From the NCBI RefSeq assembly GCF_015169395.1, contig NZ_CP063458.1:1612001-1676000 (forward strand): a stretch of DNA of 64,000 bases, read 5' to 3'. Below the pieces are notes generated by a model that was not told the DNA's origin, did no database searches, and saw only the letters and a list, made by a program, of their open reading frames with translations. The DNA comes from Humisphaera borealis. Lineage in GTDB: Bacteria; Planctomycetota; Phycisphaerae; Tepidisphaerales; Tepidisphaeraceae. Shown piece by piece: positions 1 to 64,000 of this stretch. Position 1 is the first letter of the stretch; each line of letters starts with the position of its first letter. Position numbers and translations under genes: made by a program.

Positions 1-28
1 TTGATGAGCTGGAAAGGAAGTCCATCCA

Positions 29-283
29 ATGAATGAAGTCGCAGATCGAAAGTCCGAATTGAGCGATCGCCGGATGATCGGCCTGACCGCGTGCAACACG
101 CTCAAGGTCCGGTTTCCCGGTCGCAGCGTGGACGTGCTGTTGACGTACCCGGACGACGCCAAGGCGGTGTGCGTCGAGGTGCGGCGGCGGCTCGGCCGGC
201 GGGTCGAGGATCACCAGATCCTCCAGGCCCTGATCAACGAACGAAAGCGCGGCAACGCCGCCGTGAGAGGAAGGAAGCGATGA
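29..283 (+). CDS. Small hypothetical protein, first visible gene of the Mu-like operon
   Basis: This 84-residue, Arg-rich protein of unknown function starts at an ATG preceded by a purine-rich AAGGAAG Shine-Dalgarno about 9 nt upstream. The middle (VDVLLTYPDDAKAVCVEVRRRLG) looks like a short alpha/beta fold, but I do not recognise a family. Its TGA overlaps the ATG of the next gene (ATGA junction), the pattern repeated throughout this operon, so it is probably co-translated with the transposition genes downstream. The operon very likely extends to the left of the window. By position it may be an early regulatory or accessory protein of the Mu-like element; that is inference from context only. 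Confidence 0.6.
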   Translation: MNEVADRKSELSDRRMIGLTACNTLKVRFPGRSVDVLLTYPDDAKAVCVEVRRRLGRRVEDHQILQALINERKRGNAAVRGRKR

Positions 284-546
284 CCGACCGCAAACGGCAA
301 CGACTGATCCGCCGCGTCCGCGATCTGTGGATCGGCTGCGCCACGCTCCGCGGCCAGCTCGACGGCACACGCCACCGCCTGGCGGCGCAGACCGCCCTAG
401 CGACGACCGTCCCGGGGCTGGCGTATCTGGCCCCGACGATCGCCGAGGCGACGGCCGAGGCGATGAGCGACGCGAGCGAGCTGGCAAAGATCGACGCCTG
501 GTGTGCCCAGACGATGGAGCAGCTCGGAAGCGACGTCACTGTCTGA
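280..546 (+). CDS. Hypothetical protein of the Mu-like operon
   Basis: This 88-aa protein has a basic N-terminus (MTDRKRQRLIRRVRDLW) followed by an Ala-rich, probably helical body. The ATG at 280 overlaps the stop of the preceding gene by 4 nt, which argues for translational coupling and decides this start over a longer in-frame extension that begins at 91. No domain recognised. It sits in the early region of a Mu-like element between two other small ORFs. A DNA-binding or accessory role is possible given its basic N-terminus, but nothing in the sequence proves it. Confidence 0.6.
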   Translation: MTDRKRQRLIRRVRDLWIGCATLRGQLDGTRHRLAAQTALATTVPGLAYLAPTIAEATAEAMSDASELAKIDAWCAQTMEQLGSDVTV

Positions 547-599
547 ACGAACGAACAACGCGGCCGGGTGAGCCCGGCCCATTAGATGAAGGGAGTCCC

Positions 600-1322
600 A
601 TGAGTGTCCTGATGGAAGAGCCGCCGGTTTTCGCGACGCCGCCGACGCGCGTCGCCGACCGCGGCATGTTTCAGTTGCGGCAGTACTGCGTGTGCCCGCG
701 CTGTGAGACCGCGATCCCCACCGACTGCGTGCTCCGCCACAACCTGGACGAAGGCGAGAAGGACCTGGGCGAGCGGCGGATTTCGATCTACTGCCCGGCC
801 TGCCTTAGTGCGTACACCGCGTGGTTCGCAATCTCTGACGGGTTCGCCCGCCAGGCGTCGCCGATCAGCGTGGTGAACGACCCGGCCCTGATCGACACGC
901 TCAAGGGCGGGTTGGAGCGGGTGCGCGGCGACCGGCGGGTGGTTCGCGACCAGAGCCCGGTGCCGATCGCCGTGAGCGCCGACGGCGTCAACTCCGTCAC
1001 GCTGGCGCAGCTGGTGGCACAGCAGGAACTGACGCAGCTCAAGCTTGCCGAAACGACGCTGGCGCTGAGCGTCGAGCGGGCGCTGGTGCGGAAGCTGACG
1101 GCCGAGCGGCGTATCCCGCCCAACGCCACCGCCTGCGCCCCGGGCGGGCGGACCGTCCAGGTGGCCCCGTCGCCACGCGTCGCTGAGGCCGCCGCGCTGG
1201 ACGTCGCCCTGGCCGGCGAGGCCCAGGGGCTCGGGGCGGAAACCCAGACCTTCCAGGAGCGGACGATCGACCACGAGTTCGATCAGCGCCCCCCGAACTT
1301 CGACAGTGACTTCGGACTTTAG
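600..1322 (+). CDS. Zinc-ribbon-like hypothetical protein of the Mu-like operon
   Basis: The 240-aa product carries two Cys pairs in its first third (CPRC near residue 30 and CPAC near residue 62) that look like a zinc ribbon. A helical segment follows, probably coiled coil (LAQLVAQQELTQLKLAETTLALSVERAL), and then a polar acidic tail. The ATG at 600 has GGGAG 6-7 nt upstream; an in-frame extension to 327 overlaps the previous gene and is rejected. Function unknown. Several neighbours in this operon also carry CxxC pairs, so small zinc-binding proteins are a theme of this element. A nucleic-acid-binding role is plausible but unproven. Confidence 0.6.
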   Translation: MSVLMEEPPVFATPPTRVADRGMFQLRQYCVCPRCETAIPTDCVLRHNLDEGEKDLGERRISIYCPACLSAYTAWFAISDGFARQASPISVVNDPALIDTLKGGLERVRGDRRVVRDQSPVPIAVSADGVNSVTLAQLVAQQELTQLKLAETTLALSVERALVRKLTAERRIPPNATACAPGGRTVQVAPSPRVAEAAALDVALAGEAQGLGAETQTFQERTIDHEFDQRPPNFDSDFGL

Positions 1323-1355
1323 CCAGGCCCCGTGGCCAGAAAGGAGGTGCGGTTC

Positions 1356-1394
1356 GTGATGGAATCGCAAGTCGCATGGAGGCGACCTCTTTGA
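1356..1394 (+). CDS. Possible leader peptide
   Basis: A near-perfect Shine-Dalgarno (AAAGGAGGT, 1340-1348) is followed by GTG (1356) and ATG (1359) starts in one frame. The frame encodes only 11-12 residues (MESQVAWRRPL) and stops at 1392-1394. It lies directly in front of a stable hairpin and a tRNA-like structure, and ahead of the transposase genes. A strong ribosome site on so short a frame, followed by secondary structure, is the architecture of a translational or attenuation leader. It could instead be the ribosome site of a longer reading frame that I have not recognised. Confidence 0.3.
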   Translation: MMESQVAWRRPL

Positions 1395-1398
1395 ACAG

Positions 1399-1428
1399 CG
1401 TGCCGCCGGAGTCCCGCCTGGCGGCACG
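1399..1428 (+). promoter_or_regulatory. Stable hairpin between leader peptide and tRNA-like element
   Basis: CGTGCCGCC at 1399-1407 pairs perfectly with GGCGGCACG at 1420-1428 around a 12-nt loop. No T-run follows, so it is not a canonical intrinsic terminator. It sits 4 nt after the stop of the putative leader peptide and 4 nt before the tRNA-like structure, so it may affect ribosome or polymerase progress into the transposase genes. Confidence 0.35.
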
Positions 1429-1432
1429 TCTT

Positions 1433-1500
1433 GAACGGTTTGGAAGGATGTGCCCGCGGAATCGAGGCACGTTCGGCAGGTTCGACCCCTGCCCCGTTCG
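1433..1500 (+). ncRNA. tRNA-like structure (reduced or decayed tRNA)
   Basis: A perfect T-arm is visible: stem GCAGG (1476-1480) and CCTGC (1488-1492) enclosing a TTCGACC loop. An acceptor stem GAACGGT (1433-1439) faces CCCGTTC (1493-1499) with six of seven pairs, then discriminator G1500. A 5-nt variable region (1471-1475) separates the T-arm from a 5-bp stem GTGCC/GGCAC (1450-1454, 1466-1470). That stem has an 11-nt loop containing GG, so it could be either a D-arm or an anticodon arm. Only one of those two arms is present, so the 68-nt structure is short. No CCA is encoded. It may be a tRNA pseudogene, a recombination scar, or a regulatory mimic in front of the transposase operon. Confidence 0.4.
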
Positions 1501-1502
1501 TT

Positions 1503-1721
1503 GTGACCGACGGCGTCGACATCTTCCTTCGCAACGCCTCGGTCGACGAGCTGGACATCTGGATCGACCAGGGCGGCGAGCTGCCGGCCCGCGTGAGGCT
1601 GCGTTACCTGCGCGAGCGGGAGATACGCCAGGCCGTCCGGGCCGGCGTGCACGAACGGACGATCGAACGGGCGCAGGTCGACAAGGAGCGTCGGCAGGCT
1701 CACAAGGAGAAAGTGGCATGA
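1503..1721 (+). CDS. Small hypothetical protein preceding the transposase
   Basis: From the GTG at 1503 this frame encodes 72 residues. It begins VTDGVDIFLRNASVDELDIW and ends in a highly charged helix (RLRYLREREIRQAVRAG...), possibly a DNA- or protein-binding helix. The TGA overlaps the ATG of the transposase gene by 4 nt, indicating translational coupling. The frame is open upstream to 1431, but that part runs through the tRNA-like structure. The product may be a transposition accessory or regulator; no family recognised. Confidence 0.5.
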   Translation: MTDGVDIFLRNASVDELDIWIDQGGELPARVRLRYLREREIRQAVRAGVHERTIERAQVDKERRQAHKEKVA

Positions 1722-3850
1722 CATCCGCGGCGGGCCATCTCACGATCGCTTCCTCCCCCACCGAGGGGCCGGGTTTCCCTATGCCGGTTTCCGGTGTTGC
1801 GGTTGAGGGTGGTTCGCCACGGGCGTCAGGCATCGCTTTCATCTCGTCGGCCGAGGCGGCCGAGCGGTCGGGCCGGAACGTCGGCCACGTCAACCGCATG
1901 TGTGCCACGGTCTGGTTTGCCCAGGGGCTGGCCCGCCAGGAGAAACGCGGCAAGGCGCGGGCGGGCTGGTACGTGAGCGAGGAAGCCGACCCTGCCTTCG
2001 CACGGGTGAAGATGGCGGCGGACATCGGCACCGACCTGCGCCACCTGTCCGAACGCCAGCGGCAGAACTCGGCGTACCGCAAGCAGATCCTCGACGCCTG
2101 GAGTGCCGCCTGCACGGCCGCCTACCAGCTCGGCTTCGATCGCAACGCGGCGACCGGGCGATTCGTCCAGCAACTGCTGCTGGGCGAGGTGCCCGCGTTT
2201 CGCGGTGAGTCGATCAAGATCAATCGATCGACCCTCTACAACTGGCAGCGGCGGTACCAGGCCGGCGGTCTGGCGGCGCTGGCCGACGCGCGGGGAACGC
2301 AACAGGCGGCGGAGGCCGCGGCCAAGGCGGACGATCCGTTCTTCGCCCGGGTGAAGGAGCTGTACCTGACGCAGAACCGGCCGAGCCTGGCGGACTGCGT
2401 GAAGTTCGCGTCGATCGACGCGCGCAAGCGTGGCTGGCCGGTGCACAACTACAAGGCGTGCCAGCGGATGATCGCCGCCATTCCCCGCCAGGTCGTGATC
2501 CTGATGCGCGAGGGGGAGAAGGCCCATTACGACAAGTGCGAACCGCCGATCGTCCGCGACTACTACGGCCTGCGGAGCAACTCGATCTGGTGCGCGGACC
2601 ATCACACGCTCGACATCCAGTGCGCCGTGCCGGACGGCAAGGGCGGGATGAAGCACGCCCGGCCGACGCTCAGCGGGTTCGAGGATCTGCGCAGCCGGAT
2701 GATCGTCGGGTGGCAGATCTCCGCCGCCGCCCCCAACGCCGACGTGATCCTGGCGAGCTTCGAGGCAGCGGCCGGCGAGTGCGGCCTCCCCGACCAGGTG
2801 CTGATCGACAACGGCAAGGACTTCGACAGCCGCACGCTCCAGGGCGTGACCAAGAAGGAGCGCCGCGAGGGGGCCGCGCCCGACCGGGTGATCGGTGCCT
2901 TCGTGCTGTGCGGTGTGAACGTGGCGCACGCCAAGCCGTACGCGCCCAAGAGCAAGCCGATCGAGCGGGCGTTCGGGACTGTGGCCAAGGGGTTCAGCAA
3001 GTGGTGGTCGACCTACACCGGCGGGACGACGGCGACCAAGCCCGAGGGGCTGGCCGACGCGATGAAGGCCGGCAAGGCCCCGACGCTGGAGGAGCTGCGC
3101 GAGAGTTTCGCGGAGTGGCTGGCGGCGGGCTACCACGATTGCGTGCACACCGGCCACGCGATGGACGGCCAGACGCCGCGTGAGGCGTTCGCCGCCAACC
3201 TGGACCGCAAGCGGACGATGGAGCGGGATCTGCTCTCGTTCGCCTGCCTGCCGCGGTACGGGCCGCTGAAGGTCGGCCGCCAGGGTGTGACCTGGAAGGG
3301 CATGTTCTTCGGTGCCTTCGATTCGAACGTACAGGCGCTGTACGGCAAGCAAGTGCTGATCGCCGTCGGCGACAACCTGAGCGAGGGCGTCTACGTGCTG
3401 GACCTGGACGGCCGGCTGGTGTGCAAGGCCCCGCCGAATCTCCGGCTGCCGTTCAACGCCGACAAGGAGACGCTGCGCGAGGCGACGAAGCTGCAGAAGC
3501 AGGTGCGGAAGCTCAAGAAGGACTACGTGGACAACCGGCCGAAGATGGCCCTGGACCCGCTGCAGATGCTCGGCGAGCTTGCGGCGGAGAAGGCTTTGGC
3601 CGCCCAGCCGAAATCCGAGGACCCGCCGCCGAGCATTGCCCCCCATCGAACCGCGTTCGACGACCAGTTGCCGCAGATTCGAGAGGCGTTCGAAACGCCT
3701 GCGCGGCAGGCGGTCGGAGCGGAGTCGGTGCCCCTGCCGTCGCGGTTCTCTTACGAAAGCAAAACGACCGGCGGCGACGCCGGCGACCAGACCGCCGGAC
3801 CATCGCTGCGCGACTACCTCGCGCTGCGTCAACGGGAGGAGGAGTCATGA
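1718..3850 (+). CDS. Mu-type (MuA-like) DDE transposase
   Basis: This 710-aa protein catalyses strand transfer of the element by the RNase-H-fold DDE mechanism. The N-terminal part contains HTH-like DNA-binding segments (about residues 45-110 and 160-190, the latter with STLYNWQRRY). The integrase core follows with D294 (WCADHH), D364 (LIDNGKDF) and E416 (KPIERAFG), a spacing close to that of phage Mu MuA. After it come a Mu-transposase C-terminal beta-barrel region (about 505-575) and a basic, coiled tail suited to partner contacts. The ATG at 1718 overlaps the previous stop; the in-frame extension to 1376 runs through the leader and tRNA-like block and is rejected. Its TGA overlaps the MuB-like gene, as expected of an A-B pair. 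Confidence 0.9.
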   Translation: MTSAAGHLTIASSPTEGPGFPMPVSGVAVEGGSPRASGIAFISSAEAAERSGRNVGHVNRMCATVWFAQGLARQEKRGKARAGWYVSEEADPAFARVKMAADIGTDLRHLSERQRQNSAYRKQILDAWSAACTAAYQLGFDRNAATGRFVQQLLLGEVPAFRGESIKINRSTLYNWQRRYQAGGLAALADARGTQQAAEAAAKADDPFFARVKELYLTQNRPSLADCVKFASIDARKRGWPVHNYKACQRMIAAIPRQVVILMREGEKAHYDKCEPPIVRDYYGLRSNSIWCADHHTLDIQCAVPDGKGGMKHARPTLSGFEDLRSRMIVGWQISAAAPNADVILASFEAAAGECGLPDQVLIDNGKDFDSRTLQGVTKKERREGAAPDRVIGAFVLCGVNVAHAKPYAPKSKPIERAFGTVAKGFSKWWSTYTGGTTATKPEGLADAMKAGKAPTLEELRESFAEWLAAGYHDCVHTGHAMDGQTPREAFAANLDRKRTMERDLLSFACLPRYGPLKVGRQGVTWKGMFFGAFDSNVQALYGKQVLIAVGDNLSEGVYVLDLDGRLVCKAPPNLRLPFNADKETLREATKLQKQVRKLKKDYVDNRPKMALDPLQMLGELAAEKALAAQPKSEDPPPSIAPHRTAFDDQLPQIREAFETPARQAVGAESVPLPSRFSYESKTTGGDAGDQTAGPSLRDYLALRQREEES

Positions 3851-5007
3851 ATGACGCCAAAGCCCGCGACGCGCTGATCGGCCGGGAACGTATCAGAGGA
3901 GCGTCAAGGATGATCGCTGAAGGCACGGAGGCTGCCTCGGTTACACCCGAGCAGATTAGCCAAGTCGCGCAGGACGTGGAGCTGTTCGTCCGCGCTCACA
4001 AGATTGACCGCAAGGCCGTCGCCAAAGCCCTGGGCTATTCGCCCGGGGTGATTTCCGAGTTCCTCAAAGGAGGATACGCCGGGAACAAGGGCCTGGTCGC
4101 GATCCAACTGGAGCAGTGGCTCGTTGAGGAGGAGGAACGCCGAAGCCGGCCGACCACCACGCAGTTCGTCTGGACGAACGTGGCGATGGAGATCAAGGCG
4201 GCGGCGAACTACTGCCTGGACTACCGAAAGATCGGCCTCGTGTTCGGGCCGGATACCGCCGGCCTGGGCAAGACAACGGCGCTCCGTGCGATCCACCAGG
4301 AGCTCGGCCCCAGGCGGTCGAGCCTGGTGACCATCGACAAGGTGGACGCCAACCCGACCGGTCTGCTCAAGAAGATCAGCGTGGGAATGCACATTGAGGA
4401 CCGGGGAAGCAACCGCGCCCGCTTCGAGCGGATCGTGGAGAAGCTCAACGGCCGCTCGCACCTGCTGCTGGTCGACCAGGTCCACAACCTGCGCGAGGCC
4501 AAGGGGGACAAGCCGCTCTACATCCTGGCGGACCTGTACGACGCTACGCAGACGGCCCAGCTCTGGAGCGGCACGGCCGACCTGGTGACCTACCTCGACC
4601 GCCAGCGTTCAAAGGCGGCGGACGAGTCGTTGGCGCAGATCCGCAGCCGGATCATGCCTTGCATCGACTTGATGGCTGGCGTGCGTCACGGCGGCGGCGA
4701 CAACGGCGAGCCGCTGGTGACGATCGAGCAGGTAGTTGAGATGTTCGCCAAGAACAAGCTCCGCCTGGTGCCGACCACCGCGCGGTTCCTGTGCAAGCTG
4801 GCCAACCTGCCGGACAGCGGCGGCATCCGGTTGTGCGTCCAGATCGTCGAGTACGCCACGATGATGGGGGAGATCTCCGGGGCCAAGTCGATCGACGTGC
4901 CGCTTCTCCAGGCGGCGATGCGTCGGAGCCTGTTGCAGAGCCGGGCCGAGGCGCTGCTGTCGCACACCCTCAACGAGTTGCCCATGCGGGCGGCAAGGAC
5001 GGCATGA
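3847..5007 (+). CDS. MuB-like AAA+ transposition ATPase
   Basis: This 386-aa protein should be the ATP-dependent target-capture partner of the adjacent transposase. Residues about 30-85 form a HTH of the lambda-repressor type (KAVAKALGYSPGVISEFLKGG), as in MuB. An AAA+ ATPase follows, with Walker A GPDTAGLGKTT at residues 134-144 and Walker B LLLVDQV around D210. The usual Glu after the Walker B Asp is Gln here, which could slow ATP hydrolysis. The start ATG at 3847 overlaps the transposase stop by 4 nt and is preceded by GGAGGAG. The order A then B, translationally coupled, is typical of Mu-like elements and supports the assignment. Confidence 0.88.
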   Translation: MNDAKARDALIGRERIRGASRMIAEGTEAASVTPEQISQVAQDVELFVRAHKIDRKAVAKALGYSPGVISEFLKGGYAGNKGLVAIQLEQWLVEEEERRSRPTTTQFVWTNVAMEIKAAANYCLDYRKIGLVFGPDTAGLGKTTALRAIHQELGPRRSSLVTIDKVDANPTGLLKKISVGMHIEDRGSNRARFERIVEKLNGRSHLLLVDQVHNLREAKGDKPLYILADLYDATQTAQLWSGTADLVTYLDRQRSKAADESLAQIRSRIMPCIDLMAGVRHGGGDNGEPLVTIEQVVEMFAKNKLRLVPTTARFLCKLANLPDSGGIRLCVQIVEYATMMGEISGAKSIDVPLLQAAMRRSLLQSRAEALLSHTLNELPMRAARTA

Positions 5008-5351
5008 CCCTCAGGCAACGCATTGAGGCAGCAAACGCTGCCGTCCTGAACGCGGGCACCCGTGTCCGCCAGCTTCATCATTTCTACGGAATGGATGAGC
5101 TTCTGAGGCACGGGGCGTCCGAGTTCGAAGCGATCGATGAGCTCGAAGTGCTGATCGACGAGTTGGTCGCCATGAGAGACGTTGGCGACAACAGCGACGT
5201 GATGGCGGCTGCGCTTCGCATCTGTGCGGCGAGCCTCTTTCTCTCTTCCTTAGGCGCAATGCGCGGCGTGATCCCGACCGAATCGCTAGTCCATGCGCCA
5301 CTCGATTTGAGTCGTCCGCAGGATCGAAGTCACAACGAAGGCGAGGGCTGA
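5004..5351 (+). CDS. Hypothetical protein of the Mu-like operon
   Basis: This 115-aa protein starts with ATG overlapping the stop of the MuB-like gene (ATGA). The sequence is predicted to be largely helical (TLRQRIEAANAAVLN..., EFEAIDELEVLIDELVAMRD), with a hydrophobic segment near residues 70-85 that may be a buried helix rather than a membrane span. No domain is recognised. It lies between MuB and the GemA-like gene, where Mu-like elements carry small non-essential early proteins. Confidence 0.6.
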   Translation: MTLRQRIEAANAAVLNAGTRVRQLHHFYGMDELLRHGASEFEAIDELEVLIDELVAMRDVGDNSDVMAAALRICAASLFLSSLGAMRGVIPTESLVHAPLDLSRPQDRSHNEGEG

Positions 5352-5353
5352 TC

Positions 5354-5911
5354 ATGCCGACCAACCCACAACTCAAGATCCTCCACATCGCCGCCCGCCA
5401 GGTGGGCCTGATCGTCGGGAATGACTCGGTCCGCTGGCGCCTGCTCCTGCGCAACGTCGGGGACGTTGATTCGAGCAAGAGCCTGGACAACGCCGGCGTC
5501 GAGGACGTCATGGCGGTGATGGAGGACATGGGCTTCATCGACATTCGCGGGGCCGGTTACTGGAGCGGCAAGGTGCGCCGCCGCAACTGCGCGTGCGGGG
5601 AGCGGATGGCTCGGAAGATCGAGCAGCTCGCCGCCGGCAGCCGGTACGCGCTGGGGGCGATGTGCCGCCGGATGAGCCGCAACCGCACGGAGTACGTCGG
5701 CGAGCTGACCCCGCGCGAGGCGTGGGAGCTGATCGAAGCCTACAAGGCGGCGAACGAACGGGACCGCGTCCAGCCGCCCCTGTTCGACGCTTCGCCCTAT
5801 CGAACTTCTCGCAAGGATGCGCCCCCTGGGGCCACTCGGGAGGAAGCCGGCACGGACGCCGGCACCGGTCTTTCAGTCCAGGTCCAGGAGGACGAAGAGG
5901 TCCCTTTCTAA
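5354..5911 (+). CDS. GemA/Gp16-family phage protein (DUF1018)
   Basis: The first 60 residues (LKILHIAARQVGL...RWRLLLRNVGDVDSSKSLDNAGVEDVMAVMEDMGF) fit the pattern of the Mu Gp16/GemA family, small early proteins that affect host gene expression and DNA supercoiling during Mu infection. The rest of the 185-aa protein has a CxCG pair (NCACGERM), a helical segment with TPREAWELIEAYK, and a disordered acidic tail ending in EDEEVPF. It starts 2 nt after the preceding gene. GemA next to A and B genes is a hallmark of Mu-like elements, so this gene independently supports the identity of the operon. Confidence 0.75.
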   Translation: MPTNPQLKILHIAARQVGLIVGNDSVRWRLLLRNVGDVDSSKSLDNAGVEDVMAVMEDMGFIDIRGAGYWSGKVRRRNCACGERMARKIEQLAAGSRYALGAMCRRMSRNRTEYVGELTPREAWELIEAYKAANERDRVQPPLFDASPYRTSRKDAPPGATREEAGTDAGTGLSVQVQEDEEVPF

Positions 5912-5920
5912 GGAGTCGCC

Positions 5921-6160
5921 ATGTCCGTTGTCGCATTGCCGATCGTGAGCGCCGCCGATGCGGTGCTGAGCCTGCGCGGCTCATTCTGCCCGGGCTGCCG
6001 GGGCCGCAAGAAGCCGAAGCAGACGGTGTGCTTCGAGTGCTATTCGAAGCTGTCGCGACCCCAGCGGCAGAACCTCTACAAGCGGGTGGGCAGCGGCTAT
6101 GAAGCCGCCGTCGCCAGCGCGTTGCAAACGCTGGGCGTGGAGACGCTGGAGTGCAAATGA
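5921..6160 (+). CDS. Small Cys-rich (zinc-binding) protein
   Basis: This 79-aa protein has CPGC at about residues 23-26 and CFEC at about 37-40, a compact zinc-ribbon layout with a basic linker (RGRKKPKQT). GAGTCGCC precedes the ATG, only a weak Shine-Dalgarno. Its stop overlaps the next gene's ATG. It is probably a small nucleic-acid-binding or adaptor protein of the element. Family unknown to me. Confidence 0.6.
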   Translation: MSVVALPIVSAADAVLSLRGSFCPGCRGRKKPKQTVCFECYSKLSRPQRQNLYKRVGSGYEAAVASALQTLGVETLECK

Positions 6161-6402
6161 AGGTGACGATTATCGACCTCTGGCCGATTGAGGCAGTTTG
6201 CTCGATCTGCGGGGCGAACACACTTTCTCAATGGGGGGTACCGCGGCATAACGGTGACCTCGTCTCCAACCAGTGGAAGGGGGAATGGTCAGGTTCTCCG
6301 GCCTGCGAGCCGTGCTTCAAGGCTCATGCCGCAGGCCGCCTTGTGACATGTGATCACCTTTACGCGAGGTCCACGGATGGATCAGACCACACCCACCAGT
6401 AA
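6157..6402 (+). CDS. Small Cys-rich hypothetical protein
   Basis: The 81-aa product contains CSIC near residues 15-18 and CEPC near residues 49-52, followed by HAAGRLVTCDH, so it may bind zinc through two Cys pairs. It starts at the ATG overlapping the upstream TGA and runs 26 nt into the next gene's coding region. Function unknown; by context it belongs to the Mu-like operon. Confidence 0.5.
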   Translation: MKVTIIDLWPIEAVCSICGANTLSQWGVPRHNGDLVSNQWKGEWSGSPACEPCFKAHAAGRLVTCDHLYARSTDGSDHTHQ

Positions 6403-6994
6403 ACTCGCCGGGGCCGTTCATGCGGAGTATCGGGGCAAGCGCCGCGAGCAGATTCTCGCGCTGCTGGCCGTCGAGCCGCTCACCCTCTGGGAGGCCGCCC
6501 GCAAGCTCGGCGTCTTCGACCACCAGATCTCCGGCGTGTTCACCGCGCTGAACGCCGACGGCTTTATCGTGCGGTCGGGCGACCGCCGGGCCAAGCCGGA
6601 GACGGGCTGCCTGGCGGACGTCTGGCGGCTGGCCAGCGCCGCCGCCGCGATCGCCGCCGGCGACCCGGCCGCCACCTCGACGGCCGACCTGCTGTCGTCG
6701 CTGGGCTATCCCCTCACGCTGTTGATCGACGGCGATTTGTACGACCGCCAGGAGCTGCTGCCGAAGGAGGGTTACCCGGGCGTGCCGTACGCGCGGCGGA
6801 CCGACCAGGGCGGGCTGCGGATCAACGTGCGGGTCGAGCTGATCGCCTGCCCCCATTGCGGCCGGCCGGTCCGCCAGGTGGACGCGGCGACGAAGCGATA
6901 CGCCTGCGGTCGGCCGGAGTGTTACGCATTCTCCCCCAAGCATGTCCAGGAGCCCGGCCGAGGGCCGATGCTCGCATTGATCAAGGAGCGGTGA
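6377..6994 (+). CDS. Winged-helix and zinc-ribbon protein
   Basis: This 205-aa protein has a winged-helix-like N-terminus (residues about 20-70: RREQILALLAVEPLTLWEAARKLGV...ISGVFTALNADGFIV). It reads like the start-to-wing pattern of a small HTH domain that discriminates between states of a gene switch. A zinc-ribbon-like C-terminal segment follows (CPHCGRPV ... CGRPEC, about residues 158-180). The ATG at 6377 lies inside the end of the preceding gene. It may be a transcriptional regulator or DNA-binding accessory factor of the element, directly upstream of the modification-like cassette; that link is inference from position. Confidence 0.6.
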   Translation: MDQTTPTSKLAGAVHAEYRGKRREQILALLAVEPLTLWEAARKLGVFDHQISGVFTALNADGFIVRSGDRRAKPETGCLADVWRLASAAAAIAAGDPAATSTADLLSSLGYPLTLLIDGDLYDRQELLPKEGYPGVPYARRTDQGGLRINVRVELIACPHCGRPVRQVDAATKRYACGRPECYAFSPKHVQEPGRGPMLALIKER

Positions 6995-8022
6995 TGGGTG
7001 TCACGTCGATCGAGTGGGCTCATTACACGTTCAACCCGTGGCGCGGATGCACCAAGGTGAGCGACGGCTGCAAGTTCTGCTACGCAGACCGGCAGAGCGC
7101 CCGCAATCCGAAGGTGCTCGGCATCTGGGGGCCGAACGGTACCAGGGCGATCGGGGCCGAGGCGTACTGGAAGCTGCCGTTCAAATGGAACGAGGAGGCG
7201 AAGGCCGCGGGCGAGCGCCGGCGGGTGTTCTGCGCCAGCCTGGCTGATTTCTTCGAGGGGCCGGAGACGATGCCGGCGGAGGCGGTGGAGGACGTGCGGA
7301 TCTCGCGGCTGCGGACGTTCGACATCATCGACGCCACACCCTGGCTCGATTGGCTGCTGGTCACGAAGCGCCCGGAGAACGTGCGGGAGATGTGGCCCGG
7401 TGGTTATGAAACGCCCTTCGCAAGCATGCCGCCGGTTCTTACCCGCCGCCAGAACGTCTGGCTCCTGACCAGCGTCGAGGATCAGGAGACGGCTGACAAG
7501 CGGATTCCCGAGCTGCTCAAGTGTCGCGACCTCAGCCCGGTGCTTGGGCTATCGATGGAACCGATGCTCGGCCTGGTGGACCTGACCAAGGTTGCTGCGC
7601 GGAACCGCGATGGGGTGACCTACATGATCAACGCTGTCTCGGGGCTTCACGGCGTTTCACGCGGGCCGTTCCTCGACTGGGTGATCGTGGGAGGCGAGAG
7701 CGGTGCGAACGCCCGGCCGATGCACCCGAACTGGGTCCGGCACCTGTGCAAGCAATGCCTGGTGTGCGGGGTTCCGTTCTTCTTCAAGCAGTGGGGAGAG
7801 TTCGAGCCGGTCACGCCGCTCTATCACGGTCGAGACGACTCGGCGGAGAACGGCCGCGGGAATCTTGTCCAGGTCGACACCGCTGGCAGAATCTGGGGCG
7901 ACGGCGATGGTCAACCGAATGACCTGCAGACGTGGCTGATGGAACGCGTCGGCAAGAAGGCGGCCGGCCGCGTGCTTGATGGTCAGACCTGGGACGAGTT
8001 GGCCTTGGTGGTGTGGTCATGA
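6994..8022 (+). CDS. DUF5131 (phage Gp37/Gp68) family protein
   Basis: This 342-aa protein begins TSIEWAHYTFNPWRGC, the signature opening of the Gp37/Gp68 phage family. A Cys cluster C19-x6-C26-x2-C29 follows (CTKVSDGCKFCYADR), resembling an iron-sulfur ligand set of radical-SAM-like proteins. Conserved-looking blocks include VFCASLADFFE, LLVTKRPENV, VWLLTSVEDQE and DWVIVGGESGANARPM, which would fit a TIM-barrel. The enzymatic activity of this family is not established as far as I know. The ATG at 6994 follows AAGGAGCG. It opens a coupled set with two tiny genes, an ABC-GNAT protein and a formyltransferase, so a role in a modified-nucleotide pathway is a reasonable inference. Confidence 0.85.
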   Translation: MGVTSIEWAHYTFNPWRGCTKVSDGCKFCYADRQSARNPKVLGIWGPNGTRAIGAEAYWKLPFKWNEEAKAAGERRRVFCASLADFFEGPETMPAEAVEDVRISRLRTFDIIDATPWLDWLLVTKRPENVREMWPGGYETPFASMPPVLTRRQNVWLLTSVEDQETADKRIPELLKCRDLSPVLGLSMEPMLGLVDLTKVAARNRDGVTYMINAVSGLHGVSRGPFLDWVIVGGESGANARPMHPNWVRHLCKQCLVCGVPFFFKQWGEFEPVTPLYHGRDDSAENGRGNLVQVDTAGRIWGDGDGQPNDLQTWLMERVGKKAAGRVLDGQTWDELALVVWS

Positions 8023-8114
8023 CTGACGCCGAAGCCGACGCCATTCTCCTGCAGCTCATCCGCGCGTGGCTCTGCCGCGAGCCGATCGTGCCGATCGTCG
8101 GCGACGTTGAATGA
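8019..8114 (+). CDS. 31-residue protein in the modification-like cassette
   Basis: A short frame (MTDAEADAILLQLIRAWLCREP..., ending VGDVE) bridges the DUF5131 gene and the next small gene with 4-nt ATGA overlaps on both sides. The double overlap is the best evidence that it is translated, since a ribosome must pass through it to keep coupling. It is an acidic amphipathic helix with a single Cys. Function unknown; it may simply relay translation. Confidence 0.45.
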   Translation: MTDAEADAILLQLIRAWLCREPIVPIVGDVE

Positions 8115-8338
8115 GCTTCAAACCTAGTTCGAAGGTACTGCTGGCTGCCCGCCCAAGAGCGCGGCATCATCGGGGCATGAGCGACGCACCGAAGCGGCCG
8201 CAGACGGTCAAGAAGCATCGGTTCACCTACCGTCAACAATACGGGGTGATCGCGATCTGCAAGGACGAGCGGGATCAACGCCGGACGTACAACCGCCTGC
8301 TGAAGCAAGGGCTGAAGCTCAAGGTGGTGACCGTCTGA
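8111..8338 (+). CDS. 75-residue basic protein next to ABC-GNAT
   Basis: The product is short and strongly basic. Its C-terminal half (residues about 35-75: KHRFTYRQQYGVIAICKDE...LKLKVVTV) looks like a compact beta-alpha-beta unit, with QQYGVI, CKDE and KVV the probable core. A second ATG at 8177 (MSDAPK) could be the true start; the ATG at 8111 is chosen because it overlaps the upstream stop by 4 nt. Its TGA overlaps the next gene (TGATG). The tight linkage with the ABC-GNAT gene suggests it works with it, perhaps as a nucleic-acid-binding or specificity subunit. Confidence 0.65.
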   Translation: MSFKPSSKVLLAARPRARHHRGMSDAPKRPQTVKKHRFTYRQQYGVIAICKDERDQRRTYNRLLKQGLKLKVVTV

Positions 8339-9438
8339 TGCGAATCGAGATCCACAACCGGTGCAGTGACTTCTCCTCCTACCGCGCTGCGCGGGTCAAA
8401 TCCCTTTTCAATTGTGCCAGCGGTGCCGACTTCCAGCTGTCGGCCGAGCTGCCGATCGAGCGCGACGACTGGCAGATCGGCGTCGTCGTCGGCCCGTCTG
8501 GTACCGGCAAGACGTCCATCGGGCGGACCATCTGGCCCGACGTTCCCTTCTACTCTCCCGCCTGGCCGGAACGCCGGCCGATCGTCGAGGCGATCGACCC
8601 CAGGGGCGACTTCGACCCCGTACCCGCAGCGCTCGCCGCCGTTGGCCTGGGCACCGTCCAGGCGTGGCTTCGGCCGTTCCCGATCCTGAGCAACGGCGAG
8701 CAGTTCAGGGCCAACCTGGCCAGGGTCGTCGTCGAGCGGCCGCCACGCGTCAAGCTGGACGAGTTCACCAGCGTGGTCGATCGACAGATCGCCAGGGTGG
8801 GCGCGCTGGCGTTTTCGAAGGCGTGGCGACGGGGCCGCGGCCAGGTGCTGATCCTCACGCCGCATTACGACGTGCTGGAGTGGCTGGAGCCGTGCTGGGT
8901 GTTCGACACCGGCACGGGCCGCTACTCCGGGAGGGGGCTTCGGCGACCCCGCATCGAGCTGGAAATCCGCCAGACAGACTGGCGTTACTGGCCCCTGTTT
9001 GAGCCGCATCACTATCTGAAGCTGCCGCGCATGATCGCCGCAACCAACTACGTCGGCACGGTCGACGGGGAGCTGGTGGCGCACGTGGCCGTCTCCACTA
9101 AGGCGGGCATGAAGGAAGCCCGGGCCAGCCGCCTGGTCGTCATGCCCGAATGGCAGGGCGCGGGCGTTGGCATGCGGTTCCTGAATGCGGTCTGTGAGTT
9201 GTGGAGGAAGGGGAGCAATCGTTACGGGCTGCCGATGCCGACGCTCTTCCATACCTCGCACCCGGGCCTGGCTGCTGGCCTGCGCAGGGATGCCAAGTGG
9301 GTGCAGGTGTCGGCGGTGCTTCACGGCGATAACCGCGCGCGGTCGAAGGCTTCCCTGGTCAAGAGCGGCTTCAAGGAAGGCGCTGGCTTCGGTGGCCACT
9401 TCCGCGCGGTGCAGGGTTTCAGGTACCTGGGTGAGTGA
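8338..9438 (+). CDS. ABC-type ATPase fused to a GNAT (Mom-like) acyltransferase
   Basis: This 366-aa two-domain protein has an ABC-class nucleotide-binding domain with Walker A GPSGTGKTS (52-60), a signature-like LSNGEQ (117-122), Walker B ending in D141-E142 and an H-loop His176. It is followed by a GNAT domain with the acyl-CoA loop VVMPEWQGAGVG (about 268-279). There are no membrane segments, so it is not a transporter. Phage Mu Mom is a GNAT-fold enzyme that modifies adenine in DNA; a GNAT inside a Mu-like operon, powered by an ATPase, suggests a related DNA-modifying role. The neighbouring formyltransferase and Cys-cluster protein support a multi-step pathway. It may also act on tRNA or protein; acceptor unknown. 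Confidence 0.8.
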   Translation: MRIEIHNRCSDFSSYRAARVKSLFNCASGADFQLSAELPIERDDWQIGVVVGPSGTGKTSIGRTIWPDVPFYSPAWPERRPIVEAIDPRGDFDPVPAALAAVGLGTVQAWLRPFPILSNGEQFRANLARVVVERPPRVKLDEFTSVVDRQIARVGALAFSKAWRRGRGQVLILTPHYDVLEWLEPCWVFDTGTGRYSGRGLRRPRIELEIRQTDWRYWPLFEPHHYLKLPRMIAATNYVGTVDGELVAHVAVSTKAGMKEARASRLVVMPEWQGAGVGMRFLNAVCELWRKGSNRYGLPMPTLFHTSHPGLAAGLRRDAKWVQVSAVLHGDNRARSKASLVKSGFKEGAGFGGHFRAVQGFRYLGE

Positions 9439-10047
9439 ATGAAGATCTTCGTGGCCGGCCAGCAGTACTTCGGCGCTGAGGTCCTCCGCCTCTGCCTCGC
9501 CAACAGCTTCAGGGTCGTCGGTGCCTTTGCGCCCGAACGCTCGGTGGGCGGGCAAACCGATCGACTCCGCGCCGCGGCGGCTGAGGCGGGCGTGCCCTGT
9601 TCGAGCGAGCTGGCACCAGAGGTCATCCCGCCCGGCACGGATCTGATCGTCGCCGCGCACTGCCACGCGTTCATCTCCGGTCCGGTTCGCGAGCGGTCCA
9701 GGCTCGGCGCGATCGGTTACCACCCGAGCCTGTTGCCGCTCCACCGCGGCCGTGATGCGATCGCCTGGGCGCTGAGGTTCCGTGAGCGCGTGACCGGAGG
9801 CACCGTCTATTGGATGGACGATGGCGCGGACACCGGCCCGATCGCCGCCCAGCGGCACGTGCTCATTCAGCCCGACGATTGCCCGGCTGGTCTGTGGCGG
9901 CGCGCGTTGATGCCCCTCGGCCTGCTCCTGTTTTCCGAGGTGCTCGACGAGCTGGCGGCCGGCCGGATCGTGCGCGTTCCCCAGGACGAGCGGCTGGCAA
10001 CTTGGGAGCCCTCGCTGGCCGGGCACGGTCGGTTGGGGGCCGTTTAG
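9439..10047 (+). CDS. Formyltransferase-family protein (10-formyl-THF type)
   Basis: This 202-aa protein has the formyltransferase fold: an N-terminal Rossmann-like half (MKIFVAGQQYFGAEVLRLCLAN) and the catalytic block GYHPSLLPLHRG with His95, then DDGADTGP with Asp131. The 36-residue His-Asp spacing matches Fmt, PurN and FDH. The Asn that normally sits two residues before the His in Fmt and PurN is Gly93; the YHPSLLP form resembles the hydrolase domain of 10-formyl-THF dehydrogenase. It lacks the Fmt C-terminal domain, so initiator-tRNA formylation is unlikely. ATG follows the ABC-GNAT stop directly. It probably transfers a formyl group to the product of the neighbouring enzymes; substrate unknown. 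Confidence 0.82.
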   Translation: MKIFVAGQQYFGAEVLRLCLANSFRVVGAFAPERSVGGQTDRLRAAAAEAGVPCSSELAPEVIPPGTDLIVAAHCHAFISGPVRERSRLGAIGYHPSLLPLHRGRDAIAWALRFRERVTGGTVYWMDDGADTGPIAAQRHVLIQPDDCPAGLWRRALMPLGLLLFSEVLDELAAGRIVRVPQDERLATWEPSLAGHGRLGAV

Positions 10048-10066
10048 GGCGCGCAGTTCGCGCGCA

Positions 10067-10148
10067 GCGCGCACTTCTCCGGTCGAGTTCGAATTTACCG
10101 TAAGTCCTTATCGAATCGGGTTCGACGGGAATTCGTAGAAGTGCGCGC
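10067..10148. repeat. 12-bp perfect inverted repeat after the Mu-like operon
   Basis: GCGCGCACTTCT (10067-10078) and AGAAGTGCGCGC (10137-10148) form a perfect inverted repeat around a 58-bp AT-richer spacer. The spacer itself contains TTCGAA, GGTTCGACGGGAATTCG and similar degenerate motifs. It begins 20 bp after the last gene of the operon, so it is a candidate for the right end or transposase-binding region of the Mu-like element. The spacer is too long for a normal terminator. The exact element boundary cannot be fixed because the left end is outside the window. Confidence 0.4.
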
Positions 10149-10497
10149 CGTCTAAAGTGGAGGCCGCGGTTGGCCAGATTCGGAGGGCTGGTCTAAACTA
10201 GGCCCCCGAAACCGCATCGCTCGTAAGTGGCGTTGGAACCGCCGCTTGTACCCATTGTTACCCGGAATGACCCGTCTAGAGTCGCCTGTCCAATGACAGC
10301 GGGCACTTTCATTTCCAGTGCAATCGCGATCTGCAATGCTAATGACCTTCTGTCGGCAACGCGCACCGCGGCTGACCTTGGTCTGGCAATTCCCTTCAGC
10401 GTCCTGCAGCGCTAGGCCGCGCGGAGCGCGGTTCGTCTTGAATAACGGGCATCCATTTCGACAACCAGCAGATTCAAACACACAGGAGAACAGGCCG
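10149..10497. other. Non-coding stretch between Mu-like element and sulfatase
   Basis: No convincing gene is present. The region presumably holds the junction of the Mu-like element with the chromosome and the promoter of the sulfatase. GGAGAACAGGCCG shortly upstream of 10498 supplies a GGAG-type Shine-Dalgarno. In-frame extensions of the sulfatase into this region lack start or signal-peptide features and are not supported. Confidence 0.4.
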
Positions 10498-12882
10498 ATG
10501 CTTCCGACCAAGCTGATCGCCTTCGCCGCAACCCTTTTGTTGGCATGCTCGTCATGCACGCAAACGCCATCGTCATCGCCCTCTTCCGAGGCGGCGAAAC
10601 CCGGCGGTGGTGGACTCGATCGCACGAGCCTGCCCATCGCCGAGCCGCCGGTCGCGCCGATCACCACGCTCGATGCGCGCGACGCCAAGGCACCACCGCG
10701 GTTTGAGGTCAAGCCTCCCGCCGGTGCGCCCAACGTCGTGATCGTCCTGATTGACGACATCGGTTTCGGTCACAGCAGTGCGTTCGGCGGCCCGATCAAG
10801 ATGCCCACGCTCGAAAAGCTGGCCGGCAAGGGCCTGAAGTACAACCGCTTCCATACCACCGCACTCTGCAGCCCCACGCGTGTCGCGCTGCTGACCGGCC
10901 ACAATCATCATGCCAACAATGCCGGCGCCATCATGGAACTGGCGACTGGCTTCCCGGGCAACACCGGCGTGCGGCCGCGAACCATCACCACCCTCGCCGA
11001 AATCCTGCGCCAGAACGGTTACAGCACTGCGGCGTTCGGCAAGTATCACGAGACCCCGCCCTGGGAAGTCTCGGTGTCCGGTCCTTACGACCGCTGGCCC
11101 ACCGGATCGGGCTTTGACAAGTTCTATGGCTTTATCGGCGGCGAGACGAACCAGTGGGCACCGGCGATCTTTGACGGCGTGACACGTGTCGAGGTGCCGA
11201 CGACCCCCGGCTACCACTTCACCACCGACATGACCAACAACGCGATCAACTGGGTCAGCGCCCAGAAGTCGCTCACCCCGGACAAGCCGTTCTACATGTA
11301 CTTCGCCACCGGCGCTACGCATGCCCCGCATCACGCCCCGAAGGAATGGATCGAGAGGTACAAAGGGCAGTTTGCCGGCGGGTGGGACAAGCTTCGCGAG
11401 GAAACCTTCGCCCGACAGAAGGCGTTGGGCGTCGTCCCGGCTGACACGAAGCTGACGCTTCGCCCGGCGGAAATCCCCGCATGGGACGGCATGAGCGCTC
11501 AGCAGAAGAAGCTCTTCGAGCGGCAGATGGAAACCTTCGCCGGCTTCGCCGAGCACACCGATGCCGAGGTCGGCCGGCTCGTCGAACAACTCGAGAAGAC
11601 GGGCCAGCTCGACAACACGCTCTTCTTCTACATTGTCGGCGACAACGGCAGCAGCGCCGAAGGCGGACCAGAAGGCACGTACAACGAGATGATGGCGCTC
11701 AATGGCATTGTCGGCAAAGCCGAACAGATGATGGACCACATCGACACCTGGGGCGACCCGACCACGTTCCCGCACTTCGCGATCGGCTGGGCCTGGGCGG
11801 GCAACACGCCGTTCCAGTGGACCAAGCAGGTGGCCAGCCACTTCGGCGGAACCCGCAACGGCATGGTGATGCACTGGCCGAAGGGGATCAAAGCCAGCGG
11901 CGAGGTTCGCAGCCAGTTCCACCACGTCGTCGATATCGCCCCGACCGCGCTGGAAGCAGCCAAGATCCCCCAGCCCAAAATGGTCAACGGCATCAAGCAG
12001 CGCCCGATGGACGGCGTGTCGATGCTCTATTCAACCGACGCCCCCAAGGCTACCGACAAACGCACCACGCAGTACTTTGAGATGTTCGGCAACCGTGGCA
12101 TCTATCATGAAGGCTGGGTGGCCTGCACGCGGCACTCGATCCCCTGGTTGATCGTGCCCCTGCCCCCGGTGAAGGACGACATCTGGGAGCTGTACAACGT
12201 CGATGAGGATTTCAGCGAGGCCAACAATCTCGCCGCGAAGTACCCCGAGAAACTCAAGGAACTCCAGGCGGTCTTCCTGAAAGAGGCCGAGCGCAATCAC
12301 GTTCTGCCGATCGACGACCGGCGTTCGGAACGCTTCAATCCCGCGATCGCCGGCCGGCCCGACCTGCTCAACGGCCGCAAGACCCTGACGGTCTATCCGG
12401 GAATGGTCGGCATGATGGAAAACGCTTTCATTAACGTGAAGGGCGTCCATCACACCATCACCGCCGAGGTCGATCTGAAGGACGACAAGACCAACGGCGT
12501 GATCATCGCGCAGGCCGGTTACTTCGGCGGTTGGGTCGTCTATATGAAGGACGGCAAGCCGCACCACGAATACAACTTCTTTGCGCTGGAACGGACGAAC
12601 ATCGCCGGCGAGTCGGCGTTGCCCGCGGGCAAGCATACGATCAGCTACGAGTTCATCCCCGACCAGAACAAGCCGGGCACCGGCGGCAAGTCGATCCTGA
12701 GCGTTGACGGCAGGAAGGTCGCCGAAGCCAAGATCCCCAAGACGCAGCCCTTCTCGTTCTCTGCCGACGAAGGCGCGGATGTGGGAATCGACGCCGAGAC
12801 GAACGTGTCAAAGGATTACAAGCCGGGCCTGCCCAGCAGCTTCACGGGCAAGATCATTAAGGTGACGGTCGAGCAGAAGTAG
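10498..12882 (+). CDS. Arylsulfatase lipoprotein
   Basis: This 794-aa alkaline-phosphatase-superfamily sulfatase hydrolyses sulfate esters after its active-site Cys is oxidised to formylglycine. The C124-S-P-T-R motif (ALCSPTRVALLTGHNHH) is the class I sulfatase signature, and PNVVIVLIDDIGFG holds the metal-binding Asp pair. The N-terminus (MLPTKLIAFAATLLLACSSC) is a lipoprotein signal with a Cys near residue 20, pointing to a membrane-anchored periplasmic enzyme. ATG at 10498 is chosen because the signal peptide starts there. A C-terminal region (about 600-794) looks like an added beta-rich domain (VYMKDGKPHHEYNFFALER). Planctomycetes carry many such enzymes for algal or mucosal sulfated glycans. 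Confidence 0.92.
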   Translation: MLPTKLIAFAATLLLACSSCTQTPSSSPSSEAAKPGGGGLDRTSLPIAEPPVAPITTLDARDAKAPPRFEVKPPAGAPNVVIVLIDDIGFGHSSAFGGPIKMPTLEKLAGKGLKYNRFHTTALCSPTRVALLTGHNHHANNAGAIMELATGFPGNTGVRPRTITTLAEILRQNGYSTAAFGKYHETPPWEVSVSGPYDRWPTGSGFDKFYGFIGGETNQWAPAIFDGVTRVEVPTTPGYHFTTDMTNNAINWVSAQKSLTPDKPFYMYFATGATHAPHHAPKEWIERYKGQFAGGWDKLREETFARQKALGVVPADTKLTLRPAEIPAWDGMSAQQKKLFERQMETFAGFAEHTDAEVGRLVEQLEKTGQLDNTLFFYIVGDNGSSAEGGPEGTYNEMMALNGIVGKAEQMMDHIDTWGDPTTFPHFAIGWAWAGNTPFQWTKQVASHFGGTRNGMVMHWPKGIKASGEVRSQFHHVVDIAPTALEAAKIPQPKMVNGIKQRPMDGVSMLYSTDAPKATDKRTTQYFEMFGNRGIYHEGWVACTRHSIPWLIVPLPPVKDDIWELYNVDEDFSEANNLAAKYPEKLKELQAVFLKEAERNHVLPIDDRRSERFNPAIAGRPDLLNGRKTLTVYPGMVGMMENAFINVKGVHHTITAEVDLKDDKTNGVIIAQAGYFGGWVVYMKDGKPHHEYNFFALERTNIAGESALPAGKHTISYEFIPDQNKPGTGGKSILSVDGRKVAEAKIPKTQPFSFSADEGADVGIDAETNVSKDYKPGLPSSFTGKIIKVTVEQK

Positions 12883-12962
12883 CGACGTGAGTCGTCATCA
12901 CCCTGCGGTCCCTGCTGGAGTGCGAGGGTGCGGAGGGCGCGAAAGAGAATCGCTCGAAGCAA

Positions 12963-13001
12963 AACAGGCCGAGCCGGGCAATCTGCCTAGCTCGGCCTGT
13001 T
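12963..13001. terminator. Bidirectional terminator between convergent genes
   Basis: AACAGGCCGAGC (12963-12974) pairs perfectly with GCTCGGCCTGTT (12990-13001) around a 15-nt loop. T-rich flanks occur on both sides (TTTT on the minus strand beyond 12963, TCTATTT after 13001). It sits between the plus-strand sulfatase and the minus-strand DUF4190 gene, so it can serve both. Confidence 0.8.
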
Positions 13002-13029
13002 CTATTTCCAAACGCACTTCGGGACGCCG

Positions 13030-13692
13030 TTACTTGATCTCGACGTACACGATGACCCACTTGTCGCCTTGCTTGGTCTGGCGCATCTCGAAAGACTTCG
13101 TCCCGCCGCCGACGAAGGTGATCGCGCCGGCAACGACCACTTCACTGCCGGCCGAGCCGGTGTTCGCCTGGATGCCGAAGGTGGTGATATCCTGGATCGT
13201 GCCCATCGGCTTAACGACGTCGGCGAGCTTCTGGAGGTCTTTGCTATCGATCACCTTTCCATCGACCACCGTGGCGGCGTTGGTGAGGTTCTGGCTTGCC
13301 AAGTCATTGATGAACTGCTTGGCGATGTCGCGATTGACCGCCGTGCCCTGAACCATGGCCCAGATAGCGCTTCCGAACAGGGCCCACAAGCCGACACTCA
13401 ACACGCCGAGGATCAGTCCGGCGATCGACATGCCCTTACCGCTGTTGGTCACCTTTGAGCGCTTGATGCCGAGGAAGCCGAAGAGAAGCGCAAGCAGGCC
13501 GCCCAGAAGCGGCACGCAGAAACTGATGATTCCGGTCACCAGTGCGGCGATGCTCCAGCCGTTGGAAGCCTGCGGCGCCATCACCATGCCCGGCTGACCG
13601 TAGGGGGCAGGCTGGCCATAGGCGGCGGGCGGCTGGCCATAGGGTGGCTGTCCGTACGGGGGCTGGCCCTGGGGTGGGGGATAATTGGTCAT
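13030..13692 (-). CDS. DUF4190-domain membrane protein
   Basis: This 220-aa protein has a Pro/Gln/Tyr-rich cytosolic N-terminus with repeated YGQPP units (about residues 5-45), a common tail on DUF4190 proteins. Two hydrophobic segments follow (about 55-80 SIAALVTGIISFCVPLLGGLLALLFG and 95-118), forming the DUF4190 unit (GIISF...KGMSIAGLILG). A soluble extracytoplasmic domain of about 100 residues follows; it ends in WVIVYVEIK and may be a small beta-rich ligand domain. Start ATG at 13692 is preceded by AAAGGA. Function is not known for the family. Confidence 0.8.
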   Translation of the reverse strand: MTNYPPPQGQPPYGQPPYGQPPAAYGQPAPYGQPGMVMAPQASNGWSIAALVTGIISFCVPLLGGLLALLFGFLGIKRSKVTNSGKGMSIAGLILGVLSVGLWALFGSAIWAMVQGTAVNRDIAKQFINDLASQNLTNAATVVDGKVIDSKDLQKLADVVKPMGTIQDITTFGIQANTGSAGSEVVVAGAITFVGGGTKSFEMRQTKQGDKWVIVYVEIK

Positions 13693-13988
13693 GGAGCGCG
13701 TCCTTTCCTGTTGAACTTGCCTGGGCATCGTCTGAGCATCGCCCGGACGAGTGTCCGCCGACGACGCCGATCTGCCGACGCCTGATGATACGGCGGCGTC
13801 GGGCGACATAACAGTAATCTGCCGATGCCGCTCGGTCGGCTTTCTATCGGCCATCGGGCCGATTGCAATGAGCGGCAACCACAACTTGGGCAACCCGATG
13901 CCGCGTGAAGCCGGGAATGTTTCTTGCACGCGGCGGCAGGCGTCGATGAGAATGCTAAGGTGCTGTTACCCCACGCTCGAGGTGCTGC

Positions 13989-16667
13989 ATGATGCCAATG
14001 ACTTGCCGACGAACCGGACGGTTGCACGCCTCGGCGTGGTGGTACGCCTCGGCGATTGCCGCCGCGATGCCGCTTGCAGTCCTGGCGAAAGAAGTCGCGA
14101 CGGTCCGGCCCGGCATTGCAACACAGCCAACCCTTGTGCCGGCCTCCGCACCGAGTGCCGCCACCATCGCCGAAGCGATCGACGCCCTGGGTGACGAAGA
14201 CTTCAGGATTCGCGAAAAAGCCGTCCGCACGCTGTGGGAGTTCGGCGAAGCGGCGCGGCCGGCGCTGGTGGCAGCGGTCTCGTCCGACAATCCCGAAATC
14301 GCCCGGCGGGCGAAGAGCGTACTGGCGAGCTTCGCGTTTGGCGTCCGCCCGGACACGCCCCAGCCGGTGATCGACCTGCTGAACATGTATCGCCAGGGGG
14401 AGCCCGAACAGCGCAAAAGTGTCGCCGGCGAACTGGCCCGCCAGGGTGTCCCGGGGGCGCGGGTGCTGCTGAAGCTCTCGGAAGACGAGAAGGACCCAGT
14501 CGTCAGGCAGGTCGTCTTGAACGCGATGGGGATGACCTCCCGGCCCGCGGTCGCCCAGATGATCCACGATCGCGACTTCGTGGTCGCAGAGCGATTTCTC
14601 GCCGCCCTGGCGCCACACGTGGACTACGCCGCCCGCGACCATGCCGCGTTCCTCCTGCTGCACGGCGGGCTGGAGCAGCAGATCGCGGTGCTGCGAAAGC
14701 CGGCGGAGCCCAACCGCCCCGCCGCCATGCAGCAACTTCGCCTGGCGAGCCTGTTGCGGGCGAAGGGGGACTATGTCCCGGCGGCCGAGGCAGCGCTGGC
14801 GGCGAACGACACGTTCCTGCACGGGGCGCTCATGGCCGACGCCGGCAAATATGCCGACCTGGCCGCAATGATGCAGAAGCGCGGCATTGCCGACGACAAC
14901 ATCGAGGAGCTGAGCTTCATCACGGCCTTCTTCAGGCTCGCCGGCGACACGGTCGCGAGCGACCGCTGGGCCGGAAAGCTCGTCGAGTACGCGAACCAGA
15001 ACGCGAGCGACCATTTCAATGCCGTCGAAGCGCTGATGCTCAACGAGCGCGCCGACCAGGCGATCGACGTTCTGGTGTCCAAGCAGAACCACCTCGCGGC
15101 CGCCGATTACCTGGCCGCCCGGCTGGAGTTCAAACGTCTCGATGAAGTGGTCACCAGGGCCCGCGAACAGGGCAGCACCGACCTGCCGAAGATCCTTTGT
15201 CGCTACGCGCAGATGCAGCATTTTCGCGGCGATTCGAAAGGAGCGGATGCCACGATGCTGGCGGTCGCCCGGGGCGAGCACGGGCCGGTGGATTTCTCGG
15301 GCTGGGTGGACCTGGCGACATTCGCGCCCGGCGCAGGGATCGACCGGGGCATGACCGACAGTTGGGTCGCTCAAGGCCTGGTCGTCGCCCGGCCGCAGGA
15401 CGACGTGTCGCGGATGTTCGACCGGGTCGGCTTTGCCGACAGCGCGCGGGCGCAATCCTGGTGGCGTGTGCTTCGCGATCATCGCGCCGCCTATACGCCG
15501 AACGAAGGCCTGGCGCTGGTTCGGCGGATTGACCGCAAGGAAGTTCCGGCCGACGAAATGGCCAAACTGCTGGACAAGACGCGCGAGTTGGCGGCGACGC
15601 TGCCTGGCGGCGAACGTCACGTCCGCCTGCGGCTGGTCGCCGATACGCTTGCCGAATCGGGGAAAATTGACGAGGCGATCGAGATCGCACGGTGGATCAC
15701 CACGCGTTCGGCGGCGGTGGAGCACCTTCTGAACCTGGGCGAACTCTGCGCCAAGGCCGAGAAGTGGAACGACGCCCTGGACGCGTTCGCCAAGGCACAC
15801 GACGCCGACCCGTCGTCGCCGAACCCCGTGGCGCTGCAGGCCTGGGCCCTGACCCGGCTCGGCCGGTCGCAGGAAGCGGCGGCTCTGATCGAGACGGCAC
15901 ACCTGATGCCGCTGGGAAATGAATCAGTGCGGCATTCGCTTGCAGACGTCTTTACCCAGCACGGCATGAAGGCCGAAGGCGACCGCGAACGCCAGCTGAC
16001 GGCGCGGCTCGGCGATCCGTCCAGTTGGGAAGTCTGCGACAGTGTTCGCCGGATGGCCGACGACATCTCGACCACCGACGCACTGGCCGCCGCCGCGATG
16101 TGGGACCGGGCGTTCCTCGCCAACCTGACCACGCGAACGATGTTCGTTGATCCGTCGGCAAACCTGACCATTCCGGTGCTCATTCGCCGGACCAAGGCGA
16201 TCGGCAAGATCGCCAAGGGTGATTTGCCAGGTGCGCTCGCCGACGCCGAGGCGTGCTTTCGGATCATGCCCGCCGAGGCCGACGCGCAGATCGCGATCGT
16301 CCGCGAACTCGACAAGGCCGGCCACAAAGCCGAGGCCGACATCGTCTACCAGCGGGCCTTCACGTACTTCCGCGACATCCAGAAGCAGTACCCCGAGAGT
16401 GCCCCGGCGAACAACCTGGTCGCGTGGCTCTGCGGATCGGTGAAGCGCGACCTCGACTACGCGCTGGCGTGCGCCCGCAAGGGTGTCGAGCTGGAACCCC
16501 AGAGCACCGCCATCCTGGATACGCTGTCAGAAGTCTATTTCGCCAGGGGCGAGTTCGACGAAGCGATCGCGATCAACCAGCGCTGCCGCGACATGGAACC
16601 TCACCTGAGCCACCATCGTGAGAACCTGGAACGGTTCACGAAAGCGCGGGACGGGAAAAAGCCGTGA
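13989..16667 (+). CDS. Secreted HEAT/TPR-repeat protein
   Basis: This 892-aa protein has a signal-like N-terminus (ASAWWYASAIAAAMPLAVLA) after a short charged lead. HEAT-like helical pairs follow (about 60-185: DEDFRIREKAVRTLWEFGEAARPALVAAV; VVRQVVLNAMG), then long helical repeats through to the end. The last part is TPR-like (NAWLNLGELCAKAEKWNDALDAFAKAHDADPSSP-type units; ILDTLSEVYFARGEFDEAIAIN). Such repeats build protein-binding scaffolds in the periplasm. The ATG at 13989 is used; the next Met (13995) could also serve. Partner unknown. Confidence 0.8.
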   Translation: MMPMTCRRTGRLHASAWWYASAIAAAMPLAVLAKEVATVRPGIATQPTLVPASAPSAATIAEAIDALGDEDFRIREKAVRTLWEFGEAARPALVAAVSSDNPEIARRAKSVLASFAFGVRPDTPQPVIDLLNMYRQGEPEQRKSVAGELARQGVPGARVLLKLSEDEKDPVVRQVVLNAMGMTSRPAVAQMIHDRDFVVAERFLAALAPHVDYAARDHAAFLLLHGGLEQQIAVLRKPAEPNRPAAMQQLRLASLLRAKGDYVPAAEAALAANDTFLHGALMADAGKYADLAAMMQKRGIADDNIEELSFITAFFRLAGDTVASDRWAGKLVEYANQNASDHFNAVEALMLNERADQAIDVLVSKQNHLAAADYLAARLEFKRLDEVVTRAREQGSTDLPKILCRYAQMQHFRGDSKGADATMLAVARGEHGPVDFSGWVDLATFAPGAGIDRGMTDSWVAQGLVVARPQDDVSRMFDRVGFADSARAQSWWRVLRDHRAAYTPNEGLALVRRIDRKEVPADEMAKLLDKTRELAATLPGGERHVRLRLVADTLAESGKIDEAIEIARWITTRSAAVEHLLNLGELCAKAEKWNDALDAFAKAHDADPSSPNPVALQAWALTRLGRSQEAAALIETAHLMPLGNESVRHSLADVFTQHGMKAEGDRERQLTARLGDPSSWEVCDSVRRMADDISTTDALAAAAMWDRAFLANLTTRTMFVDPSANLTIPVLIRRTKAIGKIAKGDLPGALADAEACFRIMPAEADAQIAIVRELDKAGHKAEADIVYQRAFTYFRDIQKQYPESAPANNLVAWLCGSVKRDLDYALACARKGVELEPQSTAILDTLSEVYFARGEFDEAIAINQRCRDMEPHLSHHRENLERFTKARDGKKP

Positions 16668-16919
16668 GTACAGAGGAAGGCACGTAGGCACCTGGGCTCG
16701 TAGGCACTTAGGCGAAATGATTTCGATTCGAAGCTTGCGACGGTCCATTTAGGCGTCCTCGATTTACGCCCATTCGCAACCTGGGACCGCCGAGCGCCTG
16801 TTCGGCTCTTCGACATGCCGAGCAGGCGCTCGACGGTCCCAGGGCGCCAATCACGATCGGCTGCTCCGCAGTTGCCGGCCTTCGTACCTCAATGCCGACG
16901 TGCCTTCGTGCCTCCCCAC
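16668..16919. other. Intergenic stretch with short GTAGGCAC repeats
   Basis: Between two convergent genes the sequence contains two GTAGGCAC-type units (near 16686 and 16702) followed by TTAGGC, and near 16900 a GTGCCTTCGTGCC string. These look like low-complexity intergenic drift common in such genomes; no gene is supported. Confidence 0.3.
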
Positions 16920-17540
16920 TTACACCTCAATCCGATATCGCTGCTTGTGCGTCTCGCCGCGCAGGTACAGCGGGTCACCCATCGGCACTTCGACCGTTTC
17001 GACGTATTGGCCCCCGAGGCGTTCGATCGTCCGGCGACTGGCCATGTTCTGCGGGTCGCAGGTTACCCAGATGGTCCGCAAGCCGTGCGCCTTCAACAGC
17101 GGCATCACCAGGCCGCAAGCCCGTAGTGCGTACTGCCGTCCGCGGGCCGCGGGAAATACGTGATACCCCAGATGTCCGTAATAGAGCTCCACCGCCGGCG
17201 AATGCCCGATCCGCACCGACAACCCGCCGGCGATGCGAAGCGGCGGCGGTGACGTCGGGCCGGCGGCACCATGCCGCAGCATCATCCAGAAGTGGTACGC
17301 CGGAACACGCCCCAAGGCGTCGTCCCCGCTGTATCGGCCGAGCGGCGATTCGGCGAGGAATTGCTGAATCTCATCCCGCGAGAGTCGCGCTTCACGCGGC
17401 ATATGCGTAACGGTCATCGAATCGCGACAGGACGCCAGCAGATCGTCGATCCACCGCTTCTGAGGCTGAACCAGTTCCAACTCGCGGTCCACCAGCGAAC
17501 CGTGATCGACGAATTGAAATCGGCGAAGGAGGAGCGGCAC
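16920..17540 (-). CDS. GNAT-family N-acetyltransferase
   Basis: This 206-aa protein has the acetyltransferase layout. After a substrate-facing N-terminal part (residues 1-90), it has a beta-strand/loop GLSVRIGH...VELYYGHLGYHVFPAARGRQYALRACGLVMPLLKAHG, where ARGRQYA is the acetyl-CoA pyrophosphate-binding loop. A typical terminal block follows (WVTCDPQNMASRRTIERLGG). GTG start at 17540 lacks a clear Shine-Dalgarno, so the N-terminus is uncertain. It is flanked by convergent and unrelated genes; the acceptor substrate cannot be inferred. It is shorter and simpler than the GNAT domain of the ABC-GNAT protein and is not closely related to it. Confidence 0.8.
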   Translation of the reverse strand: MPLLLRRFQFVDHGSLVDRELELVQPQKRWIDDLLASCRDSMTVTHMPREARLSRDEIQQFLAESPLGRYSGDDALGRVPAYHFWMMLRHGAAGPTSPPPLRIAGGLSVRIGHSPAVELYYGHLGYHVFPAARGRQYALRACGLVMPLLKAHGLRTIWVTCDPQNMASRRTIERLGGQYVETVEVPMGDPLYLRGETHKQRYRIEV

Positions 17541-17632
17541 GCGAGGAGTCTATTCAATTCGCCGGGAATTCGAACGCCGAAAATGGCGTCTCCGGAAGAC
17601 TTTGAAAGATGCCGCACAGGCCTGAAATGAAA

Positions 17633-17671
17633 AAGGCCGGACGGCTCCGCTAGTCGGGGCCGTCCGGCCTT
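17633..17671 (-). terminator. Intrinsic terminator of the 17.7-18.8 kb operon
   Basis: AAGGCCGGACGGC (17633-17645) pairs perfectly with GCCGTCCGGCCTT (17659-17671) around a 13-nt loop. On the minus strand it is followed by TTTTTC. It lies 35 nt beyond the stop of the 53-aa membrane protein, consistent with the end of that minus-strand unit. Confidence 0.85.
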
Positions 17672-17705
17672 GGTTCGCTTTCGAACCGCTATTGTTCCGT
17701 GGCCA

Positions 17706-17867
17706 CTATTCCATGATGCCCGGCGGCATCAGTTCCTTCGCCTTGGTGATCATGGCCAGCAGGGCCAGCACCACGACGACAAAACCGACCGCGGCTAGGA
17801 CCGTGTAGACGTTGCTGGACGGCTTGACTTCAATTCGTTCGCCGCCGCTGGTGCCGTATCGTGACAT
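17706..17867 (-). CDS. 53-residue single-span membrane protein
   Basis: This small gene encodes MSRYGTSGGERIEVKPSSN, then a hydrophobic span (VYTVLAAVGFVVVVLALLAMI, about residues 20-40) and a short basic tail (TKAKELMPPGIME). It lies 51 nt downstream of the coiled-coil protein gene on the same strand and directly before a terminator, so the two are an operon. The ATG is preceded by AGGAG-like GGGAGTCAACCT. The product may anchor or tune the coiled-coil partner. Function not known. Confidence 0.75.
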   Translation of the reverse strand: MSRYGTSGGERIEVKPSSNVYTVLAAVGFVVVVLALLAMITKAKELMPPGIME

Positions 17868-17918
17868 AGGTTGACTCCCGAGCTTTCCAGGTTTGCTGAT
17901 CGCTGCAACGCTAAACGA

Positions 17919-18776
17919 TTACCACTGCGTGCGGACTTCGCTGCCCGGGCCGACGAGTGTCAGGTTCGGACCTTCGAGGTGGCCGACCGCTTCGTTGGGT
18001 TCGACCGAGTCGATCACCAGGTAGCCCAGGAAGTTGCTGCGGTTGATGACCTTGAACTTCATACCCTTGGTCACGTTGTCGGCAGCACCCAGCGAGATCG
18101 TGGCGTACTCGATGCCGTTGATGTTCCGCTTGGCCTTGACGACGCCGCGGAGGTTCAGGGTCGTCTCGCGACCGCCGGCGGTGGTGGTGTCGGTGGCGGC
18201 GACGCTGCGACCGGCGAGCTTGCGGAGTTCTTCGATCTGTTCGTCGCGGGCGACGACATCTTCACGCAGCCGGCGGACGGTGGCCTTCAGGCCGTCGCCT
18301 TCTTGGGTGAGCTGGGCGACGCGGGTCTGGGTTTCGGTGTAGAGCTTCTCGACCGAGGTCAGCTTGGCGGCGGTGTCGTTGATGACCTTCTGCTGGGCAT
18401 CCACCGTCTTGAGAGCACCCTGGGCGGCCAGCACGGCGGCCTGGGCTTCGGTCTCGGCCTTGGCGCGGGCGGTCTGCTCGGTCACGAGCTGTGCCTGAAC
18501 GCCGGCGACTTCGCTGATCTTGGCGTCGAGCGCCGCGCGGTAGGCCATCGAACGTGCGTCGGCTTCCAGGATGCGGGCATCGCGGTCACCGCGGGAGGCG
18601 ACAGCTTCCTGTTCCGCGGCCTGCGCCCGGGCAAGTGCCCGCGTCTCGCTTGCCTGCGCTTTTTTCGTCGCCTCAGTGAAGTTTTCCACCCGGTTGACGA
18701 AAACGACCATCCCCGAGGCCATCAGCAGGGAGACGACAACCAGAAGAACAACAAAAATCTTAGTCAGGACGCTCAA
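17919..18776 (-). CDS. Membrane-anchored coiled-coil protein
   Basis: This 285-aa protein has one N-terminal membrane span (KIFVVLLVVVSLLMASGMVVFVN, residues about 6-28). A long heptad-rich coiled coil follows (about 33-190; Ala/Glu/Gln/Lys rich, e.g. TEQTARAKAETEAQAAVLAAQGALKTVDAQQK), then a small beta-rich C-terminal domain (about 205-285: VVKAKRNINGIEYATISLGAADNVTKGMKFKVINR). The TTG at 18776 is accepted because AAGGAG sits 6 nt upstream. The layout suggests a periplasmic stalk carrying an OB/SH3-like head. No named family recognised. Confidence 0.75.
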   Translation of the reverse strand: MSVLTKIFVVLLVVVSLLMASGMVVFVNRVENFTEATKKAQASETRALARAQAAEQEAVASRGDRDARILEADARSMAYRAALDAKISEVAGVQAQLVTEQTARAKAETEAQAAVLAAQGALKTVDAQQKVINDTAAKLTSVEKLYTETQTRVAQLTQEGDGLKATVRRLREDVVARDEQIEELRKLAGRSVAATDTTTAGGRETTLNLRGVVKAKRNINGIEYATISLGAADNVTKGMKFKVINRSNFLGYLVIDSVEPNEAVGHLEGPNLTLVGPGSEVRTQW

Positions 18777-19600
18777 GGGGGCTCCTTGGACGAGGCTATT
18801 CGACCGGCGACGACGCGTTCAGTCCGGTCGGAAGATGTAAATCAAAAGTTGAAATCGATCCGGAGCGACGTAAGAAAGTACAACAGCGCGGCGTTCATTC
18901 AGGGCCGGACGAGAAGTCCGATTGACATTCGCCGGGGCTTCGTCGGCAGCGGGCTAACAGCCGCGCCGGCACGATCAAAACTCCGAACGTCGTTCGAATC
19001 ACCCGGATGACCCGCGAAACGGCCCTGCCGACACAAAAGGCTTCGGCCGCTACTGCTCTGGTGCTCCCACCGTTATACCGCAACTGCTCGGGAAACCGGC
19101 ACAGCAAATCGGCACGTTCGGCGCGATGGCTCGATCGTCAGAACGGCTTGCCGTCATTCGATGGAAGGATTGAACGCACCCAAGGACCGGATGGTGTCTT
19201 TTACTGTGGCCGGCCGACGGACACCCAAGTCCCGCTGCCCGACTCGCAACAGTAATCGCGACTTGCCAAGGCCACCTGACAAGGCAACCCGAAGCACGTC
19301 GCAAAACACCCAGCCATTCGCCTCAAGTGCTGATCCCTCCGCCGGTTTCAGCATCCACGCCTGCATTACTCCGTTTAATCACTCGGCGCGGTTGGTATCC
19401 TAACCCTGCATGTTCGGGTGTCAAGTTTTTCCCGGACATGGACCTGCGATCGTTTGCGACCGCGTTCCGGCGGTGGATCTGGGGGCTTTGCGAACGCCCT
19501 TCCGACGGCATAATCACGGTCACGGCGCGGTTGGAGACCATTAACACAATCCGAACAAATCAGTACTGCGTCGTGCTTTGGTTTGCCGCCCCCGAAAGCA
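18777..19600. other. 824-bp gap without a supported gene
   Basis: Both neighbours lie on the minus strand; this gap is downstream of the DUF4175-like gene and upstream of the coiled-coil gene. Short open frames occur on both strands but none has a ribosome site, signal peptide or recognisable motif. No strong terminator hairpin is seen. The promoter of the coiled-coil operon probably lies near 18780-18900. Confidence 0.3.
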
Positions 19601-22600
19601 TCACTGTTCCCTGGCAAGTCGCTCGTAGTAGGCTCGAATCGCTTCCTTCCACGCGGCGGGCATCTCACCCTTCATCGCGTCCCCGATCTCTTTTCGCTCC
19701 TTGTGCTGACCTGTCGGTGTCGTGTCCTGCCGGACATGCACCTGTGCGCCGGTGATCAGGCGACTGGTCTCCAGGCGGTCCAGCAGGACATCACGTCGTC
19801 GCAGGGCGGTTTCATAGCGATTGGCGCTCAGGTCGGCCTCCACCCGTCGCATCAGTGCGATCGATTCGAGCAATCTGAAGTTGTCATACCTCCCGAGCTG
19901 GAATTGAAGATTCAGTCGCTCGGCGGCATTTCGTATCTGCGCCTGGAGGTCCGCCAACCGCTGCGCCTGCAAACCAGACTGCGGCGGAACCGGTCCTTCG
20001 AGCCCCGCCGCGCCCTGGCCGGAAATCTTTCCGCCGCCGGTCGCGCCGCCCGTCGGGTCCTTGCCCACATCCTTGACCTGGCCCTTCTGGAATGGCGTCG
20101 GATCCAGACGTGTCGGTGTTCGGCGGCCGCCTTTGCCGGTTGCGGTCTCCTCAACGAACTCCCCGTGGCTTCGACCGGTTCTGCCTTCGCCACTTCGACC
20201 GGTCATCTCGTTGTTGTTCGGCAACTGATTCCCGGTCACTCCCTTGGCCGTCATGTTACTGATCGGCCCGTCCACGGCGTCCCAGCCGGTGATGTTCGTT
20301 GAACTGTGCCAGTTAGCGTTCTGGTCTTCGATCTCGTCAAACAGGTCTTCCTCGCGCTCGAGCAACTCGCCGATCAGGTCCTCCAACTCCTTGGGAAGCT
20401 CCGCCAGCGGGACGTCGCTCTTGAACGGTGGATCCTCCTGCGTCCACTTGATTCGATCGGGCCTGTTCGACAGCCACTTCTCAATGTTCGACGTAATCTC
20501 CTTTGCCAGGTCGATCCCATTATCCTCCGCGGCGACAGCGATCTCGATCGCCTTCTGCTTGAGCGCGTCCCTGGCCATCGTGACCTCGGCGTGCACCTCC
20601 ATCATCTCGCGCAATTGCGATGCGTTGGCCATGTCCTGCTCGGCGAGCTTTGACACGTTTCTGACCTTCTCTTGCATGAAGGCATCGAGCTTCTCCTGTG
20701 CCGCTGCGATTTCGGCCAGCAGTTTCTGGTCGGCATCGGTAAAGCGATCCACTGGCTTCTTGGCCAGCGATGTGGCCTGGTCGAGCAGCTTCTGCTGCTG
20801 TCGAACGTAAGACTTGAGCGCTTCGTCCAGGGCTCGCAGTTCTTCGGCCCGGCCGGCAAGATCATCGCCGCGCGGCGACGACGGCCGGGTTGCGGACGCC
20901 GGCGATTGGCCGAGACCCAAGAGAAGGCTCTCCAGCACGTCGATGATCCGGCGCTGCCGGGATTGCAGTTCGGTTGAAAGCTTGAGCCGTTCGGCGGCGA
21001 TCGGCTCGCGCAGCACCATCGCCGCGATGTCAGCCGCTTCGGCAGCAGGCCCGATGACCAACATCTGCAGCGACTTCTGAACCACTCTCTGATGCGGAGG
21101 AAACTCGAACGTCTCTGCGGTTTGCCGCATCAGGTCGCGCAGCGTTGCCTGCTCCCGGGCGATGGACGTGAACGCAGCCGCGCCGCTGGTCTGCGCCGGT
21201 GCCGCGGCGAGTGTGCGCGTTTGCAGCGCCTTCTGTGCGGCCAGAAACTCCGTCAGCCGCGCTCGCAGCGCATCCGCCTGACCGGCGACGCTGGTTGTTG
21301 CGGCACGTGCAGGGTCTTGGAACGTGATTCGATACACCGCCGACCGCGTCGTCTGACGCCCGGTAACTGACGTCAGTTCGCCGGCGCCATGCGTCCGCGA
21401 TAACGCGGCAACCGCCGCAGGCCCGAGGTCCCGATCATCGACGGCTTCCACCTGTACCCGAACGACCGATCCGTGCGTGCGCGCCGCGGCGGGAAGTGCC
21501 AAAACCTTCGAGAGCGCCCCGAGCTTCTGGCGATCGGCGAACGTGTAGACGGCGGCGGGAACGAGCGGTGCATTTGCGGCATCGGCGTCGCGGGAAGGCT
21601 GCCCGGCCGTCGTCGGTGGCTCGACCGAAACCATGATCCGCGCCGCCGACAACCCGTGATCGTCGCCGACTGTCGAATCAATCCGCAGTGCGGCATCCAA
21701 AGGGACGACGGCGTCCTGTCTGGGCCATCTCATGTCGACCGACGGCGGTGTATCCCTGACGGCGCTGATCAAAAGCGGCTGCGGTGGCACCTTTGCGAAC
21801 GCCTGACCTGAGGCACTGGTCAACAGAACGGTGACCGGCGTATCGCGAACGAGCGTGAAAGACGCCGACAATTGCCGGCCGGATTCCGAACGCGTCATCG
21901 CCGGCGGCGGATCGGTTACAGCGTACGATGCCGTGGAGCCCGAGGCCGTCGGATTGCCTGTCAGGAGGATCGCGCCTTCGACCGGAGAATCCATTTCCGC
22001 CGACACCGCCATCGTGCTTCCTTCAGGAGCCGAGATGGGCGTCGTTCCGATCTGTGCCGGCGACATGCGGATCGTTGCCGGCGGCTGGCGAAGGTAGGCG
22101 GGAGGGGAGATGGTGAGTGCGAGGCTCTGCAGTCGCACGTCGCGGATGACATTGACGTCAAACCAGCGGCTCTGAGTGCCGGCAAGCTCGACACGATAGC
22201 GGAAAGATCGCTCGAGCCGATCGAGACGCAGCACGTAACGCCACTGCCGATCCGCCGGATCGCCGGCAACCGCTGTGGCTGAAGCCGGAAGAACCTCGAC
22301 GTTTCTCGGGAGAAGAGCGTCTGACGAAGGTTCGCCAGGGGCGGCTTCGAAGAACACCTTCAAAACCGGCTGATTGAGGCCTTTCGCAAGCTCATTGCTG
22401 CCCGGAACCGCGCCGACGATAACAAACTCCATGGACCCGCCGAACGTCATCGTCGCATCGCCCGGCTGAACCGAAACGATGCGCGCCGATCCGACGGCCG
22501 GGACAAACGCCATCGGTCGTAGCAGTTGCCGCCAGCCGTGGCTCGCAGCACCGCCAAAAGCGGTCGCGGCGATCGTGGATGCAAGAATCAGCAGCAGCGT

Positions 22601-23077
22601 CCGCACGAGCAGCGGTCGCAGTTCGGTCAGTCGCACCGCGGCGGTCAGCGGGCGCGTCTGCGCGGTGCGAAGAATCTCCTCGAAAATCTCAGGGAGCCAG
22701 GGATTGCTGGAAAGGTCCTGCCGGTTCTTGAGCTGCAGCGCGTTAGTGAGGCCACTGTGCAAGCCGTCGATGCGAGACTCGACGAGGCGGGCCACATCCG
22801 TCGGTGCCGGACGCCGAAGAATCGGCCGGACCATGCACCACCAGGCCGCTGCGGCGAGGGCGATGATCCACGCGACGAGTGTGACAAGTGCGACCGGACC
22901 GGGGCCGACGAAATGAGCGGTGCCGACCGCCAAAGTCGTCGCAACGACGGCAAGGATCGCCAGCCACAGCAATCCGCGCAGCAGTTGATAGACGCGGAGC
23001 TTCTGCCCGACCGCATGCAGGCGTTCGGCGAGGCGCTGCGCCGCCGTCGGAAGATTGGTTAACGGGATCTGCGTCAT
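19601..23077 (-). CDS. DUF4175-like giant membrane protein
   Basis: This 1158-aa protein has membrane spans near residues 36-56 and 62-84 and a third near 162-180, forming an N-terminal module (LLRGLLWLAILAVVATTLAVG...). A large extracytoplasmic part with an Ig-like beta-rich portion (about 190-620) follows, then a long helical, Gln/Ala/Glu-rich segment (about 640-930) with the character of a coiled coil. The tail is Gly/Pro/Asp-rich and low-complexity, with a final basic helix ending in ERLAREQ. The layout matches planctomycete proteins annotated DUF4175. The ATG at 23077 gives a clean start. No enzymatic motif is visible; it is likely a cell-envelope structural or sensory protein. Confidence 0.7.
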   Translation of the reverse strand: MTQIPLTNLPTAAQRLAERLHAVGQKLRVYQLLRGLLWLAILAVVATTLAVGTAHFVGPGPVALVTLVAWIIALAAAAWWCMVRPILRRPAPTDVARLVESRIDGLHSGLTNALQLKNRQDLSSNPWLPEIFEEILRTAQTRPLTAAVRLTELRPLLVRTLLLILASTIAATAFGGAASHGWRQLLRPMAFVPAVGSARIVSVQPGDATMTFGGSMEFVIVGAVPGSNELAKGLNQPVLKVFFEAAPGEPSSDALLPRNVEVLPASATAVAGDPADRQWRYVLRLDRLERSFRYRVELAGTQSRWFDVNVIRDVRLQSLALTISPPAYLRQPPATIRMSPAQIGTTPISAPEGSTMAVSAEMDSPVEGAILLTGNPTASGSTASYAVTDPPPAMTRSESGRQLSASFTLVRDTPVTVLLTSASGQAFAKVPPQPLLISAVRDTPPSVDMRWPRQDAVVPLDAALRIDSTVGDDHGLSAARIMVSVEPPTTAGQPSRDADAANAPLVPAAVYTFADRQKLGALSKVLALPAAARTHGSVVRVQVEAVDDRDLGPAAVAALSRTHGAGELTSVTGRQTTRSAVYRITFQDPARAATTSVAGQADALRARLTEFLAAQKALQTRTLAAAPAQTSGAAAFTSIAREQATLRDLMRQTAETFEFPPHQRVVQKSLQMLVIGPAAEAADIAAMVLREPIAAERLKLSTELQSRQRRIIDVLESLLLGLGQSPASATRPSSPRGDDLAGRAEELRALDEALKSYVRQQQKLLDQATSLAKKPVDRFTDADQKLLAEIAAAQEKLDAFMQEKVRNVSKLAEQDMANASQLREMMEVHAEVTMARDALKQKAIEIAVAAEDNGIDLAKEITSNIEKWLSNRPDRIKWTQEDPPFKSDVPLAELPKELEDLIGELLEREEDLFDEIEDQNANWHSSTNITGWDAVDGPISNMTAKGVTGNQLPNNNEMTGRSGEGRTGRSHGEFVEETATGKGGRRTPTRLDPTPFQKGQVKDVGKDPTGGATGGGKISGQGAAGLEGPVPPQSGLQAQRLADLQAQIRNAAERLNLQFQLGRYDNFRLLESIALMRRVEADLSANRYETALRRRDVLLDRLETSRLITGAQVHVRQDTTPTGQHKERKEIGDAMKGEMPAAWKEAIRAYYERLAREQ

Positions 23078-23202
23078 TGGGCTCGTTTCAGGCTGATTGT
23101 AGCCGAAACCGAACCCCGATGATCTGGGTTTGCCCCCATGCTATCCCCGATTAGCCGTCGCAATGAAGGTGCAGGTTGCCCCCGCTGCCGAACCGGAGAC
23201 GC

Positions 23203-23967
23203 TCAGTTCATCGCCGCATCGACACGGGCCATCGCCCGTTCGTAGTACGGCCGGATGTCGCCGGTGGGATTGCGCATCTCGACGATCATCTTGTGATTGA
23301 TGGTGTGCCAGTGATCGGCGGCCCAGGTTCCGAGGCTCTCTCCCCAGCCGCTGGATTTGACCGAAACCAGGCCATCATTGTGGCCTTCGGCAGACTTGAT
23401 GATGCGGTAGGAACCGTACGCAAACGCAGGCACGAGATGCCAGGGGCGGGCGGCCGAGACCGAATAATACTTCACCTTGTCGCTATCAATGATCTCGTCA
23501 TTGAACCGGCGGCAGCTCTCGGTCGTCAGATCGCGGGCGGCCTGCATGTCCCAGCCCATGCGCTCGATCCAGCGAATCAGCGGCAACCGGCGGTCAAAGT
23601 TTCGCACGCACCAGTCGGCGAACGGCGAGCCACGGTGCGGACAGGTAATCGTCAGCAGAGCCGCAACGCGGCTCTCCATGTCGAGCTTGCGAATCATGTA
23701 GCGGGCGTCGAGGCCGCCCATCGAGTGGCCGATGATAACCACCGGATCGTCCGGACGACCGAGCTGGTCCATCTGGCTGATGATCTGCTGCTTGAGCTGC
23801 TCGGCCCGCCGGGGAATGCCGGCAGTCGGATGAACCCGGGGAACGATGATCTGCCGACCACGCTTGGCAAGCACGCGGTCGATCCCGCGGAAATAGTCGA
23901 TCTGCAGCGGCCCGAACTTAAATCCGGGCATTCCGCCGAAACCGTGATGAAGGACAATCGGTAGCAT
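23203..23967 (-). CDS. Lipase-like alpha/beta hydrolase
   Basis: This 254-aa protein opens IVLHHGFGGMPG (oxyanion-loop HG motif) and has the nucleophile elbow GHSMGG (about residues 82-87), followed by DARYMIRKL. A catalytic Asp is likely in GHNDGLVSVKSS and a His in ADHWHTINH, giving the Ser-Asp-His triad. The pattern is that of triacylglycerol-lipase/PGAP1-like esterases. There is no signal peptide, so it is probably cytoplasmic. Start ATG at 23967. It is followed by the DUF4175-like gene on the opposite side of a short gap; no functional link is evident. Confidence 0.85.
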   Translation of the reverse strand: MLPIVLHHGFGGMPGFKFGPLQIDYFRGIDRVLAKRGRQIIVPRVHPTAGIPRRAEQLKQQIISQMDQLGRPDDPVVIIGHSMGGLDARYMIRKLDMESRVAALLTITCPHRGSPFADWCVRNFDRRLPLIRWIERMGWDMQAARDLTTESCRRFNDEIIDSDKVKYYSVSAARPWHLVPAFAYGSYRIIKSAEGHNDGLVSVKSSGWGESLGTWAADHWHTINHKMIVEMRNPTGDIRPYYERAMARVDAAMN

Positions 23968-24226
23968 CGTTAGGGCATTCTCAGGTGAACTGACTGACGG
24001 CCTCGCATGTTAGCACTCGTATCGGGACGCGCTAAGGATGATCTTCAGATTTAGCGCACGGTTCGGTGGTCGTTAAGACGTTTCCGATCCTCGCCGCCAC
24101 ACGGAACATACGCCATCAAGGTGACGTCCTTCCGCAAGACTATCGTCCGGACGGCTCTTGGTTCGGCAGGCCGCGGATGGCGTGCCCTTCTATTCGCCGC
24201 CCGCCCACCGCACAATCTCCGGCCTC

Positions 24227-25633
24227 ATGGGATTTCACCTGGGCCGGCCCGTCTTCGCGATGATCGCCCTTACGCTCTGCGGCGGTGTCGCGATCTGGCT
24301 GCGCCCGGCAACGACCGCGCCCGCGGCACAGGTCTGGACCTTCGCCCAGGCCCATGCCGACGTCTATCAATCGCTCGCACCAGGCCTCGAACAGCAGCTC
24401 GGCGGCACGCTCGCCGTCCGACTCATTCCCAACAACGCCCTGAACGTAAGGCTGGTCTCACTGTTGATGGCCGACCGCAGCGGCGACGACCTTCCCGACG
24501 TCGTCGAAATCCGACAGGACGCGATCGGCCGATATCTCGGCCCGCCGGCGGGGCAGATCGGACTACTGCCGCTCAACCGGTTCCTGGAACGCGCCAACCC
24601 TGGTGGGATCGGCGTTCGACTCCAGGAAAGGCGACTGCTCCCCTACACAAAGGACGGACAGGTTTTCGGAATTCCCCGGGACGTCCACCCGGTGACGCTC
24701 AGCTACCGCGCCGACCTGTTCGCCGAAGCCGGCGTCGATCTTGAAACGCCGTCGCCGGGATTGGACCACGTCTCCTGGGCCGACTTCCAGCAGCGTTGCA
24801 TGAAGTTTCAGGCCTATTGGCGGGACCGCGGCGTGCGCGATCGGTGGGCGCTGGACCTGTTTTCGGCCAATGCCGATCTGCTGGCGGCGCTGCTTCTGCA
24901 GCGAGGCGTGAACCTGATTGACTCCGACGGCCGCGCGAGGCTGACCGATCCCATCGTCGTCGATGCCCTGCTGTTCTATTGCAGTATGGTCGCCGGACCG
25001 GGGCGCATCTCCACCGACTCGGTCGCCAGCGGACGCAACGTCTGGTCGAAGGATCTTGAAGCAGGGGTGATCTGTGCCCTGGTCACGCCCGACTGGCGAC
25101 TGGCGGATCTTCGTTCGGCCGCCCCCGGACTTTCCGGCAAGTGGCGGATGATCCGGCTGCCGAAGTTCTCGCCGGCCGACGCGCCAACCACCACCTGGGG
25201 CGGAACGATGATTGCCATCCCCCGCCGCTGCCGCGATCCCGAAAAATCGTGGCGCGTCATCGAGGCGCTTTACCTTTCCGACGCGGCGGCAGCGGCACAA
25301 ATTCGCGCGGTGGGCATCCTGCCCGCCACTACGCTGGCCCGCGAGGCGATGTCGCTGCTGGAAAAACCCGATCCTTACTTCCGCGGGCCGCCGCCCCTTC
25401 GGTTCTACGCCGACCTGGGACCGCAGATTCCGTCGCAGGTGCTCACAGCCGATACGGCGTTTGCGACGGCGGCGCTGGGTTATGTTCTGTCGCAAACGGT
25501 CGCCGCCGTGGGCAAGGGCGCGTCGGCCGCTGATCCTGCCTTCCGGGCCACCGTGCTCGAGTGGCTCGCCGCGAGACAGACCGACGTGGAGCGGCAGATT
25601 CGCCACGGACGACTGGCGGTAACGGCCGAATGA
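24227..25633 (+). CDS. ABC sugar transporter substrate-binding protein
   Basis: This 468-aa solute-binding protein (family 1 type) has a signal-anchor start (MGFHLGRPVFAMIALTLCGGVAIWL). Motifs of the sugar-binding family follow: GIPRDVHPVTLSYRADLFAEAGVD, WADFQQRCMKFQ, GVICALVTPDWRLADL and WGGTMIAIPRRCRDPEKSW. The ATG at 24227 was chosen because a hydrophobic signal follows directly; the frame is open to 24158. Its TGA overlaps the permease ATG (ATGA), and a second permease is coupled in turn. No lipobox Cys is clear, so anchoring is by the N-terminal helix. Confidence 0.88.
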   Translation: MGFHLGRPVFAMIALTLCGGVAIWLRPATTAPAAQVWTFAQAHADVYQSLAPGLEQQLGGTLAVRLIPNNALNVRLVSLLMADRSGDDLPDVVEIRQDAIGRYLGPPAGQIGLLPLNRFLERANPGGIGVRLQERRLLPYTKDGQVFGIPRDVHPVTLSYRADLFAEAGVDLETPSPGLDHVSWADFQQRCMKFQAYWRDRGVRDRWALDLFSANADLLAALLLQRGVNLIDSDGRARLTDPIVVDALLFYCSMVAGPGRISTDSVASGRNVWSKDLEAGVICALVTPDWRLADLRSAAPGLSGKWRMIRLPKFSPADAPTTTWGGTMIAIPRRCRDPEKSWRVIEALYLSDAAAAAQIRAVGILPATTLAREAMSLLEKPDPYFRGPPPLRFYADLGPQIPSQVLTADTAFATAALGYVLSQTVAAVGKGASAADPAFRATVLEWLAARQTDVERQIRHGRLAVTAE

Positions 25634-26562
25634 ACGCCGATACGGAATCAATCTCCCGGCAGTCGGCGGCGGCGCGGGCGAGTCTCCGCCGGTCGTGGCG
25701 TAGGCCGCTCGCACCGTATCTGTTCCTGCTTCCGTTCCTGCTGGTGTTTGCGATCTTCTTCCTGACGCCACTGCTGCAGAGCGTCGTGATGAGCGTTCGC
25801 AGCTACAGCGGCCCGCGCGAAAGCCACTTCGTCGGCACGGCTCACTACCAGTATCTGCTGCAGGACAAGCTTTTCTGGGTCGCGGTCGCCAATACCGTGA
25901 GCTACACGCTGCTGTTTCTGCTGTTCCAGGTTCCCATGTCGCTTGCGCTGGCGGTCGCACTCAACTGCGTTCATGTGCGGGTTCGAACCGCGCTGCGACT
26001 GGCGATGCTGCTGCCCTTCCTGGCCGGCAACGTGCTGGCTGCGATGTTGCTGACACTGCTTGTCGCCCCACGTCAGGGACTGATCAACCGCGCCATCGCA
26101 CTGGTCTGGCCGACGGCCGAATTGAACTGGAAGTCCGATCCCTGGCTCGCCACCGCCGCGATCGTGCTCGCCGTCCTCTGGCTCACGGTCGGGTGGGGAA
26201 TGATGTACCTGCTGGCGGCACTGCAATCGGTCAGCCGCGAGCTTTACCAAGCCGCCGAAGTCGACGGCGCGTCGGCCTGGCAGCGATTCCGCCACGTCAC
26301 ACTGCCGGGCATTCGTCCGGTGCTGGCGTATCTTGTGCTCGTTGGCACTGTGGGCGGATTGCAGCTATTTGAGCTGCCGTACCTCTTTTTCGAAGGTCTG
26401 GGCCCCAGGCTTCGCGGGCTGACCGTCATGCAGTACCTGGCGCTGTCGGGGTTCGCCCGGAGCGATCTGGGGATGGCGGCGGCTGTCGGGTGGGTGCTGG
26501 TGCTGATGATCACCCTCGCAACACTGCCGCAAATCCGCCGGATGCGCAGGGGGCTCAAGTGA
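25630..26562 (+). CDS. ABC sugar transporter permease (MalF/UgpA type)
   Basis: This 310-aa protein has six membrane spans and the binding-protein-dependent permease loop EVDGASAWQRFRHVTLPGIRPVL, which contacts the ATPase. The first span follows a basic N-terminal tail (RRSWRRPLAPYLFLLPFLLVFAIFF). Its ATG overlaps the preceding stop by 4 nt. Together with the next permease it forms the transmembrane dimer for the binding protein upstream. The likely substrate is a sugar or glycerol-derivative; this cannot be narrowed from sequence. Confidence 0.9.
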   Translation: MNADTESISRQSAAARASLRRSWRRPLAPYLFLLPFLLVFAIFFLTPLLQSVVMSVRSYSGPRESHFVGTAHYQYLLQDKLFWVAVANTVSYTLLFLLFQVPMSLALAVALNCVHVRVRTALRLAMLLPFLAGNVLAAMLLTLLVAPRQGLINRAIALVWPTAELNWKSDPWLATAAIVLAVLWLTVGWGMMYLLAALQSVSRELYQAAEVDGASAWQRFRHVTLPGIRPVLAYLVLVGTVGGLQLFELPYLFFEGLGPRLRGLTVMQYLALSGFARSDLGMAAAVGWVLVLMITLATLPQIRRMRRGLK

Positions 26563-27362
26563 TCGCCAGAAACCGAAGAATCTCGTTTCTGCTCCACGCG
26601 ATCCTGCTCATCGCCGCCGCCGTGATGCTGGTGCCGCTAGCGTGGATGCTCTGGGCGGCACTGACGCGGCCGGACACCACCGGCGTCACGACCGCGAACT
26701 TCACCGTCCTGCTCGAACGCCACCCTTTCGGCAACTGGCTCGTCAACAGCCTGTTCGTCTCGGCCGCACAAACCGTGCTGGTGGTCGTAACCAGTTCACT
26801 CGGCGGCTTTGCGCTGGCGAAGTATCGATTCGCCGGCCGACGACTGGTCATGGCGCTGATGCTCGCCACGTTGTTCCTGCCCTTCCAGGTGCTGCTTCCG
26901 TCGGCGTACGACCTGATGATCCGCCTGGGCTGGATCGACACCTTCGCGGCCGTCGTGGTGCCGGGGTCGGTCAGCGCATTCGGAACGTTTCTGTTCATGC
27001 AGGCATCGGATGCAATTCCGGATGAGTTGATCGCCGCGGCGCGCATTGACGGATGCTCCGAGTTCCGCGTCTGGTGGGAGGTCGCTTTGCCAATTCTCAG
27101 GCCGATGACCGGCGCGTACACCCTGCTGGCGTTCGTTGCGTCGTGGAACAGCTACCTCTGGCCGGCGACCGTGCTTTTGAACGAATCGCGATACACCCTG
27201 GCGGTCGGTCTGGCGAACCTGATCGGGCTCCCCGAGTACGAGTCGCAGTTCGGCGTGCTGATGGCCGCAACACTTCTGGGACTGTTGCCGGTCGTGGCGC
27301 TCTTTGCGTGGCTGCAAAAGGAGTTCGTCGGCGGCTTGGCGAGCGGCGCGGTGAAGGAGTAG
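26559..27362 (+). CDS. ABC sugar transporter permease (MalG/UgpE type)
   Basis: This 267-aa permease starts at GTG 26559, overlapping the previous TGA by 4 nt. It has six hydrophobic spans and the conserved loop AARIDGCSEFRVWWEVALPILRP. It matches the second permease of a carbohydrate importer in order and orientation. No ATP-binding subunit gene follows; the unit ends in a strong terminator, so a shared ATPase elsewhere in the genome probably powers it. Confidence 0.9.
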   Translation: MIARNRRISFLLHAILLIAAAVMLVPLAWMLWAALTRPDTTGVTTANFTVLLERHPFGNWLVNSLFVSAAQTVLVVVTSSLGGFALAKYRFAGRRLVMALMLATLFLPFQVLLPSAYDLMIRLGWIDTFAAVVVPGSVSAFGTFLFMQASDAIPDELIAAARIDGCSEFRVWWEVALPILRPMTGAYTLLAFVASWNSYLWPATVLLNESRYTLAVGLANLIGLPEYESQFGVLMAATLLGLLPVVALFAWLQKEFVGGLASGAVKE

Positions 27363-27419
27363 TGGAAGAGTATCGCGGCGCTTGAGTGACGCTGGGCAAC
27401 GAAACACGCCGGTTAACGA

Positions 27420-27457
27420 AACGCGGCACGGGCATGATGTCATGCCCGTGCCGCGTT
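27420..27457. terminator. Strong bidirectional terminator
   Basis: An 18-bp perfect stem (27420-27437 with 27440-27457; key core GGCACGGGCATGA) closes a 2-nt loop. TTGTTATTT follows it on the plus strand. It lies between the transporter operon and the convergent protease gene and can terminate both. Confidence 0.85.
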
Positions 27458-27485
27458 GTTATTTCCATCCTGTCGAACGCCCGGC

Positions 27486-29987
27486 TTACGCCTTGAACGT
27501 TCCGCGGAAGACTGGCTCGAGCCCTTCGACCGGCTCGCCACCGGGGTTGTACAGGCTGAAGCGGTTGATGAACGTACCGGAAACGTGCTCCTTGCCCTTG
27601 CTGTCGCGGGCCACCTTGCCGGTAAAGTTCAGGTCAATCCGCCAGGTGCGAATCTCGCCATTGGCCAGTGGCGGCTGACTGTCATCCAAGCCCGCATCAA
27701 AGAAGCCCGGCGTGGGGTTGGGCGCGGGGCCCGGCGGCGGCGGCGGGCTGGTCGGATCGGTCGGGGCGGGGATGTCTGTCGGCCGGAGCAGAATCGTGAT
27801 GTCCACTCGGCCGGTTCCCGTCACCGTGTTGTCTTCCAGTCGAACCAGCGTCACCGGAAGGATGTTGCTGATCTGGATGAAGGTATCGAGCGGATCAATC
27901 TGATGCCCACTTGTGTTGCCGCCGATCGACGTGATGTCGGGCGGATACGGCGTGGTCGATGTATTGGGCGGCGTCAGGACCATCGCCAACTGGTTGTTTC
28001 CGGCGACGGCACCTGTGCCGTTGATAAACCCGCCGGCCCCGCTGGACAGCGAACCGACCTTGGTGATCGCTTCCTTAAACTCGCCGAACCACTGCAGGTT
28101 CCGCGACGAGATTGCCGTCAAGCCGGCCGACGCCAGGCGATCGATCAGCAACTGTGCCTTGGGCGAGCCGTTACCGGTGACCAGGTCGTAACCGGCGACG
28201 GCAGTCTTGGTGCCGCTGGTGCCACCGACGATATCGGTGAAGTACCCGCCGGGGTAGACGCGGTTCAGGTCGTAGATGACATCGTTGAAGCTCTGACCGA
28301 TGAACCCGCGCTGACGGCCGGCGCGCTGCTCGTTGGCCAGCACGATCAGGCCGGCGGCTATCGGGGAGGCCGCCGAGGTACCACCGGCACCGCCGGGCAG
28401 CCAGCCGCTGTCGTTGGTCAGATCACCGTCCACGTCGCCGAAGCCACTGGCGATATAGACCGACAAGCCCGAGTTGGGGTCGGCATTGAACGCCAGGTCA
28501 GGGGTGGCCCGGCGGGCGACCTGCGTACCGCTGACGGTGGTGCCGTTCTGGAAGGCGGGGCGCGGATAGCTCGCCACGCCGACGATACCGCCGCCGCCCA
28601 GCGTCCAGCCCGTTTCGTTGCCCGTCAGGCCGCCGAGCGTATCGCGCTGAAGCGACGTACCGCCGACGCTCACCACGTACGGGCTGACCGACGGATAGCT
28701 CAGCACGCTGGCGTCGCCGGAACCGGCGACGAACGTCACCGTCTTGGCGGCTTTGCGGGTGAAGGAGGCGTCGAGGTAAGCCTGGAGGGACGGGTTCAAT
28801 TCGCCGGTCTGCGAACCGAAGCTCATGACCGCCACACCGCCGCCGTGCCGCGACACCAGCGTATCGACGGCCTTGTCCACCGCCGCAAACAGGTCGGTGA
28901 ACAGGTCAGAATCGGCCAGCACGAGGTAGAGCTGGGCGAGCGGCGCGATCGCGTGGATCCATTCGAGCTGCAACGCAGCTTCGGCTTCCCAGCCGCGCTG
29001 CGGATCGGGATCGGTCTGTGGCGTGGTCGCACCGGCATTGATGATCGCCAGCGTATTGGTATCGACCTGTGGGAGCCCGAACTGCGTCGAGAAGGTGTTG
29101 ACCGACGTGTTGATCGAGCTGGACTGGATGTTGTACGGGATAACAACCGCGACCGCCTGGCCGGCGCCGCGGTTGGTGTAGGTCTGGTCGGCCAGGTCGC
29201 CGAACGCGTACTGCGTGCGGACCTGGGTCGGGGTCAGGCCGGTGACGCTGCCGAACACCTGGAGGGGAACGGCGCCTTCGGTCGTCGTGGGACGGGCCGC
29301 GACGGTAGACTGCAGGTTGCGCTTGGTGGTGCCGGCGTCGTCGGTATCACCGACGTCGTTGCCGGCGTTGTAGACGTTCTTGCCACTGCCGCCGACCAGG
29401 CGATCGACGCCACGTCCACCGGTCAGTCGGTCGTTGCCGGCGGCACCGTCGACGTAGTCGGCGCCGTTGCCACCCTGCACCAGGTCGTTGCCGCCACCGC
29501 CGTACAGGTGGTCGTCGCCGTTGCCGCCGCTGATCTTGTCGGCTCCGCCGCCGCCGTCGATCGTGACATCACCGACTTCGTACTGGGCGGTATCGAAGAC
29601 GCTGATCGCGTCTGCTCCGCCGAGGCCCAGAATGGTAACCTTGGTGACGGCGTCGTTGACCTGGTAGTTCGTGCCGTTGAGGGTGAACTTGAGGCCGTCG
29701 GCGTTGCGCGAGACTTCAATCTTGTCGGCCTTCTTGGTGCCATAGAAGGTCAGCTCGCCGCCGACAACGACAGGACCGACCGTCGCCGACAGGAACTGCC
29801 GGACTTCAAGCCTTTCGCAGACGGCGATCGAAGCGCCGGCCCGGGCAGTCGGGGCACGATCACCCGCCGGAGCTTGAAAGACGCCGGCAAGCTGCGCGGC
29901 AACGCGACGGGCTGCAGACCCGAGGCGGCTCGAACGCCGCAGGCCACTGTTTTCGCAAGCCGGACCCGGGTGATGGATGGTTCCCAC
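27486..29987 (-). CDS. S53 (sedolisin)-like protease with RTX-type repeats
   Basis: This 833-aa secreted protein starts at GTG 29987, with AAGGAG 6 nt upstream; the frame stays open to 30176 but that region has no better start. Near residues 60-70 is RLEVRQFLSA, a motif typical of planctomycete exported proteins. Calcium-binding glycine repeats follow at about 120-205 (GGNGDDHLYGGGGNDLVQ). The peptidase domain (about 255-620) has FVAGSGDAS and the catalytic Ser538 in GGTSAASP. The position expected to be the second acidic residue in E-x3-D is Gln340 (E336-A-A-L-Q), so activity may be impaired or altered. The C-terminal part has a Pro-rich linker and a beta domain. Confidence 0.8.
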   Translation of the reverse strand: MGTIHHPGPACENSGLRRSSRLGSAARRVAAQLAGVFQAPAGDRAPTARAGASIAVCERLEVRQFLSATVGPVVVGGELTFYGTKKADKIEVSRNADGLKFTLNGTNYQVNDAVTKVTILGLGGADAISVFDTAQYEVGDVTIDGGGGADKISGGNGDDHLYGGGGNDLVQGGNGADYVDGAAGNDRLTGGRGVDRLVGGSGKNVYNAGNDVGDTDDAGTTKRNLQSTVAARPTTTEGAVPLQVFGSVTGLTPTQVRTQYAFGDLADQTYTNRGAGQAVAVVIPYNIQSSSINTSVNTFSTQFGLPQVDTNTLAIINAGATTPQTDPDPQRGWEAEAALQLEWIHAIAPLAQLYLVLADSDLFTDLFAAVDKAVDTLVSRHGGGVAVMSFGSQTGELNPSLQAYLDASFTRKAAKTVTFVAGSGDASVLSYPSVSPYVVSVGGTSLQRDTLGGLTGNETGWTLGGGGIVGVASYPRPAFQNGTTVSGTQVARRATPDLAFNADPNSGLSVYIASGFGDVDGDLTNDSGWLPGGAGGTSAASPIAAGLIVLANEQRAGRQRGFIGQSFNDVIYDLNRVYPGGYFTDIVGGTSGTKTAVAGYDLVTGNGSPKAQLLIDRLASAGLTAISSRNLQWFGEFKEAITKVGSLSSGAGGFINGTGAVAGNNQLAMVLTPPNTSTTPYPPDITSIGGNTSGHQIDPLDTFIQISNILPVTLVRLEDNTVTGTGRVDITILLRPTDIPAPTDPTSPPPPPGPAPNPTPGFFDAGLDDSQPPLANGEIRTWRIDLNFTGKVARDSKGKEHVSGTFINRFSLYNPGGEPVEGLEPVFRGTFKA

Positions 29988-30464
29988 TGCTGACTCCTTG
30001 GCCTCTCGCCGTCGACCACACCAGGCACAACCGGTGCGGCGTCGATCGGACTCGGGAACAATTCGGGAGCTGGGCCCGACTGTCGTTCCCGTCACAAACA
30101 CAAAACGTACGCGAAACACTACTTGAGCGCTAAATGCTACTTCGAGCGATCGAAGCACCAAAGCGGACCGAACCAATCAACGAAGCCAAAGTGGCTTACG
30201 AGCCGGATGGGAAGACCGCCGCACCTGCGTCGGTCCGAGGTTTTAGCCCTCCGCCCGCGACAAACACCGCCTGCTTCGTCTTCTTAACAACGTCGCCCGA
30301 CCGCCGGCCCTTTCCGGAAGTCCATCCGTCAAAAGGACCTGCAAGATGATGCACCTGTGCCTCGGGGACCGCGCCAGCCGACACCACTTGGCGGGCGTTG
30401 GCCGCATGTTAAGCACAAGGGGCGGCATCAAGCAAGAACATTCGGTCTCCTATCGGTCCGTCGG
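29988..30464. other. 477-bp intergenic stretch
   Basis: Both flanking genes are on the minus strand; this gap presumably holds the promoter of the protease and the 3' end of the zinc-ribbon membrane gene. I see no gene with a ribosome site and no clear hairpin. An in-frame upstream extension of the protease frame covers part of it (29988-30176) but lacks signal features. Confidence 0.3.
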
Positions 30465-31625
30465 TTAGACCCCGGAACGGTCTGCCAACTTCCCGTCTGG
30501 AAGGTTTACCCCAAACGCACCGGCGATGCCGCTGCGCCCCTCCCAGTCCGCGTGACGGGCGAGGATCGCCGTGGACAGCAGGGGAAACGCAAACAGGTGT
30601 AAACCCGTGACTGCCAGCGGCAGGGCTACCCAGCTTAACAGTGTGTTCCGGTTCGACACGATCGGCATCAACCGATCGTGAAACGCCGGGTCGCCCCGCG
30701 CAAACGCCGCCGCCAGCACCTCCGCCTGGCGATGCCGCATAAACCGGAACCAGAAGACCATCCCGAATACCGCATTGACGATGTAAAGCCCGATCGCGCT
30801 GATCCAGAACACGATTCCCGCAGTCTCGGTGCCGTCCCAATGCAGATAGATCGAACTGACGCGATGGTACCTCGGTGCCCGGGAGTCGTCCGACCCGTCG
30901 GTCGCGACAAACTCGTAAGGCGGATGCTCGTACGACGACATGCGGTCACTCGAACGCTGATATTGTGGAAGGCCGACGATCAAACCTTCCCGCCCGTCCT
31001 CGCGATAGCTCGACGTCGAATACGTCATCTCGTCGTACGCCCAGGTCGGATAGTTGATCCAGAACGATTCATACGCGTCCGGCGACGATACATAGACGTA
31101 TCCGGTCGCCTGGCGGACTTCGAGAACCTGTTCCACGGCGCGCTCATATCGGATGGGTTTCGGGGCCTGCGTCGGCACGATGAATAGCGCGTAGCCGCAC
31201 GTGACGGCCAGCGCCAGGCTCAGCAGCATCGGCAGAATCCCGGCCGTCGAAACGCGTCCCGCACTCGTCGCCAGGCGATCCAGGACCGCGCGCCCCTCCG
31301 GCGACTGCTGCGCCCGAGGCGTTTGCAGCGCCGGCGACTGCAGATGAACCGACACGTGCCGGCGAAGCCGGTTGTTCGCCGCCATCAACAGAATCGGGTG
31401 CGTGAAGGGTGCCAGCGGAAACAGGATCGTCCAGAGAATCGCCCGACCCCAGCCGCCCTGCGCCGACGTTCGCTCGATGCGCGCGGTCCACTCGGCCGGC
31501 GGCGCGGCGGATCCCACAATCGGCGGCGGCCCACCCTGGACGCCCCGCTGCCCCGCCCCGCAGACCGGGCAGAAAGCCGCCTCGGCCACGCGCAAACTCG
31601 CCCGACATTTCCAACAGCTGTTCAT
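30465..31625 (-). CDS. Zinc-ribbon membrane protein
   Basis: This 386-aa protein starts MNSCWKCRASLRVAEAAFCPVCGAG, a classic zinc-ribbon (CxxC...CxxC) at the N-terminus. Hydrophobic spans follow near residues 60-80 (ILWTILFPLAPFTHPILLMAAN), 130-150 (GILPMLLSLALAVTCGYALFIV), 270-290 and 335-360. A polar domain between the second and third spans (about 155-260) contains GYVYVSSPDAYESFWINYPTWAYDE and is likely extracytoplasmic. The start is ATG at 31625. It is divergent from the 99-aa gene that follows. Function unknown. Confidence 0.7.
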   Translation of the reverse strand: MNSCWKCRASLRVAEAAFCPVCGAGQRGVQGGPPPIVGSAAPPAEWTARIERTSAQGGWGRAILWTILFPLAPFTHPILLMAANNRLRRHVSVHLQSPALQTPRAQQSPEGRAVLDRLATSAGRVSTAGILPMLLSLALAVTCGYALFIVPTQAPKPIRYERAVEQVLEVRQATGYVYVSSPDAYESFWINYPTWAYDEMTYSTSSYREDGREGLIVGLPQYQRSSDRMSSYEHPPYEFVATDGSDDSRAPRYHRVSSIYLHWDGTETAGIVFWISAIGLYIVNAVFGMVFWFRFMRHRQAEVLAAAFARGDPAFHDRLMPIVSNRNTLLSWVALPLAVTGLHLFAFPLLSTAILARHADWEGRSGIAGAFGVNLPDGKLADRSGV

Positions 31626-31779
31626 GGCGGTCACCCGTGGCAATGGTACCATCTCCATCTGCCCCGGAGAACTCTCAACTGCATTCACAGCGTCATTGGT
31701 GGTGCAGGCTTCAGCCTGCATTGGCATCGCACGAAAGCCGTCCTGGCATTCCTTTCCCGAAGCTCGTTCAAGGCGAACC

Positions 31780-32079
31780 ATGCGTGAAATCGGCTCGACC
31801 GAAGTCGCCGGCACCCGCTACACCGCCGTCTGGGCGATGCTCTGCGCAATCGACCGCGACACCTACCCCAAAAGCACGGCACTGGCGCTGGCCGTTCGCT
31901 CGGCCGACGGTCGCAACGAGGCGATCATCCGCCGCAACGCCCGCCTGGCCGATGTCGAAGCCGCCCTGCAGCGATTGCGCGATCTCGGCTTCAAGGATCC
32001 CCAGCTTTCGGCGTTGTTCGCCCACAAGGGCAAGGACATTTCGCAGCACGTGAAGGTGCTGGTCTCACGCCTGAACTGA
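31780..32079 (+). CDS. Small hypothetical protein
   Basis: This 99-aa protein (MREIGSTEVAGTRYTAVWAMLCAIDRDTYPK...) is helical with conserved-looking charged patches; no signal peptide or membrane span is visible. ATG at 31780 is preceded by AAGGCGAACC, a weak Shine-Dalgarno. It lies head-to-head with the zinc-ribbon membrane gene, 154 bp apart, sharing a promoter region. Family not recognised. Confidence 0.6.
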   Translation: MREIGSTEVAGTRYTAVWAMLCAIDRDTYPKSTALALAVRSADGRNEAIIRRNARLADVEAALQRLRDLGFKDPQLSALFAHKGKDISQHVKVLVSRLN

Positions 32080-32174
32080 CGCACCTGCGACTTTTCCCGC
32101 ACCGGCGCGTCAGGGCAGTTGAACAGCCGTCGAGCAATCGTCGCAAGTCGGTAGACCGCCTACGCCAGGGAACC

Positions 32175-32789
32175 ATGACCAAGCGAATCATCTGCGCCGC
32201 GATCGCCTCATCCCTCCTTCTCGGCTGCGCCTCCAAACCTCAGTCGCCGTCGGCCGCCAAGACGGCAGGTTCCTCGGTCGCCGCGACGGCCCCTTCGGCT
32301 GTGACGGCGTCGGAACTGCTCACGACGTACCCCAAGCTCCGGCTTCTCACGCCCGAACCCGTTTACGTCAATCTAGAGTTGGCCCGGCTCTGCCGTGGCG
32401 CGAACGAGGCCGACCTGCGTTCCGCTCGGAAGACCGCCGGTCCGCACGCCCATTCAACCATCCGAATCTACATGAATGCCCTCGCCGCCGACGCCTTCCC
32501 GAGGTCGAAGAACGCCTATCCGGTGGGCTCGGTCATCGTGAAAGAGAAATCCCCCCTGTGGTACACCGACGCCAGTGACAAACAGATCACGCTCCCCGCC
32601 GGCGTGGGCGGCATGATCAAACGCGCGCCCGGCTACGACCCGAAGTACGGCGACTGGGAATACTTCTACGCCGAGGAAAACGCCAAGACCGAAGTCGGCC
32701 GCATCGACTCCTGCCGCGACTGCCACAGCGGTGCCTCGTCGCGGGACTACGTCTTCGGCCAATGGGCGTCACCCGCCGCCGGCGAATGA
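32175..32789 (+). CDS. Cytochrome P460-family lipoprotein
   Basis: This 204-aa protein starts with a lipoprotein signal (MTKRIICAAIASSLLLGC, Cys at about 18). A P460-like domain follows with IYMNALAADAF, YPVGSVIVKEK and WEYFYAEE, and near the C-terminus the c-type haem-binding CRDCH motif. Family members are periplasmic haem proteins, some oxidising hydroxylamine or detoxifying NO. A hairpin terminator follows. The gene stands alone; no nitrogen-metabolism partner is nearby, so a precise role is open. Confidence 0.82.
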   Translation: MTKRIICAAIASSLLLGCASKPQSPSAAKTAGSSVAATAPSAVTASELLTTYPKLRLLTPEPVYVNLELARLCRGANEADLRSARKTAGPHAHSTIRIYMNALAADAFPRSKNAYPVGSVIVKEKSPLWYTDASDKQITLPAGVGGMIKRAPGYDPKYGDWEYFYAEENAKTEVGRIDSCRDCHSGASSRDYVFGQWASPAAGE

Positions 32790-32845
32790 CCCGCCGCAAG
32801 CAAATCACTTACCTCCCATGTCCGCCCGAGACGCGCCACGGGAAC

Positions 32846-32872
32846 GCCGAGCTCCAGCTCGGCTCTTTCTTT
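32846..32872 (+). terminator. Intrinsic terminator after cytochrome P460 gene
   Basis: GCCGAGCT (32846-32853) pairs with AGCTCGGC (32856-32863) across a 2-nt loop and is followed by TCTTTCTTT (32864-32872), a canonical Rho-independent terminator. Confidence 0.8.
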
Positions 32873-33070
32873 GATAAAGCGATTCGGTGAGCAGTGCATC
32901 ATCTTATGGCAATTCGGGGAACCCCCATTTTAGGCCCCTCTCCCTTGTCCGATGATATCCATAAGGATCGCGGCTGAATTATGCTCAATGCAGCACAGGT
33001 AGGCTCCTGGTGGGTCATGCAATCTTCCGTCGCGCCAAGAGCATAAAAGCGCAAAAGGCCATAATCCGTC

Positions 33071-35824
33071 ATGCCAAAGCGACTGCCAAAGCGGCTGAAT
33101 CTCGCCCGACTCCTGTTCGAGCTCATTGCAGTGATTACTCTGGGCGAGTCGGGCGTCATGTTCCTTGTTCCGGCGATCGCCCCCCACACAAGTGATGCAT
33201 TCGCGGCGATTCTTCGTGCCTTGTTGGTTTCAATCATCGCAGGTCCGATCATCCTCTGGCGATTCAGAGGGGCCTTAAAGGGAGCCGAGGTCTCACATGC
33301 CATGGGAATTGCCATCACTCCCCGGCCGGTGAAGTTCACGGTCATCGGCGCGCTGTTCCTGGGGCTCACATTGACTGCAATGGTTGTGTTCGCCGTCATC
33401 GCGAGCGAACGAGCCGCGGCGGAACTCATTCGTGACTCGTACGTCCGGCAATCGGCAGGCCAACGAGTTCCATCCGCTGACCAGCCCCACACGGAATCGA
33501 CCGGCTCCACAAATGGTCTGAACCCAAACGCGACGCTAAGTCAAAAGATGCCTGTCGTCGTCGGCATCGGGGGAGCTTTGCTGATCCTTTCGTTCGTCGC
33601 GATCGCATGGTCCATTGGAATGAGCCGATCCCGCGCAGCCGCGAGGGCTGAGGCGATAACTGCAGAACTCGCCCAGGCAAATGCTGCGGCCGAAGAGGCC
33701 AACGAGCGACTCAAACTGGCGACCCGCGCCGGCGGCGTGGGCGTGTGGGACTGGGATGTCGTCAACAACCGACTCGTCTGGGACGATCAGATGTACCGTC
33801 TCTACGGCATCACGCGCGAACAGTTTGGCGGGGCTTACGAGGCGTGGAGAGCCGGGGTGCATCCTGACGAACAACACTGGGGGGATGCGGAAATTGAGCT
33901 CGCCCTGCGCGGCGAACAAGACTTCGACACCGAGTTTCGCGTGGTCTGGCCGAACGGCAGCGTCCGTACCATCCGCGCGATGGCGATCGTGCAGCGCGAC
34001 CAGAACGGCAAACCGATCCGCATGACCGGAACCAACTGGGATGTCACCGAACTGGATGAGCTTGCGGCGAAAGCACGGAGTGCCGAACAGTTTCTGATCA
34101 GCACGATCGACTCTCTGGACACCCATACCGTCGTGGTCGGATCGGATGGAAGGATTGTTTCGCTTAACCGCGCATGGAGCGATTTCGCGCACGCCAACAA
34201 TGGCCCGGGCGACGCTGTGCTGGAGGGTGCCAACTACCTGGATGTCTGCGACCGCGCCGCACCCCGGTGCGACGAAGCCAGCGTCGTCGCTGAAGCAATT
34301 CGTGCGGTGCTGAAGGGGGACGTCGAGCCGGCTCCGATCGAATACCCCTGCCACGCGCCGACCGAGCGCCGCTGGTTCGTCTGCACGGTCAGGGGCTTCT
34401 CCACCGGCGCCGAACGCTACGCGGTGATCTCGCACCAGAACGTCACCGCTCGAAAGGTCCTGGAGGAGGAGCTGCGAACCGCCGCCCGGCTGGACAGGTT
34501 GACGGGGCTCCCGAACCGCGCCTTGCTCACGGATCGCCTTCAGCAGGCCATCCTCCGCGCCAAGCGGCATAAGGACTACCATTTTGCCGTCCTGTTCCTT
34601 GATTTTGATCGGTTCAAGGCAGTCAACGATAGCCTCGGCCACGAGGTCGGCGACCAGCTTCTGCGGGAGATCGGCCAGCGCTTAAGGGCGACTGTGCGGT
34701 CGGGCGACTCACTCAGCAGCCAAGCCCCCGGCAACACAAACGGCCGACTGGGGGGTGATGAGTTTGTCGTCATCCTGGACTCGCTTTCCAAGCCATCGGA
34801 CGCGATCGACGTAGCCAACCGCCTGCTGGAGGTCTTTGCCCGGCCCTATCAACTTGGAGAACACAAGGTTCACTCCACCGCCAGCATCGGGATCTACACA
34901 AGTGACATGCCGGCCGAAAGCGCCGACGACGTATTGCGAGACGCCGACACTGCAATGTACGAGGCCAAGCTCGCTGGCAAGGGCCGCTACATGGTGTTTG
35001 ATGTCACCATGCGACAGCGTGTCCAGAACCGGCTCAATCTTGAAAATGACCTCCGAGATGCCGTTGATTCCGACCAACTGTTCCTGATGTACCAGCCGAT
35101 CGTCTCTCTCGAGACCGGCCAGCTCGACAGCGTCGAGGCGCTGATCCGTTGGAAACATCCGGTTCGAGGTCTCATCTCGCCCGGCGACTTCATCCCAATC
35201 GCCGAGGAAACCGGGCTGATCGTTCCCATCGGACAATGGGTCCTCGATCAGGCCTGCTCTCAGTTTGCCATCTGGCAGAACACCCTTGGGGCGTCGGCCC
35301 CTCGAAGCGTCAGCATCAACCTCTCGCGTAAACAACTAGTCCTGGAAGATCTGCCAGAGATCATCAGACGAACGCTCAACCAGGCAGGGATGGCGCCGGA
35401 GTGCCTCCATCTGGAGGTTACAGAAAGCGCGATCATGAAGGATGCAGCAGCCGCGACAAGGTTGCTGGGCGCGATCAAGGAGATCGGCGTGAAGCTGGCG
35501 ATCGACGACTTCGGCACCGGATATTCATCGCTCGCGTGCCTGCACCAGTTCCCGTTGGATATCCTGAAGATCGATCGGTCGTTTGTGGCCAACATTGACC
35601 GTGGTCGCGATTTCGCGGCGATGGTTCACGCCGTCGCCCAGCTTGCCAGAAACCTGAACATCCAAGTCGTGGCAGAGGGCATCGAGACGGCCGAGCAGGC
35701 GCTCGTGCTTCAGACGTTCGAATGCGAGTTCGGTCAGGGCTACTACTTTTGCAGGCCCGTGATGCCCGACCAGTTGCAACTTTTCAGTTTCCGCCCGACC
35801 CTGACCGGCCAACAAGCCGCCTGA
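33071..35824 (+). CDS. PAS-GGDEF-EAL cyclic-di-GMP signalling protein
   Basis: This 917-aa membrane protein has two or three N-terminal spans (about 12-60 and 80-107) and a further one near residues 160-180. A short coiled linker leads to two PAS domains (about 212-340 and 345-460). A GGDEF domain follows with GGDEF at 561-565, then an EAL domain (EAL at 689-691; DFGTGYSSLACLHQFPLDILKIDRSF). The complete GGDEF motif suggests possible diguanylate cyclase activity, and the EAL suggests phosphodiesterase; many tandem proteins keep only one active. A long Ser/Gly/Asn insertion precedes GGDEF. The RxxD inhibitory site is not seen. Probably a sensor that links an external or redox signal to motility or attachment. 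Confidence 0.92.
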   Translation: MPKRLPKRLNLARLLFELIAVITLGESGVMFLVPAIAPHTSDAFAAILRALLVSIIAGPIILWRFRGALKGAEVSHAMGIAITPRPVKFTVIGALFLGLTLTAMVVFAVIASERAAAELIRDSYVRQSAGQRVPSADQPHTESTGSTNGLNPNATLSQKMPVVVGIGGALLILSFVAIAWSIGMSRSRAAARAEAITAELAQANAAAEEANERLKLATRAGGVGVWDWDVVNNRLVWDDQMYRLYGITREQFGGAYEAWRAGVHPDEQHWGDAEIELALRGEQDFDTEFRVVWPNGSVRTIRAMAIVQRDQNGKPIRMTGTNWDVTELDELAAKARSAEQFLISTIDSLDTHTVVVGSDGRIVSLNRAWSDFAHANNGPGDAVLEGANYLDVCDRAAPRCDEASVVAEAIRAVLKGDVEPAPIEYPCHAPTERRWFVCTVRGFSTGAERYAVISHQNVTARKVLEEELRTAARLDRLTGLPNRALLTDRLQQAILRAKRHKDYHFAVLFLDFDRFKAVNDSLGHEVGDQLLREIGQRLRATVRSGDSLSSQAPGNTNGRLGGDEFVVILDSLSKPSDAIDVANRLLEVFARPYQLGEHKVHSTASIGIYTSDMPAESADDVLRDADTAMYEAKLAGKGRYMVFDVTMRQRVQNRLNLENDLRDAVDSDQLFLMYQPIVSLETGQLDSVEALIRWKHPVRGLISPGDFIPIAEETGLIVPIGQWVLDQACSQFAIWQNTLGASAPRSVSINLSRKQLVLEDLPEIIRRTLNQAGMAPECLHLEVTESAIMKDAAAATRLLGAIKEIGVKLAIDDFGTGYSSLACLHQFPLDILKIDRSFVANIDRGRDFAAMVHAVAQLARNLNIQVVAEGIETAEQALVLQTFECEFGQGYYFCRPVMPDQLQLFSFRPTLTGQQAA

Positions 35825-36035
35825 GTGCGAAAACTGCGATTGAGATTGCCCCGGGTAGCCGACCGCTGGCAACGAGACTTGGAGACGTCGCTGTCCTGAG
35901 GTCAACAGGAGCGTGAATCGACGACGCGAAAGAGCTGTCCAATCATCTCGAGAATCGCCTTGGTGGCTCCAGATCAGTGGCTTTCTTTTTGCCAGGACTG
36001 GACAGTTTGCAGGACGGTGCGGCCCCGGAAACAAA

Positions 36036-36062
36036 CTAACCCCTGCGATATGCAGGGGTTAG
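36036..36062 (-). terminator. Terminator of the sigma/FecR operon
   Basis: CTAACCCCTGC (36036-36046) pairs perfectly with GCAGGGGTTAG (36052-36062) around a 5-nt loop. On the minus strand a T-rich TTTGTTT follows. It lies 87 nt beyond the FecR stop, in a 324-bp gap (35825-36148) that holds no gene. Confidence 0.75.
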
Positions 36063-36148
36063 CGGTTACGATACGGAGAGGGGGGGCGGTGCAGCCACGT
36101 GGATCATCCGCCCGGGCGGCAGTGGCTGCCAGGTGCGTCGCACTCAGT

Positions 36149-37504
36149 TTAGAGCTTTGAAGGGAAGGTGACCGATCGCACGGCCGGGTGCCGGCGGGTC
36201 GTCTTGCCCGTCATCTCGATCTTGACGAAACGCAACTCTCGATTAAGCGATAGTGTTGCCATTTCGGTCGCTGCCAGTTCCCCCAGCGCATCCCACTTGG
36301 TGCCGTCGACACTCGTTGAGATCGACGCCTGTTTCGGGATGTACCGTGTTGCAAAGTATTCCACCCGAATGTAAGGCACGACGGTTCTCTGACCAAAATC
36401 AAAGACGAGCTCCCACGAGGTATGGCCCGGATGCCCGGCCCAGAACGACTCGGGGCTTTCGCCCAATAGATTAGACGGCTCGGACGTCTGATTCGGATGG
36501 CTCGGTCCGCCTGTTACCGCCACCGGCTTGATGCCGGGACTGGGCGGCGTCCGAGCTGTCGCAGGCGCGGCGACTTCGACGTCGACACCTGCGGCATCAA
36601 CCGTCGCCATCTGTCCAGTTACGAGCGACACCGCGGCTCCACCGCCCGCCTGCGGTGTGGGTCGGGCTTCTACCGTTCCGTCCAACACCTTCACTTCCAC
36701 GGCAGTGTCTGGCGTGGCCACCACGCTGAACTCGGTACCCAGGTCGACGATTTCAACGAACTCCGTGCGCACCGTAAACCCAACCGCCTGCGCTGGGACG
36801 TGGGCCCTCAGCCAGCCGCTACGCATCTCCACCGCTTCGGCGGACGTGACGTCGATGCGCGACGGACCTTTCAAGGACACCTCAACACCGTTCAGGAACT
36901 TGAGTGAGATCGAGCCTTTGGCCAAGTCGAGCACGGCCCCTTCGCGAAGCCGTTCGCCAGGATAAAATCGGGCGCTTCCCGCGTTCCATGTTGCGTTGGT
37001 AGCGCTTTCGAGCGTGGCGACCACCGCGGGGCGCGCGCCGAGCAGGATGGCTATTGTCGCAGTACCCACCACGATTAGAGCGGCGACACCCGCGAGAAGT
37101 CGCCGCCTTGTGTTCCACCAGTTCGCGCGCTCGCGAGGCAACGATGAGATGGGCGGGGAGATCGACGGAGCCTCATCTCGATTGTCATCGCCGGATAACG
37201 CCGGCAAGCCGAAAATCGTCTGCTGAAATACGTCCTTCGAAGGTTCAACGCGCGCGTCTCTTTCGTCCCGCTCGACGGCTTCGCCGGCAACTTCATCCCT
37301 CAGCCCTAGGCGCTCAACGCCTCCCATTCGCCAACGCAGGTCGGCATGCGTGTACATAAGGCGAATATAGATATCCACCGCCCGGTCGCTGGCCTTCAGT
37401 TTGGCACTCAGACGTTCGGCATCGTTGTCGGTCAGAAGATCCTGCTGAAGGGCCGCGATCAGTTCCAGCAGTTCGTCGTCGGAACTTATGTCTCGTCGGG
37501 TCAT
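36149..37504 (-). CDS. FecR-like anti-sigma/sensor protein
   Basis: This 451-aa protein has a cytosolic helical N-terminus (residues 1-120) that likely contacts the sigma factor, one membrane span (about 128-148, LLAGVAALIVVGTATIAILLG), and a FecR domain (about 155-285: RFYPGERLREGAVLDLAKGSISLKFLNGVEVSLKGPS; VEIVDLGTEFSVVA). It ends in a C-terminal beta-sandwich like a carbohydrate-binding discoidin/F5-8 fold (about 320-450: SWELVFDFGQRTVVPYIRVEYFATR). Its ATG at 37504 overlaps the sigma factor's stop (ATGA), giving coupling. It would hold the sigma factor and sense an extracellular carbohydrate or partner. Confidence 0.88.
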   Translation of the reverse strand: MTRRDISSDDELLELIAALQQDLLTDNDAERLSAKLKASDRAVDIYIRLMYTHADLRWRMGGVERLGLRDEVAGEAVERDERDARVEPSKDVFQQTIFGLPALSGDDNRDEAPSISPPISSLPRERANWWNTRRRLLAGVAALIVVGTATIAILLGARPAVVATLESATNATWNAGSARFYPGERLREGAVLDLAKGSISLKFLNGVEVSLKGPSRIDVTSAEAVEMRSGWLRAHVPAQAVGFTVRTEFVEIVDLGTEFSVVATPDTAVEVKVLDGTVEARPTPQAGGGAAVSLVTGQMATVDAAGVDVEVAAPATARTPPSPGIKPVAVTGGPSHPNQTSEPSNLLGESPESFWAGHPGHTSWELVFDFGQRTVVPYIRVEYFATRYIPKQASISTSVDGTKWDALGELAATEMATLSLNRELRFVKIEMTGKTTRRHPAVRSVTFPSKL

Positions 37505-38046
37505 GTCGGCTCCCGCTGGCTCCGAACTGTCCGGTGAACGCAGTCCTGTAGAGCGTCTTGTATCCGCCGCACCGCCTTGTACAAACCCTCCAGCGGCCGG
37601 CCAATTTGCTCCGCGAGGGTACGGATGGTCACGCCTGGGGCAAATCGCTTTTCCAGCAGTACTCGATCGCGCGGCGGAAGCTTCTTGAGACACTCATCCA
37701 AAGCCAGCCGCCGTTCTTCAAGTTCTGGCGCGAGTTGCACTGCTTTTGATGAGACCCGCTCCAACAGGGTGTCGTCGAATGCGATCTTCTTGCGCTGCCG
37801 TGCCAGCTTGGCGCGGAAGTTACACACTTCCAGGTACGCCACCCGCGAGGCCCAGGCATAAAAGTTCGAGCCGGCGCGGAACTCCTGCCGTTTGCGCCAC
37901 AGAGCCATGCCCATCTCCTGAAACACGTCGTCGGCGTCCGCATGCGCGCGGAGCAACGTCAACGTATAGGCGTAGAGCGCCCTCTGGTGAGAGAGAAATG
38001 CCTGAAGGAAGGCTTCATCGGTAAGGGGTCTGTCGGGTGATGCCAC
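37501..38046 (-). CDS. ECF sigma factor (Rhodopirellula/Verrucomicrobium type)
   Basis: This 181-aa protein has region 2 (FLSHQRALYAYTLTLLRAHADADDVFQEMGMALWRK...FYAWASRVAYLEVCNFRAK) and region 4 (DECLKKLPPRDRVLLEKRFAPGVTIRTLAEQIGRPLEGLYKAVRRIQDAL), the hallmarks of this subfamily. GTG at 38046 is chosen because AAAGGA lies 7 nt upstream; a longer in-frame extension exists but has no motif. The TGA overlaps the FecR-like gene, so the pair is a sigma/anti-sigma unit. It is divergent from the LamG, pseudopilin, sulfatase and esterase cluster to the right, which it may regulate. Confidence 0.9.
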   Translation of the reverse strand: MASPDRPLTDEAFLQAFLSHQRALYAYTLTLLRAHADADDVFQEMGMALWRKRQEFRAGSNFYAWASRVAYLEVCNFRAKLARQRKKIAFDDTLLERVSSKAVQLAPELEERRLALDECLKKLPPRDRVLLEKRFAPGVTIRTLAEQIGRPLEGLYKAVRRIQDALQDCVHRTVRSQREPT

Positions 38047-38322
38047 CGATATCCTTTCAGGGTGCCGGGCGACGGAATACCTCCACATACGTCTAAACGT
38101 CGCGCCGGACACGAAACTGGAGGGCGAATCCCAAAACGGCTTGGGGGGCACCTTCGGAGGCCGCGTCGCATTGCCTGAGAGAGCAGCACTCACCGCAGGC
38201 AACGCGCGTCCTCCCCTCGACGAAACAGCGATTGCTCCACACCTTGAAAAATCATCCTCCACTTCCGCGCCGGCGCGACGTTACTAGATGGCTCAACGTG
38301 TCGCTCTCAACAAGGAGACAAT

Positions 38323-39183
38323 GTGGCTTTCCTGAAGCTGTCGGCCCTCAGCGTGCTCGTGACTGCAACGTGGGCGGTTACCATTAGCGCAGCCGTGATT
38401 CCGTACGGTTCGCCGGACGGGAACACGACGCATCTCTACCATTTTGACGACGTTGCCGGATCGACCTCGACGACCGACACGGTGACCACCGGGGGCATCA
38501 ACCTTTCCCCAGTCAACGGCGCGAACTTTGGCAGCTCCTCGTTCAGTACCGCTTTTGGCAACGCGGGCGCTCTTTCGACAACGGCGACGAATCGAATATT
38601 CAGCGGCGGCCTTGCAACGACAAGCCAAGTCGGCATCACCAATGCCTTTACCATCGAGGCGGTGCTGAAACTTTCTGCAATCTCCGGCACCTATCAACAG
38701 ATCGTCACCGTGGGCAATAACCAGGTCCAGTTTCGAATCGACAACGCCGGCAACACGATGAGCTTCGTCAGTACGGCAACTTCTCCGACGTTTACGTTCT
38801 CGGGGGCCATTCCCACGGCCGGTGCCAACGCGTTTGACGCCAGTGCCTTCTATCATGTCGCGGTCGCATATACTGGCGACGAAACCGCCGCCACCAACAT
38901 CGCGATGTACTGGACCAAACTTGATGACGCCACCACGTCCGCGAACCTCATCAGCACAGGGACGATGACAGCTGATCTACTCGCGGTCACCGGGTTCTAC
39001 GTTGGAAACCGCAACACCCGATCCGAAAGCGTTCTGGGCCTGGTCGACGAGGTGCGTATCAGCAACGTTGCCCGAACCGCGGACCAGTTCATTTTCTCGC
39101 CCGCATCAGTGCCGGAGCCGGCTTTTGCGTCGTCAATCTGCCTTGTCGCCATGGGGTTTCTCTGCCGGCATCGCAGGGCATGA
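38323..39183 (+). CDS. LamG-like protein with PEP-CTERM anchor
   Basis: This 286-aa exported protein has a signal peptide (residues 1-25, MAFLKLSALSVLVTATWAVT), a concanavalin/LamG beta-sandwich (about 35-260: TTHLYHFDDVAGS; FTIEAVLKLSAIS; AFYHVAVAYTGDETA; GLVDEVRISNVART) and a C-terminal VPEP motif. A hydrophobic stretch and RHRRA follow: the PEP-CTERM sorting tripartite end. GTG at 38323 has AAGGAG 6 nt upstream. It opens a plus-strand set with a pseudopilin and a sulfatase. It may bind polysaccharide at the cell surface. Confidence 0.85.
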   Translation: MAFLKLSALSVLVTATWAVTISAAVIPYGSPDGNTTHLYHFDDVAGSTSTTDTVTTGGINLSPVNGANFGSSSFSTAFGNAGALSTTATNRIFSGGLATTSQVGITNAFTIEAVLKLSAISGTYQQIVTVGNNQVQFRIDNAGNTMSFVSTATSPTFTFSGAIPTAGANAFDASAFYHVAVAYTGDETAATNIAMYWTKLDDATTSANLISTGTMTADLLAVTGFYVGNRNTRSESVLGLVDEVRISNVARTADQFIFSPASVPEPAFASSICLVAMGFLCRHRRA

Positions 39184-39229
39184 GACTGAATGCCAACCGC
39201 GTGCCAACATCTGACGAGGGATTTGTAAC

Positions 39230-40024
39230 ATGCTATCAGAGTCTTACTCACGTGCCCGGCGCACTCCGCGCGGTTTCACGCTGGTCGAGCTGCTCGTCGT
39301 CATCGGGATCATTGCGCTGCTCATCTCGATCCTGTTACCCTCCCTCGGCAGGGCACGGGAGGCCGCCAAGTCTGTTGTGTGCAAGTCGCAACTCAAGCAA
39401 CTGCATTTCGCTTGGCAGCTCTACCAGACGGATAACCGTGGCAAGTTCTTCGATTACCCATTAGGCGGCGCACCAGGAACGCGCCACTGGATGCCTTACC
39501 TGATTCCGCAGACTTCCAACACCACTCAGATTTTTCTCTGCCCCTCGGCGGCGGCCGATCCAGCAGGGTTCGTGCCGGGAACCTATGCGCTGGGAACCGC
39601 TCAGACGCCGTGGGTGGAACAGCGCGCCGGCGAGGTAGCACCCTATGACCGGAGTTCCTACTGCTACAATCAGAACCTACACCCAAAGAGCACATACGGA
39701 TCGGTCAATGATCGATTTCAGAACGCCAGCCAGCTCCGCGATCCGACGATTGTTCCAGTCCTCGGTGATGGTCTGTTTCGCGGCGGCACCCCTGGCGTAG
39801 CCGGCACCAAGCGGCACATGCCCAAGAACCTTTCGAATCCGCTTCCCGAAGAAGCCGCCAGCAAGGCCGATGAGGCGATGCGGTTCATCTCCAATCGCCA
39901 CGGGTCCATCACGAATATCGTGTTCGCTGATGGCCACATCGACGGCGTCAGTCTGACGGATATCTTCACCCTCAAATGGCATCGCAACTACGTCACGAAT
40001 CAACCGATTGGTTCGGTCAATTAG
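39230..40024 (+). CDS. Type II secretion-like pseudopilin (prepilin N-methylation)
   Basis: This 264-aa protein begins with a prepilin peptidase site ([24 protein letters not shown], cleaved after G15). A large C-terminal domain follows that contains an H-x9-DG-like end ([18 protein letters not shown]), characteristic of planctomycete DUF1559-type pseudopilins. It lies 46 nt after the LamG gene and 17 nt before the sulfatase, in one operon. Planctomycetes carry many such proteins whose precise job is not established; a pseudopilus or surface-fibre role is the usual inference. Confidence 0.88.
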
Positions 40025-40041
40025 CGACGAGGATTTTCCGG

Positions 40042-41496
40042 ATGAATCTGAACAAAGCCGCTTGCCTGATGATCCTGTGTCTTGCCACCGCTCCAGCGAC
40101 GGCCGGTGAAAAGCCCAACGTGCTGTTTATTGCAGTTGACGACCTGCGGCCTGAATTGGGGTGTTTTGCCGCGCCAGTTGTCAAGACGCCGAACATCGAT
40201 CGGCTGGCCAAGAGTGGCATGGTGTTCAATCGCGCCTACTGCCAGCAGGCCGTCTGCTCCCCCTCGCGATCGAGCCTGCTGACCGGTGCCCGCCCGGACA
40301 CGACACGGGTTTGGGATTTGAGCACGCACTTCCGTAAGGCGATGCCCGATGTGGTTACACTGCCTCAATTCTTCAAGGTCAACGGCTATGTCACTCAGTC
40401 CATAGGGAAGATCTTTCATCATGGGATTGACGATACCGCGTCGTGGTCTGTCCCTTCGACCTTTCCCAAGGCCCCACACGGTGCCGAGCGTGCCCCAGTT
40501 GACCCCAGCGCCGAGGCCGGTGCTTCTAAGCGCGGACCGGCATTTCGCGCGACGGCCGGCGATGACAACTCGTTGCACGATGGAGAGCTAGCCGACATGG
40601 CTGTCGCCGCGCTGCCACTGCTGAAAAAGAGCCCCAGTCGCTTCTTCCTAGCCGTTGGCTTTATCCGTCCACACTTGCCCTTCATCTCCCCACAGAAGTA
40701 CTGGGACCTTTATGATCCGCAGGCGATCCCCCTGGCTCCCAATCCGTTCCCTTCGCATGGCGCCCCTTCTTACGCGATCGTCCCCGGCGGCGAGCTGCGC
40801 TCGTACGGCGGCGTGCCGGTGGGTCGCCAGCTCCCCGATGATTATGCACGCCAGTTGAAGCACGGCTATCTCGCTGCGGTCAGCTACGTGGATGCCCAGA
40901 TCGGACGCGTGATCGATGCGCTGGAACGCGAAGGGTTACGCGAGAACACCATCATCGTTCTGTGGGGCGATCATGGCTGGAAGCTCGGCGAACATGGCGC
41001 CTGGGCGAAGCATTCGAATGTCGAAAACGACACCCGCGTGCCATTGCTGATCTGTGCCCCGGGAATGGCCAGCAATGGAAAGCGCAGTGATGCACTGGTC
41101 GAGTTGGTCGACGTCTATCCCACCCTCGCCGACCTCGCAGGACTGCCGTTGCCAAATCATCTGGAGGGTACGAGTCTGAAGCCACTGCTGGAGGGTCGGC
41201 AGATTGAATGGAAGTCGGCTGCTTTCAGCCAGTATCCGCGGAAGGTCGGCAAGCAAAACCTGATGGGCTATTCGATGCGGACCGATCGCTATCGCCTGAC
41301 ACGATGGGTGAACCGTGATGATCACACCAAGGTCGCGTCTGTCGAACTCTATGATCACTCCAAAGACCCGCTGGAGAATGAGAACATCGCAGAGGACCCG
41401 ACGAGCGAAGAGATTCTGACCACGCTGACAGCGCAATGGACGGCGGGTTGGAGAGGCGCGGCTCCTAAAGCTGTCTTGCCGCCGAAAACGAGATGA
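40042..41496 (+). CDS. Secreted sulfatase (iduronate-2-sulfatase type)
   Basis: This 484-aa sulfatase has a signal peptide (residues 1-21, MNLNKAACLMILCLATAPATA), metal-binding VDD at PNVLFIAVDDLRPELG, and the active-site C72-S-P-S-R (AVCSPSRSSLLTGARPDTTRV). Later blocks (VGFIRPHLPF; LWGDHGWKLGEHGAWAKHSN) match iduronate-2-sulfatase-like family members. It lies 17 nt after the pseudopilin gene; the ATG at 40042 follows a weak GAGGA. It probably removes sulfate from polysaccharides such as algal glycans, in concert with the esterase that follows. The formylglycine-generating enzyme is not adjacent. Confidence 0.92.
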   Translation: MNLNKAACLMILCLATAPATAGEKPNVLFIAVDDLRPELGCFAAPVVKTPNIDRLAKSGMVFNRAYCQQAVCSPSRSSLLTGARPDTTRVWDLSTHFRKAMPDVVTLPQFFKVNGYVTQSIGKIFHHGIDDTASWSVPSTFPKAPHGAERAPVDPSAEAGASKRGPAFRATAGDDNSLHDGELADMAVAALPLLKKSPSRFFLAVGFIRPHLPFISPQKYWDLYDPQAIPLAPNPFPSHGAPSYAIVPGGELRSYGGVPVGRQLPDDYARQLKHGYLAAVSYVDAQIGRVIDALEREGLRENTIIVLWGDHGWKLGEHGAWAKHSNVENDTRVPLLICAPGMASNGKRSDALVELVDVYPTLADLAGLPLPNHLEGTSLKPLLEGRQIEWKSAAFSQYPRKVGKQNLMGYSMRTDRYRLTRWVNRDDHTKVASVELYDHSKDPLENENIAEDPTSEEILTTLTAQWTAGWRGAAPKAVLPPKTR

Positions 41497-41623
41497 CGTC
41501 GGAGTTTATCCCGGGAATGCTGAGCTCCAACTCGGCCATTCCGGGCGTAGCCGTGCCGAAGCTGGCCCCGGACCACGAGTCGCGGCTTGCCGGCCTGGCA
41601 CTCACACGAAAGCTGATTTGCGC

Positions 41624-42664
41624 ATGATCACTCACCTCATTCGCCACCTGGCCGTGATCGTCGTTGTGTCTGGCGGCCTCCCTGCTTTGGGTGCCGAAGC
41701 TTCTGCGTCACAACAGGGCACTCCCGCCTCTCGCGGAGCGGCTGCAAAGCTGCTCCCGTTCTGGACAATTGAATCCGCCCAGCCGATGCCGCTCCCACCG
41801 ACGCTCGCCAATGTGCCTTACGGCACCGATACCAAGCAGGTCCTCGACTTCTGGAAGGCCGACTCAAAGCAACCGACGCCGTGGGTTTTCTTCATTCACG
41901 GAGGTGCGTGGAAGAGCAACGACAAAGATCGGGTGACCGGTGTTCGCGAGTATCTCGCGGCCGGGATTTCGGTCGTCTCGATCAATTACCGGTTCGTACA
42001 GGAAGCCCAGGCAGCCGGCGTCAACCCGCCCGTTCAGTGGCCGCTTCACGATGCCGCCCGTGCCTTGCAGTTCGTCCGAACCAAGGCGAGCGACTGGAAT
42101 CTCGACAAGAGTCGCGTGGGCGCGTCCGGCGGATCCGCCGGCGCGTGCTCCAGCCTCTGGCTCGCGTTCCACGATGAAATGGCGGACCCCCTAAGCAAAG
42201 ACCCGATCGCCCGCGAGTCGACTCGTCTCTTTTGCGCCGGCGTCGTGGGCGCGCAAACTTCGCTCGATCCCGTGCAGGTGAAAGAATGGACCCCCAACAG
42301 CATCTACGGCGGACACGCCTTCGGCTTCAACGGTGACAAGGCGAAGAAAGTGTCGGCATTCCAGCAGTTCCTTGAACACCGAAATGAGATTCTGCCGTCG
42401 ATCCGGAAATACTCCCCCATCGAGTGGGTCACCGCCGACGACCCGCCCGTTCATTTGTACTACACCGATGTCCCGGCGATCGGGCAAAAGAAGAGAGACC
42501 CCACCCACACCAGCAATTTCGGGATGAAACTGCAGGAAAAGATGCGTAGCGTCAACGTCGAATGTCAACTGATGTACCCTGGTGCCGCTCCACAGAAATA
42601 CCCCGATCCGATCCAGTTCCTGATCGGCCAACTCAAATCCGGCAAGGCAGCCGCGGCTGACTAA
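41624..42664 (+). CDS. Secreted esterase (alpha/beta hydrolase, BD-FAE-like)
   Basis: This 346-aa enzyme has a signal peptide (MITHLIRHLAVIVVVSGGLPALGA), the oxyanion HGG motif (FFIHGGAWKS) and the nucleophile GASGGSAGA. LDPVQVKEWTPN and the C-terminal region follow, where Asp and His would complete the triad. The pattern resembles the BD-FAE/acetyl-xylan-esterase type of carbohydrate esterase. It follows the sulfatase by 127 nt, and a feruloyl- or acetyl-esterase role in glycan processing fits that neighbourhood. Start ATG 41624 is chosen because the signal begins there. Confidence 0.85.
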   Translation: MITHLIRHLAVIVVVSGGLPALGAEASASQQGTPASRGAAAKLLPFWTIESAQPMPLPPTLANVPYGTDTKQVLDFWKADSKQPTPWVFFIHGGAWKSNDKDRVTGVREYLAAGISVVSINYRFVQEAQAAGVNPPVQWPLHDAARALQFVRTKASDWNLDKSRVGASGGSAGACSSLWLAFHDEMADPLSKDPIARESTRLFCAGVVGAQTSLDPVQVKEWTPNSIYGGHAFGFNGDKAKKVSAFQQFLEHRNEILPSIRKYSPIEWVTADDPPVHLYYTDVPAIGQKKRDPTHTSNFGMKLQEKMRSVNVECQLMYPGAAPQKYPDPIQFLIGQLKSGKAAAAD

Positions 42665-43098
42665 ACTAAACGGCCGACCGCGCGGTTCTCAAGGCTTCGT
42701 ATTGGGCAGTCGGTCGATCGTGACGCGCAGCCGGACCTTTTCTGTCACAGGCTTTGCGGCGCACGTCTCCCTCGCGGAGCGTCCCCGTACGCCCTGCCGC
42801 TTCGTCGACGTTACATACTCGCGCCAGCCCCTCAAACGAAGAAACCCCTTCCACACGTGTTTCTCGGTAAGGGGCTTCTGTTTGCGGAAACAAAAAAAGC
42901 GGAGAGGGGGAGATACTCGGCGGACCGCTTCGTAAGTCCAGAACAGCACGCAGATTTTGTCGATAAAGCTCGCTCGCCGCAACCGTTGTGTGAATGAGCG
43001 AGTCACCACCGATGTTCACGGATTCTCAGGAGTGGTCATCTCGATTGGCACAGTGTGCCAATTGTTCATGAGCCTCGGCGCCTCCACTGGGAGTCGCC
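42665..43098. other. Intergenic junction before the serine recombinase
   Basis: No convincing gene lies here. A degenerate hairpin near 42840-42880 (AACCCCTT...AAGGGGCTT) could be a terminator. The right end carries a 19-bp palindrome (43044-43062) close to the recombinase start. A minus-strand reading frame (42689-43009) shows no ribosome site and no motif. This is likely the left boundary of the integrated island. Confidence 0.35.
43044..43062. promoter_or_regulatory. 19-bp perfect palindrome upstream of serine recombinase
   Basis: ATTGGCACA (43044-43052), a central G, and TGTGCCAAT (43054-43062) form a perfect palindrome 37 bp before the recombinase ATG. It could be an operator for the recombinase or another regulator, or half of an attachment site; large serine recombinases recognise dyad-symmetric sites. 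It is not followed by a T-run and is unlikely to be a terminator. Confidence 0.5.
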
Positions 43099-44018
43099 AT
43101 GAAAAGGGTTTCTGAGTCGGAGTTGAAGCCTCGGAACGGCCACACGCTGAAGGTCGGCATCGGGTGCCGCATCAGCGGGTGTGCTAACCAAAAGGAGCAA
43201 AGTCTTAAGGACCAGGAGGACCACGGCAAGGAGGTCATTGCCGAGTTGTACGAGGGGCCGGTTGAGTACGACGTCATCGCCAGCAAGGGGAAGGGCGAGG
43301 CGTTGGATCGACCGGAACTGACGGAGGTCGAGAAGATCCTGCGCCGGCGAGAACTGGATATCTTTGTGTGGGAAGATCTCGGTCGTCTTGTCAGGGGCGC
43401 CGAGGCCGTTCGCCTGCTCGGCGTCGGCGTCGACCACGGCACGCGGACGATCGCCCCAAACGACTGCATCGATACCGCCGAGGAGACATGGGAGTCCGAT
43501 GCGTTAAATGCTTGCGCCGCACATGTTGGAAACAACGCGCACACGTCGAAGCGGATCAAGAACAAGCTGATGAATCGGTTTGTGAAGAACGGCGGCGTGC
43601 TGCCGTGTGAAGTGTATGGTTACCTCAAGCCGCCAGGCGCGAAGACTTACCACGACCTGCAAAAGATCCCCGAGGCGACGCCGATCTACCAAGAAATGTT
43701 TCGGCGGCTCCGCGCGACGGGGAATCAGGAGAAGGTTGCCGACTGGCTCAATGAGCAGAAGGTGCCCGTGGGGAAGTACAGCCGGGGGCGGAAGAAGTGG
43801 TATGGGAAGTCAGTCGCTCGCGCACGGCGGAACCCGCTCTTAAAGGGCATGCCAGGCCGTGGTTTTCGGCACACCGAGAAGGACTTTGAATCCGGCCGCC
43901 GGAAATCGGTCCATAATCCCAAGGGACCAACTTTCAGCCGACACGAGTTCCCTCATTTGGTGCACGTTGACCCGGTAGAGTTCGACAGCGTCAATGCGTT
44001 GCTGGACGCGAAAAACAA
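43099..44018 (+). pseudogene. Large serine recombinase, 5' part (interrupted by IS)
   Basis: This is the N-terminal half of a site-specific recombinase. The catalytic domain opens IGCRISGCANQKEQSLKDQEDH, with the nucleophilic Ser in CRIS, and has VWEDLGRLVRG as the conserved Arg-rich block. It continues into the recombinase domain (EVYGYLKPPGAKTYHDLQ; MFRRLRATGNQEKVADWLN). It is cut after codon AAC by an ISL3 element; the codon AA|G is completed at 45369. Precise excision would leave one open frame of 658 residues (43099-44018 joined to 45369-46425). The ATG has GGGAG upstream. It would insert or excise the accessory island; currently inactivated. Confidence 0.9.
44011..44018. repeat. Target-site duplication, left copy
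   Basis: AAAAACAA immediately before the left end of the ISL3 element; the identical 8 bp recur at 45361-45368. An exact 8-bp direct repeat is the expected ISL3 duplication length and indicates a recent insertion. Confidence 0.95.
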
Positions 44019-45360
44019 GGTTCATCTCCCAACTCCGGGGAACGCCTGGCGGATCTTGAGGAAGAAATAGGCGTCGTCACGATACCCGTAGGCCATCCGC
44101 TTGATCACCTTGATCTTGTTGTTGATCCCCTCCAGCACGCTAGTGTTCAACGGGAATCGGCAGTGACTCAGGATCCCCGGCAAGTATCCCTTGAGCTTCC
44201 CGGCGAACCGCTTCAGCGGATCGATCCGGCTGCGGATCGCTCTGCCGTACCACTCATCCCAGAACTGCTTCGCGTAGCCCACGTGCCGGTAGAACCACAG
44301 CTCTTTCAGGTCGTCCTTCAGCACATAGACCGCCGCCAGCTTGCGGTTGGCCTTGAGCAGTTCCGCCAGCCGGATCCGGTCCTGCTCCTTCTCGATGTTG
44401 TCGGCGTTTCGCAGCAGCAGCCAGCGTGAGCCCTTAATCACCTTCCGCGCCGGCTTGTCGTCTTTCACCTTGTTCGCCTCGTCCACGCGGACCCGGTCCA
44501 CCACCTCACGCCCGTACTTGGCGACGACGTGGAACAGGTCGTACACCACCTCGGCGTTGGGACAGTGTTCCCGCACCTCCAGGTCGTACGCGGCGTTCAT
44601 GTCCATCGCCACCGCCACGATCCGTTTGCAACGCTCGGGGCCGAGCAGTTCGAAGAACGGCCGGACCTCCTCCCGGCTGCGGCCGCGGCCCACCCAAAGC
44701 ACGCGTTTGCAGTTCGGATCGATCACGACCGTCGCATAGCGATGACCCTTCTGGATCGCGAACTCGTCCATCGCCAGCTTCGTCACGCCGTCGAGGTCGA
44801 CCGGTCCGAGCGTACGCGTGAGCCAGGCCTTGTCGATCTTCTTGACCGTCTTCCAGTTCAGCCCGAAGTAGTCGGCGACATGCTTGATCGGCAGCACCCG
44901 GCAGAGCTGCGCGACGCTGCGGGCCATGCGGGTGGTCACGCGGGCGTAGGGCTCCAGCCAGTCGAGCTTCTCGACCTTCGGCCCGCAGTCCGGACAGGCG
45001 ACGCGAACGCGATGCACCAGCAGCCGGGTCATGGCGTCGAAAATCGGCAGATCGTCGACCCAGCGTTCAGCGGTATCATGAATCGAGCGACAGGTCTTGC
45101 CGCAGCCGGAGCAGACGCGGGGGTGGTCGCGGACGGGATGGAGTTCCAGGTGAACTTCCGGAAGGGTCGGTCCGTGCTGGCCGGGTTCGACGCGTCCGAC
45201 GGTCCCGAGCGTATAGCCTTTCCAGCCGCCGAGGAGGGCGGTAAGTTCTTCGATCGACAACGGCAGCCTCCTGCGTCTTGAAGCCTGGTAACTCCAAGAT
45301 ACGCAGCGGCTGCCGTTGCTCTATTCCTATCCTTCACTCCCCGCAGATGGGAGAAGAACC
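44019..45360. mobile_element. ISL3-family insertion sequence (1342 bp)
   Basis: The element has near-perfect 23-bp terminal inverted repeats: GGTTCATCTCCCAACTCCGG (44019-44038, continuing GGA) and, reading in from 45360, GGTTCTTCTCCCATCTGCGG (continuing GGA), with three mismatches. It is flanked by 8-bp target duplications AAAAACAA and carries a single transposase gene on the minus strand. The insertion interrupts a serine recombinase gene; removal restores its reading frame. Length, repeat type and duplication size agree with ISL3. Confidence 0.95.
44022..45260 (-). CDS. tnpA: ISL3-family transposase
   Basis: This 412-aa DDE transposase has an N-terminal zinc finger (CSGCGKTC and CPDCGPK, about residues 50-100), a HTH-like region (VADYFGLNWKTVKKID), and catalytic Asps in KLAMDEFAIQKGHRYATVVID and VAVAMDMNAAYDLEV. 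The catalytic Glu lies in SVLEGINNKIKVIKRMAYGYRD. It starts at TTG 45260 inside the IS and its TGA lies within the left inverted repeat. The frame is uninterrupted, so it is probably functional and responsible for the insertion that inactivates the recombinase. Confidence 0.93.
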   Translation of the reverse strand: MSIEELTALLGGWKGYTLGTVGRVEPGQHGPTLPEVHLELHPVRDHPRVCSGCGKTCRSIHDTAERWVDDLPIFDAMTRLLVHRVRVACPDCGPKVEKLDWLEPYARVTTRMARSVAQLCRVLPIKHVADYFGLNWKTVKKIDKAWLTRTLGPVDLDGVTKLAMDEFAIQKGHRYATVVIDPNCKRVLWVGRGRSREEVRPFFELLGPERCKRIVAVAMDMNAAYDLEVREHCPNAEVVYDLFHVVAKYGREVVDRVRVDEANKVKDDKPARKVIKGSRWLLLRNADNIEKEQDRIRLAELLKANRKLAAVYVLKDDLKELWFYRHVGYAKQFWDEWYGRAIRSRIDPLKRFAGKLKGYLPGILSHCRFPLNTSVLEGINNKIKVIKRMAYGYRDDAYFFLKIRQAFPGVGR

Positions 45361-45368
45361 AAAAACAA
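45361..45368. repeat. Target-site duplication, right copy
   Basis: AAAAACAA, identical to 44011-44018, abuts the right end of the ISL3 element and is the second copy of the duplicated target. Confidence 0.95.
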
Positions 45369-46425
45369 GGGGAAGGGTCGCAAGACCATTAACGGCGCCG
45401 ACCCACTGGCGGGCGTTTCGCGAAAGAAGACACGGTGCCCGAGCCAGCACTCAACCTGCTGGTACTGCGGCCAGAAGTACGTCTGGGGTGGTAACGGCGT
45501 CACCGCGAATCTCATGTGCCCCGGAAGCCGGGCGCACCAGTGTTGGAACTCCATCGGATTCAACGGCCCCCTAGCCGTGAAAAAGCTCGTCGAGGTCATC
45601 ACCGCCGACCTGTACGCCATGGATGGCTTCGCCACGCAGTACCGTGAGATGGTCGAGGCCGCGATGAGCAAGTCCGTCGACGGACTGGACGAGCGGCAGA
45701 AGCGGCTTCGTCGTGACCAGGAAAGCCTTCAGGACGAGCAGGCCAACCTGGCCGCATCGATGGCCGCATACGGGGTGATGCCGTTCATCGAGAAGAAGCT
45801 CGGCGAATTGAAGGCAATGGAGGTGACGCTCGAGGCTGAAAAGCGGTCCTTGGCAGGTTTGTCAGCCCGAAAGCTGGATCTGCCGGTGTCGACTGAAGCC
45901 TTGCGGGAACAGCTCCAGTTCCAGCTCGAAAAGCTCGGCACGTCTTCGTACGAGTTTGCCGACCTCATGAAGGAGTTGGTTCCAGAGTTCCACGTGTATC
46001 TAGTGCGGCTGTGCGACGGCGGTCACCTGATGCCGAGGGCAAGGGTGCGGCTTTCCTTGGCCCAATCGATTGAGGACGTCGATCACGTTCCGGGCTTGCG
46101 TGAACTACTGACCTGCACCCACACGATCGACCTGTTCGGGCCACCCCAGCGGGAAAAAATCCGCTTAGTGGCCGTCAAGCTCTCCGCCGAAGGCTTTGAG
46201 CAGCGGCAGATCGCGACCCACGCTGAAATGCCGGACGGCAAGGCGGTGACACAGACGGCGGTCTCCGACGCCCTGATGCTGGACGGGCAAATGCGGCAGG
46301 CAGGGCTGGCCGACCCCTACGTCCTCGTCACGCAACCGCCAAAGGACTACACAAAGCTTCGGCGGCACCTCAACCCGAGGTATCGGTTTACACCCGTCGT
46401 GGGGTACGAGCCCCCGCAACTGTAG
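45369..46425 (+). pseudogene. Large serine recombinase, 3' part (interrupted by IS)
   Basis: This is the C-terminal half of the recombinase that begins at 43099. It holds a zinc-ribbon (CPSQHSTCWYCGQKY...CPGSRAHQC) and a coiled-coil region (about 45640-45920: DERQKRLRRDQESLQDEQANLAASMA; KKLGELKAMEVTLEAEKRSLAG), standard for large serine recombinases. The tail has a further helical part and ends LVTQPPKDYTKLRR...YEPPQL. Without the IS it joins in frame to the catalytic half. A start inside the IS-flanking sequence would give only a truncated DNA-binding protein. A terminator follows. Confidence 0.9.
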
Positions 46426-46459
46426 CTAGACCGCTAGGCGGACATCCAAATTAACCACC

Positions 46460-46491
46460 GACCCCGGCGATGAGCCGGGGTCTCTCATTTT
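46460..46491 (+). terminator. Terminator after the recombinase gene
   Basis: GACCCCGGC (46460-46468) pairs with GCCGGGGTC (46474-46482) around a 5-nt loop, followed by TCTCATTTT. Typical Rho-independent terminator 35 nt beyond the recombinase stop. Confidence 0.85.
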
Positions 46492-46504
46492 AAGGATCTT
46501 TCAG

Positions 46505-46705
46505 ATGAAGAAGAACAGCGAAAAGCGAATTCGAGACCAACGTGTTACGAAAGGAAAGGGCCCGCGTATCGCGCAAGGCTCCCCGCTCTGCAACCTACTC
46601 AATTTGGCGGCGCCGAGGATTGCGCAGGCGTTGCAAGGGCAGCTGGAGCGATCGACGAGCAGCGGTGATACAAGCTCGTCGGCGCTGCATCCCCCTCCTG
46701 GCTGA
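46505..46705 (+). CDS. Possible small basic protein
   Basis: A 66-aa frame starts at ATG 46505 with AAGGA about 8 nt upstream and is Lys/Arg-rich at the N-terminus (MKKNSEKRIRDQRVTKGKG). It is closed by a separate hairpin terminator (46729-46769), so it may be its own transcription unit. No homology recognised. It could be a spurious frame. Confidence 0.4.
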   Translation: MKKNSEKRIRDQRVTKGKGPRIAQGSPLCNLLNLAAPRIAQALQGQLERSTSSGDTSSSALHPPPG

Positions 46706-46728
46706 CCGACAAATCGAACGCGATTTTA

Positions 46729-46769
46729 CGCCGCTCCTCCCGGCCGCTTCTGCGACCGGAGGAGCGGCG
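46729..46769 (+). terminator. Hairpin terminator-like element
   Basis: CGCCGCTCCTCC (46729-46740) pairs with GGAGGAGCGGCG (46758-46769) around a 17-nt loop. TTCTCTTCTTTT follows 15-20 nt downstream, so termination is plausible but not classical. Confidence 0.5.
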
Positions 46770-47161
46770 CGAGCAGGCCATATTCTCTTCTTTTACCTGG
46801 TATGAGTGGGCCAAGCAGATTCCTGTTGCCCGGCGCGTATCCGATGGATGTACTGCGGCATACCGGGCCAGGGACAAGATGGACGCGCGTTCCCGTAACT
46901 CTGGCCTGTGCGCGCGGGTCGTTCAGTCTTGGGGCCGGCCGCGGATAGCTATGGACCTCGAGTCCGTTTTTTTATCTGGCCGCCCATCCGGCCCACCCGG
47001 TTGAGCCTCGAGTCGGTCGGGCAGTGGGCGAAAAAACGAGCGAGGGCCGAAGTCTCATGGGGCGACCCATCGAGCGGAGCCGCGCGCAGGGGGACAAGCG
47101 ACTGCCGGGATTTTCGCCGAGTCGGTGTACCCACTCGAAATCCGAAAGGATCAATTCAGAT
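46770..47161. other. Non-coding stretch inside the island
   Basis: No gene is supported. It contains a seven-T run (CCGTTTTTTTATC near 46970) and two CCTCGAGTC copies (near 46951 and 47005) that flank it, possibly remnants of a mobile element or a promoter region for the next small genes. Confidence 0.3.
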
Positions 47162-47332
47162 GTGAGAGCGGTCGAACAGATCCTTGCCCGCCAGGCCCGC
47201 CAGACGGCTGACCCCCAACCGAGGCGTTCGGCGGTGCCTTTCTTACAGCTAGTCATTGATCGGCAGCTTGGGACCAGGAAGCCACGGCGGATCGTGGACC
47301 ACTGCGGCGGGCTGGAGCTTTACCCAAATTGA
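47162..47332 (+). CDS. Possible small protein upstream of Cys-rich peptide
   Basis: A 56-aa frame beginning at GTG 47162 (VRAVEQILARQARQTADP...). The upstream AAAGGATC gives a weak Shine-Dalgarno. Its TGA overlaps a TTG-initiated frame by 3-4 nt. The frame is Arg-rich, with a possible amphipathic helix. Not recognised; offered only because the three small frames here are linked by overlaps. Confidence 0.35.
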   Translation: MRAVEQILARQARQTADPQPRRSAVPFLQLVIDRQLGTRKPRRIVDHCGGLELYPN

Positions 47333-47511
47333 AACCTGAAGAACGAAATTTTCCGACCGAACCGACGCCGCAGGCGACTAAGGAGGTGAAGGCAGACCGG
47401 GCGGACGATAGTCGCTCGGCCTGCGAGGAATGGTGTGCCCGGGCGTGCTGCGTCGGCCTGCCTGGTGGTACCCGCTACACGGACTGTCTCCGAAAGGATC
47501 GTTATGCGTGA
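47329..47511 (+). CDS. Cys-rich small protein
   Basis: A 60-aa frame from TTG 47329 ends in a compact Cys-rich block: CEEWCARACC, then GLPGGTRYTDCLRK. Five Cys residues within about 25 residues suggest disulfide or metal binding, and a toxin or signalling-peptide type is possible. No signal peptide is visible. It overlaps the small frames on both sides (stop at 47509-47511 overlaps the ATG at 47504). Whether it is translated is unproven. Confidence 0.4.
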   Translation: MKPEERNFPTEPTPQATKEVKADRADDSRSACEEWCARACCVGLPGGTRYTDCLRKDRYA

Positions 47512-47869
47512 ATTTACGCTCGCCCCCGCTGTCGCCAACTCTATTGTCCGGAAGGCAAGTTCTTTGACTCGCCTTTGGGCGTTTGCGTTGCTTGCCCTTT
47601 GTGCCTCTTCGGCAGAAGGTAAGGTAGGCTCATCACATGAGCACACGGGAGGACCGACCGCAAGCTCGGGAGCGGCGGCTGAAGCTGCCCGCGAGCTCGG
47701 GCAGGGCCGCATTAATGGCTTTCTTGGTCCGATCATCGACAAAATCGATACGACGAACCGCGAAAAGCCGTTTGAGTACCGCCGGGACCGCGCCGACAAG
47801 CCCGATCGCACAGGTGGCGGCGGCGGTGGTGGTAGCCGCGGGAACACGAACGTCCGCAACCTGATCTGA
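47504..47869 (+). CDS. Small secreted Gly-rich protein
   Basis: This 121-aa protein starts at ATG 47504 with GAAAGGA about 7 nt upstream. A signal-peptide-like core follows (TRLWAFALLALCASSAEG, about residues 22-40). The mature part is charged and ends in a poly-Gly run (GGGGGGGS near residue 106) and GNTNVRNLI. A terminator follows. It may be a surface or matrix protein of the island; no family recognised. Confidence 0.55.
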   Translation: MREFTLAPAVANSIVRKASSLTRLWAFALLALCASSAEGKVGSSHEHTGGPTASSGAAAEAARELGQGRINGFLGPIIDKIDTTNREKPFEYRRDRADKPDRTGGGGGGGSRGNTNVRNLI

Positions 47870-47897
47870 GGGTAGCGGCGAACCACCATGACGCGGA

Positions 47898-47939
47898 GAC
47901 GCCCCGGTAGCAACTCTCACCGGGGCGTCCCTTTGCTTT
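47898..47939 (+). terminator. Terminator after the small secreted protein
   Basis: GACGCCCCGGT (47898-47908) pairs perfectly with ACCGGGGCGTC (47919-47929) around a 10-nt loop, followed by CCTTTGCTTTCT. It ends the preceding small-gene unit. The gap from here to 48292 (about 350 bp) shows no gene. Confidence 0.75.
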
Positions 47940-48292
47940 CTCTGATCGAAAACATGACGCATCGAAGCGGCGAGCCGGGGCTGCGGCTGGCGGTCATGGG
48001 AGATCATCGGAGTCGAAGCTGACCGGCAAAGTGCTGGACTCGTTCTCTTTGCGTTGGTCGTGCTGGTGGTCTTCTTCGTGCGGTCATAGTCGAACACCGC
48101 CCGTGCGAAAGGCAACGCCTCCAACATTGTCCCAAGTGCGGTTAAGATCTGAGGGCTACGCCGCAACAGTGACCGGAGTGCGAAACGCTGAACGGCCATG
48201 GAGCCATTCACCGACGGTATCGTGTTCGTCGGAGTAGTGCGAAGATGTGGGTTTTGGACTGTGAGCGGCTCAATTTTACGAAATTTATCCAC

Positions 48293-48835
48293 ATGAATAC
48301 GACACGCATAATAATTATATCAATGTGCCTTTTGTCGATCAGTGCGTGCGATAATCGAACCGATAATCTAGGGGATATCAAGAAAGCGCAACAGCGAATG
48401 GTATGGGAAAGACTTGCTCGCGCGAGCGCAGGGAAGGTAACGCTTGATGAATTGACTCTCGTGCTGGAATACGACGGCTACAAGCATATTAAAATAACGA
48501 AATTGCGCGAGACTTCAATTCTAGCAAGGCGTTTGGGTGCCGGATTTGAGTCAGAGCTATTCGAAGTTTTAGCTCCAGACGATCGGTTCAGGCTGCGACT
48601 TTACTCGGATTCGGATTCCGATATCGCGCTTTTAAACAGGGCCGTGTTTCTCCAAAGTCTCCATCCGATCCGCACTTACCCACAACTTCGTATAAGCACA
48701 CTGAGTCAGGAACAGTATGACGAACTAAAGAAGTTTGCTCGTGAGAACGGGCCGTCAATAGAGGTTTTGCTGCGTGACTTGGACGTAAAGCCTCCTGCTC
48801 CTGCTCCCCTAAAATGTTCCATGCCGAAGCAGTAA
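48293..48835 (+). CDS. Lipoprotein of unknown function, AT-richer
   Basis: This 180-aa lipoprotein has a clear signal (MNTTRIIIISMCLLSISAC, Cys near residue 19 in SISAC). Its coding is visibly richer in A and T (runs such as aaaataac, tataata) than its neighbours, a sign of recent horizontal origin. The body is alpha/beta mixed (VTLDELTLVLEYDGYKHIKITKLR; LSQEQYDELKKFARENGPSIEVLL) and ends Pro-rich. No family recognised. It lies convergent to the RCC1-like gene on the minus strand. Confidence 0.65.
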   Translation: MNTTRIIIISMCLLSISACDNRTDNLGDIKKAQQRMVWERLARASAGKVTLDELTLVLEYDGYKHIKITKLRETSILARRLGAGFESELFEVLAPDDRFRLRLYSDSDSDIALLNRAVFLQSLHPIRTYPQLRISTLSQEQYDELKKFARENGPSIEVLLRDLDVKPPAPAPLKCSMPKQ

Positions 48836-48850
48836 GGTTGCGGCTGGCGG

Positions 48851-50524
48851 TCATGGGAAACGCGGATTGGTCCCATCATCGATCTCCTTATAGCTCCCCC
48901 CGCCCTTCTCGGCGACCGCGCGGTACGTGCGGAACAGCTCGGTGTCGTAGCTGGGGCCGCGGAGGATGATCACGTGTACCTTCGCCTTCGTCGCCAGCGC
49001 CCGGAGTGCGTCGGTCATCATGACGGGGTCGGACGCCTTGCCGTTCGTCACCCAATACACCTCCGATGCGCCCTGGCCGTCCGCCGCCTTCAGCCCCTCA
49101 CCAGCACCGCTGACGCCCAGCGGTGCCGCCTCCCTGAGTAGCTCTTCGATCCGCTGCTTGTTGGCTGCGGAGGCGGGCACTGGCTTGGGGAACAGGGGCC
49201 TCGCCTTGTTGTCTTGGTAGAGGACGACGTTGACCGAGGCCGATTCGTGCAGACCGTCAACTTTCCAAAGGACGTGGTCCCGTGCCGAATCGAAGTCGTT
49301 AACCATGGACAAGCCTGCCGAGAGGACGAAGACGAACGTCCCCTTGAGACGCGGTGGCTCTGCCGGCTCGGCGGGCCGGGACGTCGGCGGGCGGATGTCG
49401 ATGTTCTCGGGCGGTTCCGGGTACTGGCCGTGCTGGTTGCGCCCCCAGCCGACGACGGTTCCATCGCGACGCATCGCCAAGGCGTACTCGGGGCCGGCGG
49501 CAATGGCGACGACGTCGCGGAGGCCAAGTGGGATGGCGAGCTTGCCGTAGGCGTGGTCGCCCCAACCGATGACCGTGCCGTCTTTCCTGAGGGCTAGCGT
49601 GTAGTCATTCCCCGCGGCGATAGCGACCACGTCTTTCAGCCCCGTCGGCACCGGTAACTCGACGATGCCCACATCCGGGAGCGGCAGAGCCTGCTTAGGC
49701 CGCGTCGCGGGCCTCCCGATGCCGCGCCTCTGGATGCCGGGCATCACGATGCCCGCATCCGGGAGCGGCGCCGGATTCGGCCGCGTTGCGGGCATCAACC
49801 ACGGTAACCCCAGTTGTTCCGCCTCTCGGCGGTCTCGACGATCACTCGCTTCCTGCCATTCTCGCCGCGATCGCTCGTCCCTGGCGACGCGGTCGATGCC
49901 CCACTCGTAGACCGAGCCGTCCTTGCGGAGCGCCACGCTGTGCGAGTCGCCTGCCGCGATCGCCACCACGTCGCGCAGCCCTGGCGGGACCGTGGCGGGA
50001 ATCTCGCGGCCATCCATATAGCCCCATGCGACGACGGTGCCGTTCTTGCGCAGCGCCAGAACGTGATTACTCCCGGCAGCGATGGCCGTCGCATCTCGGA
50101 GCTCGGGGGAGGGCGGTACCCCGACGACGGTACCGTCTCTCCGCAGGATCACCCACCCATACCCACTACCCACGGTGGCGACGGGGAGGTCCTCCAGCAT
50201 GCGATTTATTTCTTTCCCGCGACTGCCCCACGCGGTCGCGCGCCCGTCAGACCGCACGGCGCCTGCTGCCTCCGTTCCGGCCCACACACCAACGACGTTG
50301 GCGAGGTCGGCGGGCATGCGGTTTTTCCTGAAGCCTCGATCTCCGAAGTGTGCGACGGTCCCGTCCTTTCGGACGATAAGGCTAAAATCTTCGCCCGCCG
50401 CGAGCCGGCCGCGGGCGGCCTCGAGTTCTGTGGGCGACGGGTTGTCTGCCCGCGCAGGAGATAGGCATACGGCATTGGTCAGAAGCAGCGCGAGGGCGAT
50501 GCGGGAAAACATGCTCTTTGACAT
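48851..50524 (-). CDS. Secreted RCC1-repeat protein with VWA-like end
   Basis: This 557-aa protein has a signal peptide (SRIALALLLTNAVCLSPARA, about residues 7-26). RCC1-like beta-propeller repeats follow (about 40-380), each with a motif such as AIAAGNDYTLALRKDGTVIGWG. The C-terminal region (about 400-555: FVFVLSAGLSM...VYWVTNG...VIILRGPSYDTELFRTYRAVAEKGGG) has the alpha/beta shape of a von Willebrand A domain. The metal-site DxSxS is degenerate (SAGLS instead). It may be an adhesion or ligand-binding protein at the cell surface. Start ATG 50524; MFSRIALA at 50512 is an alternative. Confidence 0.75.
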   Translation of the reverse strand: MSKSMFSRIALALLLTNAVCLSPARADNPSPTELEAARGRLAAGEDFSLIVRKDGTVAHFGDRGFRKNRMPADLANVVGVWAGTEAAGAVRSDGRATAWGSRGKEINRMLEDLPVATVGSGYGWVILRRDGTVVGVPPSPELRDATAIAAGSNHVLALRKNGTVVAWGYMDGREIPATVPPGLRDVVAIAAGDSHSVALRKDGSVYEWGIDRVARDERSRREWQEASDRRDRREAEQLGLPWLMPATRPNPAPLPDAGIVMPGIQRRGIGRPATRPKQALPLPDVGIVELPVPTGLKDVVAIAAGNDYTLALRKDGTVIGWGDHAYGKLAIPLGLRDVVAIAAGPEYALAMRRDGTVVGWGRNQHGQYPEPPENIDIRPPTSRPAEPAEPPRLKGTFVFVLSAGLSMVNDFDSARDHVLWKVDGLHESASVNVVLYQDNKARPLFPKPVPASAANKQRIEELLREAAPLGVSGAGEGLKAADGQGASEVYWVTNGKASDPVMMTDALRALATKAKVHVIILRGPSYDTELFRTYRAVAEKGGGSYKEIDDGTNPRFP

Positions 50525-50619
50525 GGTTGCGCGACCTTTCAGTAATTCCGAAGACTTACAGCAAGACTACATCATAATGCAAGAACAACTCGGGACAGTA
50601 GACGAAGGATCGGTGAGCT

Positions 50620-50982
50620 ATGGATGCGATTGAAAGAAATCCCAACGGGCGTCGACGAGTCATTCTCGTGGCCGAGGCAGATCCAAACGAGCATCGGCGA
50701 ATCATTTTCGTGGCCGCCGACGGGCGCCGCAAGAGAGTGCGGCTGGGCAAGTGCAGTGAGCGCGACGCCGAGCAAATCTGCCGCCACCTCGAAGCCCTGG
50801 CGAGGGCGACGATCCACGGTCAGCCCTTGCCTAGCGAAACAGCGGTGTGGGTGGGCGGCATCGGGGGGAAGTTACATGATCGGCTGGCGCGGGCCGGGCT
50901 GGTCACGGGCCGTCCCGCTGTTGGACGTGCCCGGCAATTTTTCCGCGCAGCGATGAGATTTCTGGTAGGTGCGGATGATTAA
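50620..50982 (+). pseudogene. Tyrosine-recombinase (integrase) N-terminal remnant
   Basis: This 120-aa frame resembles the arm- and core-binding N-terminus of planctomycete-type tyrosine integrases (GRRKRVRLGKCSERDAEQICRHLEALARATIHGQPL; GKLHDRLARAGLV). It has no catalytic domain downstream: after residue 105 the sequence runs into an unrelated end. It looks like a truncated or frameshifted integrase left behind at an island boundary. No ribosome site is obvious. Confidence 0.55.
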
Positions 50983-51117
50983 GGCAGCCGGCGGAAACTC
51001 AACGGCAATGCCAAACTACAAGACATGGTCGACGGAATCGTGTACGTCGACGAGAGCAGAAAGGCCGCCTGAGTTGCCGGGGACATACACAGCCTTTGGG
51101 TATATCTCAGGTCATTC

Positions 51118-51903
51118 TCACTCAAGCTCCAGGAGCAACCGAAACCCGATGAAGTCGACCCGGCCGCCGGGAGCGTACCCGGTGCGGCTGCCGGAGCGGC
51201 AGCCCAGAAAACTGATGCCCCACGACCCGCCCCGGAGAACGCGGGACCTACCGCCTACAGGTCCTTGCGGGTCCGTCACGGGGTTCGCCGGATAGTCCCC
51301 GTACCAGTCGTTGCACCACTCATGTACGTTGCCGTGCATGTCGTGCAAGCCCCAATCATTTTGTGTCTTCTGGCCTACCGGATGCGTCTTGTCGCCCGAG
51401 TTGTCCCGGTACCATCCCATGTCATCCAACCGCCCAGTGCCGGCGTACGACCCAGACTTCCCCGCCCTGCAGGCATATTCCCACTCGGCTTCCGTCGGCA
51501 ACCGGTACTTCTTCCCCTCCTTTTGGCTCAGCTTCGTGCAAAACGCCACGGCGTCATCCCAACTGACTTGCTCGACCGGGAGGTCGTCCCCCTTGAAGCA
51601 GCTTGGATTGTTCCCCATCACCGCCTGCCACTGCGTCTGCGTCACTTCCGTCGCTCCCATCATAAACCCCCTGGTCAGCGTCACCTGGTGCTGCGTTTCG
51701 TCGTCGGCGTCGGTCGGTGGCGTACCCATGTTGAACGTGCCGGGCTGGATGGGAACCAGCGTCATGCCGATAGAATTAACGATGGGTGCCGTCACTCGGT
51801 GTTGCGCTGGTGCGGTGTTCGGAGGCTGCGCCGGCGCACAGCCGACGCCGAACAGGAGGCCAGCCAAAAGCAAGCCGACGGCGGAAACGATCTTCTCGGA
51901 CAT
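51118..51903 (-). CDS. SUMF1/FGE-domain lipoprotein
   Basis: This 261-aa protein has a lipoprotein signal (SAVGLLLAGLLFGVGC, Cys near residue 21) and a formylglycine-generating-enzyme-like domain: MTLVPIQPGTFNMG, RLPTEAEWEYACRAG, NDWGLHDMHGNVHEWCNDWYG and RVLRGGSW...CRSGSRTG. A Cys after GGSW is present, but the canonical FGE pair is incomplete, so it may be a non-catalytic SUMF1-fold ligand-binding protein. The ATG at 51903 opens the signal. There is no sulfatase beside it; the sulfatases lie 10-40 kb away. Confidence 0.85.
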   Translation of the reverse strand: MSEKIVSAVGLLLAGLLFGVGCAPAQPPNTAPAQHRVTAPIVNSIGMTLVPIQPGTFNMGTPPTDADDETQHQVTLTRGFMMGATEVTQTQWQAVMGNNPSCFKGDDLPVEQVSWDDAVAFCTKLSQKEGKKYRLPTEAEWEYACRAGKSGSYAGTGRLDDMGWYRDNSGDKTHPVGQKTQNDWGLHDMHGNVHEWCNDWYGDYPANPVTDPQGPVGGRSRVLRGGSWGISFLGCRSGSRTGYAPGGRVDFIGFRLLLELE

Positions 51904-52311
51904 GCGAGACTCCCTGCAAACCATGGAAACCCCTTGCCTCAAACCCGACGGGCAATTTTCGAGGTTGAAGATTGGTTTCGCAAGGGGGCGAAAAGGAGCA
52001 ACGGAGGTGGCACCCAACGCCGTTAACGACTTCGATAGATTCGACGAGCGCAACCCGAAATTCGGACTTAACACGAAGGCACGAAGGTTCACGAAGAAGA
52101 ACCAAGATATCAGGTGCTTTCAACGACCCACTCGTTCGGCGGCGACGGCAAGGTAGTAGCCCGCGGCTTTCCGCCTCGTTTCACCAAACCGATCTTGAAC
52201 CTTGAGCCGTTTTCTCAGGGAACGCGACCGCCCGGCGCTGCGGACTGATGGGTTGCAGGACCAATCGCAAGATCAACCGCAGGGTCCCATGCTACAGATC
52301 GACACGCATAG
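51904..52311. other. 408-bp intergenic stretch
   Basis: Contains a purine-rich run with ACGAAGGCACGAAGG near 52073-52087, similar to the GTGCCTTCGTGCC string at 16.9 kb in reverse complement. No gene is supported. It separates the SUMF1 gene from the next minus-strand gene. Confidence 0.3.
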
Positions 52312-52842
52312 TTACTTTATGACGCTTTCGGAGGTCTGCCGGACGCGCCAATCGCTGTCATCGCGGCCAAATGTTAACTCCTCGGAAAAGCCGCGGCGCT
52401 TCTCCATTTTTGTAGTGCCAGTCAATTTTGTGTACCAACGCTTCTTCGCGGAGTCATAAAACTCAACTACATAGGAAACTTCGCGAGTCTGGTCGGTCGG
52501 ATTACTTAGAACCAAGTGGGGCTCGCCATTCCGCGTTTCCATCTTCACTTCACATCGCCACTCTCCTCGCGGCACGTACGGAGGGCGAGGCGCCAGGCCG
52601 GCGATTCCAGCCAACTCGTGTGACAGACCCGCATCGTTCGGGATCTGGAATGGTTGGCCGGGCTCGCGAATCTGATGAGCAACGACGCCCATCGCGCTCG
52701 CGGTCAGCACTACGAGCAACACCAACCCGAAGGTGCCGAAGGCAAAAGCCTTGGCGGCTCGAAGCGACACGGGCATCGCCTCCTGGCGTTTGGCTGACGG
52801 TTCGGAAACGGCTTTGACGTCGATGATGGCGAACTTGGTCAC
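52312..52842 (-). CDS. Single-span membrane protein of unknown function
   Basis: This 176-aa protein starts at GTG 52842, chosen because AAGGAG lies 7 nt upstream. It has a membrane span (about residues 35-55, FGTFGLVLLVVLTASAMGVVA) and then a beta-rich extracytoplasmic domain (ECRC-type region WRCEVKMETRNGEPHLVLSNPTDQTREVSYVVEFYDSAKKRWYTKLTG), resembling a fibronectin/FxLYD-like fold. Function unknown. Neighbouring genes are also envelope proteins. Confidence 0.65.
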   Translation of the reverse strand: MTKFAIIDVKAVSEPSAKRQEAMPVSLRAAKAFAFGTFGLVLLVVLTASAMGVVAHQIREPGQPFQIPNDAGLSHELAGIAGLAPRPPYVPRGEWRCEVKMETRNGEPHLVLSNPTDQTREVSYVVEFYDSAKKRWYTKLTGTTKMEKRRGFSEELTFGRDDSDWRVRQTSESVIK

Positions 52843-53343
52843 GGGGTGGCTCCTTACAAAGAGTCCAATAGGCAGCGCTTTTGTATTCGGGCGGCTGCCG
52901 AATGCCCGGCCTTTTACTGGGGGGCAAAGTCGCGGTCTCACGAAGACGTGCGAGGCACCGCTGCACTTACAGTCGGTCAACAGTTCAACTCGGTCGGACA
53001 AGGCACTACGGCACCGAAGTCAATGCTGGTCGGTCAGGCACCACTCGACAAAGTTCGATCGTCGATGGGAACGCAGCGTCCGCTTCTTCCAATTCTTCGG
53101 CTTCCTCAACGCTGCCCGAATGCCCTCGCTTCCGCCGCAGCAGGTACAGAAGGGGCGATTCACCCGTCGGCCCAGGCAAGCGGCTGGCGATATCTTGCCC
53201 CTGAGTGGAAGCAGACTCGGGTCGGTCGGCTGTCGCATGTGGGTCTCCGATGAACTTCGATCTGCTTGAGTTGAGGTCTCAATTGGCAGATCTCGTATCT
53301 CTATGTCAGTCGCCTTTACTCGAAATGGGTTGGACAGAGCAGA
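52843..53343. other. 501-bp stretch without a supported gene
   Basis: Short frames exist on both strands, but none has a signal peptide, domain or clear ribosome site. The stretch contains the promoter of the GTG-started membrane gene near its left end. Confidence 0.25.
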
Positions 53344-54168
53344 TCAAATCCTTTTGTTTAGGAATACATCGAGAACAATCTGCTCTACCTTGACGGCGAC
53401 CTTAACCTCTTTGATTTGCAGTTCGCCTAAACCACCCCCGGCCCCATTCGGTACCTGAAAGAGATGTTCTCGGACAGTTCTCTTTTCAATCACGGCATGG
53501 ACTGCCTTCTGCGCGAGCGAATCTCTTATCTTTCTAGTGATCTGTTCGAGATGCTTGTTGATGCCATTTACCCGGATTTCACTAACCTTGACCGAGGACT
53601 TGTCGGCAAGCGGTCGAAGCCGGATATGAACGTTTGCACCGTCCTTCACTGCATCAATTTGATAGGATGCCGACACTGCCGCACCAGTGTCGAGTCGGCC
53701 CGTTGTCGTTCGCCATTCGCTCCTTACCACTGGCACCTTGTTTTTCCATTTCCAGAAGATCTTCTTAACCTCGCTTCCGACCCACTCGTGCTTGTACTCG
53801 TAACGGATGTCTGCTCCGATATTGGTTAAAGCGGAGAATGAGATGGAATCTGGGGTAGAGAGAGTGACCTGAGTGAACTTCTGATCAACAGTTGCCACAG
53901 CGTTCACTAACCGGAGATTTCGCCAGACCACGAAGTTGCCGAATTCTCGCCGAGGGAGTGGGAATGACTCTGACACACGCTTCTTAAGTTCTTCGACGAG
54001 TCGCTCTCTGGTAATCGAGATTCGAAGGTGAGTTTCGTCTGGCCTGAACCCTTGAACTCGAACGGCAATCCCGTTTTCTGCGATCAGTTCAACGCCGCGG
54101 ACGGATGCGGTCTTCAGAAAGGCGAAAGCCGCGAAGGCGAGCGTAGTGGTGAGAATGAGCTTACGCAT
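53344..54168 (-). CDS. Secreted protein of unknown function
   Basis: This 274-aa protein has a signal peptide (LILTTTLAFAAFAFLKTASV, about residues 4-23). The body is rich in beta strands and charged residues (ITRERLVEELKKRVSESFPLP; VTLSTPDSISFSALTNIGADIRYEYKHEWVG), with a helical end (LEQITRKIRDSLAQKAVHAVIEKRTVREHLF). The coding is less GC-rich than the backbone, consistent with the accessory island. No family recognised. ATG at 54168. Confidence 0.6.
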   Translation of the reverse strand: MRKLILTTTLAFAAFAFLKTASVRGVELIAENGIAVRVQGFRPDETHLRISITRERLVEELKKRVSESFPLPRREFGNFVVWRNLRLVNAVATVDQKFTQVTLSTPDSISFSALTNIGADIRYEYKHEWVGSEVKKIFWKWKNKVPVVRSEWRTTTGRLDTGAAVSASYQIDAVKDGANVHIRLRPLADKSSVKVSEIRVNGINKHLEQITRKIRDSLAQKAVHAVIEKRTVREHLFQVPNGAGGGLGELQIKEVKVAVKVEQIVLDVFLNKRI

Positions 54169-54486
54169 GAATTTCCTAAGTAGATCCGTGTTCGCGCCCT
54201 TATCGAAACGCCTTGGGGAGGTACCGTCCCGCGCTGATTTGGGCACTGCGCATTGCCGAAACCGCCGTGGCTTCGAGCTGTCAACCACATAGTCGATGCC
54301 CGCGGCGACTCGGTCGGGAAGATTTCGTTACACGCCAGGTAACTCCGCCGCTAATACGTTGATACCTGCACAGGATGCAGAACTTCGACCACTACCGACC
54401 TGCTACGCGCGTCAGGCAGCAGGTCCGGAGCAGGCAACCTTGGGATCCTTCGACGGCCGGTGTCCCACGGAAACAGCGGTCGAATT
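54169..54486. other. 318-bp gap between two minus-strand genes
   Basis: Both neighbours are on the minus strand, so this stretch holds the promoter of the secreted-protein gene and the 3' end region of the cysteine desulfurase gene. No gene or clear terminator hairpin was found. Confidence 0.25.
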
Positions 54487-55674
54487 CTACGGCTGCGTCG
54501 GAGTTCGCAGCCCCTTGACGGAGCGAAGGGAGCGCACTACCTGCAAGAGCAATTCCGCCGCCTCGTCGACCTCGGCATCCGTCGTCTGCGGGCCTATGCT
54601 CAGCCGGATCACTTCGAACGATTGCTCGCCGTGACCCATGGCGACGAGGACGTGGGAGGGGTCGATGCCGGCGGCGTGACAAGCCGCGCCGGCGGCCGCA
54701 CCCACACGTGGGGCGGCCTTCAGCAGTTCTAAGGCCGGCACCCCGGGGACCCGCAGGCTACTAATGTGCGGCGCTCGCTGTGTGCGGTTGCCGACGACCA
54801 CCGCGCCCAACGCCTCGACCAGCCGCGTCTCAAGCCGATCACGCAGTGACGCCAGGCGGGCTGTGGCCTGTTCGAAGTCGCGTCCGACATCGACCATTGC
54901 GGCGGCCATGCCGGCGATGGCCGCGAGGTTGAGGGTTCCGGCCCGCGCACCGCGCTCCTGCCCGCCCCCGTGAAGCAGCGGGGCAGGGACTCCGCCGGGT
55001 GCCCCAGCGCGGACCCACAACAGCCCTGCCCCTCGCGGCCCGCCCGCCTTGTGCGCCGACAGAGTTATTAGGTCCGGAGCCGGACCGGGTCCGAGGCCGA
55101 TCGGCACGCGACCGTACGCCTGCGTCGCGTCGGCATGGAACGGTACCCCGGCGACGCGACACGCCTCCGCCACCTCAGCGACTGGCTGCACCGTCCCGGT
55201 CTCGTTGTTGACCCACATGACCGACACCAAGGCAGTGTCCGGCCGTTCGCGAAGGGCACGCGCGACGTCGGCCGGGTCGACCATGCCTACCGAGTTCACC
55301 GGCAGGATCGTCACGTCGAATCCGTCTCCCCGCAGGCTGTGAGCCGACTCTAACACTGAGGCGTGTTCGGTCGCCTGGGTGATCAGGTGCCGACGGGCGC
55401 TGCGGGCGGCTCGCCAAAGCGTCCCTTTGATCACCCAGTTATTTGCCTCGGTCGCGCCGGACGTAAAGTATATCTCCGAGGGACGACGGCCCAGGGAGTC
55501 AGCACAGCATCGCCGTGCGTGTGCGGCAACTTCGCCCGCGGCGCGGCCAGCGAAATCGGTCGTGCTTGAGGGGTTGCCGTACAGCCGCCCCGCTACGTCG
55601 GCTGCGACCGCGGCTGCCCGGGGGAGGATCGGGGTGGCGGCCGCGTGGTTCAGGTAGATGAAGGAACTCGTCAT
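54487..55674 (-). CDS. Cysteine desulfurase (class V aminotransferase)
   Basis: This 395-aa PLP enzyme has the fold of NifS/IscS: IYLNHAAATPILPRA at the start, FTSGATEANNWVIKG, ITQATEHASVLES (catalytic His), VNNETGTVQP, and the PLP-binding Lys209 in LSAHKAGGPRGAGLL. The persulfide-forming Cys332 lies in GAACHAAGIDPSHVL. It would free sulfur from cysteine for Fe-S clusters, tRNA thiolation or phosphorothioation of DNA. No partner (IscU, DndBCDE, MnmA) lies next to it in this window, so the role is open. Start ATG at 55674. Confidence 0.9.
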   Translation of the reverse strand: MTSSFIYLNHAAATPILPRAAAVAADVAGRLYGNPSSTTDFAGRAAGEVAAHARRCCADSLGRRPSEIYFTSGATEANNWVIKGTLWRAARSARRHLITQATEHASVLESAHSLRGDGFDVTILPVNSVGMVDPADVARALRERPDTALVSVMWVNNETGTVQPVAEVAEACRVAGVPFHADATQAYGRVPIGLGPGPAPDLITLSAHKAGGPRGAGLLWVRAGAPGGVPAPLLHGGGQERGARAGTLNLAAIAGMAAAMVDVGRDFEQATARLASLRDRLETRLVEALGAVVVGNRTQRAPHISSLRVPGVPALELLKAAPRVGAAAGAACHAAGIDPSHVLVAMGHGEQSFEVIRLSIGPQTTDAEVDEAAELLLQVVRSLRSVKGLRTPTQP

Positions 55675-55885
55675 ATGCTGTAAGTCGTGCGACGTGACTC
55701 CGTGGTCGGCACCGCCTTCGCCGAACGCAATGGAGCGTGCGCCATGACGAACTCGGTACCGTTCGCCAATCGCATTCGGATACACAGATGTGTGAGGAAT
55801 GTCGCTTTCCTGCGGCCTGTGGTCAGTCAGAGCAACTTGTCTGGTGTAGCATGGATGAATCAACCTAACCGTCTAGGGGCGGCAG

Positions 55886-57349
55886 GTGTCCAAGGCAGAG
55901 GCCATGGAGATGATGATGATCAGCATTGGAACTGTGGCTGTGGTCTGCATTGCGGGGGCAATGGTGTTCTGGTTGTCTAAGAAGTGCAGTCCGGTTCCAC
56001 GGCTGTTGAGAACCGTCGCCATGGGGGCGACCTTGGTGGTGATAGGTGCCACTGCGGTATGGTGGGCAGTCCAATACGACGACAACGTGCGAGCCCGTAG
56101 TGTGGCCGAGCAACTTCGGGCGACTGCCAGCCGTAGGGAGATCGACGAGGTGATCGCGGCAGCCGCGCGGCAACGCTTGGCGGAAGAGCAGGCGCGGCTT
56201 GAGAAGCGGCTGGTTTCGATCTACCCACGGACCGAGACTCCGACAACGCGACCGACGACCGCCCCGACGGCCACCGTCAGGCGGGCGATCGCCCGCCTCG
56301 AGCAGCGAGTTCTCTATTCTCTGTACCTGCAGAAGGCGGGTGACGACGCCAACCAGGCCGCCGAGGACGCACGAATAGAACGGATCAGCGCCGCAGTTAT
56401 CGAGCCACCCGTCGCGTTGCCCCCGCTGACCGTAGGCGAGGCGCCGATTACCCCGGCTTTTGACGCTCTGTGCAAATGGGTCGCGGCCCAACCAGTGGCG
56501 TTCCAGACGCGGGTGGCCGAACTGATGGCAAGCCCGGCGTTTGACGTGCCGAACGCGCGGTGGATAGCGATCGGAAAGCTCGCGTCAGCTCTCGGTGGAA
56601 GCGAGGCTGGCGAGATCCTTCGTCCCGTCGCCGATGGGTTCAAATCGGTTCTCGTCGACGCCGCCACACCCAGCGCAAAGGGGAAGGCTCCGCGGGCGTT
56701 CAATGCGGCGGCGGTCGACGCCCTGGCAGCGAAGCTGACGCAGGAATTGAACGCCGAGCACACGATTGAGCACTCCCAGCAGATGGCCGCCCAGTTGCTG
56801 GCGACGGCGGTGCAGCCACGCGCGCCGCCCACCGAGGCCGCGACCGTCGTCGATGTCGCGGCCTTCAAGATGCCGAAGGATGCAATTCCTGAGCACCAGA
56901 TCCCAATCGCCGCTGGGGGCCGTAACGCCGTCCTGCGCAGCGACCGCCCTGTACCGCCTAATCTGTCGCCCATACCGCCGCCCGATCGGCAGCCGATTTG
57001 GGGCGCTGAGGCGGCCGCGGCGGAGATCGCGCAGCTCAAGCCAGTCGAGATTGGGGCACCGCGGCGTGTCACGGCACAGCCCGCAATGCAGTCCTTCGAG
57101 GTGCTAGGCAAGACTCCAACACTCGACGCCGCGCTGCCTCTGTTCAATGCCCGGCCGTTCGTAAAGGAAGCGGACAGTCTGCTCGGGCCCGCCATCCGCA
57201 CACTGACGAAGATTGGGCTAAAGCTTCTGCGCGTAATAGCAGTTGTCATTGGAGTGGCAATTGGTTTAGCAATTGCCTTAGTCATTAGAGCAGTCTCGCG
57301 GAGTAGTGGCGATAGGCATACAAAGCGAACTCTTCCACACTCTCCTTGA
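55886..57349 (+). CDS. Large membrane protein of unknown function
   Basis: This 487-aa protein starts at GTG 55886 after a divergent gap of about 210 bp. It has two N-terminal spans (about 10-30 and 40-58). A long cytosolic or periplasmic body with Ala/Arg-rich, coiled-coil-like helix (about 75-150), Pro-rich linkers (around 355-380) and a C-terminal membrane span (about 450-475, LLRVIAVVIGVAIGLAIALVI) follow. No domain recognised. It converges on the CHAT-protease gene, with stop codons only 5 nt apart, which suggests a tightly packed island. Confidence 0.65.
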   Translation: MSKAEAMEMMMISIGTVAVVCIAGAMVFWLSKKCSPVPRLLRTVAMGATLVVIGATAVWWAVQYDDNVRARSVAEQLRATASRREIDEVIAAAARQRLAEEQARLEKRLVSIYPRTETPTTRPTTAPTATVRRAIARLEQRVLYSLYLQKAGDDANQAAEDARIERISAAVIEPPVALPPLTVGEAPITPAFDALCKWVAAQPVAFQTRVAELMASPAFDVPNARWIAIGKLASALGGSEAGEILRPVADGFKSVLVDAATPSAKGKAPRAFNAAAVDALAAKLTQELNAEHTIEHSQQMAAQLLATAVQPRAPPTEAATVVDVAAFKMPKDAIPEHQIPIAAGGRNAVLRSDRPVPPNLSPIPPPDRQPIWGAEAAAAEIAQLKPVEIGAPRRVTAQPAMQSFEVLGKTPTLDAALPLFNARPFVKEADSLLGPAIRTLTKIGLKLLRVIAVVIGVAIGLAIALVIRAVSRSSGDRHTKRTLPHSP

Positions 57350-57354
57350 ATCTC

Positions 57355-59712
57355 TCACAGGTCACCGCATCCAGGTCTGCCGCGGCCCATCACGACCGAC
57401 ATGGCCGCACAGAACTGCAGGAGCGTCAAATCCGGCCGTGGCGGGTCGACGCCAGACGCAGTCACAGGGTCGGGTTCGGGGAACAACCGGCGGACCTCCC
57501 GCGTGCGGGCACGTGCCAGCGCCAGTGGCCCGCCGGACGGGTCGGCCAGGTAGGCGTCGAGTACCCGCACCGCGAAAACGGAGGCGTGACTTGCGCTGAC
57601 CGTCATGCGGAAACCCATGGCGGGGGCGACTCGGCCGAGCAGGTCGACTGCCGGGCCGTAGACCGACTGGTATGATCCGCGGTAGACGCCGCGGGCGACC
57701 AGGCATGCGACCGCGAGGATTGCCCCGACTGGGGCGAGACCTTCGGCCAGCGTGAGCGTGCCGTCGACCGCCCTGACGCCGTCGCCTGGCAGGTCACCCC
57801 CGTGGGCTATCAAGATGCCGGCCCGGCCGCCGCCGCCGAGCAGGCGGTTCACATCGCCCGATCTGAAGCTTGCGACACCGTCCAGTTCCAACCCGCGGCG
57901 ACCGCACAGCCGACGCAACCGGGCGACACCGTCGTGCACGGGCCACGCTTGCTGCGGCCGGCCGACATTATGCGGCCCGCCGGCCGCCGGTGTCGGCTTT
58001 GTCTTCTTTGGCGGCAGGTGGCACGCGGCCAGTACTCGATCGGGCAGCGGGGGCAGCGGACTGGCGGCCAGCGCCTCCCACACCCGTATCGCCAGACCGC
58101 CACTGACTGACCTGCAGACGTGGCACAGGCTGCGGCCGCCGACGCGGATAAGGTCGAAGGGCACGATCGGCGCCCACGCGTCGTCCTGGACCACGAGGTC
58201 TGTCTCATCCCAGTTAACTCCCAGCTTCCTTCCAAAGGCAAACACGTTCTCCAAGATGAGCCCGAGCACCTCGGAAAACTTGGCGACAATACGGTCGAGT
58301 TCGCCGGCGTACACTTTGGCCAGCACCTGCGGGTCCGGCCCTGCGCTCTGCGGGTCCCGCGGCTTCCAAGCACGCTTGATCGGTGCGTCGTGGGCGGCCA
58401 GGCAAACGGCGTCGACCTCGGCACCTGAGTACTGCACAAGGCCGGGTCGGAACAACAGTTCGATCCCGCCCCCGGGCCGATGCCATACAGCGTACGCGAG
58501 AGTGTGGCCGCCGGGGATTCGCCCGAACCCCGGCACGTCGATCGCACCGGGACGGACGAACCCCAGCCATACGGACCCCGGCGGCAGGGCGCGGCTAAAC
58601 GTGGCCGGCCCAATTGGCCCGTACGGGATGTCGAGCAGACCGCCTGACGACTGGGGCGTCGGCGGTCGGGCTCTGGACCGGTCTGGCGAGGGTGCGGCTG
58701 GCGATGGGCTGTCGAGGGCTGGGGACGCTCGGGCTGTTGCGGCCGACTCGCAGTCGGCCGCGGCCCATGGCGGCAGGTCCAAAGGGAACGGGGCCGCCCT
58801 CCCCAGCGTCGAGAACTCGACCGCCGCCTCCTGCGCAGGGTCAGGTGTCGCGTTGGCTCCTTGATCTCCGCTCGCTCCACTGGCCGGCCTGGCCCAGCCG
58901 CCGATAGCGTCGATCGCGTTCAGCCGCTCCAGCCCGTCGATCGCCGCCCACCAGGCCGCGACATCGTCGACCGACCACGCATGGGCAAGAAGGGACGAGG
59001 CGGCGGCGGCCACGAGGCCGCGATGCTCATTGTCAAATTCGCGGTGGGCAGTCCGGGTCGGCTCAATGGCCCGTATTTGCGCCAGGAGTGACAGGAGGTC
59101 CGCCGACGCCCTACGCGACTCATCGTCCGCTGGCGGCTGCCCGCGCGCGTACCATGCAAGTGCCAGGGCCAAGACGCGACGGTCGGCCAGCGCCGGTGCG
59201 TCCGACACGTATGGTTGGCCCTTGCCCCAGCCGGTGAACCCGGCGATCAACGCCGCCGCTGCCGCGTGTCCGCCTGCGGCGAAGCACCAGTTGGCCCAAA
59301 CTAGGACCAGTCCGCCGGCCAAGGCCGCGCCGGTCTGCCCCAACGGAAGCGGCGGGTGTCCGCTGGCCCGCAGCCGTAGTCCGGCGGTGCGGGCGATGGC
59401 CGGCGGTATCGCGGCCGGGTTTTTGAATGCACTCAGGAACTCTGCACGAGATGCCGTTGAATCGAGGCCAATTGTCGTCTCGTAGATGGATTCGGGAACA
59501 TGGCCCAAGCGGGCCAGCGCACGGCCGACGACCATGGCGAACAACTCGCGCCACTCGGCAGACCACGAGAGCCACGGCGGCCGGAACGGACGGGGCGGAT
59601 CGTAACCCACCTGCTCAAGCCAGAGGGCGGCCTTAGGTTGTTCCTCGGCCGCCTTGATGGCTTCTATCAGCCGGACGGGCCCGGCGGCAACATTCCAGCC
59701 TTCCAGCACCAT
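57355..59712 (-). CDS. CHAT-domain protease
   Basis: This 785-aa protein has a long N-terminal region of unknown type (helical, residues 1-430, opening MVLEGWNVAAGPVRLIEAIKA) and a C-terminal CHAT caspase-like domain. The catalytic dyad is His637 (ILIAHGGDL) and Cys670 (LAVACLVARG), with the expected order H then C. CHAT proteases serve in bacterial conflict, toxin processing and programmed death. AAGGAG lies 7 nt before the ATG at 59712. It ends a minus-strand block with a YodC-like protein, an unknown protein, an acidic protein and a sigma factor; an effector role is inferred from that context. Confidence 0.82.
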   Translation of the reverse strand: MVLEGWNVAAGPVRLIEAIKAAEEQPKAALWLEQVGYDPPRPFRPPWLSWSAEWRELFAMVVGRALARLGHVPESIYETTIGLDSTASRAEFLSAFKNPAAIPPAIARTAGLRLRASGHPPLPLGQTGAALAGGLVLVWANWCFAAGGHAAAAALIAGFTGWGKGQPYVSDAPALADRRVLALALAWYARGQPPADDESRRASADLLSLLAQIRAIEPTRTAHREFDNEHRGLVAAAASSLLAHAWSVDDVAAWWAAIDGLERLNAIDAIGGWARPASGASGDQGANATPDPAQEAAVEFSTLGRAAPFPLDLPPWAAADCESAATARASPALDSPSPAAPSPDRSRARPPTPQSSGGLLDIPYGPIGPATFSRALPPGSVWLGFVRPGAIDVPGFGRIPGGHTLAYAVWHRPGGGIELLFRPGLVQYSGAEVDAVCLAAHDAPIKRAWKPRDPQSAGPDPQVLAKVYAGELDRIVAKFSEVLGLILENVFAFGRKLGVNWDETDLVVQDDAWAPIVPFDLIRVGGRSLCHVCRSVSGGLAIRVWEALAASPLPPLPDRVLAACHLPPKKTKPTPAAGGPHNVGRPQQAWPVHDGVARLRRLCGRRGLELDGVASFRSGDVNRLLGGGGRAGILIAHGGDLPGDGVRAVDGTLTLAEGLAPVGAILAVACLVARGVYRGSYQSVYGPAVDLLGRVAPAMGFRMTVSASHASVFAVRVLDAYLADPSGGPLALARARTREVRRLFPEPDPVTASGVDPPRPDLTLLQFCAAMSVVMGRGRPGCGDL

Positions 59713-59735
59713 CGCCTGTCTCCTTCCGGCGGCGC

Positions 59736-59933
59736 CTAATCCTCAAGTTTCATCAGCGCCGCGAGCGGAAGAGTTGCGCAGTCCAACTCTACCGAGCCGT
59801 CAGTTTTTTTCGACCAGTAGCAAGTTGCCAATAAAACACTTGGGTCATCTAGCGACGTGCGAACCTCCGTAACGGTCATCTCGATGCCTCCCGAACGAAG
59901 TGGTACGACATCCCCTACTTTGATCGACTCCAT
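59736..59933 (-). CDS. YodC/DUF2158-like small protein
   Basis: This 65-aa protein starts with IKVGDVVPLRSGGIEMTVTEV, the DUF2158 (YodC) pattern, and has a Cys and Trp in ATCYWSKKTD as in the family. ATG at 59933 is chosen because GGAGG lies 5 nt upstream; an ATG at 59945 is also possible. Its stop is 23 nt before the CHAT gene, so it is in the same transcript. YodC-family function is not established; as a small beta-barrel it may be an adaptor in a CHAT system. Confidence 0.7.
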   Translation of the reverse strand: MESIKVGDVVPLRSGGIEMTVTEVRTSLDDPSVLLATCYWSKKTDGSVELDCATLPLAALMKLED

Positions 59934-60039
59934 AATATCCTCCATCGAGCTCGATTGCGTTTCGTACCGAACCGGTTCATTGAAGTTGAGAACTGCGTTC
60001 GTCCGTCTCCCAAGCGAGAACGTAGAATTGTCAACGCGA

Positions 60040-60981
60040 TCAGCGGAGCATAAACCATGCTCGTCCTGGCCGATTGCTAGGGTGGTGCTCGGTGGTGTAC
60101 ACCCGAACGCCGTTGATGACGAAGTGGGGGCGGTCGCTGCGACCGTCGGGGTGACCGGACTCTGAAAACACGTACTGGTCCTCAACGCGATACCAAGCCG
60201 TAGTCCCTATTTCGAATCTGTGAGCGGTTTGACGGACGAACCCGTCGTTATCTCGGCCCGGATAGATAAGGCCCTCGTTAGCTTCAAACAGAACCTTCAA
60301 GCAAGAGCCGGCTGGGTGATCGCGGTCTGGATAAAAATATCTGGCGTGCAGTGGGCCGCCAAAATATCTCCGGCCCCGGTCCAGCCCTACACGGTAATCG
60401 ACGTGGACCCGCATCGCGTTTATCAGACAGGAAGCGAGTCTGGCAATCGGCACTCTGAAGCCCGCGAGGAACGGGGTGGCGGCCTCGAACTCTCCCGAGT
60501 AGCCATATGAAGCCCGGGGATCTTTCCAGCCCCAACCCTGAGGCAAGGGTGTAAGGGCCGTCTGGTGCGAGAGCCACGTGGTAATGCCGGTAGTGGCATC
60601 GTAGCGGCTTTCCCAGTGCAATCGCGGAAGGTGGTGCCCAGAGCTGAAGAAGACCGAGACTCCATGACCGTCCCGAACCACTCGTATGCGGCCGCCAAAC
60701 GCTTCGCCGCCACCGGGCCCCAAAGGAAACGTGGCGGACTCAAGACTTACCGCGCAGAAGAGATTGCGCAACGGGACGCCCGCAAGTCCCCAGTTGCTTT
60801 CAACCAGCCGCAGACGTCCGCCCGGGACGCCGGACATGACGGCCGTCATGAGGCCATCCAAAATCTCAACCCGAATGCCGGGCTCGGGATCGGCGCAAGG
60901 AAACTCAAGACGGAATCCACCAGCCAAGGGATCGAAGGTGAAATCGGCTCGTCCAGTCTGCATCGAAATGACCTTGGGCAA
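60040..60981 (-). CDS. Hypothetical protein in the CHAT block
   Basis: This 313-aa protein is beta-rich with many aromatic residues (TFDPLAGGFRLEFPCADPEPGIRVEILDG; VHVDYRVGLDRGRRYFGG; VRQTAHRFEIGTTAWYRVEDQYVF) and no signal peptide or membrane span. TTG 60981 is preceded by GAAGGG; ATG 60963 (SMQTG) is an alternative. It directly follows the TGA of the CHAT-N-terminus remnant and precedes the YodC-like gene. It could be a sensor or binding partner of the CHAT protease; family unknown to me. Confidence 0.6.
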   Translation of the reverse strand: MPKVISMQTGRADFTFDPLAGGFRLEFPCADPEPGIRVEILDGLMTAVMSGVPGGRLRLVESNWGLAGVPLRNLFCAVSLESATFPLGPGGGEAFGGRIRVVRDGHGVSVFFSSGHHLPRLHWESRYDATTGITTWLSHQTALTPLPQGWGWKDPRASYGYSGEFEAATPFLAGFRVPIARLASCLINAMRVHVDYRVGLDRGRRYFGGPLHARYFYPDRDHPAGSCLKVLFEANEGLIYPGRDNDGFVRQTAHRFEIGTTAWYRVEDQYVFSESGHPDGRSDRPHFVINGVRVYTTEHHPSNRPGRAWFMLR

Positions 60982-60993
60982 CTTGCGCCCATA

Positions 60994-61132
60994 TCAGCCC
61001 TTCTCGTCGGCGGTCACCTCGGTCTTGAACGGCCGACGAGGTGCGAGAGTTCGACTGCCGTCGTCGAACGGCGTCGATAGCTTCTTTCAGCCGGACGGGC
61101 GCGTCGGCAACTTCCCAACGTTCCAATGCCAT
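60994..61132 (-). pseudogene. Remnant sharing the CHAT protein N-terminus
   Basis: From ATG 61132 the frame gives MALERWEVADAPVRLKEAID, about 60% identical to the first 20 residues of the CHAT protease (MVLEGWNVAAGPVRLIEAIK). The DNA over 60 nt is also similar. A frameshift is needed to reach the plausible C-terminal end (RPFKTEVTADEKG, stop at 60994-60996). Length is not a multiple of three (139 nt). It looks like an internally deleted paralogue of the CHAT gene, or a free copy of a shared N-terminal tag. Confidence 0.5.
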
Positions 61133-61494
61133 CGTCGACCTGCCCCGAGCGACGCTTCGTCCGTTACCATTCGACGGCCAGCACGGACGGTAGCTGCGCA
61201 TCCGCGGCCGCACTGGTTCGGGGGCCAGGTAGCGCCCACACCCACGCCGCCTAGGGGTATTGGTACTCAGCGGCAATAAGGCAAAACCGGGGTGCCAGGA
61301 CAGTGGCGGCAGGGCGGCTCTCCACCAGTCGCGGGCACGCCGCGCACACTCACCTGCCACGAGGTGCCCGGCGGGCCGCCGACGACGCGAAAACAGACGC
61401 CCCTTCGCGTTGATGCCACCTCGAGGGTGCCTGCCAGCGGTGGCCATCAAGGTTGGCTTACGGCAGAAGGCAGGCTGGCAAGTGCAAGCTTGCG
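61133..61494. other. 362-bp non-coding stretch upstream of the remnant
   Basis: No supported gene. GC-rich with scattered stops in all frames; probably holds the promoter of the CHAT block. The acidic gene ends on the far side. Confidence 0.25.
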
Positions 61495-62055
61495 CTAGGA
61501 CTCGTCGTCGCTGCCGCCGCTAACGGCCTCGTCGCCGGCGGCCATAAGGTGCCGCGTTGGGATCGATTTGTCCGTCCCGCTCTCCCAGTCGCCGCTGATC
61601 TTCAGTTGCGGCAGGTCCGGGTCTATGAGCTCGGGGGCGAGCCCCGGGTATAACCCGTTGAACCTTCGCCAGAACTCCGCCGTGAGTTCCTGTTCCAAAT
61701 CGAGCAGTGCTATGTCATCCGCCGGGTCGGCAAGCGGATCGTCGACGCTCGGCTCGTTCGGCAACGCCACATCCGTTCCCGCCGCGACCTCCGCATCGAG
61801 CCGAGCCATCAACTCGCGGCGCAAATCCGGTTCTATCGAGTCGACATAATCGCGTTGATCCTCGAGCTCCGAGACGAGACTGCGAAGGTCCGCATCAATG
61901 TCTCCGTCGGCGTTCGACGCAAGGCCTTCATCAAGTTCGTCGCGCGTGGACAGCCCGTTGACATAGCGGCGCCATAGCCGACTCAGCGCGCCACCGGACG
62001 TGGCGTTGAATCTTCCGAAAGCTTCAGACGGTGGTTGAACGTTTTCTTCACTCAT
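61495..62055 (-). CDS. Acidic hypothetical protein coupled to the sigma factor
   Basis: This 186-aa strongly acidic protein (rich in Asp and Glu, e.g. LADPADDIALLDLEQELTAE and GDEAVSGGSDDES) has a helical N-terminus (FNATSGGALSRLWRRYVNGLSTRDELDEGL). Its ATG at 62055 overlaps the sigma factor's end by 8 nt, so the two are translated together. That is the layout of an anti-sigma or sigma-regulating partner, and acidity could mimic nucleic acid or RNA polymerase contacts. No membrane span is visible, so it would be a soluble regulator. No recognised family. Confidence 0.6.
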   Translation of the reverse strand: MSEENVQPPSEAFGRFNATSGGALSRLWRRYVNGLSTRDELDEGLASNADGDIDADLRSLVSELEDQRDYVDSIEPDLRRELMARLDAEVAAGTDVALPNEPSVDDPLADPADDIALLDLEQELTAEFWRRFNGLYPGLAPELIDPDLPQLKISGDWESGTDKSIPTRHLMAAGDEAVSGGSDDES

Positions 62056-62794
62056 GGTCGCCCTCCTTGCCAATAATTTCCTCGCCAAGGCTTTCGCATG
62101 TAGTTTTCTTGCCGCGGTTTTCAGACCGCAAAGACGGATCGGCCGACCGAGGCCCTGGAAGTACCTTGGATTCCGAACCAAAAACATAATTCGCGAATCC
62201 AACACCGACAGCCCTGAGCTCCTCTTCAGCCTTGAGGAACCAGTCTTTAAAGGTGGTCTCTGGCTTGCCGAGCAACTTTGCCGCCTTGTCTTTATTAAAA
62301 TCCGCCCGCATGTAGGCCACAAGCGTATCGCGCGTTCTTTGCGACAGGGGACCTGGGACGGCCTCGAGGAGCGGTATTTCCGGGCGAAGTAGATCCTTAA
62401 CCAAAGCGATTAATTCGTGCTTCTCGGCCAATTCGAGTGGACCAGCGGAAGTATTGGCCAACGATTGGTCGAGCCCGCTGCTGTCTTCGCCCGCGCCGGA
62501 GTCGAGCGATGTGTCGTTGCGATTCCTTTTCTTCTTTTTGAGCCAGTCTTTCACCTTATTGCGGCAGATGCCCCTCAGGTAGTCCGAAAGCTTGCGTTCA
62601 GGCTTCACCCTGGCGAACTGCGTCCATGCGGCCAAGAAGGTTTCTTGGAACACTTCCTTAACGGCGTGATCGTCCCGTAACATAAACATGAGATACATCG
62701 TGATCGACTCCCAGTTCGGCTCGTAGACACTGTCAAGGAACCACTGCTTGTAGGGCTCGTCCCCTGGGTTAAGATTGCTGTTCGCGTTGTTCAT
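62048..62794 (-). CDS. ECF-like sigma factor
   Basis: This 248-aa sigma-70-type protein has region 2 (YEPNWESITMYLMFMLRDDHAVKEVFQETFLAAWTQFARVKPERKLSDYLRGICRNKVKDWLKKKKR) and a region-4-like HTH (LSQRTRDTLVAYMRADFNKDKAAKLLGKPETTFKDWFLKAEEELRAV). Between them is a Ser/Asp-rich linker. It is longer than the classical ECF and unlike the FecR-linked sigma factor at 37.5 kb. ATG 62794 has GGAGAAGGAG some 11-13 nt upstream. Its partner is an acidic soluble protein, not a FecR-like membrane protein. Confidence 0.8.
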   Translation of the reverse strand: MNNANSNLNPGDEPYKQWFLDSVYEPNWESITMYLMFMLRDDHAVKEVFQETFLAAWTQFARVKPERKLSDYLRGICRNKVKDWLKKKKRNRNDTSLDSGAGEDSSGLDQSLANTSAGPLELAEKHELIALVKDLLRPEIPLLEAVPGPLSQRTRDTLVAYMRADFNKDKAAKLLGKPETTFKDWFLKAEEELRAVGVGFANYVFGSESKVLPGPRSADPSLRSENRGKKTTCESLGEEIIGKEGDHE

Positions 62795-62955
62795 ATGTAG
62801 AGCCGCTCTCCTTCTCCTGACGGTCGGGCGGTCCCGGTGGCGCGGGTCAGCAGTGCGCGATTCAGTCTACCACCGCCTGCCACGCTCGGGTAAGCCGGTC
62901 TTTCGTCAATACGTCCGACCGCGATGACCGCCGCCGTCCGCCCTCCGATCGCTTC

Positions 62956-63240
62956 TCACGCGGCCAGCACTAAAGCCGACCCGACGGATTCGGTAGTGTC
63001 CACCGGCTTCGCTTCCGGTGTCAGCTCCTCTAGCACGTCGGTGATCTCCGGTAGAACTTCGAAGTGGACGGCCACGCGGAGGTGACAGTCGTCGCGGGAC
63101 GCGACGTACCGACCGGTTGCCACGAGGAACGACAGGATCGCCGCCCCGGCGCACTGGCCGGCGTCGGCCGGGAACACCCGGGACAATTCCGAAAACGCGA
63201 ACGTCAAATCGTCTGCTTGCCGAATCACGGGGCACCTCAT
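62956..63240 (-). CDS. Small hypothetical protein
   Basis: This 94-aa frame starts at ATG 63240 (a GTG two codons later in the same frame is also possible). The sequence includes FAFSELSRVFPADAGQCAGAAILSFLVATGRYVASRDDCHLRVAVHFEVLPEI, a mixed alpha/beta unit with no clear signal. It lies upstream of the sigma factor on the same strand. Function unknown. Confidence 0.45.
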   Translation of the reverse strand: MRCPVIRQADDLTFAFSELSRVFPADAGQCAGAAILSFLVATGRYVASRDDCHLRVAVHFEVLPEITDVLEELTPEAKPVDTTESVGSALVLAA

Positions 63241-63340
63241 ATTTCATGTGGCGGCGAGGCAGTCGTCCGGGCGAACGCCGCCGCGGAACTGCCCCGGAAC
63301 ACTCCGGAGGCAGGTCGCACCACCCGCTCCCGCCGCTTAA

Positions 63341-63982
63341 CTAGTCGCTCGTCGTCGTCGAGCGGTCGGGATGAAATCCGTAAGGATCGGCGAGAAACTT
63401 GCGACGGTAAACGTCCAGCGGCACCAGCAGACCCAACAGGTAGATGTACTTGGTCCGCGTAGCGGCCCGATCTTTCCCCTCCGTATGCGTCTCAGATGCG
63501 TCAGAGAGCGGCATGCCCATCCCGGCGATGGCCGCCGCCCGCGGGCAGGTGGCGATCGATTCGGTCAGCGCTGCCGCGGCCCGGACAGCCGTCGCCAGGT
63601 GGCCTCGATAGATAGCGGCCGCTGCGTAAACCGCCGCCGTGTAGGCCACCCTGCGGGAGTAGAAGCCCACGATATCCTCCCTCGCCGACGGCTGCTCAAG
63701 CAGGTGCGCGTAGATAGCAGTCCGCTCGGCCATCACCGCGTCGGCAAACGTGGACGGGTCCAACGCGCCGGAGCGGATGTCAGCGAACGCCCGCCAGGAC
63801 GTCCGGGTCGAGCACTCCTTATATCGAACCAAAGCGGCAGGATCCGTCAGCTCGGGCCACACGTGGCGGTCCGCCGCGAATGACTCGGTGATGCTATCGG
63901 CGATTCCGTCCATATAGTCGGCGCCGTGCGATGTAATGGAGCGGAGGCGCTGCACCCACAGCTTGTCATCGAATCGCCGCAA
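63341..63982 (-). CDS. Hypothetical protein, probably cut by the window edge
   Basis: This frame encodes at least 213 residues, mostly helical (DSITESFAADRHVWPELTDPAALVRYKE; FYSRRVAYTAAVYAAAAIYRGHLATAVRAAAALTESIATCPRAAA), with no signal peptide. A TTG at 63982 is the last in-frame start, but the frame is open to the window end with no stop, so the real start may lie outside. It is the first gene of the minus-strand block with the sigma factor. Family unknown. Confidence 0.55.
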   Translation of the reverse strand: MRRFDDKLWVQRLRSITSHGADYMDGIADSITESFAADRHVWPELTDPAALVRYKECSTRTSWRAFADIRSGALDPSTFADAVMAERTAIYAHLLEQPSAREDIVGFYSRRVAYTAAVYAAAAIYRGHLATAVRAAAALTESIATCPRAAAIAGMGMPLSDASETHTEGKDRAATRTKYIYLLGLLVPLDVYRRKFLADPYGFHPDRSTTTSD

Positions 63983-64000
63983 TTCGATGTCGCATAGATT

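Follow-up and report, generated by a model that had tools for sequence, protein, structure and literature searches.

In phage Mu, translation of mom is activated by Com, and the product of the Mom enzyme is N6-carbamoylmethyl-adenine. For decades the chemistry of Mom has been an odd single case, and we know of no earlier description of formyl-type DNA base chemistry. In archaea, an ABC-type ATPase is fused to an acetyltransferase (COG2401), which by its named architecture resembles the ABC-GNAT proteins described here. PMC7824862, citing Iyer et al. 2013, gives an ABC-GNAT core as predicted to acylate a base in DNA, and the core idea therefore has a precedent. Transfer of a formyl group to a thiol is known or proposed for the formyltransferase domains of ALDH1L1 (PMC8748788) and HypX (PMC6802093).

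Here we analysed a 64,000-nucleotide stretch of the Humisphaera borealis genome (the window). The initial annotation of this DNA had proposed that five ORFs (6994-10047) form a DNA hypermodification cassette in a Mu-like element.

Results

The ORFs belong to a complete Mu-like prophage of about 37 kb, whose two ends are marked by inverted motifs, one near -27.0 kb and the other near 10.15 kb in window coordinates. The right-end motif ACTTTAGACGGCGCGCACTT (10139-10158, minus strand) is an inverted copy of the left-end motif near -27.0 kb. It marks the prophage end approximately, as no convincing pair of target-site duplications fixing the exact end was found. Head, terminase and tail genes lie on the minus strand, left of the window, and the module described below follows early genes, not tail genes. 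The Mu-like setting was borne out, since a MuA-related transposase (1700-3850, start codon not fixed; phrog_310, E=7e-85; HTH_Tnp_Mu_2, E=5e-11), a MuB-like transposition ATPase (3859-5007; phrog_296, E=2e-38) and a GemA-like early-operon protein (5354-5911; PF06252, E=8e-7; phrog_286) are all encoded upstream on the plus strand. The same operon encodes a protein with a C-terminal CxxC motif (6350-6994, plus strand; phrog_1123, E=1.5e-7), which was considered as Com because of this Cys motif and rejected for lack of a PF10122 match. No DNA-level relatives were found in E. coli genomes.

The five proposed ORFs were all confirmed on the plus strand, and each overlaps or abuts its neighbour. This tight overlap is a feature of the entire early operon and is not confined to the five. 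In evolutionary terms the five genes do not form a unit, and only the last three travel together. The first gene (6994-8022, plus strand) was correctly assigned to DUF5131 (PF07505, E=1e-69). Its predicted model (pLDDT 87) shows a radical-SAM fold, with spore photoproduct lyase as the closest solved structure (Z 14.2, 208 residues), and most of the other top structural matches are radical SAM enzymes. Instead of the CxxxCxxC motif, it carries a variant C-x6-C-x2-C cluster (C19-x6-C26-x2-C29, codons 7048-7080) that is invariant in 52 sequences.

The original view that all five genes, including DUF5131, make up a single hypermodification pathway could draw on their head-to-tail overlap in the window element and on a few other loci (L143, L183) where DUF5131 is close to the module. 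Yet DUF5131 was found near ABC-GNAT in only 2/85 viral and 3/80 genome loci and in 2 of 45 full module-bearing viral records, and the reverse search found the module near none of 80 DUF5131 loci. Moreover, the related Mu-like element L206 has DUF5131 without the module, whereas L173 has the transposase, the ATPase and the module without DUF5131. A five-gene pathway is thus scarcely credible. On this two-way co-occurrence analysis we reject DUF5131 as a module member and regard it as an early-operon passenger. Co-occurrence did not support the 31-aa ORF (8019-8114, plus strand) as a member of the set either. It gave no Pfam or PHROGs match and has no relative across 85 viral loci; probably it is either no gene at all or does not belong to the module.

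The module, which is widespread in phages, consists of a 75-aa protein, the ABC-GNAT fusion and a formyltransferase (8111-10047). A relative of the 75-aa protein (8111-8338, plus strand; phrog_28816, E=1.5e-14) precedes the ABC-GNAT gene in 76/85 viral and 70/79 genome loci, and the formyltransferase follows downstream in 61/85 viral and 65/77 genome loci. These counts, like those given below, are from loci picked by similarity and are phylogenetically non-independent. The junction between the 75-aa gene and ABC-GNAT in relatives is usually an ATGA stop/start overlap. In Mu-like phages the 75-aa family stands alone, while in Gordonia and other phages it is the C-terminal tail of a ParB-like protein. 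A D12 DNA methyltransferase neighbours the module in one locus. Module proteins are often annotated as ABC transporter or phosphoribosylglycinamide formyltransferase.

The core enzyme is the ABC-GNAT fusion (8338-9438, plus strand). Its Pfam matches to ABC_tran and GNAT were weak, and the proposed fusion was confirmed by phrog_11143, which spans the whole protein (residues 1-366, E=1e-143). The ABC ATPase domain (residues 1-204, 8338-8949), delimited by the AlphaFold model and conserved motifs, contains Walker A (8488-8514), the signature LSNGE (8686-8700), the Walker B DE (8758-8763) and the H-loop His (8863-8865). The GNAT domain (residues 206-366, 8953-9435), delimited by the model and fold matches, carries an acyl-CoA loop of the Q-x-x-G-x-G type (QGAGVG, 9154-9171), with Q273, G274, G276 and G278 present in 39/39 sequences. 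Across the same 39 sequences the Walker A and B, signature, H-loop and CoA-loop motifs were invariant or nearly so. The protein did not match the Mom family (phrog_1384). When phrog_11143 was searched against the host phylum, nearly every genome gave matches through ABC domains, and weak matches there are therefore uninformative.

The closest folds of the GNAT domain were IAA acetyltransferase (1y9k, Z 15.3) and RimI (Z 14.8). Since the domain is thus closest in fold to RimI-type protein acetyltransferases, and acetylation of host proteins by phage GNATs is known (PMC7824862), the module might act on protein or tRNA, in host takeover or immunity, instead of on DNA. We return to this alternative below.

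The formyltransferase (9439-10047, plus strand; phrog_9240, E=5e-53) resembles the hydrolase domain of 10-formyl-THF dehydrogenase. The domain assignment held (Formyl_trans_N, E=5e-21), and the best relative in the PDB was ALDH1L1 (E=2e-28). It has His95-x-Ser97 (9721-9729) and Asp131 (9829-9831), with Gly93 where the catalytic Asn is usual. His95, Ser97 and Asp131, the FDH-like catalytic residues, were invariant in 59/59 formyltransferases. The catalytic Asn two residues before the His, as in the canonical 10-formyl-THF N-formyltransferases Fmt, PurN and ArnA, was absent in 129/129 module formyltransferases. Of 149 informative loci, 129 have the formyltransferase gene and 20 lack it, and we therefore consider it accessory. 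We compared the GNAT residues of loci that have the formyltransferase with those of loci that lack it and found none that consistently tracked its presence, which weakens the idea that it supplies a special acyl donor.

The module genes are the last ones before the inverted end motif. A right-end location is common among relatives as well: of 29 records that contain a Mu transposase, 25 have the 3' end of ABC-GNAT at most 3 kb from the record end (2.3 expected). In phage Mu, mom is also at the right end. The Mu-like P. gingivalis phages BK068092 and BK068093 share 94% identity along 22.7 kb, after which one carries the module and the other Mom at the same right-end site, and their last 92 bp are shared again (83%). 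Among P. gingivalis Mu-like phages of this kind, five have the module and four others have Mom. We found no Mom (phrog_1384) in any of the 45 module-bearing records. In Aeromonas jumbo phages, however, Mom occurs together with a distant ABC-GNAT, which shows that one does not always stand in for the other.

A Com gene (PF10122, above cut-off in the three tested) lies directly upstream of the module in 100/161 loci, with 2 matches elsewhere in 1.85 Mb, and overlaps the 75-aa gene in 93/99. Com binds a hairpin with the SELEX-defined motif CC(N)2-3GAG (PMC6483171). We searched for this motif with three outer pairs and a C-G closing pair, and observed it before the 75-aa gene in 84 of 100 loci with Com and 2 of 60 without (background 3% of shuffles, 0.03 per region). 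The same search found the identical pattern at Mu mom. A hairpin model with a stem of at least 4 pairs outside the loop was dropped because it missed the known Mu site. No Rfam match was found in four loci. In proteobacterial phages the module is commonly wired to Com. In relatives, then, the module occupies mom's place and is under mom's control. In the window element neither Com directly upstream nor Com hairpins were found, and the regulatory evidence is therefore transferred from relatives.

Discussion

Since relatives of the module sit in the slot of mom and are often preceded by com, we propose that it is a phage DNA base-modification system and the counterpart of Mom. It would probably attach a group of acyl type to an exocyclic amine of a DNA base and so make the phage DNA resistant to host restriction. 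The Mom-like role suggested by the initial annotation is thus supported by the mom swap, the right-end position, and com with Com-binding hairpins in relatives. The exchange with mom at one site, the control by Com, and the ParB fusion and D12 methyltransferase neighbour in one locus also point to DNA and make a protein or tRNA target improbable. Conflict systems include ParB/Srx proteins that have nuclease or NTPase activity (PMC10853773), and fusions of the 75-aa motif to ParB exist, so the module could instead be a moron for superinfection exclusion or restriction-like defence (a ParB-like nuclease with an ABC ATPase), not for self-protection. We consider this very unlikely, because the ParB part is usually absent in Mu-like phages, which have the small tail only, the window module has no nuclease domain, and the module swaps with mom.

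In the proposed DNA base-modification system, ATP would drive the ABC domains to dimerise, and the dimer would hold DNA or remodel it. The 75-aa protein may be an assembly or DNA-targeting partner, given that its relatives elsewhere form the tail of a ParB-like protein. Judging from its fold and intact CoA-loop motif, the GNAT domain would transfer the acyl group. The formyltransferase would take formyl from 10-formyl-THF and either load it on a pantetheine thiol (for example that of CoA) for use by the GNAT domain or pass it onto the product, the two routes being about equally plausible. Loading of a thiol would mirror the known or proposed reaction of the closest formyltransferase relatives. 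A tentative extension is that the base itself is formylated or formyl-derived, with the FDH-like enzyme placing formyl on the CoA thiol and the ATP-driven GNAT passing it to DNA. This reading would possibly also make the module an interchangeable, Com-controlled substitute for mom in Mu-like phages.

If the module is indeed the counterpart of Mom, the mom slot of Mu is a cassette position at which phages exchange one DNA-disguise chemistry for another, and Com regulates such cassettes in general instead of mom only. Gene order would then give a function prediction for hundreds of unannotated phage proteins. All three module genes together with com are carried by Pseudomonas phage Komp_PAO1_1, which grows on the laboratory strain PAO1 and would allow direct measurement of the base.

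Compared with com-mom of Mu, the module likewise has a GNAT-fold enzyme at the right end of a Mu-like phage, and its relatives share Com, an overlapping small gene and Com-binding hairpins upstream. However, its GNAT is of another family, with an intact CoA loop and a fused ABC ATPase, and homology to Mom was not found. The module also adds the 75-aa protein and the formyltransferase, and the window element is without Com. The system predicted by Iyer et al. has the identical pairing of ABC and GNAT, exemplified by Tenacibaculum phage pT24 (PMC7824862), in which we found an ABC-GNAT relative with 31.7% identity. The accessible part of that paper is silent on a formyltransferase, on the 75-aa protein, on control by Com and on any exchange for mom. 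The initial annotation knew of no description of this exact set; for its ABC-GNAT core a prediction already existed, while the formyltransferase, the small partner, the com circuit and the mom swap look new, with the reservation that Iyer et al. 2013 may describe some of them. Finally, the formyltransferase is like the ALDH1L1 hydrolase and HypX N-terminal domains, and closest in sequence to ALDH1L1 among PDB entries, in that His, Asp and Ser are kept and the catalytic Asn is replaced. It differs from both in having Gly, not Ile, at the Asn position in most module members, and in being a short stand-alone phage protein adjoining an acyltransferase.

Genomic context of the module

As the initial annotation had proposed, five ORFs with the expected domains lie on the plus strand: a DUF5131 protein (6994-8022), proteins of 31 aa (8019-8114) and 75 aa (8111-8338), an ABC-GNAT fusion (8338-9438) and a formyltransferase (9439-10047). 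The window (G000:C1:1612001-1676000 on the host contig) belongs to a 7.2 Mb single-contig genome. The Mu-like prophage is complete, but just its right-hand portion falls inside the window; its terminase, portal, major head and tape-measure genes are on the minus strand to the left of the window. The two prophage ends are marked by inverted motifs, one near -27.0 kb and the other at 10139-10158, which gives the prophage a span of about 37 kb. Its plus-strand early operon is headed by transposase, MuB-like ATPase and GemA, and the five ORFs come last. A tRNA-Ser(gct) gene lies near G000:C1 1584813-1584903, left of the window and at most about 0.1 kb beyond the prophage's left end motif, and a sulfatase-like gene (10318-12882, domain recognised by eye) starts in host DNA directly right of the prophage.

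Three genes travel together

The comparison set comprised 80 loci from viruses and 80 from bacterial genomes that encode the ABC-GNAT protein, together with annotated phages. Among these loci, which were picked by similarity and are not independent of each other, a 75-aa relative was directly upstream of ABC-GNAT in 76/85 viral and 70/79 bacterial-genome cases, usually joined by an ATGA overlap; the gene directly after ABC-GNAT encoded the formyltransferase in 61/85 and 65/77. At the prophage edge of L003, a relative locus, the module's immediate neighbour is a gene (9145-9600, minus strand) whose product resembles, by eye, a TIR-domain protein.

The proposed membership of DUF5131 in this cassette did not hold. 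It was near ABC-GNAT in only 2/85 viral and 3/80 bacterial-genome loci and present in 2/45 long module-bearing viral records, while the reverse check found the module near none of 80 DUF5131-centred loci. Two relatives separate them: L206, a related Mu-like element, has DUF5131 but lacks the module, and in L173 the transposase, ATPase and module occur without DUF5131. DUF5131 is therefore a passenger of the early operon. Structure prediction confidently gives it a radical SAM fold, nearest to that of spore photoproduct lyase; an unusual invariant C-x6-C-x2-C cluster replaces CxxxCxxC. At the relative locus L049, DUF5131 and three-Cys-motif-partner-like (by eye) genes are neighbours (9300-10226 and 10327-10980, both minus strand).

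Place, exchange and regulation

Three lines tie the module to com-mom of Mu. The first is place. Of 29 long viral records that encode a Mu-type transposase, 25 have the 3' end of ABC-GNAT no more than 3 kb from the record end (2.3 expected under uniform placement), an approximate measure because IMG/VR draws prophage ends by gene content. In phage Mu, mom is likewise near the genome end.

The second is exchange. The P. gingivalis phages BK068092 and BK068093 share 94% identity across a 22.7 kb head-and-tail region and diverge just after the last tail gene, where one has the small gene, ABC-GNAT and the formyltransferase and the other Mom; they rejoin over the final 92 bp. Five phages of this kind have the module; four others have Mom. 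Mom was found in 0/45 module-bearing viral records; Aeromonas jumbo phages have Mom together with a distant ABC-GNAT.

The third is regulation. In 100/161 loci, a Com-like zinc-ribbon gene precedes ABC-GNAT by no more than 700 bp, with two matches elsewhere in 1.85 Mb, and all three proteins tested scored above the cut-off of the Pfam Com family. This ORF overlaps the 75-aa gene start in 93/99 cases (median 41 nt), as com overlaps mom in Mu. The Com target is a hairpin whose loop, closed by a C-G pair, contains CC(N)2-3GAG (PMC6483171). Such hairpins precede the 75-aa gene in 84/100 loci with Com (at least two copies in 42; 17 different stem types), in 2/60 loci without Com and in 3% of shuffled regions (background 0.03 per region). 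The pattern recovers the site known from Mu and, in two Pseudomonas phages, paired sites ahead of mom, and the folding energy of the region is below that of shuffles (mean z -1.5). Com and the hairpin are both absent from the window's own element, where the module is read as the last part of the early operon. It is proteobacterial phages that provide the strongest evidence on regulation, which is extended to this element through homology of the three proteins.

Predicted roles of the proteins

Across 39 ABC-GNAT proteins, every ABC ATPase motif is conserved, as is the QGAGVG loop of the GNAT domain, and both folds are evident in the predicted structure. The fusion would act as an ATP-driven acyltransferase holding DNA. 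The 75-aa protein is probably a partner subunit, because Gordonia phages have its motif as the tail of a ParB-like protein and Mu-like phages usually have it alone. In the relative locus L004 (4669-7022), the genes after ABC-GNAT encode a protein judged ParB-like by eye and an adenine DNA methyltransferase that Pfam places in the D12 class. L083 (4507-6491), from Streptococcus phage MismyG, has ParB-like, ABC ATPase, GNAT (split ORFs) and ASCH-domain proteins in a row before terminase. About 120 Acinetobacter plasmid records encode a protein distantly related to just the ABC half (residues 3-190, ~27% identity).

The closest relative of the formyltransferase is the hydrolase domain of 10-formyl-THF dehydrogenase. 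In the module formyltransferases His, Ser and Asp are invariant, and the Asn characteristic of Fmt, PurN and ArnA is missing in 129/129. In the dehydrogenase domain the formyl acceptor is a phosphopantetheine thiol (PMC8748788), and the same route has been proposed to give formyl-CoA in HypX (PMC6802093), so it is possible that the enzyme would make a formyl thioester that feeds the GNAT domain. Alternatively, it would formylate the product. The formyltransferase is accessory, since it is absent from 20 loci whose GNAT domains show no consistent difference from the others.

Comparison with known systems

According to PMC7824862, Iyer et al. 2013 had already predicted that a GNAT paired with an ABC ATPase would attach an acyl group to a DNA base. 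Our literature search, which did not reach Iyer et al. 2013 itself, found no paper describing ABC-GNAT with a formyltransferase, Com or mom. By its location and, in relatives, its regulation, the module appears to work like com-mom of Mu, whereas its enzyme lies outside the Mom family.
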